The position numbers and the translations under genes were made by a program. The notes beneath the pieces were generated by a model. The model was not told where the DNA came from. It was given only the letters and a program-made list of their open reading frames with translations, and did not search any database. 64,000 nucleotides of DNA from Vitis vinifera (Eukaryota; Streptophyta; Magnoliopsida; Vitales; Vitaceae): positions 28,435,001 to 28,499,000 of the forward strand of contig NC_081818.1 of assembly GCF_030704535.1 (NCBI RefSeq). The letters run 5' to 3'. Positions 1-64,000 of the stretch are shown piece by piece (positions within the stretch are counted from its first letter, which is position 1; each line of letters begins with the position of its first letter).

Positions 1-2800
1 ATGCACAGTGATATTGTTGGTTATAGAAATTAAGGGAAGAAAGCTGCCGCAGGTGGTTACATACATGAGTAACACGACAAACAAGTGCAGCAAAGAATAC
101 AGTAAGATGCTATTTTCCATGAAATTTCCTGTTTCTGACAACCATGGTTTTGAAGTTGCTATGCCTTTCAAAACAAGGGTAATATGTATTTAAGTTAAAC
201 TGTAGAGGTTCATGCATTTGTTAGATATGATTCTAGGTTTAAGTTAATAGACTAGTAATATGTATTTAAATTAAAATATGAGGTTCAAATGGTTGTTGAT
301 ATGATTCTAGGTTTGAATGGGGTAAGTTAATGGACTTAGAATGTTTGATGTTTATTTTTATGTCAGGATCTCACTAAGAGCACATACATGTTTGATGGAA
401 AGTCATGCATTCTATCGAATTGAGGATACTTATTCGTTTTTCTTGGACCATTGGGTGGGTGGGTTGGAGCTTATGACTTTGCTATGTTAATCACATTGCA
501 ACAAGCTACTGAGAAGGAAACTTTTAATCATTCTCTCGACAATAGGTTGGATAAAATGAGGTTTTGAAGACACTGCAGATTCTATTCCATTGTGTCATAT
601 AGGAATGACAACCTTAAGATGTAGAAGCTCAAACAGTTCTTTTTGGATACTTCCATGGTTTCTCAAAATGGTATTCAGCGAAAGGTAGTGTCTACTAAAA
701 ACCATTGAGGTTGGTGCTGCTTGTTTGGTGTTTCCTTCTATGCATCCATGTATGTCCACCCTTCTGTGGTGCTTATTTAGATATCATTTTTTTGACTGTA
801 AAAATTAATTATCGAGGTTGGTACATGTTAGATATGCTGTATGGAGGAGAGATTGTTAGGGTTTTCTACTTCTTTTAGGTCTGTAATTTAGATAGAGAAG
901 TTGGTTTTACTATTATTGCTTTCAATTTTCAATTAGTATGTTTAGAAAAGAGTGGTAGATCAACCTTACACCTTCCATCTTTTGAAAAGCTTCTCAACTT
1001 GAAGTCATGATTCATGCATGGAAGACATTATTGGTCTGGTTCATTGTAATAGTGACAATGCCCTCAGGCAGATCTTCTTGACTTATTTTTGTAATGTCGA
1101 ACTGCTGGGTTAATAGGGATGTGGAGTAAAAGAATGTATATATAAAATTCTAGAATTGTTATAGTTTGACCAATATCACTCATGGAGATTCTTGTAATTG
1201 TAACAGAGTGAGCTCTGAGTACTTGTTATCCATATTCCAATCAACCATTCATTTTACTATTGTGTGACTAATTGGATCAAGTATGCTTGGTGCTCTGTTG
1301 TGATTATTAAGAGGATCTGGGAGCCAGGGGATGCTGTTGTTGGCAAATCATCTTATTCTTTACTGAAATCTGGCCTTGATTCTTGAGGATTATAAATACG
1401 ATATATTTATATTGAAATATTCTGTCTCTGAAAGACTCCTAGAAGAAGCATCTCATCTGGGCCCTTCTCCACTGATCCATGATTTGTAGGTTGCCCAGGA
1501 GAGTGGTAGTGGAAGACAGTTTCAGAACGAACCTCCAAGAATCAGGACTCCTCAATTCTGATTGTTTTGTTGGCCCAACAACATAGATGATTATTGCTGG
1601 AGTAAGTCATCAGGCTCCAATTATTTTAATTAAGGTCTAAATCGAGAAATAAATGTATTGGTGGTACTGAATTAGGTATGTAGTTGTACATTATGATGCT
1701 ATAATTGAAGGGCTTTATTATTTTCTTTGTAGAAGTTGTCTTTGTTATAGAATTGTTGCATGAATTGAAGAGGCTTGTGAATGTATTCTTTTTGTTGGTC
1801 ACGGTATTGAAACATGCCAAACCTTTCTGTGCTGCTAACTATTCAATAAATATAGTGTGAAGATTCATTTGTCATTGCAAACATGGTCTTTTTGACATCG
1901 AAACAAGTGAATATACCAAGACGTGTGGTGGGGGATCTTGGGCATGTGACTAAAGTACAGTTCTAAATGATAGACGATGGCCATTTCTGATCCTATAAAC
2001 TTCATTCTCCCCAAGTCATTCCATATCTTCATTGGCCTGAATCTTGCATGGAGGGAGTGATGATGCTCTCTTATTGTTGTGAAAAAGTCTAATCCTGCAT
2101 TTTTAGGCATAGAATAATTTCAGATTTTCTTAAATCAAAGCTTATCTTTTGTTTTCTTTGTGTGTTCTATATATCTTTTGTCTAGACTTTGTTCTTGTCG
2201 GAAAAAACCTTTGTTCTCCTAAAACCCACCCCCCATCCCAATCTCAACCTTAAAAAATGCAGGCACAAAAACAGACTAGAAAACTACAGTCATGTGGTTG
2301 TTTTTAGCTTGCATTAGTTTATTGGAAGTTTATAAATCAAAATATGACAGAATTTTAATGTAATATTACGGAAATTTGGACAAAAATGGATTTGTGCTGA
2401 TGGGCAATTGCTTGTAATATTTATTTTTTGAAGAAAAAAAATCATGTTCAGGGTCATGTTGCTGAATATGGTTGGTGCCTAAAGAACTGGAAATGGGAAT
2501 GGAAATTAAGCTGCTGGAGAAGAAACCAAAGGAAAATATAAAAATTGCCGGAGTTGTTTGCTACTTCTCTTACTGGTGTTTGGAGAAGTTTTCAACTGGA
2601 AAGGAAAAGAGAGAAGAAAAGCAGAGGAACATGAAGGCTCTTGTAGCTCTGTTATGGGTTTCCTCTTCAATTAATCTTCCAAATAGATATAAAAGCTACA
2701 CGTAACTTGAAATAACCTCTCTAGATGGCCTCCACATGACATCACATGTTGCCTCTCTTATCCAACAATGTAATTCCCAATAGCCACTGGTCTCTAGGAA
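1..2800. other. no recognisable gene
   Basis: No reading frame here is long or convincing on either strand. A few stretches look faintly coding, for example near 360-620 and 1480-1560, but stops interrupt them and I recognise no family. They could be decayed exons of a gene lying to the left of the window. The part after 2100 is ordinary AT-rich sequence. Confidence 0.5.
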
Positions 2801-2810
2801 CTGCATGCTT

Positions 2811-3030
2811 CCTTAGATATCTCAGAAATGCTGATCTGAATGTTGAAGGAAGGCCTCAGATTACAATCCCACACCCGATTTGCAAAATAGAGAGGAAACC
2901 CTTTGATGAAATCATTTCAAATGAAAAACTGGTATCTTAGACTGTTTAACTGATGCATGGTTGTCACTCTTGTGTGTTAAGAACGCAGGACACGGCTCTC
3001 CTGATCTTTCCATTGTAGACAAAAGCAGAA
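2811..3030. repeat. diverged copy of the MMP-flank element
   Basis: The stretch from about 2819 (ctcagaaatgctgatc) to about 3015 (cctgatctttccatt) resembles the segment at 4500-4715 downstream of MMP-A1 and, more distantly, the strong copies at 24650-24850 and 46140-46345. It appears to mark the left edge of the first MMP duplication unit. The similarity was judged by eye. Confidence 0.4.
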
Positions 3031-3039
3031 AACTATAAC

Positions 3040-3350
3040 TACAGTGTAGAGCCGTTGATCAATAACTACCATCTTACCGAATGATCAATGCTACTGCCTT
3101 GCCACATTGTCACCTCCTCTCTCTATCCCTCCTAAGAATATGAAAATGACTGATTTGTTCCTGGAACAGAAGTCTTTTTTCGCTATCTACTTTATTTGCG
3201 TGTCTTCTTTGAATATTTCTTATAATAATAAGAATTAACATATGGGTATTGTACCTAAAATTGGGTCTCTCAGAATCAAGTGAAAGTCGTATCCGGATCG
3301 ACCTAGTGACGTTGATTTCTTCACCTCAAGACAATTCTATAAATTGGCCC
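3040..3350 (+). promoter_or_regulatory. subfamily A promoter module with TATA box (MMP-A1)
   Basis: A TATA box (TATAAAT, 3338-3344) lies 64 bp before the MMP-A1 ATG. The roughly 300 bp upstream recurs, diverged, at 5930-6250, 6880-7262 plus 8278-8400, 12640-12900 and 14240-14600. Shared landmarks are a run of TAATAATA followed by GAATTAACATA, then AAATTGGG, AATCAAGTGAAAGT, and the TATA context CTATAAATTGGC. Conservation ahead of several genes suggests a real promoter, although some of it may simply be shared descent. Confidence 0.7.
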
Positions 3351-3407
3351 CCAGAGAATCAGCAAATGCAAAATCCAACTTCAGCTCTCTTATCTCTAAA
3401 CTCAGTT

Positions 3408-4373
3408 ATGGCACCTAAACCTTCTCCCATGTTCTCATTCATTCTTCTCTCTGTCTTTCTCTTTCTCTTCCTTCTTCCTATCTCATCTCATGAGACATTG
3501 TCACCTTCACCAAATGGTGAAAAGCCATCGCCATTTGGGTTCATCAAGGATCTACAGGGATGCAACAAGAGAGACAAAGTAAAAGGCATTCATAAGCTCA
3601 AGAAGTATCTCGAACAGTTTGGATATTTGAGCTATAATAGCCATTCCAAAAACCAAATCCGCACTGATGATGATGACTACTTCGATGATCTCTTAGAGTC
3701 CGCCATCAAATCCTACCAGACCAATTACCATCTCAAGGCCACTGGAAAGTTGGATTCTGAAACAGTGTCAGAGATGATGAGGTCGCGCTGTGGGGTTGCG
3801 GATATCGTGAATGGGACAAGCTGGATGCAGTCCTCAAAGAAAAGGCACGATCAAGGCCATGGCTCACTCCACACAGTCTCCCACTACCAATTCTTCCCTG
3901 GATCGCCAAGATGGCCAACTTCCAATAATGCCCACCTCACCTACGCATTTCTCCCAGGCACCCCAGATGAGGCCAAGATCCCTGTGTCTCGGGCATTTGG
4001 CAAATGGGCTTCTGCAACAAGCTTCACATTTGCGCAGACTGAAGACCACAGAAACGCCAACCTGACAATTAGTTTTCATAGTCTTTTGCATGGAGACTGG
4101 AACCCATTTGATGGCCCTGGTGGAACCATAGCTCATGCTTACGCCCCGACTGATGGAAGGTTTCATTATGACGCGGATGAAGAATGGTCGGTTGGTGCAG
4201 TTCCTGGTGCATTGGACGTGGAGACTGTTGCCTTGCATGAAATAGGTCATCTTCTTGGACTTGGTCATAGTTCTGTTCGAGAGGCTATCATGTTTCCTTC
4301 CATTTCTACTGGAGTGACCAAGGGTTTGCATAGGGATGACATTGAAGGAATTAGAGCCTTATACAACGCCTAA
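3408..4373 (+). CDS. secreted matrix metalloproteinase, MMP-A1
   Basis: A zinc-dependent endopeptidase (peptidase family M10A, plant MMP) of 321 aa, encoded without introns as is usual for plant MMPs. Residues 1-27 form a hydrophobic signal peptide, so the enzyme should be secreted to the apoplast. The peptidoglycan-binding-like prodomain follows (about 42-125) and ends in a cysteine switch, SRCGVAD, with Cys128; the family consensus is PRCGVPD. The catalytic domain has the structural metal loop (FDGPGGTIAHA), the zinc site HEIGHLLGLGH (277-287) and a Met-turn (AIMFP). The protein stops just after the last helix (GIRALYNA), so there is no hemopexin domain and no GPI or membrane tail. An in-frame ATG at 3366 is rejected as the start because it sits only about 22 bp after the TATA box, near the expected transcription start; the ATG at 3408 matches the start of MMP-A2 and A3. 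A KKR tribasic site and a short Gly/His linker precede the catalytic domain. Its substrate cannot be told from sequence. Confidence 0.95.
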   Translation: MAPKPSPMFSFILLSVFLFLFLLPISSHETLSPSPNGEKPSPFGFIKDLQGCNKRDKVKGIHKLKKYLEQFGYLSYNSHSKNQIRTDDDDYFDDLLESAIKSYQTNYHLKATGKLDSETVSEMMRSRCGVADIVNGTSWMQSSKKRHDQGHGSLHTVSHYQFFPGSPRWPTSNNAHLTYAFLPGTPDEAKIPVSRAFGKWASATSFTFAQTEDHRNANLTISFHSLLHGDWNPFDGPGGTIAHAYAPTDGRFHYDADEEWSVGAVPGALDVETVALHEIGHLLGLGHSSVREAIMFPSISTGVTKGLHRDDIEGIRALYNA

Positions 4374-5900
4374 TAACATAACATGGAACCGGAAACTTCA
4401 GTTATATATATGATATAATAATATTGAAATCTACATATTAATATAGTATATATGCAGTGTGTACTCCATGTACAAATTAAATAAGCGCCATGCATGGTGC
4501 TCTCTCAGAAATGCTGATCATGTTGAAGGTCTCATTATAATCCCACAACGAATCTGCAAATTTGCTAGAGAGGTGATCCCTAAATGAAGAAGGCTACAAA
4601 AAAGGGAAAAAAAAATTTGTTACCTTGCATGGCTTGACTGTGTGCGGCAATGATGTCTACAAGTCGAGAATATATGCAAGGCCAAATCCTGGTCTTTCCA
4701 TTAGATAAACTATACTCTTTCTATCCTTTGGGAATCTTCTTCTTCATATTAAAAAAGTACAAAAATTTTAGATAAAATTTAGACAAATGATAAAATAGTT
4801 GATACTACACGCATTAAACTAGGGTTTTCAAGAAATATTTAAGTATGATGTACTAAGATTGGATAATAAGAGAACATCTACGGATCTGTGTCATAAAAAT
4901 GGAGTCTGCATCAACATACGTAGATATTTTGATTCCTTTGTTCAGCTTATACCGAACAGAAAGTTGTTTGGGCTTGTGTTCACATTATATTCAAAATTTT
5001 ACATGACATTGTGCCATATTTGAAATCTTAATTATAAGATACTTGTATAAAAGGATAGTCGATTGAACATCTTTACTCTTCTTTCTATATTCTTATTACT
5101 ACAAATAACTATAAATATATATACAATTAGAAAATATTGGATTATGAAACTTGAATTAGTTTTGTTATGCTTTATAGAAGATGTGGGGTCGAGTTCCCCT
5201 ATGAAGTTTGTGGGGATCAAGTTGTTAGGTCAGTTCTTGGGGTTCAAGGGAATAATACCCATGAAAGTTTTTTCTTTTTATTTATTTGATGAATTACGAG
5301 TTTTATTGATAGTATATTTAACCATTTTATAATTTAGGGTTTCGTTTTACTTTTAGAATGTGTGGCAGCAATTGAGAGGACAACAAGAGTTTCATCATTA
5401 TACACTTTCTTTTTCCTTTTGATTAATAGATTCTTGTGCGTTGGTGCTTATGGATCACATTGAAAAATGTTTTTCTTTATTTTTCTACTGGTGTAAGTCT
5501 AGTTTGGTTAACTGAAAATGTGCACAAGTTGTCTTGAGATTCACAGCAATGGCAGATAAGGCTCAGGGATCACCATAAGGTGGGATAGGCAAAATAAAAT
5601 GTGACCACTCTTGAATCTTGGAGGGTTAGGAGGAGGACGTCGTCTCTACGGTGAGACATAGTATAGAAACCTGATAAAAAGGTCCAGTCAAAGAGGGACA
5701 TTAATGAAGGTGATGACCAACGTCCTCATGGCCCATGGGCCACAAAAAGGAAGTTCATCCGGCGGTCACAAGGAGGACGTTCAGCCGTGAGGGTAAGTCC
5801 AACGTTCTCTTTAAGACACGGTGAGTGCGTTCTTGACCAGCTCAACGTGTTTGGGTATGTGTAGTAAGCGTGAGGGCGATGGAAACCTTGAAAAAATTGG
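4374..5900. other. intergenic; MMP-flank element near 4500-4715, rest unassigned
   Basis: From about 4500 to 4715 lies a diverged copy of the element that recurs beside the MMP genes (ctcagaaatgctgat at its left, gtctttccatta at its right). The stretch 5150-5480 has a coding-like texture with stops and is not recognised; a decayed retroelement is possible. No host gene is seen. Confidence 0.45.
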
Positions 5901-5929
5901 CCTCAAGTCCACCGCAACCTGACAAAAAC

Positions 5930-6250
5930 TGGCTGCAAAGCCGGGTAGGCTGTTTGGTAGACAAAGGCAGACAACCGTAGCTGCAGTGGTCATCCTTCTC
6001 TTGGTTCCAAGAATACGCAAATGACTTTATTTTGCGTCTTAACTATATAGCGGGTCTTCGCTGAGTGTTCTATATGATAATAAGAATTAACATACACGGT
6101 GTTATACCCAAAATTGGGAGTCTTAGAATCAATTAAAAGTCTTGATATATAGGATTGACCCAGTGACCATAATGGGTTGATCTTCATCGCAAGAAACAAG
6201 TAAATGGATTGGCCTCAGAAAATCAGCAAACGAAAAATCTGGCAGTGTTT
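5930..6250 (+). repeat. second subfamily A promoter module, TATA box lost
   Basis: This is homologous to the MMP-A1 promoter (landmarks AATAAGAATTAACATA and AAAATTGGGAGTCTTAGAATCAA). At the place of the TATA box it reads AGTAAATGGATTGG instead of TATAAATTGG, so the core promoter looks dead. It leads into the broken MMP 5' end at 6273. Confidence 0.6.
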
Positions 6251-6272
6251 TCTCATATCTCTGAATTCAGTA

Positions 6273-6400
6273 ATGGCACCTAATTAACCTTCTTCCATGC
6301 ATGTTCCCATTGCTTCTCCTCGTTCTCTTCCTTCTTCCTAATGCATGCCAACCTCACCAAATAGGGAAAAAACCATCAGTTGTGGCTCCCCTAATTTGGA
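6273..6400 (+). pseudogene. 5' relic of a subfamily A MMP
   Basis: The segment begins ATGGCACCTAAT, matching the MAPK start of MMP-A1 to A3, but the fifth codon is TAA. Downstream it still resembles the signal-peptide region (CTTCTTCCATG, then CTTCTCCTC and TTCTCTTCCTTCTTCC) and the following CCTCACCAAATGG...AAACCATCA stretch, with indels. Homology fades near 6400; prodomain and catalytic domain are gone. With the mutated TATA box upstream it is a dead, 3'-truncated duplicate. Confidence 0.75.
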
Positions 6401-6880
6401 ATAGTACTACTTGTGGAAGTCTGAAAATGTGAGGATGCATACAATTTCTAGTTGTGTTGATTCTGAGTGCATTGAGTAGTGTCAACTAGAATTAGATACG
6501 GAAAGCCATTAGAGAATAAAAGAAAAGAAAGTACAAAAATTGCTGTTTCCCTAATGGAAAAGGGTACTAAAATGAAAACCACTGTTCCCTTGGACAGTTT
6601 GAGTACTGACGATGCACAATCGTAACCCTTCTATGAAGTGATGGCTGTACATGTTAGCATGATCTAATGACAAAGCCTGATCAAATGTGATACCGGGACA
6701 ACTTATATTTTAGTAGGTAAATTAACGATGGCAAAAGAATCGTCTCGTATGTCCCAAAAAATAGATTATTGAGAATCATACTTGACATTCACTGTCCACT
6801 TCAAAGGAAACTTGCCTAAAACTAAATATGACAGATTGCTTATTCTTTGAACGCTAAACCATCTTGTTGATGATGCAAAC
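6400..6880. other. unassigned spacer
   Basis: No gene is seen. A short match to the MMP-flank element (gacaaagcctgatc near 6670) suggests a remnant of the repeat unit. Confidence 0.4.
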
Positions 6881-7262
6881 ACCATCTCAAGGAGACCCGA
6901 TAAAAGTTGGCCACAAGGTCGGATAGGCTGGGCAGTAGGCAGAAGGATACACCTAGTATATAGCTGCAGTGGAGGGCCACTATTATTGGTCATTGAATTG
7001 CCACTACCCTATAATCTATGCTATTGCCTCGTACCCTATGGCCACTTCCTGTCTCCATCCATCCCAACAATACAAAAATGTGTTCGATTTCTACAATAGA
7101 TGCAGAGCTGTCATCCTAAGCGATTGATCTATGCCGGCATTGTCACGCTAGAGGATACGTGAATGACTTTGTTTTCTGTGTGGAGCGAGTGCGCGGGGTC
7201 TTTACATAATTTTTGGCAGTTTTCATTGAATATTCTTATAATAATATGAATTTCGTGTACTT
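6880..7262 (+). repeat. third subfamily A promoter module, distal part
   Basis: It has the same landmarks as the modules ahead of MMP-A1 and A3: GTTGGCCACAAGGTCGG, CTGCAGTGGA, GGTCATTGAATTGCC, then AATAATATGAATTTCGTGTACTTG. It breaks off at 7262, where a transposon is inserted, and resumes at about 8278. Confidence 0.6.
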
Positions 7263-8277
7263 GTTTTTAGAATTGGAACGCCATTGAATCAAAAAATTTA
7301 TTGATTCACGGTTCACTAGTCAGATCGGTGGTCGAACTGCGGTTGAACTGGTGACATCATAAATATATAATTTATAAATTATTAAAATTTAAAATAAGAT
7401 AAAAAAGTTAAAATAATAATTTATATATTATTTAAAAATTAAAATTTTATTTAAAAATCAGAAAATTAGTTTCAAGTTAGAAATTAAAATTAAAAACATA
7501 ATTTTAATTTAAAATTTAAAAATTTAATATTTAATTTTAAATAAAAAACTTATTTAAAAATAAAAAAATAATTTAAAATAAAAAATTAATTTAAAATGGT
7601 AATGTTTTTACCATTAAATCATATCTCATACATATAAAAGGTGTTTTTTAATTTTTACTTTTATCAGCTCCCCTGCACAATACTTTGCAGTGAAAACCCA
7701 CAAACAACGATATCACTGGAGGGGGAGCAATCTGACTGTGAGGGGTTGCCTTGCCAACATTGCCGTTGTAAGATTCACTCCACTTGACGAGTCACCACCG
7801 TCGACACCAAAGTTTTTCTTATTTCCGAACAGGTCACGGGTTGGGGTTTTTCTTTTTCATCTTCTTTGATCTTTTGGGTTAAAAGTTCCAATTTTAGAAT
7901 ACTGTGTGTTTACTTTTGAAAGGGGAATCTTTGATATTTATTTGTTATTTTGATATGTTGTTGTGATTGGGAAGAAAATGAGAATGTTTGAAAAGTTTTT
8001 GGTAACCTAACCGAGTCACAGTCGACTGTGGGTGGGGGAGAACGTTATGGAAAAACGAAGAAAAAAGGGAAGACATTATTTTGGAAGCCAAGAAAAAAGT
8101 CCATTTTAATCGTTTGGTTGGTTGAAAACTAGTTGGACTGGTCTGTTTGTCGGTTCCGACGATTTGATGAGGGTTTAAAGGCTGGCCGATTCAAAGGGGT
8201 GAATCGAATTGGACTGGTGACCGGTCTATGGTCAGATCGATTGGACCGGCCAGTCCGGTCCGGTTTTTAAAACGTTG
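7263..8277. mobile_element. probable nonautonomous DNA transposon (hAT-like?) in a promoter module
   Basis: The uninterrupted module at 14485-14510 reads GTATACTTGAAGTTTGGAGTC; here the two halves are separated by about 1.0 kb. The left end (TTTTTAGAATTGGAACG, then GATTCACGGTTCACTAGTCAG) and the right end (ACCGGCCAGTCCGGTCCGG, then TTTTTAAAACG) are imperfect inverted repeats rich in CGGTTC and CCGGTCC. Inside are AT-rich sequence and a GC-richer patch at 7660-7860. No transposase is present. The flanks could be a degraded 8-bp target duplication, which would suit hAT, but I cannot settle the family. Confidence 0.5.
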
Positions 8278-8400
8278 CTTAAAAGTTTGGAGTCATAAGA
8301 TCAAGTAAAAGTCTTACAAGTATGGCTGATCCAATGAGTGCAAATATTACTTCTTTACCTGAAAACAAGCTTGAAGTGAAGAAAAGGTGGTCGAAACTCA
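8278..8400 (+). repeat. third promoter module, proximal part, no TATA box
   Basis: It continues the module cut at 7262 (AAAAGTTTGGAGTC, GATCAAGTAAAAGTCTTAC, TATGGCTGATCCA). It matches 14500-14600 downstream of MMP-A3. No TATA box or MMP start follows directly. Confidence 0.55.
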
Positions 8401-8689
8401 TTTCAGAAGCTTACTTGGAAATCTCTTGTATCTCACAACAAGAAGAGTACCTGACATCACGTTTACAGCAAACCCACTTTCAAGATTCTTATATATCTCT
8501 TATACGTTGAATTTGGGCACGCTGTTGAGACAATAATTGGGGTGGCTGTCCTTGATAGTATGAAAAGCATCTCACACTATGCATTCTCCCTTGGATTAGG
8601 TGTAACTTTTTAGGCTTTAAAAAGCAAGATTCCGTGGCTCAATCCTTTTCGATCAGTAATAGAGTGTATTTCAGCTTCTTGGCAAACTT

Positions 8690-9010
8690 CTTAACCTATA
8701 TAATTGATAGGATTTTTAAAAGATAATAAAAATAGAAATTCAAGCAACAAAGTTATAAAATACTGCAAGATAAGGCATATTGCCAAAAAAATAATAATTT
8801 CATTCTATTAGAAAATTTATTTCTGATGGTGAGATGCAAGTAAATTATTATAAATCATAATCAAATTGATTAAGTAGCCAATCTAGCTGACATTTTTACT
8901 AAAGCTTTATCATAAAAAAAGTTTATGTACTTTAGGAAGTCTCTTAGAGGACATCACATTAGTGAGGAGATTATTAAGTAATTGTGTCAAAGGTGATGCA
9001 AAAATTATTA
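8690..9010 (+). mobile_element. old Copia 3' fragment (fossil)
   Basis: On the plus strand the stretch near 8880-8960 reads like the C-terminal end of a Ty1/Copia RNase H region (the NLADIFTKAL signature). It is short, broken and old, with no recognisable LTR pair. It lies between the third promoter module and MMP-A2. Confidence 0.6.
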
Positions 9011-9600
9011 TTATATATATATTTTGCATTGTGTGTGGAAATTATCTACCCATGTGGATAGGTTTGTATGTAAGGGTTGTATCTTTGTCATAAGGGTGGA
9101 GTGAAGAAAAAACAAAGAAATATGAAAGGAGGTGCTTTTTATTTCAAAAAATAATTTTTGAAAATTATTTCAAAAAAACTATTCTATGATGTTTTATATA
9201 ATAAAAATCTATGTGAGAACTTAAAATATTTTTAATATGTTTTTTATATTTTTAATTTTTTCTAAAAAATAAATTTTATTTTGTAGTATTTTATTTTTAA
9301 TTATTTTTTATATTTATATAGTTAATTTTTAAAACAATCATGATAAACAACTTAAATATATTTTTAAAAAACAACATATTTATGCTCATTCGAAAATAAT
9401 CATAAAATAAGAATTTTAATAAAGTAATTCAACTTTTACCTATTCTAAAGTAAAAAGGTAGTATTTGGGATGAGCAAAGATAGTATTTACATCATGAATA
9501 AAGGTAATATTTATGTAATCAAAGGTATAAATGTATTAAATTTGAATTTTTTAAATTAAGGTTCTTTTGTGATTTTTTTTTTTTAAAGGGTGTGTATGGA
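9010..9600. other. AT-rich spacer
   Basis: Very AT-rich sequence without a gene. It contains MITE-like text such as AAAATAATTTTTGAAAATTATTTC but no definable ends. Confidence 0.4.
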
Positions 9601-9617
9601 AAGCAACTTTTGCCACT

Positions 9618-9660
9618 ATAATTTCGTGACCAGGTCTATAAATTGGCCTCCAAGAATGAG
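9618..9660 (+). promoter_or_regulatory. MMP-A2 core promoter (TATA box)
   Basis: A TATA box (TATAAAT, 9637-9643) lies 66 bp before the MMP-A2 ATG in the context shared with MMP-A3 (CCAGGTCTATAAATTGGCC). Homology to the other modules extends only some 20 bp further upstream, so the distal promoter is not contiguous with this gene. Confidence 0.75.
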
Positions 9661-9708
9661 CAAATGCAAAATCCAACAGAGTGCTCTATCTTGTCTCTGG
9701 ATTTAGTT

Positions 9709-10668
9709 ATGGCACCTAAACTTTCATCCATGTTGTCATTAATCATACTCCTCTTTCTCTTCCTGTCACCCATCTCATCTCATGCAACATCGTCGCCCTC
9801 ACCAAATGGTGAAAAACCATCACCATTTGGGTTTATCAAGGGTCTTCAGGGATGTCACAAGGGGGACGAGGTAAACGGCATCCAAAAGCTCAAGAAATAC
9901 CTTGAACAGTTTGGTTACTTGAGCTATAGCCGTTCCAAAAACCAAACCCATGCCGACGATGATGATTTTGATGATCTTTTAGAGTCTGCCATCAAAACCT
10001 ATCAGGCCAATTACCATCTCGAGGCCACTGGAGATTTGGATTCTGAAACAGTGTCAGAGATGGTGAAGCCTCGCTGTGGTGTAGCAGATATCATCAATGG
10101 CACAAACTGGATGCTGTCGGGAAAGAAAAGGCAGTACCATGGCCATGGCCATGGCCATGGCTCCCTCCGTACAGTAGCTCACTATTCCTTCTTCCCAGGA
10201 TCCCCAAGATGGCCACCTTCCAAGACCTATCTCACCTATGCATTTCTCCCCGGCACCCCAAACTGGGCCATGAGCCCTGTGTCGCGAGCATACGGCCGAT
10301 GGGATTCTGCAACACACTTCACATTTGGGTGGATTCAAGACTACACAAGCGCCGACATGACAATTAGTTTTCATAGGCTTGATCATGGAGATGGTTCCCC
10401 ATTTGATGGCCCTGGTGGAACCATAGCTCATGCTTTTGCCCCAACCAATGGAAGATTTCATTATGATGGGGATGAAACATGGTCAATAGGTGCAGTTCCT
10501 AATGCAATGGACTTGGAGACTGTGGCCTTGCATGAAATAGGTCATCTTCTAGGACTTGGGCATAGTTCAGTTCAGAATGCAATCATGTTTCCCTCCATTA
10601 GCACTGGAGTGACTAAGGGTTTGCATGAGGATGACATTCAAGGAATTAGAGCTCTCTACAACCGTTGA
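9709..10668 (+). CDS. secreted matrix metalloproteinase, MMP-A2
   Basis: An intronless plant MMP (M10A) of 319 aa. It has a signal peptide (about 1-25, ending near PISSHA) and a prodomain (about 40-122) ending in the cysteine switch PRCGVAD (Cys123). A linker carrying a KKR site and four His-Gly pairs follows, then a catalytic domain with FDGPGGTIAHA, HEIGHLLGLGH (275-285) and the Met-turn AIMFP. There is no hemopexin domain and no C-terminal anchor. The start at 9709 is chosen because it lies 66 bp after the TATA box and aligns with MMP-A3; the upstream in-frame ATG at 9664 would be at the transcription start. The His-Gly stretch is written as repeated CCATGG hexamers (10139-10160). From about 10400 to the stop the DNA is almost identical to MMP-A3, while the 5' half differs more. 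Confidence 0.95.
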   Translation: MAPKLSSMLSLIILLFLFLSPISSHATSSPSPNGEKPSPFGFIKGLQGCHKGDEVNGIQKLKKYLEQFGYLSYSRSKNQTHADDDDFDDLLESAIKTYQANYHLEATGDLDSETVSEMVKPRCGVADIINGTNWMLSGKKRQYHGHGHGHGSLRTVAHYSFFPGSPRWPPSKTYLTYAFLPGTPNWAMSPVSRAYGRWDSATHFTFGWIQDYTSADMTISFHRLDHGDGSPFDGPGGTIAHAFAPTNGRFHYDGDETWSIGAVPNAMDLETVALHEIGHLLGLGHSSVQNAIMFPSISTGVTKGLHEDDIQGIRALYNR

Positions 10669-10910
10669 AGACTTAAAAAATGGAACTGGAAAGTTCAGTT
10701 ATGATGCCTATTGATATATTACTGCAGTGTGTTCTCCTTGTATGAAATAAGTGCCATGAATGCTGCTCTGCACTGGCCATAATGTATTTTCAGAATAATA
10801 CTCTAATATCAGAGTTTATCTTTGTGGTACTTGAGTGATTTACGACGTTCTAGCATTTCTTTAGACGGCAGAAGACTGTAAACGGATTTGGGCCATGTTG
10901 AACTACCGCC
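10669..10910. other. MMP-A2 3' flank
   Basis: It is homologous to the 3' flank of MMP-A3 (GAAGACTTAAAAAATGG, GAGTTTATCTTTGTGGTACT, GGCCATGTTGAACTA). It includes the 3' untranslated region and ends at the target site of the foldback element. Confidence 0.6.
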
Positions 10911-12131
10911 GGGCTTTTTTCTCTTCTACACCTGGTTTAAAAAATAATTATTAAAAAATGGTAGTTTGAAAAAATATTCTTAAAATATGGTAGTTACAAA
11001 ACTATTGATAAATCTATAACCACTTTGAAATGTGTCTATTAAAGAAATACCTTTCATATTTTTTATATCAACTATACATGTTAAAAAAAAAGAAAAAAAT
11101 TGAATTTATATTAAAATTGAATTTATGTTAAAGGTGTCTCTTCAAAAGACATTTTTTCATAATTCCATAAAATTAAATTAATACTAAAGATGTCTTTTCA
11201 AAAGACATTTTTTCCATAATTTTTTATCAATCATACGTTAAAAAAAATTGAATTTATGCTAAAGAAATATTATTTCCACAATACCATAAAATTAAATTTA
11301 TACTAAAGGTGTTTCTTGAAAAGACATCTTCCATAATTTTCATATCAATCACACAGTGAAAAAAATTGAATTTGCATTGAAGGCGTTTATACAATTTTAC
11401 AAAATTGAATTTATACTAAATGTGTCATTTGAAGAAACACCTTCCATAATTTTTATATTAGTCACCTATATAAAAAATTAAATTTATACTAAAAATGTTT
11501 CTTGAAGGAAAACCTTTTAATATAAATTTAATTTTGTGGAATTGTGAAAGGTGTCTTTTAAAGAGACATCTTTAATATAAATTTATTTCAGTGGATGTCT
11601 GATATGAAAATTGTTGAAGGTGTCTCTTCAAGAAGCACATTTAATAAAATTTAATTTTGTAAAATTATAGAAGGTGTCTCTTCAAGAGATACCTTTAATA
11701 AAATTTAATTTGTTGAAATTGTAAAAGGTGTCTCTTAAGGAGACATTTTGAATATAAATTCAATTTTTTTATTATGCAATTGATATAAAAATTGTGAAAA
11801 AGTGTATGTATATTTAAGAGATACTTTTAATATAAATTCGATTTTATAGTATTATAAAAGATGTTTTTTGAAGAGATACTTTTAATATAAATTCAATTTT
11901 TTTTAATATGTATAATTAATATAAAAATTGTAGAAAATGTTTCTTAAAAAGACACCTTCAATATAAATTTAATTTTTTAAAACGTGTATCATTAATATAA
12001 AAATGATAGAATGTATCTTTTTAAAGTCAGTTTTCAAAATAGTAAAATATGTTATAGATTTAAAAAATATTTTTTAATATATTGTATTTTAAAAAATTAA
12101 TTTCAAATTCACTGTACAATTATAAAAAATC
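10911..12131. mobile_element. foldback DNA element with palindromic subrepeats
   Basis: A 1.2 kb inverted structure centred near 11510. Each arm consists of degenerate repeats of roughly 45-90 bp around the palindrome GGTGTCTCTTCAAGAGACACC or variants, alternating with AATATAAATTTAATTTT-like text that appears in reverse complement on the other arm. The outer parts also pair: TATAGATTTATCAATAG-like text near 11000 and TTATAGATTTAAAAAATA near 12060. Flanks CTACCGCC (10903-10910) and CTACTGCC (12132-12139) look like an 8-bp (possibly 9-bp) target duplication. The equivalent place next to MMP-A3 (near 14240) reads straight through, an empty site. No transposase is present. A Mutator- or hAT-type foldback is likely. 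Confidence 0.75.
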
Positions 12132-12639
12132 CTACTGCCTATCAATATACATGACCCATAAATCGGAAATTCAGATAGAAAATAGGTTCTGGCTAATGGA
12201 GCAAGAGGGTGCAAATTTTCGGAGCAAAAAGCTATGATCCATATAGAGGAACTCGTGTTGCTGGTTGTTATCCAATCATCATCCAAAAAACTATAAGATT
12301 ATTTTATATAAAATATAAAATTTTAATACTTTGGTAGTATTCCCTTTATAATATATATAAAAGTCAAAGTATTGCATTTGACTTTTACTTCTCCAAGTTA
12401 GGTTGGATTTTATTGGTACTTTTGGACTACTATAAGCCAAGGATCGGGTTATATCTTACGGCAACTATTATTCATTAACATTGTATGTAACGAGACGGTC
12501 GCAGCTTCCAGAAAACTTGAAACCAGACCAACTCTTCTTCACTTTGTTTTAATTATTGTCTTACTTTTCCAAGTTTTGAAGTTTCAGTGAGAAACAGAGA
12601 AAAAGAATAAGCAAATGTAAAACCAGTGGAGAACCATTC

Positions 12640-12905
12640 ACTCATTGAATTGCCTCTACCGTATGATCTATGCTACTGCTTGGCCCCGTTTTGACCTCTT
12701 CCTCTCTCTATACATCTCAAGAATAAGCAATAATGTCTTTGATTTCTATGTGGAATGGTCGTCTTTTGCTTAATTGGCGGAGCCTTTACTCCGGATTTTC
12801 TCATATAATAAGAATGAACGTACACGGCGGAAAACCCAAAACCTTTATTAATAATAAGAAATGACCCGACGACTAAATTTCTTCACCAGGTCTATAAATT
12901 GGCCA
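12640..12905 (+). promoter_or_regulatory. subfamily A promoter module with TATA box (MMP-A3)
   Basis: A TATA box (TATAAAT, 12893-12899) lies 67 bp before the MMP-A3 start. The module contains the shared landmarks CATTGAATTGCCTCTACC, CTCATATAATAAGAATGAACG and TTTCTTCACCAGGTC. It appears to be the most intact promoter of the subfamily together with that of MMP-A1. Confidence 0.7.
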
Positions 12906-12965
12906 GAGAGAATGCGCAAATACAAAATCAAACAGAGTGCCTTTCTCTAATCTCTGCATTTAGTT

Positions 12966-13913
12966 ATGGCGCCTAAACTTTCTTCTATGTTGTCATTAAT
13001 CATACTCCTCTTTCTCTTCCCGTTTCTTAGCTCATCTCATGCAACATTGTCACCCTCACCTAAGGGTGAAAGACCATCACCTTTTGAGTTTATCAAGGAT
13101 CTTCAGGGATGCCACAAGGGAGACAAAGTAGAAGGTATCCATAAGCTCAAGAAATATCTTGGACAGTTTGGTTACCTGAGCTATAGCCATTCCAAATACC
13201 ATACCCACGCCAACGATGATGATTTTGATGATCTTGTAGAGTCCGCCATCAAAACCTACCAGACCAATTACCATCTCAATGCCACTGGAAGTTTGGATTC
13301 TGAAACAGTGTCGCAGATGGTGAAGCCTCGCTGTGGTGCAGCAGATATCATCAATGGCACAAACTGGATGCGTTCGGGAAAGAAAGGGCATCACCATGGC
13401 CATGGCTCCCTCCGTACAGTAGCTCACTATTCCTTCTTCTCAGGATCCCCAAGATGGCCACCTTCCAAGACCTATCTCACATATGCATTTCTCCCAGGCA
13501 CCCCAAGCTGGGCCATGAGCCCCGTGTCGCGAGCATTCGGCCAGTGGGATTCTGCAACACACTTCACATTTGGGTCGATTCAAGACCACACAAGCGCCGA
13601 CATGACAATTAGTTTTCATAGGCTTGATCATGGAGATGGTTACCCATTTGATGGCCCTGGTGGAACCATAGCTCATGCTTTTGCCCCAACCAATGGAAGA
13701 TTTCATTATGATGGGGATGAAACATGGTCAATAGGTGCAGTTCCTAATGCAATGGACTTGGAGACTGTGGCCTTGCATGAAATAGGTCATCTTCTAGGAC
13801 TTGGGCATAGTTCAGTTCAGAATGCAATCATGTTTCCCTCCATTAGCTCTGGAGTGACTAAGGGTTTGCATGAGGATGACATTCAAGGAATTAGTGCTCT
13901 CTACAACCGTTGA
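12966..13913 (+). CDS. secreted matrix metalloproteinase, MMP-A3
   Basis: An intronless plant MMP (M10A) of 315 aa. It has a signal peptide (about 1-25), a prodomain with the cysteine switch PRCGAAD (Cys123; the usual Val is Ala), a short His/Gly linker (HHHGHG) and a catalytic domain with FDGPGGTIAHA, HEIGHLLGLGH (271-281) and the Met-turn AIMFP. There is no hemopexin domain and no anchor. The basic site of the linker is KKG here rather than the KKR of MMP-A1 and A2. The start is the first ATG after the TATA box and aligns with the paralogues. The last 260 bp of coding sequence differ from MMP-A2 at only about two positions by eye. It should act as a secreted endopeptidase; its substrate is unknown. 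Confidence 0.95.
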   Translation: MAPKLSSMLSLIILLFLFPFLSSSHATLSPSPKGERPSPFEFIKDLQGCHKGDKVEGIHKLKKYLGQFGYLSYSHSKYHTHANDDDFDDLVESAIKTYQTNYHLNATGSLDSETVSQMVKPRCGAADIINGTNWMRSGKKGHHHGHGSLRTVAHYSFFSGSPRWPPSKTYLTYAFLPGTPSWAMSPVSRAFGQWDSATHFTFGSIQDHTSADMTISFHRLDHGDGYPFDGPGGTIAHAFAPTNGRFHYDGDETWSIGAVPNAMDLETVALHEIGHLLGLGHSSVQNAIMFPSISSGVTKGLHEDDIQGISALYNR

Positions 13914-14219
13914 AGACTTAAAAAATGGAACTGGAAAGTTCAGTTATGATGAAGTAGGAGTGAAATCTAACTATTAATATAGTACTACTGCAGTGTGTTT
14001 TCCTTGTATCAAATAAGTGCCATGCTACCCTGCACTGGCCATATATTATTATCGCAAACGTTAGAGGCTTTGGAATTTTTAGTTCTTCTGATTTAAAATC
14101 AGACGAAAATTAAGAATATTGTATGTTCAGAGTGATGCTATAATATCAGAGTTTATCTTTGTGGTACTGATATTGATTTACGTTCTAAGCATTTCTTTGA
14201 GACGACAGAACATTCTAAA

Positions 14220-14620
14220 GGGATTTGGGCCATGTTGAACTATTGCCAATCAATATATATATGAACCAGAAATTGGCAATTGAGATAGAAGGTGGAGAAA
14301 GTTTTGGCATGAGCAAGGGTGCATAAAAATGGGAACAATAGAGAGCACCCCCAGTCATTGCATCTCTTCATCACGCCAAAGGATACGTGAATGACTTTGT
14401 TTTGAGTGTGGAATGCAGTCTTCTTTTGGTGGGCGGGGTCATAATTTTTTTGGAGTTTTCATATACTCCTATAATAATATGAATTTGCGTATACTTGAAG
14501 TTTGGAGTCGTGTAGGATGAAGTAAAAATCTTACTAGTATGGCTGATCCAGCGACTACAATTTCTTCATGACCTGACAACATGTTTGAGGTCTTCATTAA
14601 TTGAATCTTTCTTGTAATAA
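14220..14620 (+). repeat. orphan subfamily A promoter module
   Basis: It has the same landmarks as the MMP promoters (GGATACGTGAATGACTTTGTTTT, AATAATATGAATTTGCGTATACTTG, GGCTGATCCAGCGAC) but no TATA box and no MMP start follow. It shows the intact join that is split by a transposon at 7263-8277. It is probably the leading edge of a lost MMP copy. Confidence 0.55.
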
Positions 14621-14649
14621 TATGAATTAATAAATAATTTGCATATACC

Positions 14650-14890
14650 TAAATTAATTTTGCAGTTTTATATAGGATGATAGTAGGTCCCTGTTAACAT
14701 CCAATGCCAAAGCCTGATCTTTTCATGAACTAACATTCAACCAAAACTTTACCCTTAGGTAGAAAAAAGGGTGGTGATTTGTTCTAAACCCTCTTGTTGA
14801 TTATAATGACCATCTATGAATTATGTTGGAAAGGAAACACGATTAAAAAAGATTTTAAATTATTAGAATTATATTTGGTTTCTAATTAAG
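14650..14890 (-). repeat. MMP-flank element, partial copy
   Basis: The segment from about 14696 (CATCCAATGCCAAAGCCTGA) to 14775 matches the conserved element at 24810-24900 and 46300-46390, in the same orientation. Only its 5' part is present. Confidence 0.55.
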
Positions 14891-16082
14891 GAGAATTTTT
14901 TATTTTGAGTGCATAGTTATTTTAGTTTCCATATTTGAGTAGTCAAGTCGTAGATCGTTTCTATATTTTATTGTTGGAAGTTTCTATATAGCTAAGTGTA
15001 AGTATCTATAAATAAGTGATTGTGTATTATTTGACTAAGAGAGAGTGGTGAAAGACAATAAAATTTTAATTTTCCCGAATTTTTATTTCTTAGTCAACCT
15101 TATTACTTCAACAAATTAAATTAGTATCAAAGCTATATAAAAAGATGGCAAGTGGGATGTATCCATTCCAAGTTCCCTAACTTAACATAGATAATTATGA
15201 CAATTAAAGTATCAAAACGAAAGGCTTTGCTTGGTTGATAAGAGACATGGAAGGTTGTAGAGAAAGGCTACAAAGGGCCATAAGATGAAAAAACTTTCAT
15301 AAGTTTGAAGAGAAACAGAAAGTGTCATTGCATAGGTCTGAAGAGAACTAACAAGTTCATTGATTCTTATAGAATCAACGTCCTTGTTTTCTTCTATGAT
15401 TGTGACCTTAGGTCTAAATCTCTTAGGAAGAGACATCAAAATTTTCCTAACCACTTAGAACTCAAGGATTCTTTCTCTTAGGTTAAAAGATAAATCCACA
15501 ACATCACCAAGTTATGAATAGAATATAGAGAAAGCCTAATTTCACATCTTGATGCTCTCAAATTTTGAAGTGAGTATTTGTATCTTGGACAAGTTCATAA
15601 CAGAAGTGCCCTCACAGGTTATCGAGAGGATGTCTTAAGCCTCCTTAGCACATTTACATGTGGCTATCCTACAAGAATTAAAATTGGTATATAAAGGGCC
15701 CACGTGCTGGTCTCACTACCCTCATTGTCCAATTTATTCCACTCTTGTTTAGACTTAAGTTCATAAGTTGATCTTCTAAATAATATAATTTTAATAGGGG
15801 TAATGTAGAGAAAGTCTAATTTCACATCTTGATGCTCTCAAATTTTGAAGTGAATATTTGTATATTGGACAAGTTCATAACAGAACTGCCCTCACGAGTT
15901 ATTGAGAGGATGTCTTAAGCCTCCTTTGCACATTTACATGTGGTTATCCTACAAGAATTAAAAGTTATATATAAAGGGCCGACGTGCTGGTCTCACTACC
16001 CTCATTGTCCAATTTATTCCACTCTTGTTTAGACTTAAGTTCATCAGTTGATCTTCTAAACAATATAATTTTAATAGGGTTT
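14890..16082 (+). mobile_element. Copia-derived cassette, copy 1 (fossil)
   Basis: It shares a distinctive layout with 40411-41325: an LTR-like part (from GAGAATTTTTTATTTTGAG to TTATTACTTCAACA, about 15113), then a Met-tRNA-type primer site (GTATCAAAGC, about 15124), then a Copia gag-like frame read on the opposite strand (about 15212-15440, PKRFRPKVTIIEENKD), then a distinctive terminal unit. In this copy the terminal unit of about 280 bp is tandemly duplicated (about 15524-15803 and 15804-16082). It is broken and incomplete, and of middle age. Confidence 0.7.
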
Positions 16083-16289
16083 TTTTTTTTTTTCAAATTC
16101 CACTGGATTTTATACTCCTTTTCCTTGCATTATTAGCAAAAATTCCTTTGGGCCTTCCAATGAGGACAATTACTCCCATCAAAATATGATGGATTGTTGG
16201 TGGAAGATCCTGCCTTTGGTTGTTCCATGCTAATTAATTAGCAGAATTGAGAAAAAAAATGATGTTTATTAAAAGGCCTACTCTAATAC

Positions 16290-17320
16290 CAATTGAAAGA
16301 ATAATGTTCTAGTAGGGCCACACTTAGAAAGGGTAAATAAGTGTTTTAAGAATATTAGTCTAAAAATTTAACCCTTTTTAATTCAATTAAGCCTTGTGAG
16401 AAATTATGAATGATCAATAATGATTCAACATAAATGAGATAATGGATTCTACATGGAAAACCTCCACACAAAATATGGAGATAAAAAACCACAGAGTTTG
16501 AGATCTCGAATCAACAATCCACTATTTAAGATTGTAATACACAAAATTACCTGGCAAACGCTACCCTCATACTTACTTTTTATAACCCATATTACGATCC
16601 ATGTCTATGACACAACATGCCTCATGTGCTCTAGTGTCTCGTGTGCTCTAGTGGATTTGCCTTAACTCTTGAGGGGATGTAGATCCTCTTCGATAATCTC
16701 GAAGAAGTTAGAGATCTTCTTTAAGAGATTTTGGAATGGGGTGGAAGGCAAATTAGGGTTTCTAAATATAGACATCAAAACCTAAAACAAATTTAGGTAG
16801 GGTATATATAGGCATAAAGGCTTAGAGGATTGGATACAAAATTAAATTAAAAAATAAAATCTCAATTTTAAAAAACGTGGATTGCTAGAATATGGCAATT
16901 CCAGGATCGATTGCTCGAGCGCACTAAAGTATCATTTGAGCACTTAAATAAGCTCTTGAGCATTGGCTTCAGTGCTTGAGCACTTTTGTCAATACTTGAG
17001 CACTCCTATAGTTTCAAAAAAAAATTTAAAAGGATTTTTGCATGGTTTGAAACAATCGATTCAACCCATACCTTGTTATTCGTAATTTGCCTTTATCTGA
17101 ACCTTTCTAGACTTACCTATGACATCTTAGTTGATCGATCAACAAACTTGAGTCTTCAATGGAGAGTAAGCCACTATATAAAATGATCCTATGTCAAAAT
17201 AAAAGGAACAAAATTATTAGTAAATAAGCTACAATGCATTGTGTAGACCCTATGCCAGAATAAAAAGAACAAAATTGTCAATGAACAAGTTACAATGCAT
17301 AATGCACTAACAATAACAAT
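16290..17320 (-). mobile_element. possible old Copia LTR (fossil)
   Basis: A sequence reading TGGTATTAGAGTAGG on the minus strand (about 16278-16293) resembles a Met-tRNA primer site and abuts text starting TGAAAGAATAATG. The following kilobase is LTR-like, with degenerate repeats of GAGCACTT near 16915-17005. No partner LTR or coding part was found, so this is a weak call. Confidence 0.35.
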
Positions 17321-17370
17321 TACCATCAAACTTTTTTTTGCCAATTATTTTTTTTGCTAATTATATTTAA

Positions 17371-18486
17371 GGTTAGAGTTTAATACACTTTACCATCTCA
17401 ACCTATCCAATGTTTTGCACATTGCTCTTTTAGGTTTAAAATCGAACACATTGCACCCAAAACTTCTTAAATTACAGTACTTTGCCTTCTTCATTGGACA
17501 ATATTAGTTTAAATGGAAGGAAACCTCACATGCTATCAATGTGATTGACTAATGAAGGGTAGATTTGTAAATTATTAAACTAAAAAAAAAAAAATCCAAA
17601 AATCCAAAAATCCCCAAACAATTCTCCCTCTTTCAATCTTTATCTTCGTTTTCGTTTATGACACACTGCACCCCTAGCCTTGTTTGGGGTGCAATTTTCA
17701 ACATTTTCCTCATCTTACAAGTGGTCTGTAGTTTCAACATTTTGTCTGTCTTTTTACTATCTTCTCTTCCTTCTTATTCCAATCTTCAAACCTTAATCAT
17801 ACATTGTTTTCTTAGGTATTATAGATCTTCCACTTCTGAAAAAGGAGTTAAGGGAGCTTGGAGTTTTGAATTTTAGGGGTATGCAGATGGATATTTTCTG
17901 GTGTGATTATTGGAATGACCTTTTTTTTGGTTTATGGGTTGATTTTGAAGGGTACCCATTTGGGTGAAATTGTTTTTGTGTGTGCAATGCTTGGTGAAAG
18001 GTGGGATTTGGGTGGTTTGACTTTACATGTTCTTGTTGCTTGGTTGTTGAGAAAGTGGGGGAAAAGAAGGGAGATTGGAATTTTGGGTTGTTATGTGTTT
18101 TCTATAAGGAAATTGAAATCTCTACTCAACTATGTTAACTAGTTGTAGTGATGTCGGTGGATATTACAATTTAAGAACTTTGATTTGTTTTGTTTTTATA
18201 TTTTCTCAACAGCCAAACAGGGTTAGGAGTGTAATGAGTTATGGACTAAAATGAATACGAAAATTGAGAGAGCGGTTTTAATTTTGAGTTTAGGAATTTA
18301 CAAATCTATATTTCATTAGTCAGTTACGTGCACAACATGTGATATTTTTATCCACTTAAACTAACATTATCTAACGAAAAAGGCAGAGTGTTGCAATTTA
18401 AGAAGCTTGATGTGCAATGTCATCGATTTTAAATCTAAAAAGGCAATATATAAAACACGGGGTAAAGTGTATTAAACCTTTAAAGT
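17371..18486. mobile_element. DNA transposon with ~200 bp terminal inverted repeats (MULE-like)
   Basis: The left 200 bp (from GGTTAGAGTTTAATACACTT) pair with the reverse complement of the right 200 bp (GGTTTAATACACTTTACC), with shared internal landmarks TTTTAGGTTTAAAATCGA, CATTGCAC, CTTCTTAAATT and GACTAATGAA. Flanks TTATATTTA and TTATATATG resemble a 9-bp target duplication. Long inverted repeats with 9-bp duplications are typical of Mutator-like elements. No transposase is present. The interior (17650-18140) has a coding-like patch on the plus strand that I do not recognise. Confidence 0.7.
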
Positions 18487-21380
18487 TATATATGATATCT
18501 TTAAAACTTTAACTATCAAGACACTTAAGTGATGATACATTGTAGACCCAAAATTGCCAAAGCCCACTGCTTGCTTTTTTTGGGAACCTAGATGGGCGCA
18601 CATGGAATGAACATCAAGCTAAAAATGAAAAAAAAAGGAAGAAAAAAAAGAAAAAGAAATCGGGATTTTTCCGGAGATTTCATTTTATTCTATTTTCCTT
18701 TATTGGTGGAAGGAAAGATATAAAAAAGGAAAAAAGTTTTTTTTGGTTGAAGAGGCGGTTATGGTATTCAAAAAAAAAAAAAGGAAGACTAGAAAGAAGA
18801 ACAAAGGAGATAAGAAGATTTTTGGGATAGAAAAATTGAAAAGATTTGAAGAAAGGTATAACATGTTTTATTTATTTATTTATCTTTGTTTTTGTATTGT
18901 AATTAAATCAGAAAGTGCAATAAGTTACACGCTTTAGTTTATATAAATGAGATTGGACCGGTATAATTTGTACAATGATTTCTTGTAACATAAATTTCAA
19001 GTTAGAATATAGTTATTTTCCTTTATTGGTATATTTATTTATTGGTCGTATATTTACTTTTGAAAAAATCTTTTTTATTTTTTAAAATTAATCTTGTAAA
19101 ATTGCCTGAACGATGTCATTACTAACTATTAATGTGAATAAACTCAAAAACTCATCCTTCAAAGAAATTAATCTTGGAAAAATATATAGTTCCATTATGA
19201 GCAAGATTATGTTCTTATTTATATTAGTTTTGCATATAATATATGGTATTTGGATGAATGTTCTCTTTGCATCAATGGAACTTGGGTTTCTAAAATTGAC
19301 TAAAATAATTTGGTAAGTCCTTTTTTTTTTTTTGTGAATAAATTGATATTTGCTAAAATTACACTTTTCTTCAAGAAACAAATTCATTTTAGTTAGTGTA
19401 TTATATTTGTAAGTAATTTCGATCTTTATAAATATTTCACTTTAAAATAAATTTGTAAAACATTGTGAATAATCAAAACTATTTTTGTAAATAAAATTGA
19501 GATATTTAAATAGTAATATGACATCCTAGGTAATTTTTTTAGATTTTTTTTTTGTTTTGGATATAAACTTTTAATCATTAGATCTTAAGTTGACTACGTT
19601 TCTTTTTGTATATGAAATTGATTATCTTGGAAAATTTGTATCCTAATAAATAAAATTGTGAAAGTATGTCTCTTTTAAATAAAAATAGGATAGATATTTT
19701 CATCATAAAAATAATTTTCATTAAATATAAATTATAAAAATTATTTTCATGTAAATAAAACATTTAAAGAATTTTCTATAACAAGAAAAATAAATCAAAC
19801 TTGTTTTTTTTTTGTTTTTTTTTAAATATATATTTTTTTTATAAAAAAATTGAAACTTCCTTTTGTCAATAAAATAAATTGAAGTCATTGAATTGTAAAT
19901 CATTTTCTTTAATGTACATAAGCCATCTTGAATTCTTTTTATAAATGTGTTGTATTTTAAAAATAATCATTTTTTTCTCTTTCTTTAAAATCTCATAATA
20001 ATATCTATAAAAATTGGAAAGATGATTTTTTTTATTTGTATTAATAATAATAATTAGGAAATTAAATATTTTTAAAATTTTATGACACCATACAAATTGA
20101 ATCAAACTTTCTATATCATTTTGTGAATAAATTTTATAAGCTCATGGGACATTATTTTTCATAAATTAATTTTATAAATAAATTAGTTCGGATTTGCTAT
20201 TATAATAAATATTAGAATTATTGAAATAAGAAAAAAAAATGCTTTATGAACCTTTAAATTGTGTACATGTTAAACCAGAATTTTATTATTATTATTTTTG
20301 TTGTTATTTTATTATTTTATTTTACTTTATTATTTAGATATTTAATATTCATTGATCCTTGTATAATGTTGTTAAAATAAGTATTCATGTCATTAATCAA
20401 TTTTGTAATGTCTTGTAATATAGACCTAATTTTATTGATGTGAATAGAGTTTTACTTTCACGTTACCATATGATATGTAATTTTTAAGTAAAAGAGATAA
20501 ATACTTTTATTTGAAAAAAATATCAAAATTTAATAAAGAAATTATTAAATTATTTTTTAAAAATTGAAAATTTGCTAATTAGATTTCTTACTATTTAATT
20601 TATTTCATTTTACTTTTTAAAATTTCTCACTTTTTTTTTTTGTGTGTGTGAGAAATGCAAGATCTTCTTATCAATATTTTTAGTCTTTTATAATTATTTA
20701 TTCTGTTGTGCGATAAGGAGACTGTCATTAACTTTAACAACTGATTACAATACATATATAGAGGCAGCTGAAAGTTTTGACACCTCCATCACAATTATCC
20801 AATTATATTCAAATGTTAATAAAGATTGAAATGAAAAATATATCTCATCATTCTGTATTATAAAAATTAAAAATATATTTTATTATTCTGTATTATATAG
20901 TTAGTTATATTTGATTCTTGAAAAGTATTTAGAAAATGATTAAACAAATAATTTTATATTAAAGAAAATAAAAAATAATTAGAATTATTTAATCTTTGTT
21001 TAATAAAGTTAAAATAAGTGAAATGAATTTAAAATAATACATAAAAATAACACTTTAAAAGATCGTCAGTTGATTTAAAAAATAACGGAAAGAATTGCGG
21101 ACGAGTTGTTAAACGCAGCTCTTCTCATATTTGAAGAATTGTTTGATTTGGATTACTCCGTAATTTATTCCATGCCTATTATAATTGCATGCATACCAGG
21201 AAAATCCATATGGAAAATAAATCTTGTTTGCACAGAGAGGTGTGGAGGATTGGTTTGGGTCAAACTTTTATTGTATGTGCCCTTGCTCAGAAGCTAGAGT
21301 ATATGACACACTTACGATTCACGGAAGTAAACCCATTGCAATTCCCTTATGTACTTGCCGTTGAATTTGAATTAATCCGA
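18487..21380. other. AT-rich region without a recognised gene
   Basis: Extremely AT-rich. From about 19080 to 20250 similar phrases recur loosely (GTGAATAAATTGA, TAAATAAAATTGA, TCAATAAAATAAATTGAAG), suggesting an old degenerate tandem array. Short open frames here are composition artefacts. Around 21100-21384 the 3' flank of MMP-B1 begins; it matches the 3' flank of MMP-B2 at 38585-38720. Confidence 0.45.
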
Positions 21381-21384
21381 TTCA

Positions 21385-22296
21385 TCAACCGGTGTATAAA
21401 GCTGTAATTCCAGCAATATCATCCTGATTCAAACCCTTGGTTGCTCCAGGAGCAATGTAGGCAAACATGATGGCTGCCTCAACTGAACTATGCGCAAGCC
21501 CTAGAAGATGACCTATTTCATGCGTAGCAACAGTTTGCAAATCGATAGAATTAGCAACTGCACCGACCACCCAAGTCTCATCTCCGTCGAAATGGAATCT
21601 TCCATCAGTTGGTGGAGCGGCGTGAGCTATGGTTCCTCCAGGGCCATCGAAGGGGGATCCATCTCCATGTTCTCGGATTTGAAAGCTAATATTGAGATTG
21701 GCAACTGTTGGGTCTGAAGTCTGCTCGAAGGTGAATTTTGAAATAGCAGCCCATGCGCCAAAGGCTTTGCCAACTGCGTCCGCGGCCTCTGAGTGGGAGC
21801 CAGAGTCGAGTACATAGAGGAGATGCGTCTGCCCAGGGGGCCATCTTGGGTTATTTGGGAAGAAAGCAAAATGAGTGCCTATGTTGAGATGGCTATGGCC
21901 ATGGGAGTTAGTATTATTTGTGACACTGGGGTTATCTGGGACCCCACATCGAGGCCTGGACATCAACGCGGCTGTTGGGGCATCTAAGATTCCAGTGGGC
22001 TTGAGATGGTAATAGGTCTGGAAGGCTTGGATGGCAGACTCCAAGTCATCATCAAAATGATCATCACCATCGACTTGACTTTCAGTTTTGGAATGGGTAG
22101 AGCTCAAGTAGCCAAAACGCTGCAGGTAATTTCTTACCTTATGGATGCCTTCCACTTTGTCTCCTTTTTTAGATCCCTGCAGATCCTTGAAAAACCTAAA
22201 GGGTGAGAGGTCTGAAGAAGTTGCCTGAGACAGAAAGGGAAGGAGGAGGAGGGAATAAACAAACACCGAGGGCATGGAAGAAACTTTAGCTTCCAT
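21385..22296 (-). CDS. secreted matrix metalloproteinase, MMP-B1
   Basis: An intronless plant MMP (M10A) of 303 aa, subfamily B. It has a signal peptide (about 1-25, ending SQATS) and a prodomain (about 31-113) with the canonical cysteine switch PRCGVPD (Cys117). A short linker with HGHSH follows, then the catalytic domain with FDGPGGTIAHA, HEIGHLLGLAH (259-269) and a Met-turn at Met277 (AIMFA). It ends at the last helix (ITALYTG) with no hemopexin domain or anchor. Subfamily B differs from A in the shorter linker, LAH instead of LGH in the zinc motif, and the YTG end. The start is the ATG 63 bp after a TATA box; a second in-frame Met at residue 8 would still leave a signal peptide. Of the B copies it keeps all key residues best. 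Confidence 0.95.
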   Translation of the reverse strand: MEAKVSSMPSVFVYSLLLLPFLSQATSSDLSPFRFFKDLQGSKKGDKVEGIHKVRNYLQRFGYLSSTHSKTESQVDGDDHFDDDLESAIQAFQTYYHLKPTGILDAPTAALMSRPRCGVPDNPSVTNNTNSHGHSHLNIGTHFAFFPNNPRWPPGQTHLLYVLDSGSHSEAADAVGKAFGAWAAISKFTFEQTSDPTVANLNISFQIREHGDGSPFDGPGGTIAHAAPPTDGRFHFDGDETWVVGAVANSIDLQTVATHEIGHLLGLAHSSVEAAIMFAYIAPGATKGLNQDDIAGITALYTG

Positions 22297-22440
22297 GACT
22301 GATGATCACCTTAATTTGAGTTGCAGTGATCGACTGCATGGATTCTGCATCATTGGGTCTTTTTATACACATTTTTGGTTGAAAGCCATGTAAGGTAAAT
22401 AATCTCCATTTCAATAAGTGTTTCTCAATCCAGGCAATAT
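22297..22440 (-). promoter_or_regulatory. subfamily B promoter with TATA box (MMP-B1)
   Basis: On the minus strand GTATAAAAAG (22368-22359) lies 63 bp before the ATG. The 140 bp here are almost identical to 44731-44873 ahead of the truncated MMP-B4, and similar to the region before MMP-B2. Confidence 0.75.
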
Positions 22441-23007
22441 TTCCAATTTTATTGAGGTTTGCAAAAGAATAAAATTTAAATTATTGTTTTTCTATTTTTT
22501 TTTTCATAGTTAATAAATGTCATTTTTGAAAAAATAAAAAAATTCATATCCTTCTTCTCAATTTTCACATTTCCTCTAGGTGTTGGGTTTAAATAGTAAA
22601 CTTATATGGATCAAAACTTAATTTTTGGATCGGTCCAAAATACAATTGTCTCAATAATAAAAATAAATCAATAAATATAAATATAAATATAAATAAAAAA
22701 GAAAAGTTATTTAGACTTAAAATGATTATAGAAAAATTTTACAATTAGAGAAACGAATTTTAAAGCTTCCCTTTTAATTAAATAATTTATTATTCTTTTT
22801 TAGTTTTAGGGTCAACTAACTCTGAATGAATCTTGAATTATTATTCAACCAGTAGATATGTAACAAGAGAGGCATTGGACCCGCATATGGTATGTAATTG
22901 ATTCATTTATTAAATTAATTGCATTGAAAAATATGTTGAAGAATCAACAAGAAATGCAAATTAGGCTAGAAGGTTTAGGAACAATTATGTCACAATCAAT
23001 AATATTA

Positions 23008-23042
<35 letters not shown>

Positions 23043-24973
23043 TTTTTGAAAGTTCAAGGAAAAGGGAAAAAAATGAAAAAAGAAAAAAAAAAAAGAAAAA
23101 GAAATTATAATTTTTTTGGAAATTTATGATTTGGTTGGCCCTCTTTCTTCTTTGGTTGTCCCAAGAAAAGAAAGAAAGTAAATTAATTTGTATACACAAA
23201 TTTCTCATAAAGAAAAATTGTGCGTAAATTAAAATTTTATTAATTTAAGGAATGATGTGAATATAATTTCTATTTTGGTCTATTATTCTTTCTTTCCCTA
23301 ATCTCAATCAAGGGCTCAAAGAAGTTTGCTTTTGAATAAAAAGTTTATCCAAGATCTTATATCATAAACTTGGTCTTAATTTGAGTCTTGTCTTAATCTA
23401 ATTTGAGTGTTGAATTGCCTTGAATTTTAACTTGATTTGGATTGTTGTTTGACTTAGACCTTAACATGAATGATTTTTTTTTTTTTTTGCTAAAAAAAAA
23501 AAGAAACCGCAAATGGTGTTATCTAATTACGACCTCAATATACTTGAATTACAAATATGTCAATTATCAAATGTAGAAACCACAAATTGAAAAATAAGAC
23601 AAAGACATTAATTAACCCATAAAAGCTAAAATTTAGACATGGGTACTTGGCAAACCCCAAAAAATCAACCCCAAAAATTGGAAAAGAACGAAATTGAATG
23701 AAAACATTGTAAAGAGACCCCAAGAATGCATGAAAAAGAATTGAAGATTAAAGCAAGAAAAGAGAGTAAAGGATGAAAATGATAATAGCAACAATATTAT
23801 ATAGCAAACACCAAAAAACAAGACATTGCAATTGTTCAAATAAAATTTTGAGGTTTGAGTAGTAAAACTATTAGCTCTATAAACATGAGAATCAAAGTTA
23901 AAAAACTTTACTTTGATTTTACAATGGATTTTAAGAAAATAAGATTTCTTATATACTTATAATGAATGTACTCTCCATACTTAACACATGTGATTGTTGG
24001 ATTACACCTTGGATATCCGCTAAAAACCCTCTCTTGGTTTACAATTTACCGTGAAGTTATAGCTCTCAAACAAGTGATGAGGGGCGAGGTTGCCTGGGTC
24101 AACGAATTGAAAGCAGTATTTAACCTTCCCACCTACAACTATGAAATAAGCTAGCTGACCTAGCAGTGAAAGACGAGAGAGCAAAAATTAAAGATGAAAT
24201 AACTGACACTTTTGAATCCGACATAATCCAAATCACTATAAATGATTTCTTATATATATATATATATATATATCCAAAAATGGATCCTTAGAAATTGAAA
24301 CCTCCACATAGGTGATTTTCAAATACTCAAAATAAAACTTTAGAAGTTGAAATATGAGTTTTCTTAAGCTTCTCTACATTATCATTTATGGAGAAGGATG
24401 ACGACACCATGGTAAGAAGTTTAGAAGGTTAGAACTTAAAGCTTGATCATGATTTCCTTTTTCTTGTTTTTAACAGATCATATATATATTGATTTTAACT
24501 GTAAATGTGAAATGAAGTAAAGGAAATTTTTTTTCTTCACCAATAATAATTTTGATGAAGTAATTTAGGAAATAAGTGATTCTTCTATGTGATTATCACA
24601 AGTCCATCCTATTTGGTAATTTTTCCCACGTAGAAATAGAATATTTTTGCTACCTCTCAAATGCTGATATGCATGCATACATTGGAGGAAGCCCATGAGA
24701 ATCCTCCATACCCCAAATTTGCATATTCAAGACAAAAAAAATCCCCTTAATGACATAGGCGACCGAAGTGAAAATTCTCTTACCTGGCTGGACTGACCAA
24801 TGCAACTGCATGTCAGGACATCCAATGCCAAAGCCTGATCTTTCCATGGATTAACATTCAATAAAATCTTCCTCTCATCTGGGTAGATACAATGATTATG
24901 ATTTGCTTTAATATTATAATTCTGATTGTTTTTTTTTTTTTATAGTGTAAATTAATCACACAAGTGGAGAGCA
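22440..24973 (-). repeat. MMP-B duplication block, upstream part, copy 1
   Basis: Read on the minus strand, this region resembles 38870-40400 plus 41330-42000 (plus strand), 44873-46430 (minus) and 46431-46880 plus 52932-53270 (plus). Landmarks are TTTGGTTGGCCCTC...TTTGG near 23130, CAAGACATTGCAATTGTTC near 23820, and the conserved 185 bp element at 24650-24850. It contains a TA microsatellite near 23010-23038. The right edge is cut by the Copia element. Confidence 0.7.
24650..24850 (-). other. recurrent exon-like MMP-flank element, copy 1
   Basis: This is about 185 bp, near identical to 38966-39150 (plus) and 46140-46330 (minus). On its coding-like strand it starts CCATGGAAAGATCAGG, stays open for about 65 codons, and contains CAGCCAG|GTAAGAG, a good splice-donor match. 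The function is unknown; it may be an old first exon that travels with the MMP block. Confidence 0.5.
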
Positions 24974-24978
24974 CCATC

Positions 24979-25540
24979 TGTTATAACTCAACCAAGATGA
25001 ATACCCTATTTATATATACTAGAATATTTAACAAGGTGAAGACCCTAACTTCATATATACTGGAATATTTAACAAGGTGAATACCCTAATTTCATATATA
25101 CTGGAATCTCCTGATTAAAAACAATGAGTAGAAAAAAATAATAGCGGAAGCATACCTGAATCCATTGAAGGAGAAACCTTATAGGAAGAAAACCCTTTGA
25201 GATGGTCTTCCAATTCTAGCCACTAGATTCTGTGTCAATTTCTCTCTGAGAGGATTTTCAGAAATTGGAATGCGTAGTCGTAGAATGGGGACCATAACCC
25301 TATTTATAAACCGCTAGGGCAGTTTTAATTTTATTACAATTATATTTCTGCCCCTCATAGAAATAATAATTGTCTAATGGTATCTACACAATAATCTCAT
25401 GACAATTATACCCTTAAGCCAATTAATCAATTATTAATTAGATCACTATATTTAGGCTTAATTAAATGATAGCACACACATTTTAATTATTTACATGTGT
25501 GGCCCAAATTATAGATTAATTACAAAAAATTAATCTAACA
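24979..25540 (-). repeat. 3' LTR of the Copia element at 24979-34301
   Basis: A 562 bp LTR starting TGTTATAACTC and ending TAATCTAACA. It is 41 bp longer than its partner because a unit spanning about 25022-25062 (TTTAACAAGGTGAA...ATATATACTGG) is present twice. Confidence 0.95.
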
Positions 25541-28500
25541 ATCTCCCACTGGGCCACATGCATATGTAATCAAATAAATGTGCTTAACCTTATGAGCTCA
25601 AAATTTGCTATCATGTCCTTAGGGTATATCCGAACAATCTCGTCCATTAACTATACTGACATAGGATCAAGGTGGCCTTTGTTACATCAATCGTTACTAG
25701 ACCAATCAATGGTCACATATATCTGCACAGCTAAATGACATAGATCAATCATGAGTGCATAGCATGGAAATTACATGCAATGTGATCTATTCATGCCTAT
25801 TTCCAACTGGTCCAACTTAACTTTATTGAGATCAAATCTTTAGCATAATTTAACAGAGTGCAATAAAATGAATACTTTATTTCTGCAGAACACAATCCAA
25901 ATGTATAGATAAAGTCTAAACATAACATAGAGCAATATACAATGAATAATACAAACTCCCACTAAATTTGGATATCCTCAAATGAGACAACACCCATATG
26001 AGCAGTGTGCTCATGAAAGACCTTGGGTGGTAATCCCTTTGTAAGCGGATCCGCTATCATGGAGTTTGTTCCAATATGCTCTATGGATATCTGTCCACTC
26101 TGTACTTTTTCTTTTACAACTAGGAACTTGATATCAATGTATTTTGATTTTGTAGAGCTCCTGTTGTTATTGGAATATAAAACTGCTGATTTATTGTCAC
26201 AAAATATCTTCAGTGGTCTTTCAATACCATCCAGAACACGCAGCCCAGTGACAAAATTTCGTAGCCATATTCCTTGATTGGATGCCTCATAACATGCTAC
26301 AAACTCTGCTTCCATGGTGGATGAAGTTATGAGTGTCTGTTTGGCAGACCTCCATGAAATTGCTCCACCAGCCAACAGATAAATATAGCCTGATGTGGAT
26401 CTTCTGCTGTCTTGGCATCCAGCAAAGTCGGAGTCGGAATACCCAATGAACTCTAACTGATCCAATCTCCTATATGTAAGCATGTACTCTTTTGTTCTCT
26501 GTAAATATCTCATAACCCTCTTGGCTGCTCTCCAATGATCCATTCCAGGGTTACTTAGATATCTGCCTAACATGCCAACAATGTACGCAATATCCGGACG
26601 TGTACATACTTGAGCATACATTAGACTCCCCATAGCCGAAGCGTAAGGAATCTTCTGCATTTCTTGACTTTCTAAACTATTTTTAGAGCATTGATTAAGA
26701 CTGAATTTGTCTCCTTTAGCGACAGGGGTATCACCTGGTTTGCTATTTTGCATGCCATACCTTTGGAGGACTTTATCAATATAGGTCCTTTGTGACAATC
26801 CTAAAATACCCCTAGAACGATCTCGGTGTATCTGGATTCCTAAGACAAAGGAGGCATCACCAAGATCTTTCATCTCAAAATGTTTTGATAAAAATCTCTT
26901 GGTGTCGTGCAATATGCTAATATCATTTGTGGCTAGCAATATGTCATCGACATATAAAACCAGGAAAATATACTTACTCCCACTGAATTTGTGATACACA
27001 CATTCATCCATAAGATTTGCCTCAAAACCATATGAGACAATAATTTGATGAAACTTGAAGTACCACTGACGAGAAGCTTGCTTGAGCCCATAAATGGATT
27101 TAGTTAATTTACAAACCATATTTTTTGAGTCTTCGGACACAAAATTTTCTGGTTGTACCATATAAATTGTTTCATCAATGTCAACATTGAGAAACGCTGT
27201 TTTAACATCCATTTGATGTAACTCAAGATCATAATGTGCAACTAGTGCCATGATTATCCTGAAAGAGTCCTTCATAGAAACTGGAGAGAAGGTCTCTTTG
27301 AAGTCAATTCCTTCTTTTTGAGTAAAGCCTTTAGCTACAAGACGTGCTTTATATCTTTCTACATTACCATTTGAATCCCGCTTGGTTTTAAATATCCATT
27401 TACAACCAATGGGCTTCGTACCAACTGGTAATGGGACAAGTTCCCAAACTTTATTGTCTTGCATAGATTTGTACTCTTCATTCATGGCTTCAATCCATTT
27501 CTGAGAGTTGGAACTTTTCATGGCTTGCTGGAAGTTGATTGGATCATCTTCCATCATTCCACTTTCTACCTCACGTTCCTGGAGATATACGATATAATCG
27601 TCCGAAATTGCATTTCTCATCTCTCTAGTGGATCTCCTTAATGGCATATTTTCTTGAGGTTGTTGAGTTTGTTCTTCAGGAGCAATGTCCTCATTTGCAA
27701 TTAAGGGTTGAACAATATTGTCTGTTGGTTGAGGATCCAAATTTACTTCTTGATCAATGATAGGTAGTGAAACCTGTACATTATCAAAAGCAATAGTAGA
27801 TCCCTCTTCCTCCTCAAAGACAATATTCCTAGCCTGATTTCTCCCCCCAAACTCAACATCCTCAAAAAATGTTGCAGTTCCCGTCTCAAAAATTGACCTA
27901 ATAGTAGGATCATAAAATTTAAAACCCCTTGATTGCTCTGCATAGCCAATAAAGTAGCTGCTAACTGTTTTAGAGTCCAATTTCTTTTCATGAGGCTTAT
28001 AAGGTCTCGCTTCAGCTGGACATCCCCAAATATGAAAGTGCTTTAAACTGGGCTTTCGACCCGTCCAAAGCTCATAAGGCGTTTTAGCAGCCGCTTTAGT
28101 TGGCACCCGATTTAGGATATAAGTTGCCGTTTTGAGTGCTTCACCCCAGAGTTTTTCGGGTAAAGTAGAATGACTAATCATACTCCTTACCATGTCCTTA
28201 AGAGTTCGGTTTCGTCTTTCTGCTACACCATTCATGCTAGGTGATCCTGGCATGGTGTATTGAGGGACGATCCCACATTCCTCTAGGTATTTAGCAAATG
28301 GTCCTGGACGTTGTTCACCTGATCCGTCATATCTACCATAGTATTCACCACCATGGTCAGATCTGACGTTCTTTATTCTTTTGTTGAGTTGTAACTCAAC
28401 TTCTGCTTTAAATGTTTTGAACACGTCCAACGATTGTGATTTCTCATGTATAAGAAATAGGTAGCCATATCTTGAATAGTCGTCTATGAATGTTATAAAG

Positions 28501-31192
28501 TACTGTTGACCATTCCAAGATGCCGTAAGGTATGATCCACAGATATCTGTATGAATTAATTCTAAGACGTCTATAGCTCTATTGGCACCTAATTTCTTTA
28601 TTTTGGTCTGTTTTCCTTTAATACACTCAACACAAATATCAAAATCTGAAAAGTCAAGTGAATCCAAAATCCCATCGGACGCTCAACTCTAGATTTAGAG
28701 ATATGACCTAGGCGTTTGTGCCACAATGAGGCCGAATTATCTTTATTCAATTTACGTTTAGTACCTCGTGATTCCACATGCAAGGTTTCATTATAGGACG
28801 AAACAGTTTCCAACAAATATAGATTATCATAAACATTAAGTAAACCGGTTCCTACAACATTTGAATTAATAGATAATGTAAATCTATTGTTTCCAAATGA
28901 ACAACAATAACCTGATTTGTCCAAAACAGAAACTGAAATTAAATTCCGTCTGAAAGACGGTACAACAAAAGTATCTATTAAATCCAAAAAATAACCAGAT
29001 TTCAATAATAATCTAAAGTGCCCTATTGCCTCTACTTCTACCGACTGACCGTCTCCGACATAGATGCATCTTTCAGCATCACTTGGTTTTCGGTAACTCA
29101 GGCAACCCTGCATAGAAACACAAATGTGAGTAGTAGCACCAGAATCTAACCACCATGTGTTTCTAGATACTGAAGCTAAATTAACTTCAGAACAGACCAA
29201 AGTAAGAAACATACCTTTCTTAACACGCCAAGCAGCATACTTGGTACATTCCTTCTTAGTATGTCCAGGCTTATTACAGAAGAAACATGTTACCTCAACT
29301 TTCTGTTTCTTTTGTTCTGGACCATTAGAAGCAGCAACCTTATTATCCTTATTCTTTCGTTTGCCCTTATCCTTGGAAGTGCTAGCCAGATGAGCACTTT
29401 CGGTCTTGTCTTGCTTCAATCTCTCTTCCTCTTGCACACAGAATGAAATGAGCTCATTAAGAGTCTATTTATCCTTTTGACAGTTATAACTGACCTTGAA
29501 TTGATTAAATTGTGCAGGAAGAGAGATGAGAACCAAATGCACGAGTAAATCATCAGATAACTCGAGTTTCAAAGCCTTAAGTTTTGAAGCAAGATGAGAC
29601 ATCTCCATGATGTACTCCCGAACATTACCCTTGCCTTTATACTTCATTGAAATCAAGCTTGCTAAAAGCGTGCTCGTTTCAGCCTTATCGTTTTTGGCAA
29701 AACGTTTCTGAATTTCCGCAAGGAAGTCACTAGCATTAGTAACCTCATCGGTTACCGCACCCCTGAAAGCTTCTGGAATGTCGCGCTTCATGATCATAAG
29801 ACTTAGCCTATTTGAATGTTCCCACTTACCCCAATAAACCTCATCCTCTTGTGTACTTTCCTCATTGAGTTCATCAGGTTTGGGCATTCTCAAGGCTAAG
29901 TCTATATCCATGCAGCCTAAGAGAATCATCATATTCTCTTTCCAGTCCTTAAAATTAGTTGTAGACCCCCATTTAGGGGCTCATGTTTTATCACATTTGT
30001 TGTAAGTTTTTCTTTGCAGGTGGAAGGCTCTCAAGGAGCCACGTGTCTCTTCCAGATTGGCTAGTAAAGAATCAAGTTAGTGGTTTTGATGGCCAATGGA
30101 AGCTTGACACGTGGAGATATATTCAGCAGAAAAGCTGAAAACCGTTAAGCTGCATGAGAGGGTAGTGGAGGAGCGTCTCTGGCAGCTGGGGAGGGGGTGC
30201 TTTTTGCGAGGCTGCCAGAAGATATTTTGAGGGGATTTCTAGAGTAGAGGGAGGACCGGAGAGAGAAGGATAGGAAAAGAACAGAGGAGTCTGTTTGAAC
30301 AGAGGAGTCTGCTTGCTCATTTCTGCTGAAAAGGAGCTCTCCCAGGTGCGGGCATGGTCGATTTTTAGTTCATATTTTCCTGTCACATTGTTTTTCAAGG
30401 TTTTTCTGTGTGTTTAACTCTCATTCGCTATTTAGATGTGCTTGCCCTGCTAATATCTGATTCTCTTGGGTTTCATTTGAAGTTATCATGTACATGGATT
30501 GTATGAATTGATTTAATTTTCTCTTTCATTCCACCTGTTTTGAGCCCATAGATTGATCTTGAGATGAGACTACATGAGTTCTCTATCTTTCATGATTATT
30601 ATTTTCTTCTATTTTTCTTTCTTTCTTCTCTTTCACTATTTGTTGTTGCTCAAAGAGATGCTCTGTTTCTTCGTAACTGTTTCATTAATGCCTTGCATGA
30701 GGTGAGATTTATGGAAGGGCAAAGACGAGTAATTTTGTGTTAAAGGCGGCTCACAGAGATGCTAACGAAAGAGCGGGACATGGGATGATGACTGGTTTTG
30801 TTAGGACATTGTTTTTAGAGAGAGAACCAGAATGAAAGCCTAAGGGAAGAGGGGGAGTAACAGAGCATTTTTTCAGAAGAGATAGCTTGAGATAAGGAAA
30901 AGACAGAGGAGGCTTCCTTCAACTAGAGGATGAGAGCCTGAGAGGTTTTGAGGTGAGATTCTGGAGGAGTCGTTGGAGCAGCTCTCGCGATCACTGACCT
31001 CCGTCGCCGGAGGCGGTGATGGTCAGGCCGTCGGAAGCATGTAAGACTAGCTGACGTGGCTGAGCGCTGCGATGACGAACCAGGACGTGTGTACCGAGGG
31101 TTTCGACAACGTGAGTGGATTCTTGAAGGATCAGTCTGACACATGGAAGCTCCGGTAACTATCGGAGCTGGTGAGCAACTGTCTTGTGATAT

Positions 31193-31552
31193 TTGCCGCC
31201 AGCAGCGGCGATAACGATTTCGCGGGAGTGCCGATACAGAATTGGAGGGAGGGGCCTTTCTGGAGAGGTTGTTGGGCACAGAGAGGTAGGACCGAGGACG
31301 AGTTTGCACGCTGAGGCAGTGACCTCACTTATGGATGCAAATCTGAACCATGAAATTCATAAAGAGCCTCAACTGGTACATGTGGGGCCATCAAAAGTTG
31401 AGGAGACTTTTGCTCTAGAAAGTGTTGAAGGCTTAAAAAGGACGGAGAAGGATAATTCCCCTGGGGCAGTGGCTCCCAAAGATCACCGTCGATGCCTGCG
31501 TGGCTCCCAACGTCGTTCTTTCCGACGCAAGTCAAATTGGGCAGCAGCGTGA
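31193..31552 (+). other. coding-like patch in the nested LTR, origin unknown
   Basis: An open stretch of about 119 codons, GC-rich and charged, with segments such as NHEIHKEPQLVHVG and ESVEGLKRTEKDN that look like real protein sequence. It lies just upstream of the Sec61-beta piece and may be a second captured host fragment. I do not recognise it. Confidence 0.35.
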
Positions 31553-31604
31553 GATTCAGCTGCGTTGGAGTTGAGGACGAGATGGCGCTGATTCGGGTCA
31601 CTGG

Positions 31605-31919
31605 ATGTATAGACGACATGTGGAAAGCACCGTGGCGGAAGTAGCTTCAGGACGAAGCTTGTTGGAGGGTTATGTAGACCGGTTGTCTTCGACGGCGTCG
31701 TTGTCAATCTCCTCACACGCACTGTCGTTTCAGAGCTCCAGAGGGTGCGGCAGTGGCAGCAGCGGGAGCAACATGCTCCAGTTCTACACCGATGACGATC
31801 CGGGCTTGAAGATTACTCCAACGGTGGTTCTCGTGATGAATCTTTGCTTTATCGGCTTTGTCACCTTTCTTCATGTCCTCGGAAAGATCTATCGCCATAA
31901 ATCTGGTGAAGTGGCTTGA
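31605..31919 (+). CDS. captured Sec61-beta gene fragment inside the nested LTR
   Basis: An open frame of 104 codons. Its last 56 or so codons (from about residue 46) match the plant Sec61 beta subunit as I know it: a Gly/Ser-rich stretch, then [13 protein letters not shown] (M at 31773), then one membrane helix ([20 protein letters not shown]) and a short basic luminal end (GKIYRHKSG). Sec61 beta is a tail-anchored subunit of the ER protein translocation channel. The normal N-terminal part is replaced by unrelated sequence (residues 1-45), so this is a 5'-truncated, apparently intronless capture. No TATA box was identified. It could be expressed from the LTR or be a passenger; it probably lacks a working N-terminus. 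It was recognised from memory of the family, not by search. Confidence 0.8.
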
Positions 31920-33780
31920 TCAAAGATCTCTCCAACATCTTCTCTAAAACTGGGGCACGTCTTAGTGTTTTGGGCCTATTTCCTACCGTTTTGGGCCTAT
32001 TTCCTACCGAGCACTTGGAGGCATTGACTATGGGCTTGGTGACTATGGTGGGTATAATGGCAGTGGCAGTGAACTTGAGGCCACGTGTCATCGCCCACTT
32101 TTTCTTCCCGTGATTTTCAATATAATCTTCCTTAATATCATTTTTATTAATAATTCCTCCAATTGTTTTTTTTTTAATAATGTCAAATTTCCAAATTCTT
32201 CATCTTTGTTTTGTTTTCTTAATTGATTTCTCACATTCATGGTTCTCAAAATAACTTTTTCTTAAATTCTCATTTTCAAATAGTTTTCCAATTTTTAAAT
32301 TCTTCAAATAATTTTAACTTCTCAAAATTTTCATCCTTAGACATATTTTTTAGATTCTAAATATCTCATTCTTTTAATAAAATTCGCCGCCATTTTCTTC
32401 CCGGCAAGCCTTTTTCATATTTTATGTGATTTTCAAAATGTTTTAAAATAAGCAAGAATTTAAATTCCGTAATTCCGAATAATGGTTTTATTGGAATTAA
32501 TTCATGCAAAATAAAACGGGCTTTGGTGGGGGCCCAACATATGAGATTTTATGATTGATGGATTGATTGGTTGATTCGGTTGCCATACATGATTTATTCT
32601 GCTCTATGATATGCATGTGACTATTCCTCAATTGTTTACTAACTCCACTCTTGATAGCGCATATTGGTTTGCCACCCAGGTACGTATTTTCTCACATCAT
32701 GGACACTCCTTATGCTTGTTTTTAATTCTCATACGTGCATAATCATTCTGGGTATTCTCTGATTTACACATCAATTGCCACGTCAGCTTCATTTTAGTAG
32801 TAGAGACCCGACTTTAGGGACTTAGAGGGGTGCTACGGTCCGTACCGTACCTTCCCGATAAGTAACCTGACCCCCGAACCCGATCCGGTTTTTCACAGAC
32901 CGCCTTTTCCAAAATAAGGAGTCACACTTAGGGTTTTTCTTTCTTATTTTGTTTACCCTTTTAAAAATAAAACAAAAATAAGTGGCGACTCCAAGTCATC
33001 TTCTTAATCAATAAAAATCAATTTTTTCAAATGTAAATTGAGCTCGCCTTCGAGTGGGAAACGCATCGAGCAATCGAAATGCGGGGTCCACATTAGTCCC
33101 ATTTAACATAGGGACATTATTGATGTTGACAGATATAGAAGTAGTTGATATAAAAGCTGAATCGAGAACAAAATAAAATGAATCAAATAAACCATCATGC
33201 TCACATAAAATAAGCAATTAAACACATAATCTTTAAATTTAAAAGCAAATTATGACATTTCAAGATACCTAGCACAACATTAATATCAAGTTTTTGGACA
33301 GTAATATTAACTGTAAGTGGTACTCTTGTTGTAGTGATCAAACATTGATGATAAGTTATGTCAAATAATAAATCTATCTTTGGATTGATTTATTATTCAC
33401 ATTAAGTTACCTTTATAATCATCACATATTTATCACCACAGGTATGTATGCAATTTGACCAAATATTAACTTTCCTTTGGGCCAGTCAATACCCGCATGA
33501 ATCACATACACACAAATATCTAACACCCCGAACAGACTAATCTACACGAAAGATGTCACTTTGGTGATTTTCCGCTTTAATTAGCCTATTTAAAATGCTA
33601 GATCAATAACTTAAATATTAATATCATAAAATGCTATTAAATAATAATAATAATAATAATAATAATAGTAATAAAAAAAAATTATCAACTCAATATTTCA
33701 TAAATCTTAATTCATTGACATATATATATATTAAAATAATAACTCAAAGAATTAATCAAGGAGTAGGCTCTGATACCACT

Positions 33781-34301
33781 TGTTATAACTCAACCAAGAT
33801 GAATACCCTATTTATATATACTAGAATATTTAACAAGGTGAATACCCTAATTTCATATATATTGGAATCTCCTGATTAAAAACAATGAGTAGAAAAAAAT
33901 AATAGCGGAAGCATACCTGAATCCATTGAAGGAGAAACCTTATAGGAAGAAAACCCTTTGAGATGGTCTTCCAATTCTAGCCACTAGATTCTGTGTCAAT
34001 TTCTCTCTGAGAGGATTTTCAGAAATTGGAATGCGTAGTCGTAGAATGGGGACCATAACCCTATTTATAAACCGCTAGGGCAGTTTTAATTTTATCACAA
34101 TTATATTTCTGCCCCTCATAGAAATAATAATTGTCTAATGGTATCTACACAATAATCTCATGACAATTATACCCTTAAGCCAATTAATCAATTATTAATT
34201 AGATCACTATATTTAGGCTTAATTAAATGATAGCACACACATTTTAATTATTTACATGTGTGGCCCAAATTATAGATTAATTACAAAAAATTAATCTAAC
34301 A
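33781..34301 (-). repeat. 5' LTR of the Copia element at 24979-34301
   Basis: A 521 bp LTR that matches the partner almost perfectly. It is bounded by the primer site on the inside and the CCATC target duplication on the outside. Confidence 0.95.
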
Positions 34302-34309
34302 CCATCAAG

Positions 34310-34440
34310 CCATATGAAATACAATATTGTAACACCAACTGAATCGGAATTACCTGACACAAATTGGCCACATGGGCGGTTAGGATGTGTGGTGGACAGA
34401 ACTGAAGTAGATACCTGCAGTGGAAGACCATTGATCATTT
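34310..34440 (+). repeat. relic of a subfamily A upstream module
   Basis: The text ATTGGCCACATGGGCGGTTAGG...CTGCAGTGGAAGACCATTGATCATTTTGG matches the distal promoter modules at 6900-6990 and 12640 and runs directly into an MMP 3' end. Confidence 0.6.
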
Positions 34441-34456
34441 TGGATTGCTTACATTA

Positions 34457-34524
34457 CTCCTGGAGTCACCAAGGGTTTGCACGGGGATGACATTCAAGGA
34501 ATTAAAGCTTTATACAATCGTTGA
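34457..34524 (+). pseudogene. 3' tail relic of a subfamily A MMP
   Basis: The last 22 codons and stop of a subfamily A MMP are preserved (PGVTKGLHGDDIQGIKALYN, stop at 34522-34524). Directly before it lies upstream-module sequence, so signal peptide, prodomain and the zinc site are missing, as if removed by one internal deletion. It is a dead copy; it shows that subfamily A once extended to this side of the Copia insertion. Confidence 0.8.
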
Positions 34525-34559
34525 TGACTTCGAGATAAAACTGGAGAACCTCAGTTTTG

Positions 34560-35120
34560 ATATAGTACTATGAGTAACATCTCCGTTTTTTAGAACTAGT
34601 CTCAAAAATTATTTTTTGAGAATTAGTTTTGAAAACATTCCCAAACAAAACCTTATTTTCTTCCAATATCTAATTTAATCTGTCCCTTATTTTTATTAAA
34701 TATCTAATGTAATGTAAAATAATATATATATTTTTAATATGAGGTCAATATATTCATGATCAATATAATTTATACTTTTATATATATTATTATTTAGAAG
34801 TAATATATAAAAATAATTAATTAATAATATTATTATAATTTTTTCTTTGAGAAAACTGAACTCAATGGATGATTTTTTTTTTTTTTTTTAAAAAAAAGAA
34901 ATTATCTCTTCAATAAATGATTTTATTTGAAATATTTTTCTTTTTTTTTGGGAACAATTTTTGTTTTTGAAGGACCTTTAATTTTTTTAAGAAAAAAAAA
35001 AATCATCTCTTTAAGAGATAATTTTTGCTTAGAACTATTTTTTTAAATTTTTTTTTTTTTTATCAAGAATGTTTAGACATTGTCATCTCTTCAAGATACA
35101 ATTTTTTTATAAATTTGAAT
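34560..35120. repeat. AT-rich repeat with TCTCTTTAAGAGA palindromes
   Basis: It contains TTTTTTAGAACTAGTCTC and GAAAACATTCCCAAAC near 34590-34650 (MITE-like) and several copies of ATCTCTTTAAGAGATAA or variants (34895-35095). These recall the palindromic subrepeats of the foldback element at 10911-12131. Ends are not defined. Confidence 0.4.
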
Positions 35121-36400
35121 ATTACGTGACAACTCTTCTCATGGTTCGCTAAAACTATGATATTTTTTAAAAGATTTTCTTCATTATCGTATGTTATAAA
35201 TTGGTTTTTTAATCTATCTTACAATTATAATAAAAAAAAAACCCTTGTAATTTGTTTGACTGAGGAAAATGGGCTCATACGACCCTTCCTAGGGCATTTG
35301 AGGCAACTCTCCTATCATCTAATAGGCTAAAATAGAGACCCAGCCTGGTTTTGGCTTGGGTGATTGTTTTATGGGCGTGAAAACCCATGTTAGTATTGCT
35401 TTAGGGGATTTCTAGTACTGTTTGGTTGACTTGAATTGCTCTTATTGAGCCCTTAAGAATAAATTTTAGGAAATGTGAGAGGGATTTTTGAAGGAGACAA
35501 GTGACTCAAGTTAAAATGGGGGCGGGGAACTTGGTGAGGAAAGTTGAGAGCTGGTTAAAAATCTTCCGATTTGGCATTCTCAGCTGTGTTAATGATTGAG
35601 TTTTAGATTAATTCATTGCCTCCTTTGCACTTTTCACACGTTTCCTTTCCTCAAGGTATGACACTCAATTTATTGAGATTTTCATTGCAACCAACTCATT
35701 CTACTTGGGGTTGGGGATAGACTGGCTATACACTTTTAGAAGTAGTCAAGCCCAAGCCATATGAAACTCAAGAAATACCAAGACACAATTTAAGTAAAAC
35801 TTATGAGTCATAGGGTGAAATATTAACCTTTTATATCCTTTTGTAATATCATTTTTACTAGTTATATGAAAGACCTCGAATCACAATTTGTCCAAAAATT
35901 ATGAACAGCTTTGATATTTTTTTTGATAGTTAGCTAGATCCAATACTTCTCTTGTCACCATATATACAATTGGGAGTTATCTAGACCCTAATAATAAATA
36001 AAATAGTAAATTATTTAGCTAAAAGAGAAGCTTGACTCTAATGGTAAACTTTTTTACTTCATCATTTTAAGTCTAAATAACTTTCCTTTTTATTTTTTAT
36101 TCTTTTAAGCTTTGAAATGATGGAATATGAATGACTGGTTTTACTAGTTCGATTAGGTTGGGTTTGTGAAAATTACAAAGGAAAAGGATCTGAGAGAATA
36201 AAATGATGTTAAAGTTAATAATTTTTTTTATATGGTAGTTCAAACCCATCTTATTTTTTCATATTTATGAAGTGTGGAGGATATATTGCTCGATTTTAAA
36301 TATGAGGAGTCATGTGAAAAATAAACTCATAATATTATATTTTATCATTGACATCATCTTTAAAGTTATTTTTTTAATATCTCTCTGTTATAGCTTTGAT
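35120..36400. other. unassigned; distal MMP-B2 block sequence near 35700-36130
   Basis: The part 35850-36130 (AGTAAATTATTTAGCTAAAAGAGAAGCTTG) matches 41640-41880 upstream of MMP-B3, so it is the distal flank of the MMP-B2 block. 35270-35660 has unique-looking sequence with no recognised gene. Confidence 0.45.
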
Positions 36401-36408
36401 ACCATTTG

Positions 36409-36943
36409 TTGAGAGAAATCAAAACACTTAAATGCAATAGGGAAAAATAAAATAAAATAGAGAAGATAAACCATTTTCATAATTCAATGTAAACACCTTC
36501 ACGGGAAAAAAATATTAAGTTTATTATAACCTTCAAGATTACATAATTCAAATTCTCTTAACATTTCTTTACCCAAAATCCAATACACCCTTTCTCTACC
36601 TCTCTTCACATTTTTTTTTTCTATTTTTTTTCATCTTTGCTCTTTTTTTCTCTCTATAAAACCACATATTTATAGAGTCCTATGTTTTAACCTTAAAAAA
36701 TAGTTTTTTAATCCAAGTCAAACATAAAAAGGTAATTTACTAAAACACAAACTCTATAAATATTAATTTTTCTAAAAATAAAAAATAAATAATTTGAGTC
36801 AAATCTCAATAATATATTCTTATAATTATCAAAATGTGAGAACTTATCGGATAATTAGTGGAAGATAATGTAAATATCTTCTTAATTGACTCTATAAAAG
36901 GAGTAGATCATTAATAAATTTTTTTATATTTTCACCAACGTGT
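36409..36943 (-). mobile_element. old Copia LTR with primer site (fossil)
   Basis: On the minus strand an LTR-like segment is followed by TGGTATCAAAGC (36394-36405), a Met-tRNA primer-site match. On the plus strand it begins TGTTGAGAGAAATC and ends near TTTTCACCAAC. No internal coding region remains. It separates the distal and proximal flanks of MMP-B2. Confidence 0.5.
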
Positions 36944-37028
36944 TATTATTGGGAATAATTATTTATCATTAAAAAATGTAAAAAATATTTATATTAATAT
37001 TGGAATATTAAAATTATAAATAATAAAG

Positions 37029-37030
<2 letters not shown>

Positions 37031-37086
<56 letters not shown>
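37031..37086. repeat. (AAT)n microsatellite
   Basis: An almost uninterrupted run of about 18 AAT units. A shorter one lies at 33642-33667. Both are likely length-polymorphic. Confidence 0.95.
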
Positions 37087-37088
<2 letters not shown>

Positions 37089-37151
37089 GGAGAAAAAAGA
37101 AAATTAAATGTAGCTTTGACAATTTTTTTTTCTATAATCAAAAGGTCAATA

Positions 37152-37266
37152 TAAACGCGTTTGACAGTGATTCTAGGATAATATTTCTTATACTTGAAAA
37201 ATAAATATTTTCAAGAATTAGAATAGCTAAAAACACTTTCCACAATCATTACCAAATACACTCTAA
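37152..37266. mobile_element. short MITE-like inverted repeat
   Basis: The ends GCGTTTGACAGTGATTCTAG and the reverse complement of CACAATCATTACCAAATAC pair imperfectly around a core with TATTTTCAAGAATTAG. The length is about 115 bp. This fits a small nonautonomous hAT-type MITE; family not determined. Confidence 0.45.
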
Positions 37267-37599
37267 GTTAGGAACAATTTAAGTAAAACTTAATTATAAG
37301 TTTTTGGGTGAAGTATTAATCTTTTATATCACTTTTAAATCATTTTGACTAATTATATGAGTTAGACGATCCTAAATCATAATTTTCCCATAAAAATTAT
37401 AATTTTCTTATATTTTCTTTTATTCCATTTTTCTAATTTTCCATTTTTCTTTTTGTTTCTTTTTCCATTTTTCCAATTTTCCATATTTTTTCTTATCTTC
37501 GGACCAAGTCTATATGCAGTAATAGGGTTCATAGAAATAGAGATATTGCCTCGATTAAGAAAGACGTATTGAAATGGAGACTTTCACCTCCCATAGCAA

Positions 37600-37672
37600 A
37601 TGTGTACAAAAAGACCTAATGATGCAGAATCCATGCAATCGGTCACTGTAACTCAAATTAAGGCGATCAGTC
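37600..37672 (+). promoter_or_regulatory. MMP-B2 promoter with altered TATA box
   Basis: At the position where MMP-B1, B3 and B4 have GTATAAAA, this copy reads GTACAAAAAG (37604-37613). The rest of the 5' flank (GCATGGATTCTGCATCATT-like text on the other copies) is conserved. Transcription may be weaker or use another start. Confidence 0.6.
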
Positions 37673-38584
37673 ATGGAAACTGAAGTTTCTCCCATGCTCT
37701 CGGTGTTTCTTTCTTCCCTACTCCTCCTTCCTTTTCTGTCTGGAGCAACTTCTTCAGACCTCTCTCCCTTTGGGTTTTTCAAGGATCTGCAGGGATCTCA
37801 AAAAGGAGACAAAGTGGAAGGCATCCACAAGGTAAAAAAGTACCTGCAACATTTCGGCTACTTGGGCTCTACCCATTCTCAAACTGAAACTCAAGTCGAT
37901 AGTGAGGACCATTTTGATGATGCCTTGGAGTCTGCCATCAAAGCCTTCCAGACCTATTACCATCTGAAGCCCACTGGAATCTTAGATGCCCCAACAGCCA
38001 CGCAGATGTCCAGGACTCGATGTGGGGTCCCAGATAACCCCCCTGTTACAAATAATATCAACTCCCATGGCCATAGCCATCTCAACATAGGCACTCATTA
38101 TGCTTTCTTCCCAAATAAGCCAAGATGGCCCGCTGGGAAGAGGCATCTCCTCTATTCACTCGACTCTGCCTCCCATCCAGAGGCTGCCAACGCAGTTGCC
38201 AATGCTTTTGGCGCATGGGCTGGTGTAACAAACTTCACCTTCGAGCGGACTTCAGACCCAAAAATTGCCAATCTCTACATTAGTTTTAAAGTCAGAGATC
38301 ATGGAGATGGGCGGCCCTTTGATGGCCGTGGAGGAATCCTAGCTCACGCCTTTGCACCAACTGATGGAAGATTCCATTTCGATGGAGATGAGACTTGGGT
38401 GATTGGCGCAGTTGCTAATTCTATGGACTTGCAGACTGTTGCTAGGCATGAAATAGGTCATCTTCTAGGGCTTGCGCATACTCCAGTTCAGGAAGCCATC
38501 ATGTATGCTATCATCTCTCCTGGAGTAACCAAGGGTTTGAATCAGGATGATATTGATGGAATTAGAGCTTTATACACCGGTTGA
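37673..38584 (+). CDS. secreted matrix metalloproteinase, MMP-B2
   Basis: An intronless plant MMP (M10A) of 303 aa, colinear with MMP-B1. It has a signal peptide (about 1-25), a prodomain with the cysteine switch TRCGVPD (Cys117; the usual Pro is Thr), a linker with HGHSH, and a catalytic domain with HEIGHLLGLAH (259-269) and a Met-turn (AIMYA, Met277). The metal-binding loop reads FDGRGGILAHA instead of FDGPGGTIAHA, a change in a normally fixed part of the structural zinc and calcium site. It ends with ALYTG and has no anchor. The frame is intact, but the altered TATA box, cysteine switch and loop suggest relaxed selection or a specialised enzyme. The start is the first ATG after the promoter and matches MMP-B1. 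Confidence 0.92.
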   Translation: METEVSPMLSVFLSSLLLLPFLSGATSSDLSPFGFFKDLQGSQKGDKVEGIHKVKKYLQHFGYLGSTHSQTETQVDSEDHFDDALESAIKAFQTYYHLKPTGILDAPTATQMSRTRCGVPDNPPVTNNINSHGHSHLNIGTHYAFFPNKPRWPAGKRHLLYSLDSASHPEAANAVANAFGAWAGVTNFTFERTSDPKIANLYISFKVRDHGDGRPFDGRGGILAHAFAPTDGRFHFDGDETWVIGAVANSMDLQTVARHEIGHLLGLAHTPVQEAIMYAIISPGVTKGLNQDDIDGIRALYTG

Positions 38585-38870
38585 TGAATCGGATTAATTC
38601 AAATCCAACGGCTAGTACATAAGGGAATTGCAATGGGTTTACCTCCGTGAATTGTAAGTGTGCCACATACTCTAGCTGCTGAGCAAGGGCACATATAATA
38701 AAAGTTTCATCCAAATGATTCCTCCTCACCTCTCCATGCAAATGAAATAATAAAATAAGACTTACAAGGGTGTGTTTATGATTTTGAAAAGTATTTATAG
38801 CATATTTAATACTTAAAAAAATAAAATACCAAATGCACGAATTACTACCAAAAATGCACTTTTTTTACAC
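38585..38870. other. MMP-B2 3' flank
   Basis: It shares TCGGATTAATTCAAATC and the GGGAATTGCAATGGGTTTAC stretch with the 3' flank of MMP-B1 (21300-21384, reverse). A MITE-like half (GTGTGTTTATGATTTTGAAAAG) lies near 38770-38845. Confidence 0.5.
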
Positions 38871-38953
38871 TGAAAAAAAAAGAAAACAATCAGAATTATA
38901 TTATTAAAGCAAATCATAATCATTTTATCTACCCCGATGAGAGGAAGATTTTA

Positions 38954-39181
38954 TTGAATGTTAATCCATGGAAAGATCAGGCTTTGGCATTGGATGTCCT
39001 GACATGCAGTTGCATTGGTCAGTCCAGCAAGGTAAGAGAATTTTCATTTCGGTCGCCTATGTCATTAAGGGGATTTTTTTGTCTTGAATATGCAACTTGG
39101 GGGTATGGAAGATTCTCATGGGCTTCCTCCAATGTATTCTATTTCTACGTGGGAAAATTACATAATAGGATGGACTTGTGA
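38954..39181 (+). other. recurrent exon-like MMP-flank element, copy 2
   Basis: A near-identical counterpart of 24650-24850 and 46140-46330. The open frame starts ATGGAAAGATCAGG (38968) and the donor-like CAGCAAG|GTAAGAG follows. See copy 1. Confidence 0.5.
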
Positions 39182-40410
39182 TAATCACCTAGAAGAATCA
39201 CTTATTTCCTAAATTACTATGAAGGACTAAAATTATTATTGGTCTTTTTTTTCTCTTTTAATGACTTTTTAGCCTAAAAACTTCCTTTAGTTCATTTCAC
39301 ATTTACAGTTAAATTAGTAAGTATATGACTTGTCGAAAAGAAGAAAGAAGGGGAAACCATGATAAAGCTTAAGTTCTAACCTTCCGAATTTCTTACCATG
39401 GTGTCATCATGGTCTTGTTATCCTTCTCCATAAAAGATAATGTAGAGAAGTTTAAGAAAACTCATTCATTTTTGTTTAAGATATTCCATTTACACTTGTT
39501 TCAATTTCTAGAGTTTTATTTTGTGTATTTGAAAATCACCTTTGCTCTAAGGTTTCATTTTTGGATATATATATATAAGAAATCATTTGTAGTGATTTGG
39601 ATTATGTAATGAGAAATCCTATTTTCTTAAGATTCATTACAAAATCAAAGTAAAATTTTTCAACTTTGATTCTCACATTTGTAGAGCTGATAGTTTTATG
39701 ACTCAAACCTCAAAATTTCATTTGAACAGTTGTAATGTCTTTTGTTTGGTGGTATTTGCTACATATTATTGTTGTTATTATCATTTTCAGCCTTTGCTTT
39801 CTCTTCCTCTTCAGTTTTCAGTTCTTTTTCATGCATTCTCGGAGGTCTTTTCACATTCAATTTGGTTATTTTCCAATTTTTGGGGTTTTCCAAGTACCCA
39901 TATCTAAATTTTAACTTTTATGGGTTAATTAATGTCTTTGTCATATTTTTTTGTGGTTTCTATATTTAATAATTGACATACTTGTAATTTAAGTATATTA
40001 TGTTCACAACTAGGAAACAAAATTTTTGTAAATTATGATTCTTTGTTGAGGTTCTCAAAAAAGGCTTTTAATTTTTCTTTAACGCTCAATTTATGAACTC
40101 TAAGAAAAGGAAATTCCTCATGCATTTCAATTGGTTTGGGAATAAAATATTTGTTTAATCATAAAATTTGTTTATATATATCAACAAAAAATAGTTCCTT
40201 AAAAATTTTCTAGGATTTATTTATTTATTTAGCCTTCATTTATAAAACCTATATAGGGAAAATAAATTTGTCATGTATTTTCAATAGATTTAAAAGTAAA
40301 ATATATGTTTAAGCCTAAATTTTGTTTATACATTCATTTAAATATGCCTTTTTTTCTTTTTCTTTTTTGATATAATGATCAAATTTTAATTTAAGCACAA
40401 TTTTTCTAAT

Positions 40411-41325
40411 AGTTAAGGAGAATTTTTTTATTTTGAGTGCATAGTTATTTTAGTTTCCATATTTGAGTAGTCAAGTCGTAGATCGTTTCTATATTTTATT
40501 GTTGGAAGTTTCTATATAGCTAAGTGTAAGTATCTATAAATAAGTGATTGTGTATTATTTGACTAAGAGAGAGTGGTGGAAGACAATAAAATTTTAATTT
40601 TTTCAAATTTTTATTTCTTAGTCAACCTTATTACATCAACAAATTGGTATCAAAGTTATATAAAAAGATGGCAAGTGGGATGTATCTATTCCAAGTTCCC
40701 TAACTCAACATAGATCATTATGACAATTAAAGTATCAAGACGAAGGCTTTGCTTGGTTGATAAGAGACATGGAAGGTTGTAGAGAAAGGCTACAAAGGGC
40801 CATAAGATGAAAAAACTTTCATAAGTTTGAAGAGAATCAGAAAATGTCATTGCATAGGTCTGAAGAGAACTAACAAGTTCATTGATTCTTCTAGAATCAA
40901 CGTCCTTGTTTTCTTCTATGATTGTGACCTTAGGTCTAAATCTCTTAGGAAGAGGCCTCAAAATTTTCCTAACCACTTAGAACTCAAGGATTCTTTCTTC
41001 TAGGTTAAAAGATAAATCCACAACATCACTAAGTTATGAATAGAATGTAGAGAAAGTCTAATTTCACATCTTGATGCTCTCAAATTTTGAAGTGAGTATT
41101 TGTATCTTGGACAAGTTCATAACAGAAGTGCCCTCATGGGTTATCGAGAGGATGTCTTAAGCCTCCTTAGCGCATTTACATATGACTATCCTACAAGAAT
41201 TAAAATTGCTATATAAAGGGCCCACGTGCTAGTCTCACTACCCTCATTGTCCAATTTATTCCACTCTTGTTTAGACTTAAGTTCATCAGTTGATCTTCTA
41301 AATAATATAATTTTAATAGGGATCC
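40411..41325 (+). mobile_element. Copia-derived cassette, copy 2 (fossil)
   Basis: The same layout as 14890-16082: LTR-like part (about 40411-40640), primer site TGGTATCAAAG (about 40646-40656), antisense gag-like frame (about 40710-40976, PKRFRPKVTIIEENKD) and a terminal unit present once. Flanks AATTTTTCT and AATTTTTTCT, against the uninterrupted text at 53075-53090, outline the insertion and suggest a target duplication of up to 9 bp. It is broken; both copies share the same rearranged layout. Confidence 0.7.
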
Positions 41326-42046
41326 AATTTTTTCTTTATGAGAAATTGGTGTATACAAATTAATGTATTTTCTTTCCTTCCCTTTATTTGGACAACCAAA
41401 TAAGAGAGAAGGAGATCCAAATCATAAATTTCCATAAAAATTATAATTTTTCTTTTCTTTTTCTCTTTTCCTTACACTTTCAAAAACTAATATATATAAT
41501 CTTAATATTATTGCTTGTGACATAATTATTCCTAAACCTTCGAGCTTACTTTGCACTTCTGGTTGATTCTTGGACGTATTTTTCAATGCATAGGTAGCAA
41601 ATTTTCTGGTAATAAATTTAATAAATAAATCAATTACATACCATATGCTGATCCAATGCCTTTCTTGTTACATATATACAACCATCGAATCATAAGTCAA
41701 GATTCATTGAGAGTTAGTTGATCCTAAAACTAAAAAAGAGCAGTAAATTATTTAATTAAAAGGGAAGCTTGAAAATTCGTTTCTCTAATTGTGAAATCTT
41801 CTTGAATCGTTTGAGTCTAAATAAATTTTCTTTTTATTTATATTTTATTATTTTGAGGTCTGAAAATATGGAATAGGAGGATTGTTTTTACCCGTAACCT
41901 TCTCTTTTTACTTTTTTTTTTTAAATGAAAATTGTCTTCCTTTATGAGGCTCTCCAATCACCTATTCAGCTAGAAATAGAAATATTGCAATCGATATTCA
42001 GAGATTATTCACCTCCCAATCTCCCATAATTTTCTCCAAGAAATGT

Positions 42047-42106
42047 GTATAAAAGCATTTAAGGGTGCAGAAGCCTTGCAAATAACTCAAATTAAGGTGT
42101 TCAGTC
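42047..42106 (+). promoter_or_regulatory. MMP-B3 promoter (TATA box)
   Basis: GTATAAAAG (42047-42055) lies 52 bp before the pseudogene ATG. It is intact although the gene is not. Confidence 0.6.
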
Positions 42107-43011
42107 ATGGAAGCTAACGTTTCTCCCATGCTCTCTGTGTTTCTTTCTTCCCTACTCCTTGCTTTTCTGTCTGGAGCAACTTCTTCAGACATCTCTCCCT
42201 TTGGGTTTTTCAACTATCTGCAGGGATCTCAAAAAGGAGACAAAGTGGAAGGCATCCACGAGGTAAAAAAGTACCTACAACATTTTCGCTACTTGAGCTC
42301 TACCCATTGCCAAACTGAAACTCAAGTCGATGGTAATGATGATCATTTTGATGATGCCTTGGAGTCTGCCATCAAAGCCTTCCAGACCTATTACCATATA
42401 TGAAGCCCACTGGATGCCCCAACAGCCACGCGGATGTCCAGGACTCGATGTGGGGTCCCAGATAACCCCCGTGCCACAAATAATATCAACTCCCATGGTC
42501 ATAGCCATCTCAACATAGGCACTCATTTTGCTTTCTTCCCAAGTAACCCAAGATGGCTCCCTGGGCAGACGCATCTCCTCTATTTTCTCGACTCTGGCTC
42601 CCACCCAGAGACTGCCGGCGCAGTTGCCAATGCTTTTGGCGCATGGGCTGGTGTAACAAACTTCACCTCGAGCAGACTTCAGATCCAGCAATTGCCAATC
42701 TCCACATTAGTTTTTAAATCCGTGATCATGGAGATGGGTCACCCTTTGATGGCCCATTTGGAATCCTAGCTCACGCCTTTGCACTAACTGATGGAAGGTT
42801 CCATTTCGATTGTGAAGAGAATTGGGTGATCGGTGCAGTTGCTCATGCTATGGATTTGCAGACTGTTGCTACGCATGAAATAGGTCATCTTCTAGGGCTT
42901 GCGCATACTCCAGTTCAGGAAGCCGTCATGTATGCTATCATCTCTCCTGGATCAACCAAGGGTTTGAATCAGGATGATATTGATGGAATTAGAGCTTTAT
43001 ACGCCGGTTGA
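42107..43011 (+). pseudogene. broken matrix metalloproteinase, MMP-B3
   Basis: A full-length relative of MMP-B2 with its ATG, signal peptide, prodomain start, cysteine switch region (TRCGVPD), zinc motif HEIGHLLGLAH, Met-turn and stop all still visible. It cannot make the enzyme. A 2-bp insertion near 42400 gives TGA in place of the HLKPT region and is followed about 14 bp later by an 8-bp deletion. A 1-bp deletion near 42668 shifts the frame just after the NFT motif, and in the shifted-back frame a TAA stands at 42715. The loop reads FDGPFGILAHA and the next segment FDCEENW, both unlike the paralogues. The start region and zinc region remain similar to MMP-B2, so loss is fairly recent. Confidence 0.92.
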
Positions 43012-43019
43012 TGAATCGG

Positions 43020-43900
43020 ATTTAATCAAACTCAATAGGGTTATGATCCAAATGGAAGTGAATTAAGTTATCTATATATTTTGTATTGCAGTGAGTTTAC
43101 TTTCATGAATTGTAAGCGTGCCATACATGGTAGCTGCTGAGCAAAGGCACATAGTACGGTTTATACACACAGTAGAAGTTTAAATTTGCCATACATTGTA
43201 AAAGAACAAATATAATTATCAAAGAAAATTGTTATAATATAAATTGCCACTCATATAAACTTTATTTACAAAAGATTTTGAGACCTGCATTTGTAAAGAC
43301 AAGTGGACTTTGGAAATTCACAAACTTTTGTTTTTTTACCATGAACATTTAGAAAAATAATTAATTTATTAGTATTATTAATCTTTTTTTTTAAAAAAAA
43401 AAATTTGTAGAATATTGGAAAATTTTTATTTGTTGGATATATATTTTAAAATATTCTATTGAATTTTTATATTTAATTTTCATTATATGTGCTAGGATTT
43501 TCTCTTACTGTTTCATTCTAATTATAATAACAGGTAATTTAGTGTTACTAAATAATTTAATTATTGTTACAAGTCAAAATACTGGAAAATATTTTATTGT
43601 TAAAATTATTTGAGTAAGTTAATCGAATTGCCTTATTCGGATATCAGATGTTATGTTATTTGATTAATTATTGAGATAATTTCCTTTCTTGTTGGAATTT
43701 ATGACAATAATTTCTATTATTAAAAAAAATATTGAATTAGTTGATTTCTTATTGACACATATTTTTATATACTTGTTCCCTTGTAAAAACAAAAACAAAA
43801 AACAAAAAAACAAAAAAAAAAACAAAATCATTTGGTTGTAATGACTACCTTTAATAGTGTTAAACCTAAAAAATTTAGAGGGTCTTACTTTTGGAGATGA
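43020..43900. other. AT-rich spacer
   Basis: It contains the 3' flank of MMP-B3 to about 43170 (GAATTGTAAGCGTGCCATAC, shared with MMP-B2), then AT-rich sequence. No gene is seen. Confidence 0.5.
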
Positions 43901-44270
43901 CAAAAATAAATTAAATATTGGTTAATTGTCTTAGGATTAATTTGTTTCTAATTTAGATGAGAGAAATGACACTAACCAAAATGAAAAATCATCATGTTGG
44001 AACCAAATCAAATAGATTTTCATTGTCACAATAGGATTTTTAGTGCACTCTTTGATCGTCTTTATGATGTATCCACATTACCACTAGTGCTAAAGACTTT
44101 TGGAATTCCTTAGAAGCCTACTATGGCATTATTAATCAAATTCATTATGGTATAGAAAATAAGTTCATTATGGTAGATGAAAAACCTATAAGTAATCAAA
44201 TTCATGAGTTTTAAGAGCTTTTAAAAGGTGTAAAGAGAAATATTAAATTATTAGAATTCATACTATTACA
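43900..44270 (+). mobile_element. old Copia gag fragment (fossil)
   Basis: In forward frames the text resembles the middle of a Copia gag (UBN2-type) protein: a LYDVY-like piece, then LWNSLEAYYG, then QIHEF. It is short, broken and old. It lies right at the truncated end of MMP-B4. Confidence 0.5.
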
Positions 44271-44417
44271 TTAAAGTTTGGTTAATCTTGGTTTTGATTT
44301 GCCAAAAATACAAAACATAGAAGTATATATTAATACTAATTAGGCTGAGACTAAATGAAAGGCAATTTGCTTCAGGATACTTTAACTTCATATGTGGCAA
44401 TCTTGTTATACGGAGAA

Positions 44418-44730
44418 GTAAGATTCCAGTGGGCTTGAGATGGAAATAGGTCTGGAAGGCTTTGATGGCAGACTCCAAGGCATCATCAAAATGATCATCA
44501 CTATCGATTTGACTTTCAGTTTTGGAATGGGTAGAGCTCAAGTAGCCAAAACGCTGTAGGTAGTTTCTTACCTTATGGATGCCTTCCACTTTGTCTCCTT
44601 TTTTAGATCCCTGCAGATCCTTGAAAAACCCAAAGGGTGAGACGTCTGAAGAAGTTGCCTGAGACAGAAAGGGAAGGAGGAGGAGGGAAGAAACAAACAC
44701 CGAGGGCATGGAAGAAACTTTAGCTTCCAT
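44418..44730 (-). pseudogene. 3'-truncated matrix metalloproteinase, MMP-B4
   Basis: The first 104 codons of a copy of MMP-B1 are nearly unchanged (MEAKVSSMP start, signal peptide, prodomain up to HLKPTGIL). Homology stops abruptly at 44418, just before the cysteine switch, and AT-rich retroelement-flank sequence follows. The open frame runs on for about 50 unrelated codons to 44266. No catalytic domain remains. The TATA box (GTATAAAAAG, 44802-44793) and proximal promoter are intact, so a secreted propeptide-like peptide could in principle be made. Confidence 0.88.
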
Positions 44731-46430
44731 AACTGATGATCACCTTAATTTGAGTTGCAGTGATCGACTGCATGGATTCTGCATCATTGGGTCTTTTTAT
44801 ACACATTTTTGGTTGAAAGCCATGTAAGGTAAATAATCTCCATTTCAATACGTGTTTCTCAATCCAGGCAATACTATTTTTAGCTAAATCTATCCCATTA
44901 ATTATTTCATCATTTCATTATCTCAAACCGCAAAATAAATAAATATAAATAAAAAAGAAAAGTTATTTAGACTTAAAATGATTATAGAAAAATTTTACAA
45001 TTAGAGAAACAAATTTTAAAGCTTCCCTTTTAATTAAATAATTTATTGTTCTTTTTTAGTTTTAGGGTCAACTAACTCTAAATGAATCTTGAATTATGAT
45101 TCAATGGTTGTAGATATGTAACAAAAGAGGCATTGGATCGGCATATGGTATGTAATTGATTCGTTTATTAAATTAATTACCAGAAAATTTGCTACATATG
45201 CATTGAAAAATATGTTGAAGAATCAACAAGAAATGCAAATTAGACTAGAAGGTTTAGGAACAATTATGTCACAACCAATAATATTAAGATTATATGTATA
45301 TTAGTTTCTGAAAGTTTAAAGGAAAAGAGAAAAAAAAATTATAATTTTTATGAAAATTTATTATTTGGTTGTCCCTCTCTCTTATTTGGTTTTCCCAAGA
45401 AAGGAAAGAAAGTAAATTAATTTGTATACACAAATTTCTCATAAGAAAAAATTGTGCTTAAATTAAAATTTTATTAATTTAAGGAATGATGTGAATATAA
45501 TTTTTATTTTGATCTATTATTCTTTCTTTCCCTAAACTCAACCATGAAACAAGACATTGCAATTGTTCAAATAAAAGTTCAAAAATTTTACTTTGATTTT
45601 ATAACGGATCTTAAGAAAATATGATTTCCCATATATTCGTAATGAAATCCTACAGAATCCAAATCACTACAAATGATTTCTTATATATATATCTATATCA
45701 AAAAATGAATCCTTAGAAATTGAAACCTGATTTTCAAATACTCAAAATAAAACTTTAGAAATTGAAATCAGAATTTTCTTAAGCTTCTCTACATTATCAT
45801 TTAGGGAGAAGGACAACTAGACTATGACGACATGGTGGTAAGAAGTTCGAAAGGTTAGAACTTAAAGCTTGATCATGATTTTCATTTTTCTTGTTTTTAA
45901 CAAGTCATATATACTGATTTAACTGTAAATGTGAAATGAAGTAAAGGAAATTTTTTTTCTTCTCTATTACTTCTAACAAGTCGCAGGTCAAAAAGTCATT
46001 CAAAGAGTTGAAAAAAAAACCAATAATAATTTTGATCTTTCATAGTAATTTAGGCAATAAGTGATTCTTCTACGTGATTATCACAAGTCCATCCTATTCG
46101 GTAATTTTTCCCACGTAGAAATAGAATATTTTTGCTACCTCTCTCAGAAATGCTGATATGCATACATTGGAGGAAGCCCATGAGAATCCCCATACCCCCA
46201 ATTTGCAAATTCAAGACAAAAACCCCCCTTAATGACATGGGTGACCGAAATGAAAATTCTCTTACCTTGCTGGACTGACCAATGCAACTGCATGTCAGGA
46301 CATCCAATGCCAAAGCCTGATCTTTCCATGGATTAACATTCAATGAAATCTTCCTCTCATCTGGGTAGATAAAATGATTATGATTTGCTTTAATATTATA
46401 ATTCTGATAGGTTTTTTTTTTTTCAGTGTA
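44731..46430 (-). repeat. MMP-B duplication block, upstream part, copy 3
   Basis: Matches 22297-24960 in the same orientation, with a shorter middle: text equivalent to about 23290-23815 is absent between 45540 and 45545. It ends at about 46430 where the sequence turns into an inverted partial copy. Confidence 0.7.
46140..46345 (-). other. recurrent exon-like MMP-flank element, copy 3
   Basis: Near identical to 24650-24850 and inverted relative to 38966-39150. It retains the ATGGAAAGATC start (46329) and the donor-like CAGCAAG|GTAAGAG. Confidence 0.5.
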
Positions 46431-46891
46431 ACTTTCTCTTCCTCTTCAGTCTTCAGTTCTTTTTCATGCATTCATTCTTGGAGGTCTCTTTACATTCAAT
46501 TTGGTTATTTTCCAATATTTGGGGTTGATTTTTTTGGGGTTTTCCAAGTACCCATATCTAAATTTTAACTTTTATGGGTTAATTAATGTCTTTGTCATAT
46601 TTTCCAATTTGTGGTTTCTATATTTGATAATTGACATACTTGTAGTTCAAGTATATTGAGTTCATAACTAGACAATAATTTTTTTTGTAAATTATGATTC
46701 TTTGTCGAGGTTCTCAAAAAAGGCTTTTTATTTTTTTTTAAGGCTCAATTCATGAACTCTAAGAAAAGGAAATTCCTCATGCATTTCAATTGGTTTGGGA
46801 ATAAAATATTTGTTTAATCCTAAAATTTGTTTATATATATCAACAAAAAATACTTCCTTCAAAATTTTCTAGGATTTATTTATTTATTTAG
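46431..46891 (+). repeat. MMP-B duplication block, partial copy 4, left part
   Basis: It corresponds to about 39790-40225 in plus orientation (TTTCTCTTCCTCTTCAG, CCAAGTACCCATATCTAAATTT, GGATTTATTTATTTATTTAG). It starts abruptly at the inverted copy 3, making a fold-back junction, and continues at 52932 after two inserted elements. Confidence 0.65.
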
Positions 46892-47900
46892 GGATTGCTA
46901 TTCGTAACATCCCTTTTACTAAACGTAACATTTTTTTGTCATATATTTTTTTTTCACATATACAATTTTTAATAAAAAAAAAAAAACTCTCTCTAACCTT
47001 CTCTCAATATATTAAACCTAAATTCTAGTTAATTAAGGCGAATCATATATGAAATATAATGAATGACGAAATTCAATCATCTAATGACAATTTTCAAGTA
47101 AGATTTATAACTTTCATTTTTTTTTATAAAGAAATATATATATATTTATAAAAAAAAAAAAAACCGGCGACCTGGGTGGGGCTTTGACATTTTGGGAGGC
47201 GACAACGACGGCGACGATTAGGGTTTGGAGCAGAAATGGAAGTCGGCGACCACCGACTGCAGTGGTTGGGCTAAATTTTTTGCTTATAATAATTATAAAA
47301 ATTGAAATTTTTTTATTGTTTATAATAGTTACTAAATTACTTTTCGTTTATAATTGTTAGAAAATTCTTCATGACATAAGTTTTTGCTTATAATAATTAT
47401 AAAATTCTAATTCTTTTATTTGTTTAAATTATTTACTAAATTACTAATTTTTTTTGTAAGAAAACACTATAGTAGCCACATGAAAAACAATTGAGTGTGA
47501 AAAAAAAATAAAAGAAGTGAAAAAAAAAAAAACAAAGTTAACGTGGGGGGAGGGGGGGTTGGGAAAAAAAAAAAAAGTGCATTATGAGACGTGAGGTTGG
47601 AGAGGAGAGAAGAGAGAAGGGGAATGAATAAGAAGGGGGGGGGGGGGGGGGGGGGGGATTGGGTGGGTAGAGATGAAAATGAAGATAAAAATAAAAGAAA
47701 AAAAAATGCTAAAATGTGGGGTGAGGGTTGGAAAAAAAAAATAAAAAAGGAGTGAAGGTTGGAGAGGAGAGAAGAGAGAGGGGAGAATGAATAAGGGATG
47801 ATAGTTTAAGAATGTAAAATGCTACCTTAGTAAAAATGGTGTTAGTTTAGGAATATAAAATGCTACCTTAGTAAAAATGGTGTTACCAATAGCAATTGGG
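46892..47900. mobile_element. DNA transposon with terminal inverted repeats (MULE- or hAT-like)
   Basis: The left end GGATTGCTATTCGTAACATC...TTTTACTAA pairs with the reverse complement of the right end CAATTGCTATTGGTAACACC...TTTTACTAA. It splits the stretch that reads ATTTATTTAGCCTTCATTTATAAAACC at 40215 and leaves TTTATTTAG and TTTACGTATTTAAG at its flanks, probably a mutated target duplication of about 9 bp. The interior has a GC-rich patch (47165-47270), purine-rich repeats around GAGGTTGGAGAGGAGAGAAGAG (47590 and 47755), and a 23-G run. No transposase is present. Confidence 0.7.
47635..47657 (+). repeat. run of 23 G
   Basis: An uninterrupted homopolymer of 23 G. It could form a quadruplex or be an assembly or sequencing weak point; its exact length is uncertain in any read-based assembly. 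Confidence 0.9.
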
Positions 47901-47931
47901 TTTACGTATTTAAGCTTTTATTTATAAAACC

Positions 47932-48104
47932 TGTTGAATATAATGTATTTATAGTATATTATCTTTCCTTGTTAATATAGGTCACATGTATGGTAGTTAG
48001 GACTCCTAACCTTGTATATATATATATATCTCTCAATTGTAAGTGCACATTTTTACATGAATGAGAATTAAGGTTTTTCTTCTTTCTCTCTCTCTTTCTC
48101 AACA
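47932..48104 (+). repeat. 5' LTR of the Copia element at 47932-52926
   Basis: It starts TGTTGAATATAATG and ends CTTTCTCAACA. It contains a TA-rich core (GTATATATATATAT) and a CT-rich end. Confidence 0.95.
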
Positions 48105-51100
48105 TGGTATCAAAGCCAAAGGAGAAAACCTAATCTTTTTTTCGGTTTAGCCGTGTAATCAATTCCGGCAAACCGTCCAGTGACCGTGTTTCACTCCGGT
48201 CCCCTCATTTTCTTCCCGAACCACTCCGGACAACCTCATCGCTGTCGGATCTCCACCACGCCGGCAACCTTTTCCGGTGAAATTTTTCGGCGACCTATTT
48301 TCCGGGAAACGACCATATATTCCGAAACGCCGGAGGCTGATCTACACGCCAATGGAAACCCCACCGGAAACCGGCATCTCACGCGCCCCCACGCGCCGCT
48401 CTTCTCCTTCGGACTGTCACCCACGCGCCGGCGAGTGACGGCGCGTGGCTCACTTTTCGACCACTTTCGACACCTTTCCAGGCTCGTCCGGCGCCGTCTT
48501 GGCCTTCTAGCCCTCCGGCAGTCCTCCCCGAGCCCTGCATCTCCATTTTTTCCCTGTTTTTAGCTTTCTTGCCATTCCGGCCACCTCCGACAGGGCTCCC
48601 CCCCATCTCCACGGCTTGGGTGCTGCTTCTCTTCCTCTCCAGGGCTCTCTTCGATCCAAATACGTGAATATGACCACCAAAAATCAGATCTTTACCTCTG
48701 TTATCTCTGGATCTCTTATGATTACCTCAGAGAAATTGGTTGGCAGTGAGAATTATCTCTCCTGGTCTGCCTCTGTTGAACTTTGGTTCATGGGTCAAGG
48801 TTATGAGGATCACTTGGTTACCCAGGAGGCAGATATCCTTGAGGTTGACCGTGTACAGTGGAGGAAGATAGATGCACAGTTATGTAGTGTATTATGGAAA
48901 TCGGTTGATCCCAAGATTCTTCTTCATCTTCAGGCTTATAAAACTTGTTTTAAATTTTGGACTCAGGCCAAAGGATTATACACGAATGATATCCAGCGTC
49001 TTTATAAGGTGGCTTCTGCTATTGTCCATATCAACCAATAGGACTTGGATCTATATACTTATATTGGTCAGATTGTCTCTCTTAAGGAAGAGTTCTTGAC
49101 TGTGATGCCTCTTACTCCTGATGTTGGGGCTCAACAAACACAGTTTGACAAGTTCTTCATGGTCCTTACTCTTATTGGCCTCCATCCGGATCTTGAGCCT
49201 ATTCGTGATCAGATTCTTGGTAGTTCATCAGTTCCGTCCTTGGATGATGTGTTTGCTTGCCTCCTCCGTATCTCGTCCACTCAGACTTTGTCATCTGATA
49301 GCGCTTCAGATTCTTCTGTGTTAGTTTCTCAAACTACCTCTCGAGGAGGACGTAGTGGTACTCGAGGTAGAGGCCAACGTCCTCATTGCACCTATTGCAA
49401 TAAACTTGGCCACACTCGCGATCGTTGCTATCAGTTACATGGAAGACCTCCTCGCACTGCCCATATGGCCCAGTCCTCTGATTCTCCGCTGCCTCAGCCT
49501 CCGAGCTCCTCCGCATCTCAGACATCTCAGGCTTCTATTGCCTCTGTTGCCCAGCTTGATAATGCCTCTGCCTGCCTTACCCACACATCTTCTCTTAGAC
49601 CCTGGATTCTAGATTCTGGAGCATCTGATCACCTATTTGGTAATAATGATCTTTTCTCCTCTATTACTACTACCTCTGCTTTACCTACTGTTACCTTAGC
49701 TAATGGTTCTCAAACTGTGGCTAAAGGTATTGGTTTGGCCCTTCCTCTGCCTTCTCTACCTCTCACTTTTGTCCTTTATACTCCTGAATGTCCTTTTAAT
49801 CTTATTTCCATCAGCAAAATCACTCGTACTCTTAATTGCTCTATTACCTTTTCTGATAAATTTGTGACCTTGCAGGACCGGAGTACGGGGAAGACGATTG
49901 GCATAGGACGTGAGTCTCAAGGCCTCTATCACCTCACCTCAGATTCATCTCCTGCAGTTTGCATTTCCACTTATGCTCCTCTCCTCATTCACAATCGTCT
50001 GGGCCACCCTAGTCTCTCCAAGTTCCAGAAGATGGTTCCTCGTTTTTCCACTTTGTCGTCGCTTCCGTGTGAGTCATGTCAGCTTGGGAAACATACTCGT
50101 GTCTCGTTCCCAAAGCGTTTGAATAATCGGGCAAAGTCTCCTTTTGAGCTTGTCCACACTGATGTTTGGGGTCCTTGTCGGACTGCGTCTACTTTAGGAT
50201 TTCAGTATTTTGTCACTTTCATTGATGACTATTCTCGATGTACTTGGTTATTTTTAATGAAAAATCGAGCTGAGTTATTCTCTATTTTCTAGAAATTTTA
50301 TACTGAAATCCAAACCCAGTTCAATATTTCTATTCGTGTGTTATGCAGTGACAATGCCAAGGAATATTTTTCAGCCCAATTTACTTCGTTTATGTCTCAT
50401 CATGGGATTCTTCATCAGTCTTCTTGTGCTCATACTCCTAAAAAAAATGGGGTAGCTGAACGCAAGAATCGACATCTTGTTGAGACAGCTCGTACCCTCC
50501 TCCTCCATAGTAACGTTCCTTTTCGTTTTTGGGGGGATGTTGTTCTTATCGCTTCTTATTTGATTAATCGTATGCCCTCCTCTGTCTTACACGATCAGAT
50601 TCCTCACTCCCTTCTCTTCCATGACCAACCACTTTATTTCCTTCCTCCTCGTGTCTTTGGTTGTACTTGCTTTGTTCATATTCTCACTCCTGGACAGGAC
50701 AAGCTTTCCGCCAAAGCCATGAAGTGCCTCTTCTTGGGATATTCCAGACTTCAGAAGGGTTATCGTTGTTATTCCCTTGAGACTCATCAATACTTTATCT
50801 CCGCTGATGTCACCTTCTTTGAGGACTCACCATTCTTTTCCACCACTTCTGAGTCTCTTCCTGTTTCTGAAGTCTTGCCCATTCCCATTGTCTCCCCACC
50901 TGATGCTATGCCCCCTCGACCACTTCAGGTTTATCATCGTCGCCCTCGTGTCGTTGCTCCTCTCTCTTTTCTTGAGGCACCTGCTGACTCACTTCCTATC
51001 CCTTCGGCTTCACCTGCCCCGGCTCTGCCTTCTCCTAATGACTTACCCATTGCTGTTCGGAAAGGTACTCGCTCTACTCGTAATCCTCATCCTATTTACA

Positions 51101-52755
51101 ATTTTTTTAATTATCATCGATTATCTTCACCCTATTTTGCTTTTGTTTCTGCTATATCCTCTGTTTCTCTTCCAAAGAGCACCCATGAAGCTCTTTCCCA
51201 TCCAGGTTGGCGACAAACAATGATGGATGAAATGGCTGCTCTGCACTCTAATGACACTTGGGATCTTGTTGTTTTACCCTCTGGTAAATCTACAGTTGGT
51301 TGTCGTTGGGTCTATGCAATTAAGGTTGGTCCTGATGGTTAGGTTGATCGCCTTAAGGCCCGCTTAGTTGCTAAAGGCTATACTCAAGTTTATGGTTCTG
51401 ATTATGGTGACACATTCTCCCCTGTTGCCAAGATTGCTTCTGTCCGCTTGCTTCTCTCCATGGCTGCTATGTGTTCTTGGCCTCTTTATCAGTTGGATAT
51501 TAAAAATGTCTTCCTTCATGGTGATCTTGCCGAGGAAGTTTATATGGAGCAACCTCTTGGTTTTGTTGCTCAGGGGGAGTCTGGTTTAGTGTGCAGGTTA
51601 CGCCGTTCTCTATATGGCTTGAAACAATCTCCTCAAGCATGGTTTAGTCGTTTTAGTTCTGTTGTTCAAGAGTTTGGCATGCTTCGCAGTACAGCAGACC
51701 ATTCAGTTTTTTATCATCATAACTCCTTGGGGCAGTGTATTTATCTGGTTGTTTATGTGGACGACATCGTCATTACAGGCAGTGATCAGGATGGTATTCA
51801 GAAACTAAAGCAACATCTTTTTACCCACTTTCAGACCAAAGACTTGGGGAAACTCAAGTATTTCTTGGGAATTGAGATAGCTCAATCTAGTTCTGGTGTG
51901 GTCCTTTCCCAAAGGAAGTATGCTTTAAACATCCTGGAAGAAACCGGTATGTTAGACTGTAAACCGGTAAACACACCTATGGATCCGAATGTCAAACTTG
52001 TACCAGGACAGGGGGAGCCTTTAGGAGACCCCGGGAGATATTGACGGCTCGTAGGTAAATTGAACTATCTCACCATTACTCGTCCAGACATTTCTTTTCC
52101 TATGAGTGTTGTTAGTCAATTCCTACAGTCACTATGTGATAGCCATTGGGATGCCGTAATCCGCATTCTTCGATATATCAAAAGTACACCAGGCCAAGGT
52201 GTATTGTACGATAACAGAGGTCATACTCAAGTTGTTGGTTACACAGATGCAGATTGGGCTGACTCACCCACAAATAGACGTTCCACTTCAGGGTACTGTG
52301 TTTTTATTGGAGGTAATCTAATATCTTGGAAGAGTAAGAAACAAGATGTAGTGGCTAGATCTAGCGCTGAAGCCGAGTATCGAGCTATGGCTTTGACAAC
52401 ATGTGAACTCATATGGTTGAGACATCTTCTTCAGGAGTTGAGATTTGGAAAGGATGAACAGATGAAACTCATCTGTGATAACCAGGCCGCATTACATATT
52501 GCATCCAATCCAGTCTTTCATGAAAGGACCAAGCATATTGAAGTTGACTGTCATTTCATTAGAGAGAAGATCGCATCAGGATGTGTTGCTACAAGTTTTG
52601 TTAATTCAAAGCATCAGGATGTGTTGCTACAAGTTTTGTTAATTCAAATGATCAACTAGCAGACATCTTCACTAAATCTCTCAGAGGTCCTAGGATTAAA
52701 TATATTTGTAACAAGCTTGGTGCATATGACGTATATGCTCCAGCTTGAGGGAGAG

Positions 52756-52926
52756 TGTTGAATATAATGTATTTATAGTATATTATCTTTCCTTGTTAAT
52801 ATAGGTCACATGTATGGTAGTTAGGACTCTTAGCCTTGTATATATATATATATCTCTCAATTGTAAGTGCACATTTTTACATGAATGAGAATTAAGGTTT
52901 TTCTCATTTCTCTCTCTCTCTCAACA
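52756..52926 (+). repeat. 3' LTR of the Copia element at 47932-52926
   Basis: Almost identical to the 5' LTR; bounded by the purine tract on the left and the AAACC target duplication on the right. Confidence 0.95.
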
Positions 52927-52931
52927 AAACC

Positions 52932-53270
52932 TATATAGGGAAAATAAATTTATCATGTATTTTCAATAGATTTAAAAGTAAAATATATGTTTAAGTCTAA
53001 ATTTTGTTTATACATTCATTTAAATATGCCTTTTATTCTCTTTCTTTTTTGATATAATGATCAAATGTTAATTTAAGCACAATTTTTCTTTATGAGAAAT
53101 TGGCGTATACAAATTAATTTATTTTGTTTCCTTCCCTTTATTTGGACAACCAAATAAGAGAGAAGGAGATCCAAATCATAAATTCTCATAAAAATTATAA
53201 TTTTCGTTTTCTTTTTCTTCCCTTTTATTTTTCTCTTTTCCTTAATATATATATATATATATTATTAATT
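52932..53270 (+). repeat. MMP-B duplication block, partial copy 4, right part
   Basis: Continues 46891 across two insertions: TATATAGGGAAAATAAATTT, GATATAATGATCAAATG, then CTTTATGAGAAATTGGCG and GACAACCAAATAAGAGAG, matching 40250-40400 and 41335-41480. It supplies the empty site for the cassette at 40411-41325. No MMP gene follows. Confidence 0.7.
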
Positions 53271-54079
53271 TTCAACTTATCAAATGCTTAGATATTATTA
53301 ATTTTCATAATATAACTTGTCACTTTTGAAATAACAGTTTACTGAACATTTAACTGATTTTCCTTGCAACTGATTTTTCATTCAATACAAGTTAAAAGTG
53401 ATTTTTGAAAGATTGGATTGTTAAATGATTTTTTATTTAATAAATTCAATATATTGGACGATTTTTATGTGATGAATTGAATCTACTGTAGGAGTATTAT
53501 TTTGGGTCATAGCCATTGTATGAAAATAACCTTCTAGGGGAGGATGACCCACTAACTGGGGTCCAAGTTCCAACCTCAAAGTCCCCTTCAACCCACTGGA
53601 CGGATTCTTCTAACAATAGGAGGAAAAAGGCAGAGTTTGTAGGATATAATATCAGGCTATTCATCAAGACTATATAGTTTTTATGATAAGTTGATAACTA
53701 GTTGCGATTTCTTGCACCAAAAAACCAAATTTATCACCAAAATGCTGTCTGAATTTATGCCGGAATAATCACTTTGACTCATTCTTATCAAAACTTTAAT
53801 TTTTCTTGCACATGATATTCGGATTCATCTTCATTGTTATTCATATTCTTGTGTATTAAACATAGCAAAATGTACAAAAGTTGATATCATAAAACCTAAA
53901 TGTTCGTTCATCTTGTAAACAAAAATTACACTACGCGCGTAAAAGAAGGGAAAACAAGAGCATTTGGAAAACCTGTCATTTTCGCTTACTAAAACACGTC
54001 AAACTCCAGAGGAAAAGAAGAAGAACAAATTGAAAAGCTCATGTACACAGTTCTCTCATCATGCTAAGCAAGTTCATTT
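53271..54079. other. unassigned spacer, right end of the MMP cluster
   Basis: Contains a TA-rich stretch near 53245 and otherwise unique-looking AT-rich sequence. 53860-54079 is probably the 3' flank of the transporter gene on the minus strand. Confidence 0.45.
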
Positions 54080-56781
54080 TCAGCTTTCACTGTCCAATTC
54101 ACTCCGGCTCTTGTAATATTTACACAAGAGCATATACAGAAGAAGGCTGAATGTACTGGACAAGGCTAAAAGCCAGTAGTACTTGTCTAGCCTGGCTTCT
54201 CTCATGTCATCTGAGAACCAACCTTGTCTTCCTCCTGAACTTGTGAAAATTTCGATCAGCCATATCAAGAAGGCGCTCATGAAGCTCCCAACTCCAAAGA
54301 CACTAGAGTAGAGTGCTATTCCCATTGTTCTCATTCTGATAGGAACTTCGCCATAAAAGAACTCTTGCATACCAACAACGGTGAAGATGTCTGCGATGCC
54401 CAAGATAATGTACTGAGGCAGCAACCAAAAGATGCTCAATGGTACTGTTTCTGACTGTGATTCCAGTTTGGAGCTGATGCTAAGCCTCTTTTTTTCCACA
54501 AGTGCTGCAATTACCATAGCTATGATGGAGAGGACCATCCCAATCCCCATCCTTTGCATTACATTGATGCCTTTCTCCTTTCGGGTTATCAGCCTTGTGA
54601 ACGGGATCAGAACTTTGTCGTACAGAGGCATTAGGACAATTATGGACACTGTAATTGCGCTCTGCAGCATTGCTGGTGGAATAAGCAAGTTTCTTCCAAT
54701 GTTCCTCTTCATTGTCATGCCTTGTTTTGTAAAGAAGGTTGCTGGTTGCTGGAAAATTACTGCAAACATTAGAAGCATTGTCCATATGGGAAAGAGCCGC
54801 AACACAACCTTTATACTTTCGGGCAGGTAAATGCCACTCTTATGGTTTTCGGCCAAGTCCTTGGTGTCGCGACAAAGGGGCTTCTCTTGGAGCCTATTGT
54901 AAGCAAGAAAACACATTGTTAGGACTAAAGATTTTATAAGATGAAGCTTCTTGGAATAGTGGAAGAGAACCTACTCTAACTCAATCACATGGGATGATTT
55001 GTTAGCTGGCAAGTTAATTCCACAATTCATCATTTTTGATGTGATTGCTTTGATGGCTTGAACTATGGTTTCAAGGGTCTTCCAGTTGACATCCCTATCC
55101 TGCCTATATGTGTAAAACCGGGTTCCACATGAGAAAAATGCAATAGATGCGATCATTACGATGGTGGGGATGGCAAATCCGATTCCCCAACCTGATGTGT
55201 CTTGGATATAGGACATGACTGTGACTCCCAAGAGGCTGCCACTGCAAATACCGAAGTACCACCATTGGAAGAACAAACTCTTGCTGTCAGGATTCTTCTC
55301 ATCTTTGGTACAAGGCAAGTCTTCTTCGGTTTCGAGCTGGTCTGCTCCAAAGGCCTGCAATGATGGGTTGTATCCACCTAGTCCGAGCGAAATCAAATAA
55401 AGGGACCAAAAGAGGAATGAAGAACCGCTGGTTCTGTCTTCAGGAATCCATGTCCCCACCAATGCTGTTGATGTCAATGCCAATAACCCCTTAACAGAAT
55501 GAAGAAGAGAAATTTTAGTTTCACAAGTAACAAATTCATTCCAATACAAGAACTTTGAAAAGGGCATGAGACAATTAGGAAGAATACTGTGACTTATTTT
55601 ACATATTTAGCATAGCTCTATTGCAATTGTTTGGAATGTGTCCCAAAGCTAAATCTATCTTCAATCATGCCCACTGGCCTTGCCCAATTTGCAACCGTGC
55701 ACAGTCCCCACCTTGCTCCTTGAACCTAAAATGCCTCGTCCCCATCAAATTTCAGGCTAAACCCACCAGATGATGGAATCATTTCTGAAATGCCCATTTC
55801 CCAAAACTTAAACTTGGTGTAATATTCCAAAGAATGTAGATGAAACAATGTATGAATTAAACTGTTAAAAATATTTTAACAGCAGCGTTACGCACACTAC
55901 CAAAAGGAGGCAGAGAGCAAGAGGAGATTGAGGGGGCAGAGGATCTGCCTTTGCTCAGACACACAGTTAAGTCCATTACAAAAGACTAAATATATAATAA
56001 CCCAAAAGGAGTGCATGATGACTCAGGCTCCATCATGTTAATGGAAACCTTTCCCATTCTTTATTCACATGGTCACTCCCTGCCCCTTTCCAATAACTCA
56101 GGTTGCAATCTACATGATTAATTACACCTAAAAATCTACTGCACCAGAAATTCAATAAAAAAAAAAGAGAGAAGTAGAAGAAGAACAAGAAGAAGAAGAA
56201 GAAGAAGAAGAAGAAGAAGAAAAGAAACTCACTATAATATAGAGAAAAGAAGAGGCCAATATGGTGGAGTACCGATACCAATAAGAATCTGCAAGAGGGG
56301 CCACCAACAGTGCCAACATAGACGTTAAACCGCACCAACTATTCACCGTCTTAGCCGCTGTTGAATTGCTCATCTTCACAACATCCGTGAGATAAGTGAC
56401 CAAATTTGATACCACCCCTTTGAAGGCAAACCTCTCCATACCAGCCACCACTGTCAACAAAAATAAAAACACGAATTCAAGCCTCTTTCTTGCAATCGTA
56501 TATCATCAATTATAAATTCACTAGTCTTTTCTAACAAATTCATTCCGCCCAATGCTAAAACCCATCAACCAAACCAAGATTTCCTCCTCCTTGAGGACCA
56601 TTGATGGGAAATACTTATATGGGTGTTCAAGATCAAGGAGCATTTCAAATGGAGTTCCCTTGCTTAATCAGATATAGACAGATAAGGCTGAAAATGTAAA
56701 GAAGATAAGAATGTACAGATAATTACCTATAAGAAGAATACATGGCTTGTTGAGTCCCCTTGATCTCTGTCCTCCCGCCAT
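54080..56781 (-). CDS. NRT1/PTR family (NPF5-like) transporter, four exons
   Basis: A proton-coupled transporter of the NPF/POT family (peptide, nitrate or other small solutes), integral to a membrane. Exons on the minus strand are 56781-56727, 56450-56233, 55489-54975 and 54893-54080. All introns have GT...AG ends, the joins keep the frame, and the total is 1602 nt (533 aa), a normal family length. Exon 1 encodes [18 protein letters not shown]. Exon 2 has the first helices ([18 protein letters not shown]). Exon 3 includes [11 protein letters not shown] and [12 protein letters not shown]. Exon 4 holds the second half ([40 protein letters not shown]) and ends SELDSES. The family motif ExxER reads AGMER here, so the first Glu is missing; as I recall, this also occurs in some NPF5 members. 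NPF5-like is the best fit; the substrate is open. A pyrimidine-rich microsatellite follows the exon 2 donor. Confidence 0.93.
56177..56224. repeat. (GAA)n microsatellite in NPF intron 2
   Basis: About 12 GAA units, reading TTC on the transcript, beginning about 10 bp after the exon 2 donor site (56232). It is likely polymorphic and could influence splicing. Confidence 0.85.
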
Positions 56782-57000
56782 GAGAAGTTGAATCAATGCT
56801 CTGAGATTAAAAGAACCAAACAAGAAAATATCCAGTCTGCTGAGAGCCGAAAACAAGCACTACAAAGCCATCTCTATGGCCTCCAATCCTCGGTTACTAT
56901 TTTTTTCCATAATATCCCTCATGAAAATGGCTCTAAAGTTTGTTTTTTGGGCCTAATGGGACACTAGATTGCCACTATAAAGCCATACTTATAAAGAGAG
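56782..57000 (-). promoter_or_regulatory. NPF gene 5' region
   Basis: Sequence upstream of the ATG at 56781. On the minus strand TATAAG-type text occurs around 56985-56993 (plus strand CTTATAAAG), a possible but weak TATA box about 200 bp before the ATG. No other element is recognised. Confidence 0.3.
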
Positions 57001-58560
57001 AAAGCTGTTGGCCACCTTCAGTTGGACACGTTGTCACGGCGACGTAACCGAGAGAAAGAAAATATGTCGACATGCAAGAAATCTCATACGTCAGATGGTA
57101 TGCGTCCACGCAGCCCTGATATGCGCCACTTCACCGACACGTTGCACAATTCGACACGTGTGATTTACCCTTGTCTGCCAGGTTTTCTGATGGATTATCA
57201 CAATGTTGGAGAAGCTCTAATTATTATTATGAAATATGAAAGAGTTCCAATCTATGGTCAAAAGTGACCTTCGCATTAGCTAAATTTAGAGTTCCTATCC
57301 AAAAAGAATTCAAGATTCTGGTAAGCTTTAAGTCAAGTTGCATCAAATGAAAACTACTGAAAACCAGCCCATGAGTCTTGATCCGTCTCATGGTCCTTGC
57401 GTAACTCACGAAATGACTGAGATCCATATCACTTCAAATGTTGAAAGCAGAAGCTCAATCATCCAAAGCATGAAGACTTTGAAAACGATGGAACTTAAGA
57501 TAAACTCAAACTTTAGAGTAAACCCATGCAAGAAGATAAGAGGAAGAAAACAAAACTTTGTTCAAGCTTGTGTGGAGTGCGTGTGGGGAGTGAGAAACAT
57601 CCGAGTTGGACAAAGGCAATGTGCTGAAGCTTGTGTCAGGTGTGTGCTCAAGCAGAGAAAATCCAAGTTGAATAGAGACAGTCTTCCGAAGCTCTGTGCC
57701 AAGCATGTGTTTTAAGTGTGTCTATGACAGAGAGAGTTGAGGTAGAATTAAATAGAAGAAACCCAGACCCAAGGAGGATAATCTTGAAAAATCTTCAGGT
57801 TGGTCTGCATAAAATTGAATGTGACAGCACCATTATCGGGCTATCAATTATTCTTAAATTAATACATACATGTTGCTGTTTCTTTATCCTATAAACTTTT
57901 CAATTCTTTCACCTCCTCGTTTCAATGGCTTCAAAAGATTGGATATTAACACCAAAGTGGTACCATTCACTTCCGAAAGGTAAGCAACCAATGCATCCAA
58001 TTAGTGTGGTGGTATCATGAGATGGATATCACTTTCTTCTCTGCCACCCACTACCACTGAAAATGTTATTATAACCGGGAAACCATGGCTACCCTCAAAC
58101 TCAAGTCCTTTTTTTTTGCTCAAGTGGCATGTAATGGTTGGACAGTGGCATGTAATGGTTGGACAGTGGCCTGAGGACAAGGGCTGTGATGATGGGAGGA
58201 TCTTAGTTGACACACAGGCATGGAACACAAAAGAGACATGAGTGCATTGCAATGTTTAGGTTAGAATCTCTGTCCCATGCCAATAATGGAACAGTGTTGT
58301 CTACACTATATTTGGGTCTTATCACAAACATGCACTGCATGGAGCAAAGTAGATATTATGGCTTGGGTGGCCTACTCTCATTGGCATCCGCGTATATACA
58401 TTCTTATTCTTTTTGAACAGTGCAGTGGTGTTTGCAGTTTTGTTTGTGGAAGTATGGAGTTGGTGTGGAAGCCCATACACCTGAAAATTGACCATTTGGT
58501 GAAATATCTAGATCCTCTATGGACGTACGCTATTTTTCCTTCCTTAGAATAATATTTGTT
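57000..58560. other. intergenic, no supported gene
   Basis: A 125-codon open frame at 57338-57715 lacks family similarity and has loosely repeated text (AAGCTTGTGTGGAGTG, GAAGCTTGTGTCAGGTG), so I do not call it. A tandem pair of 21 bp (AGTGGCATGTAATGGTTGGAC) lies at 58123-58165. Confidence 0.5.
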
Positions 58561-58564
58561 TTCA

Positions 58565-58840
58565 GATCAGGAAACATGTTTTAGATTTTTTTTTTTTTTT
58601 TGTTGACAAAAACAGTTTTTTACAATAGGATGTTTCTCTGAAAATATATTTTAATTATTTTCTAAAATTGTTTTAAAAATTAATTACATAAAATATAAAA
58701 AAATAAGTGAGAATAAAGAATTGCATATAAAATTTACTTTTAAAAATCATTTGAAAATAACTTTTGTTCTAAAAAAACATTTGAAAAATGTGTTTAAAAA
58801 CTATTTTTTGATAATTGTTTTAGGAACATTCCCAAATGAC
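58565..58840. mobile_element. MITE-like AT-rich repeat
   Basis: The ends GATCAGGAAACATGTTTTAGA and the reverse complement of GTTTTAGGAACATTCCCAAA pair imperfectly, and the interior (AAAACAGTTTTTTACAATAGG, TTTGAAAAATGTGTTTAAAAAC) resembles the MITE-like text at 34590. No coding. Confidence 0.4.
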
Positions 58841-60740
58841 CAATAATGTTGGAGTTGAAAAGGGGAGGTTTGCCTATTTCTAAAATAAAATCCAATGAAG
58901 CTTGATCTAATCATAAAACCCAGAATATACTGGATGCCAAAGGAATGTTGTTACGTACTTTTTTTTAGTACTCATGTTCCTTTTTCTTCTTCTCTTCTTT
59001 TGAGGAAAAAAAAGATTAGGGAAATTCTCTTCACACTTGGTGAGATAAAAGAAGCCATTGACTGAAGGTAATATTCGAAAATCTGTGCAGGCTTCCCATC
59101 TGATACCAACTCTACCCAACAATGAATTTTGGTGGGTGGTTCTTAGCCTTTGAATTGACACATATAGACAACAAGAGGCATACACGAAACGGAGTTAGAG
59201 TAAGGAAATGCAGGTAAGCCCTATCAAAATAGCAGAATTAAATGGATGGAAGTGAGGGAAGAGAGGATTTGATTAATTACCTGCAACCACCCAATGACAA
59301 TGATCAAGAAAATTTAGAATCAATAGCAGATCTGGGTCCATTAAAGCTCATCCAATAATGTGAAAGAGAAACGTGAGAAATGAAAAAAGGAGAAATGTTG
59401 TGGAGGATCAGGAGAATAAGATCTATATTAAGGCCTAACGGTTGTTGAGCATTATAAGGATAGAGTTTGAAGCGTAATGGAAAGTTTCAAACTTTATCCG
59501 CAATTCATCCAAACTGTCCCCTTTTTTTCAGTGGAATGAGAGGCCTTTCTACTTTGTGAGATCCCCATGGGCCTGTCATGACTCTTTCGTCGTATAAATT
59601 AGCCTCCTCCTGGAGTCTGTCAAACCCGTAATCGCTGCGTTAGGACTCAAATTTACTGCATCGCATTATCTTAATGATTCTCACACTAACCTCTCTTTGA
59701 TTATCATGGGGTATCGGCATTCGGCACCAGTTTTGTAGGAATTTGGGCAGCGGTCTCGGCTGGTTCGACCATGACTGATAATCTGATAGTATTAGAAGGT
59801 GACCCGAATCATGCTGGGAAATAACTTGATTATATCTGGAAACCTATCTTTTAATATGATTAATATGAATTCAATTATTATAATTTGATCAAATCATGGT
59901 AGGAAGGCAATGCGTAAGAATGATCGACACAAGTTGCATTTGAGGACGCGACTAAGACGATGGACTTGACGCTCGACCTACTCAAATGTGAAGTTAATTT
60001 GGTCTAGGTCGAACAAATCATAGCAAGAAGGAATCGATGAATCAAAGAAATATTTTATTGACGTTCCGTTGAGGGAATACATGCATTAATTGTATAATCC
60101 GGACAAAGAATGCAACCACCCATCTTATATAAATATGATACCTGTAAATGAGTAATCCCCAAGACGTAACAGAGCCGTGAAGATATTTGAAGGGGTGATT
60201 GGATGTTTCTAAAGATTACGATATAAGAATTAAAACCCGGAGGTAGATACTAAGCTAATTTATAATCTATTGTATAAGATAAAAGTACACAAATTAAGAC
60301 TTATTTTTCATTCTCACCTCTAGCAACCCAAAATCCAATCTTATGAATTCCCTAAAATTCAATTTTATAAATTCTTTCTTAAAAGATCGGGAATAATAAA
60401 GCAAGTTGATTGATTCTTTTAAAGTGTCCCATCAAAAGTATATAACATAGTTAGGTATGATATCAATTTTTTTAAAGAGTTCGAAAACCAAATTTAAAAA
60501 AATAAAATAAAATACTAACTTTCCAAAAATTAATTAAGAAAATAATTTTCTTAAAAATAAAATCTTAAAGCCGTAAAAAAAATTAATGAAAAAAAATTTG
60601 TCTTTAACAATTATTTTAAAACTTATTTGTGGCAGTATGATTGAATGAACAATAATATAGAATCTTCAATGGAGCATGAAAAGGTTCCTATAAGGTAAGG
60701 GTAGGTGAAAACAAAGAAGTGGTATTAGGCCTAAAATCAC
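58841..60740. other. intergenic, no supported gene
   Basis: No gene recognised. An open stretch on the minus strand at 58907-59185 has no known motif. 59700-60100 has moderately GC-rich unique-looking sequence; 60330-60620 is AT-rich. Confidence 0.45.
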
Positions 60741-60749
60741 CCTACTAAG

Positions 60750-61110
60750 AGTAAATCATTGTAATGTTGTGTGTATTCGGTCTATTTTTTGTTAATTGCT
60801 TTCATGAACGGGGATGTTGTTTGATCTTATAAGCCCATCAACAACTTGCAATCTTCTTGTCATGTGGCATCGGAATTAGATCCCAATTTTTGGTCTTAAT
60901 TAGTGCATCAAACTCCTTTCGTATAGCTTGTTGGTAATGTGCGATCTACAAAGCATCATGGGCATTAGACAGTTCTATTTGTGCAAAATCAATAGCCATA
61001 TACACCTTGGGTTTATGAGCCCCTCCCTACCTTTGACCTGATTATCATAGGATGCACATTTCCAGCAGTAGTAGGACTAGAATGGTTCTCTTTTATTGGT
61101 TCAAAACAAA
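60750..61110 (-). mobile_element. old Copia pol fragment (fossil)
   Basis: On the minus strand, about 60800-60980 reads like the start of the Copia reverse transcriptase region (KEFDALIKTKNWDLIP, then WAYKIK). It is broken and old, with no LTRs identified. Confidence 0.6.
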
Positions 61111-61870
61111 AACTAGAGATGGGTCTGTTGTTGAATCACTTTCAGTTGATGATCGAATAGAGCTAGACACATCTCCATAAGATCGAACGAGTGAGGAGGG
61201 TAAGTCTAATTTCTGTTATATGTCTGTGTTGTCTTTCAATTAGGTCATTCTGCTAAGATAAGTGAGGAGAAGACAACCTTCTCTCGACACCCTTTTGTTG
61301 TTACCTCGCGTCTTTGGTGATCCAGGTAGTTGACAGATGGACAGACACACGATCTCAATTCATAAAGGTTCTTGATTCAGCCGTTGTACCTACAAAAGAC
61401 GTCCGAACAGGGTGTCCGGACGCACCCTCCGATGGTTTTGTTAGCCATAGTTAGAGAGGGAGATATAGATCAGTTAACCTTTTACTAGGTATCGGGTCCT
61501 TACCTTCCTCTTCGTGTGAAGGTATATATATATAGTGCCAGGGACACTGTTTCTCTCATTAATGGTGAGGAGATATTTTATGTTGTTATGATGACATGAG
61601 GTGGCAGCATGGTTATCGCCACCCTACGGGCGGCTGTCAGAAACCATGGTAGGTGATGCTGCTGTCAAAGATCGTGGGAAGTGATCATATCGAATGGCCA
61701 TGGGAAGTGACTTGTTGTCACCTCAACCCGTCCTTTCACTCTGCAGGTGATGGGACGCGGGCCATGGCTGGTTGTCGTGATAGCATGTAAGACTTGCTAT
61801 ACTTTAGTCAATGATCCGGACAATCTTATCCGGATAGCCCGTGTTGGTTATTCGGATGTATTGTGGAGCG
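61110..61870. other. unassigned, possibly retroelement LTR sequence
   Basis: GC-richer than its surroundings, with a TATATATATA tract near 61524 and many TCCGGA-type words that continue to 62050. It may be LTR or untranslated sequence of the neighbouring Gypsy element, but no repeat ends were found. Confidence 0.35.
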
Positions 61871-64000
61871 GATGCATTTATGGAATCCGTCTGGATGCCT
61901 GTGCTTTGTAAACGTCGTTTGATCTTCCTTGACGTGGTCCGGATAAGAGAAGCTGAAACGCCGCTTGTACTTCCTTGAGGCAGTCCGGATAGGAGAAGCG
62001 CATCATGCGTATCCTAAGGGGAATCCGGATGATGCTGGTCCGGATGATAACACGTGCCACGTGTCACTGTGAGCTGCGTGCCACGTGTTTCCCAGAGGCC
62101 TCGTATTCTGCTTCATTGTTAGACGTGGAGAATCCCAGCCGGATGGCTTGCTCCAGATGTTCCCCAGTTGGGGACTGTAGTAAGAGCCCAACTCCAGAGC
62201 CTGATGAGCGTGAGGCTCCGTCAACTCGTAGAGTCCACCACTCCTGTTTACTTGATTCGTGGTGCTGGTTGGGTCTTCGTGAATATTCGAGCACGAAGTC
62301 GGCCATACTTGGCCTTTTTTGGATAATCTGGGTTGGAATTCGATTCCAAATTCGCTCAATTCGATGGCCCATTGTAGCATTCGCCCAGTTAAATCTGGTT
62401 TGTGCAGAATGTTACGAAGGGGTTGGTCGGTCAGTACAATCACTGGGTGGGCTTGAAAATAGGGGCGGAGCTTTTGGGCAGCACTTCGAAGAGCTAAGGC
62501 TGTTAGCTCCATTTTTGAATATCTGGTTTCTACGTCTGCCAATGCCCTGCTGACATAGTAGATGGGCTTCTGCTCATTGGGTGATAGGCAGCGGAATAGA
62601 ACGGCACTGATTGCCCATTCTGACACTGCCAGATACATGTACAATTTCTCTTTTGGGATGAGGCTGCTCAAGATGGGTGGTTGCATAAGACAATGCTTAA
62701 TCCTTTCCAAAGCGCTTTGGCAACTGTCCGTCCACCCATGCGCTCCAGCTTTTCGTATTGCCAAGAAGAAGGGTCGCAACTCATCGATAAAGCGGGCTAT
62801 GAAACGTCCTAACGCAACGAGCTTGCCTGTGAGACGTTGTATCTCCTTCTTGTTCCTGGGAGGAGGTGTTTCCATAACTGCCTTGACTTGATCCGGGCTG
62901 ACTTCTATGCCCCTTTGGCTGACCATAAATCCTAGAAATTTGCCAGCACTTACGCCAAAGGCGCATTTAGAAGGATTTAGCTTCATGCCATACCTTCGTA
63001 AGAGGTGAAAAACTTCTTGCAAATGAAGGATATGCTGTTCTTGAGTTTTGCTTTTAACCACGATATCGTCAATATATACCTCTACTGAGTGGCCTATCAT
63101 AGGTTTGAAGATTTTAGTCATCAATCTTTGATAAGTGGCGCCAGCATTTTTGAGTCCGAATGGCATGACTTTATAGCAATAGAGGTCGTGTGGCGTTATG
63201 AATGCTGTTTTTTCTTCGTCATCCGGGGACATGGGGATTTGATGATATCCGGAGAAGGCATCCAAGAAAGAGAGCATCCCTTGCCCGGAAGTGGAATCCA
63301 CAATCTGATCTATTCGTGACAAGGGAAAACTGTCTTTTGGACACGCATTGTTGAGATTGGTGTAATCTACACAAACTCGTCATTTTCCTTCTTTTTTGGG
63401 TACCACGACTACGTTTGCCAACCAATCCGGATAAGAAACTTCTCTGATGAATCCGGCTTTGAGCAATTTGTCAATCTCATTCCGGATGATTTTTTGCCTC
63501 TCCGGGTGAAAGCGCCTAATCCTCTGCCGGACGGGTCTGGCAGTTGAAAAGACGTTAAACTTGTGAGAGGCAATAGAGGGATGAATTCCCTTCATATCCG
63601 AATGTGCCCACGCGAAGATGTCATGGTTCTGTCTGAGGATATTTTGCATGCCCTGAGTTTCTTCTTGTGTCATGAGGGAACTGATGTTCGTGAGGTGATC
63701 GCTTTCCTCCGAAATTTGGATTGTTTGTAAGGGATCTACTGCCGGGGGATCTTTGTCCGCCGGACCCAATAATTGCTATTGGTCGTGTGCAATGCTGGGT
63801 TCAGGGGGAGATGCATCCTCCTGGTTAGCCCCTGCTTCACGTGCTATCTGATAGCACTGGCGAGCGACTAATTGGCTGCCATATAGGTTGATTTGACCAT
63901 CGTTGGTAAGAAAACTTACCATTTGATGGTATGTAGAGGGGATAGCTTTCATGTAGTGGAGCCATGCGCGCCCCAAAATGACATTGAAGGGTGATAGCTC
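61870..64000 (-). mobile_element. broken Ty3/Gypsy (Tat-like) element, cut by the window edge (fossil)
   Basis: On the minus strand from right to left: a protease-adjacent region (63776-63976, LGRAWLHYMKAIPSTYHQ-like text), the reverse transcriptase N-terminal part (63380-63769; PVRQRIRRFHPERQ), the reverse transcriptase core with YIDD (about 62.7-63.3 kb), an RNase H region (about 62.4-62.65 kb; YYVSRAL, ETRYSKME), and a second RNase H of the archaeal type (about 62.1-62.3 kb; VDGASRSSGSG, NNEAEYEA). The extra RNase H points to the Tat clade. The element is incomplete here, with several breaks; no LTR is seen. It is older than the two Copia elements. Confidence 0.88.

What the first reader, a model, noticed from the sequence alone, without database searches (positions are those of the whole stretch)
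31605..31919. Sec61-beta gene piece captured inside a long LTR
The C-terminal half of a host Sec61 beta subunit ([13 protein letters not shown] plus its membrane helix and basic end) lies in frame inside a 3.1 kb TG...CA insertion that I read as a solo Gypsy LTR. The piece is intronless and 5'-truncated, fused to 45 unrelated codons. Host gene capture by an LTR, rather than by the internal region, is unusual; if the family has many copies, it has spread this piece through the genome.
Basis: partly seen in the sequence, partly recalled or inferred. Interest (0 to 1): 0.72.

Follow-up and report, generated by a model that had tools for sequence, protein, structure and literature searches.

The report
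Retrotransposon LTR built from host mRNAs
A 3.1 kb solo LTR in a plant genome is a string of pieces copied from at least six host genes, one of them Sec61 beta, and sister LTRs of the same large family carry other spliced host messages in the same place, so this retrotransposon family appears to shuffle host exons inside its own terminal repeats.

Summary
The Sec61-beta piece is real (Pfam E=3e-15). It lies in a true solo LTR, window 29960-33092, TG...CA, TSD TTAGT, inserted in a Copia gag. The piece sits in 13 LTRs at 11 insertions; two full-length elements carry it in both LTRs. Donor: a complete 108-aa Sec61-beta gene on C13, captured from CDS nt 133 to 70 nt past the stop.

The "45 unrelated codons" are mostly a RING-H2 gene, and the same LTR holds pieces of pectinesterase-inhibitor, M1-peptidase, gamma-carbonic-anhydrase-like and kelch genes, all sense. 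Sister LTRs carry other host pieces: sense ORFs hit 14 and 8 Pfam families in two LTR sets, antisense ORFs 1 and 0. Five fetched multi-exon donors lack 10 of 10 introns in the LTR copies. Three of five tested junctions show 8-13 nt of donor microhomology. The Sec61 piece drifts neutrally. Best reading: template switching onto packaged host mRNAs during reverse transcription of the LTR; passive cargo. New variant of a known kind.

The parts
29955..29959 (.). target-site duplication TTAGT, left
29960..33092 (+). solo LTR, 3133 bp, TG...CA
   Evidence: ends as in 14 related LTRs
29960..30234 (+). left LTR block, 97.8% like L032, partly shared by the family
30297..30840 (+). stretch shared (77-97%) with many family LTRs; origin not found
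30955..31248 (+). piece of a pectinesterase-inhibitor/pectinesterase gene (donor C16, L026, 89%)
31272..31339 (+). piece of an M1 peptidase gene (donor C13, L040, 90%)
31340..31438 (+). no donor found; shared with the C7 element LTRs
31439..31534 (+). piece of a gamma carbonic anhydrase-like 2 gene (donor C17, L038, 87.5%)
31520..31620 (+). piece of a kelch-repeat gene (C6, L039, 90%; C15 relative L041, 84%)
31626..31739 (+). piece of a RING-H2 gene (C15, L018, 89.5%)
31735..31989 (+). Sec61-beta piece: donor CDS nt 143-327 plus about 70 nt of 3'UTR (C13, L011, 89.5%)
31605..31919 (+). 104-codon ORF spanning the RING-H2 and Sec61 pieces, both in native frame
32268..33092 (+). right LTR block conserved in the family, strongest from about 32793
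33093..33097 (.). target-site duplication TTAGT, right

Best explanation
Window 29960-33092 is a solo LTR of a large LTR-retrotransposon family (Retrotrans_gag ORF, no pol detected) whose LTRs keep conserved ends and carry between them 2-4 kb of cargo stitched largely from spliced host mRNAs. Shown: LTR identity, sense orientation, intron loss, several donors per LTR, microhomology at three of five tested junctions, neutral drift of the Sec61 piece. Inferred: host mRNAs are packaged with element RNA; during minus-strand synthesis the reverse transcriptase jumps at short homologies from LTR RNA to a host mRNA, sometimes on to further mRNAs, and back to LTR RNA. As LTR sequence is copied into both repeats, the piece appears in both, and later jumps between sister RNAs reshuffle it. 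The Sec61 piece entered once and spread. Recombination between two LTRs left this solo copy. The 104-aa ORF most likely has no protein function.
For: TSD and ends; both LTRs of two elements carry the piece, pairs with 8 mismatches in 2945 bp and 0 in 5172 bp; six donors in one LTR, all sense; sense against antisense Pfam hits 14:1 and 8:0; 10 of 10 introns missing over five fetched multi-exon donors; donor-to-donor identity of 8, 13 and 10 nt at three junctions against a null mean of 0.68 nt; neutral counts; 0 of 66 internal ORF pieces hit a host family.
Against: Two of five junctions show only 3 and 4 nt. The 13-nt case holds for the C15 kelch relative (84%), not for the closer C6 gene. No donor found for 31340-31438, and 30297-30840 is unexplained. 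In the second LTR set, 2 of 8 (L043, L048) had no family in the ORFs tested singly, and 2 more hits lie just below the curated cut-off. No transcript or packaging data; U3, R and U5 not placed. LTRs were chosen by similarity to the window LTR, not at random.
Confidence: 0.85

Rival explanations
1. A single chance capture of Sec61-beta by one LTR, then copying, with no wider habit (narrow form of the first reader's view).
For: The Sec61 piece has shared breakpoints at donor nt 133 and 397, so it looks like one event.
Against: Five further donors in the same LTR and other families in other LTRs.
Confidence: 0.04
2. DNA-level capture: genomic fragments joined by a DNA transposon or by end joining inside the LTR.
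For: Multi-fragment mosaics resemble Pack-MULEs and Helitrons (recalled; review passages); microhomology also occurs in end joining.
Against: 10 of 10 introns missing in five donors; sense bias. TIR or Helitron ends were not searched for.
Confidence: 0.05
3. Processed pseudogenes made by LINEs inserted one after another into the LTR.
For: Pieces are spliced and sense.
Against: Pieces are short and abut or overlap at shared donor words; the Sec61 piece ends 70 nt into the 3'UTR without poly(A). Target duplications around single pieces were not searched systematically.
Confidence: 0.04
4. The RING-H2/Sec61 ORF is a new protein-coding gene kept by selection.
For: 104 open codons, both pieces in native frames, membrane helix kept.
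Against: LTR-branch changes fit neutrality; window LTR against L009: dN 0.041, dS 0.050; the L010 copy of the young C7 pair keeps only 61 open codons. Against this: deeper LTR pairs have dN/dS of 0.3-0.7, which the spectrum-matched test explains without selection.
Confidence: 0.03

Closest known systems
Bs1 of maize (review passages, PMC13317346)
   Same: LTR element with pieces of three host genes forming a chimeric ORF.
   Different: One element and one gene set; the pieces are described as transduced into the element, and I saw nothing placing them in its LTRs. Here the pieces are in the LTRs and differ from copy to copy.
LTR-captured genes of maize, rice and sorghum (passages of PMC2774510, and PMC3726574)
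   Same: Host gene fragments carried by LTR retrotransposons; 425 maize elements with at least 189 captures.
   Different: The maize survey found no element with fragments of more than one nuclear gene under its conditions; the rice/sorghum figure legend shows captured genes and LTRs as separate boxes. Here one LTR holds at least six donors.
BARE-2 of barley (review passages)
   Same: Foreign sequence brought into an LTR by abnormal template switching.
   Different: The source was another retrotransposon (Wis-2), not host mRNAs.
TART-A with nxf2 in Drosophila (passages of PMC7785250)
   Same: A host gene piece in a region that the element copies to both of its ends.
   Different: Non-LTR telomeric element and one gene; mechanism left open by its authors; piRNA effect on the donor gene proposed. 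No small-RNA data here.
Pack-MULEs and Helitrons (recalled; named)
   Same: Mosaics of several gene fragments spread in many copies.
   Different: DNA transposons that take genomic sequence (recalled); here the pieces are spliced and sense.

Membership tests
Solo LTR of an LTR retrotransposon | TG...CA ends and flanking 5-bp duplication | tested here: met
   TTAGT on both sides; same 5 bp on both sides of nine of 14 related LTRs, the rest being LTRs of full-length elements or partly fetched
Solo LTR of an LTR retrotransposon | Same sequence type found as paired LTRs with PBS and PPT | tested here: met
   C7 and C18 elements
Ty3/Gypsy | gag of the Retrotrans_gag type | tested here: met
   E=1.2e-12 and 6.3e-12 in two elements
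Ty3/Gypsy | pol domains in the order RT, RNase H, integrase | tested here: inconclusive
   No pol hit in 66 short ORFs of two elements; they may be non-autonomous
Host gene capture by reverse transcription | Donor introns absent | tested here: met
   10 of 10 introns in five fetched multi-exon donors, none of them in the window LTR; not testable for Sec61
Host gene capture by reverse transcription | Sense orientation of pieces | tested here: met
   six of six donors in the window LTR
Host gene capture by template switching | Donor microhomology at junctions | tested here: met
   8, 13 and 10 nt at three junctions; 3 and 4 nt at two
Pack-MULE or Helitron | Element-specific ends around the mosaic | not tested
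   TIRs and Helitron ends were not searched for
New protein-coding gene | Purifying selection on the ORF | tested here: not met
   Sec61 part only: 13 S, 29 N, 1 nonsense observed against 13.5, 29.1, 0.4 expected

The most novel reading that the evidence does not exclude
This family has a capture slot inside its LTR: more than a thousand LTR copies would each carry a reshuffled mosaic of spliced host mRNAs, a Pack-type LTR retrotransposon and a record of which host mRNAs its particles packaged. Carried in sense in both repeats, the pieces could also yield small RNAs against many donor genes.
Probability: 0.55. Interest if true: 0.88.

Novelty: new variant of a known kind. Interest (0 to 1): 0.77.

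Why it matters
Capture of host genes by LTR retrotransposons is described mostly as single-gene events; the maize survey found no element with more than one nuclear gene (PMC2774510, passage). Here one LTR holds at least six donors, and sister LTRs hold others, spliced and sense, with template-switch marks at some junctions. If family-wide, it is a route for exon shuffling, a source of false gene annotations, a fossil record of mRNA packaging by plant retroelements, and a natural test of whether host pieces in an element change its silencing or that of the donor genes.

Tried and rejected
Functional chimeric protein: rejected on the neutral test. Deeper LTR pairs with dN/dS of 0.3-0.7 looked like constraint, but counts matched to the mutation spectrum show none; the one nonsense change counted there (L014, nt 172) shares its codon with a change at nt 174 found in all LTRs compared, so it is not a stop in the copy. 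C6 Sec61-beta as donor: rejected, 77% against 89% for C13 with the window LTR. Single capture only: rejected. Promoter placing: TATAWA and AATAAA scans did not fix U3, R and U5. No donor was found for 31340-31438, nor an origin for 30297-30840; one search scored only 40 of 255 candidates, all 11. Names I guessed by eye in the ORF listing are not used unless a call bore them out. Weak and not relied on: L033 SETD6-like (E=0.00085), L025 calreticulin (below cut-off), L045 cellulose synthase and L050 Abhydrolase_3 (just below cut-off). The Helicase_C hit of the second LTR set was not traced to its LTR. Literature: in the listings of ten searches I saw no paper on host-mRNA mosaics inside LTRs; only open-licence papers are held, so this does not prove absence.

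Full report
WHAT WAS CHECKED. The ORF at 31605-31919 reads as stated. Pfam gives only Sec61_beta, residues 53-93, whole model, E=3e-15, and solved Sec61-beta chains match. The window lies in a 495.6 Mb genome of 21 contigs; that this is a grapevine-like plant is my guess from size and contig number, no call names it.

THE UNIT IS A SOLO LTR. 29960-33092 begins TGTAGACCCCC, ends GGGGTCCACA and has TTAGT on both sides; 40 bp of each flank joined give one open frame that continues the neighbouring Copia gag ORF. Of 14 related LTRs traced, nine (L012, L013, L014, L020, L023, L024, L025, L030, L031) have the same 5 bp on both sides and are solo LTRs; L010 and L009 are the 5' and 3' LTRs of one C7 element (ACATG); L015 is the 3' LTR of a C18 element (GATTG); L032 is followed by the PBS and L033 preceded by the PPT. 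In some searches I cut the window LTR one base short (29961); one search mended that.

COPIES WITH THE SEC61 PIECE. The ORF DNA gave 16 places, 16 of 16 candidates scored: 13 are LTRs of this family at 11 insertions, one is the C13 host gene and two are RING-H2 loci matched only by the upstream part. The C7 and C18 elements carry the piece in both LTRs, with 8 mismatches in 2945 bp and none in 5172 bp (the 4 gap bases reported are flanking bases that my cut included; one search shows them). So the piece is part of the LTR and has moved recently.

DONOR AND BREAKPOINTS. The best host match is a complete 108-aa Sec61-beta gene on C13 (L011 4646-4972). The captured stretch runs from CDS nt 133/134 (L012, L013, L015) to nt 397, 70 nt past the CDS end (L009, L010, L013, L015; 398 in the window LTR). 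The same sequence follows in both lineages, so I infer one capture. Other copies keep less: L012 133-333, L014 152-380 or 388, L020 and L023 211-333, L024 157-224 or 227, L025 159-224.

MORE HOST PIECES IN THE WINDOW LTR. In order: pectinesterase inhibitor 30955-31248, M1 peptidase 31272-31339, no donor 31340-31438, gamma carbonic anhydrase-like 2 31439-31534, kelch 31520-31620, RING-H2 31626-31739, Sec61-beta 31735-31989. Donor identities were checked on the donor genes. Six of six run in the sense of their genes. 30297-31339 resembles L030 (96.6%) and 31331-32202 resembles L009 and L010 (92%), so this LTR is itself a recombinant.

OTHER LTRS CARRY OTHER GENES. Set 1: 13 LTRs (9 with Sec61, 4 without; the near-duplicates L010 and L023 left out, last 800 bp of each LTR excluded). 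The 150 longest of 216 sense ORFs hit 14 Pfam families at E<=0.001 (8 ORFs hit Sec61; two of the families come from one SUMO ORF); the 150 longest of 208 antisense ORFs hit 1. Set 2: eight LTRs from the 40 right-block matches, not chosen for Sec61; 114 sense ORFs hit 8 families (two in one ORF of L046), 115 antisense ORFs 0. Singly, 6 of these 8 LTRs have a traced hit (L044, L045, L046, L047, L049, L050), those of L045 and L050 just below the curated cut-off; L043 (2 ORFs tested singly) and L048 (1) had none. PDB matches name IPP isomerase in L014, VPS29 in L044 and TIR1 in L031. By contrast 0 of 66 ORF pieces from the internal regions of two elements, their gag ORFs aside, hit any family at E<=0.001. 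Across LTRs the shared parts are the left 100-270 bp and roughly the right 800 bp.

SPLICED SOURCE. Host genes that match LTR cargo exon by exon are contiguous there: SUMO (1 intron, L030), COX15 (3, L030), an SNF2-type helicase (3, L032), IPP isomerase (2, L014), an alpha/beta hydrolase (1, L012 and L020): 10 of 10 introns missing in the five multi-exon donors fetched. These five were fetched because they matched as separate exons; the donors of the window LTR match within single ORFs and do not test this.

JUNCTIONS. In-register identity between two donors around the break: RING-H2/Sec61 8 nt, kelch (C15)/RING-H2 13 nt, Sec61/hydrolase 10 nt (L012), SUMO/COX15 3 nt (L030), carbonic anhydrase/kelch 4 nt. 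For random positions in eight donor sequences the mean is 0.68, and 8, 10 or 13 or more nt occur with frequency 0.0002, 0.00004, 0.000015; 3 or more with 0.054. The 13-nt case needs the C15 kelch relative rather than the closer C6 gene, and the last junction was compared without the alignment gap present there.

SELECTION. Over codons 53-102 in 8 LTRs, LTR-branch changes are 13 synonymous, 29 non-synonymous, 1 nonsense in host context; the same base changes drawn at random give 13.5, 29.1, 0.4, and P(13 or more synonymous)=0.63. Two changes shared by all LTRs were set aside there. Host-to-LTR dN/dS is 0.26-0.59 and includes the host's own constraint.

MECHANISM. Sense pieces, intron loss, chains of donors and donor-to-donor homology at breaks point to reverse transcription with strand transfer between packaged RNAs. 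Why the LTR and not the internal region takes the cargo is inference: the forced template change at the repeat, and the dispensable middle of the LTR. Family size: 1,014 matches (482+532) of a 45-base right-block pattern with up to 3 mismatches, 0 for the reversed control; the gag ORF matched in 40 of 40 scored places among 604 candidates. How many of these LTRs carry host pieces is extrapolation.

KNOWN WORK. I saw passages of a 2026 review (PMC13317346), of the maize survey (PMC2774510), of the rice and sorghum survey (PMC3726574) and of the TART-A paper (PMC7785250). Capture by LTR elements, chimeric LTRs by template switching (BARE-2) and the multi-gene Bs1 are known; in the listings of my ten searches I saw no LTR family with host-mRNA mosaics in its LTRs.

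Noticed in passing
window 25962-29953, and from 33098 on: The LTR sits in a Copia element on the minus strand; joined flanks read ISVNINNVPMLNGTNFKDWKENMMIL, in frame with its gag ORF.
   Followed up: partly
window 32983-32992: TGGCGACTCC, the first ten bases of the element's PBS, recurs inside the LTR about 100 bp before its right end, in a row of 0.98 mean identity among 13 LTRs.
   Followed up: no
L010 7503-8946 against L009 691-1001: The C7 element is flanked by repeated units of roughly 280-310 bp that match at 88-94%.
   Followed up: no
G000 C16:3940759, 3954600 and 3968441: Three right-block matches with equal scores spaced exactly 13,841 bp apart on one strand, as if the element and its LTRs were tandemly repeated.
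   Followed up: no
L020 and L021/L022 (C7 near 25.64 and 25.65 Mb): A solo LTR and a PPT-preceded LTR 16.9 kb apart are over 99.8% identical across 5.2 kb, which suggests very recent movement.
   Followed up: partly
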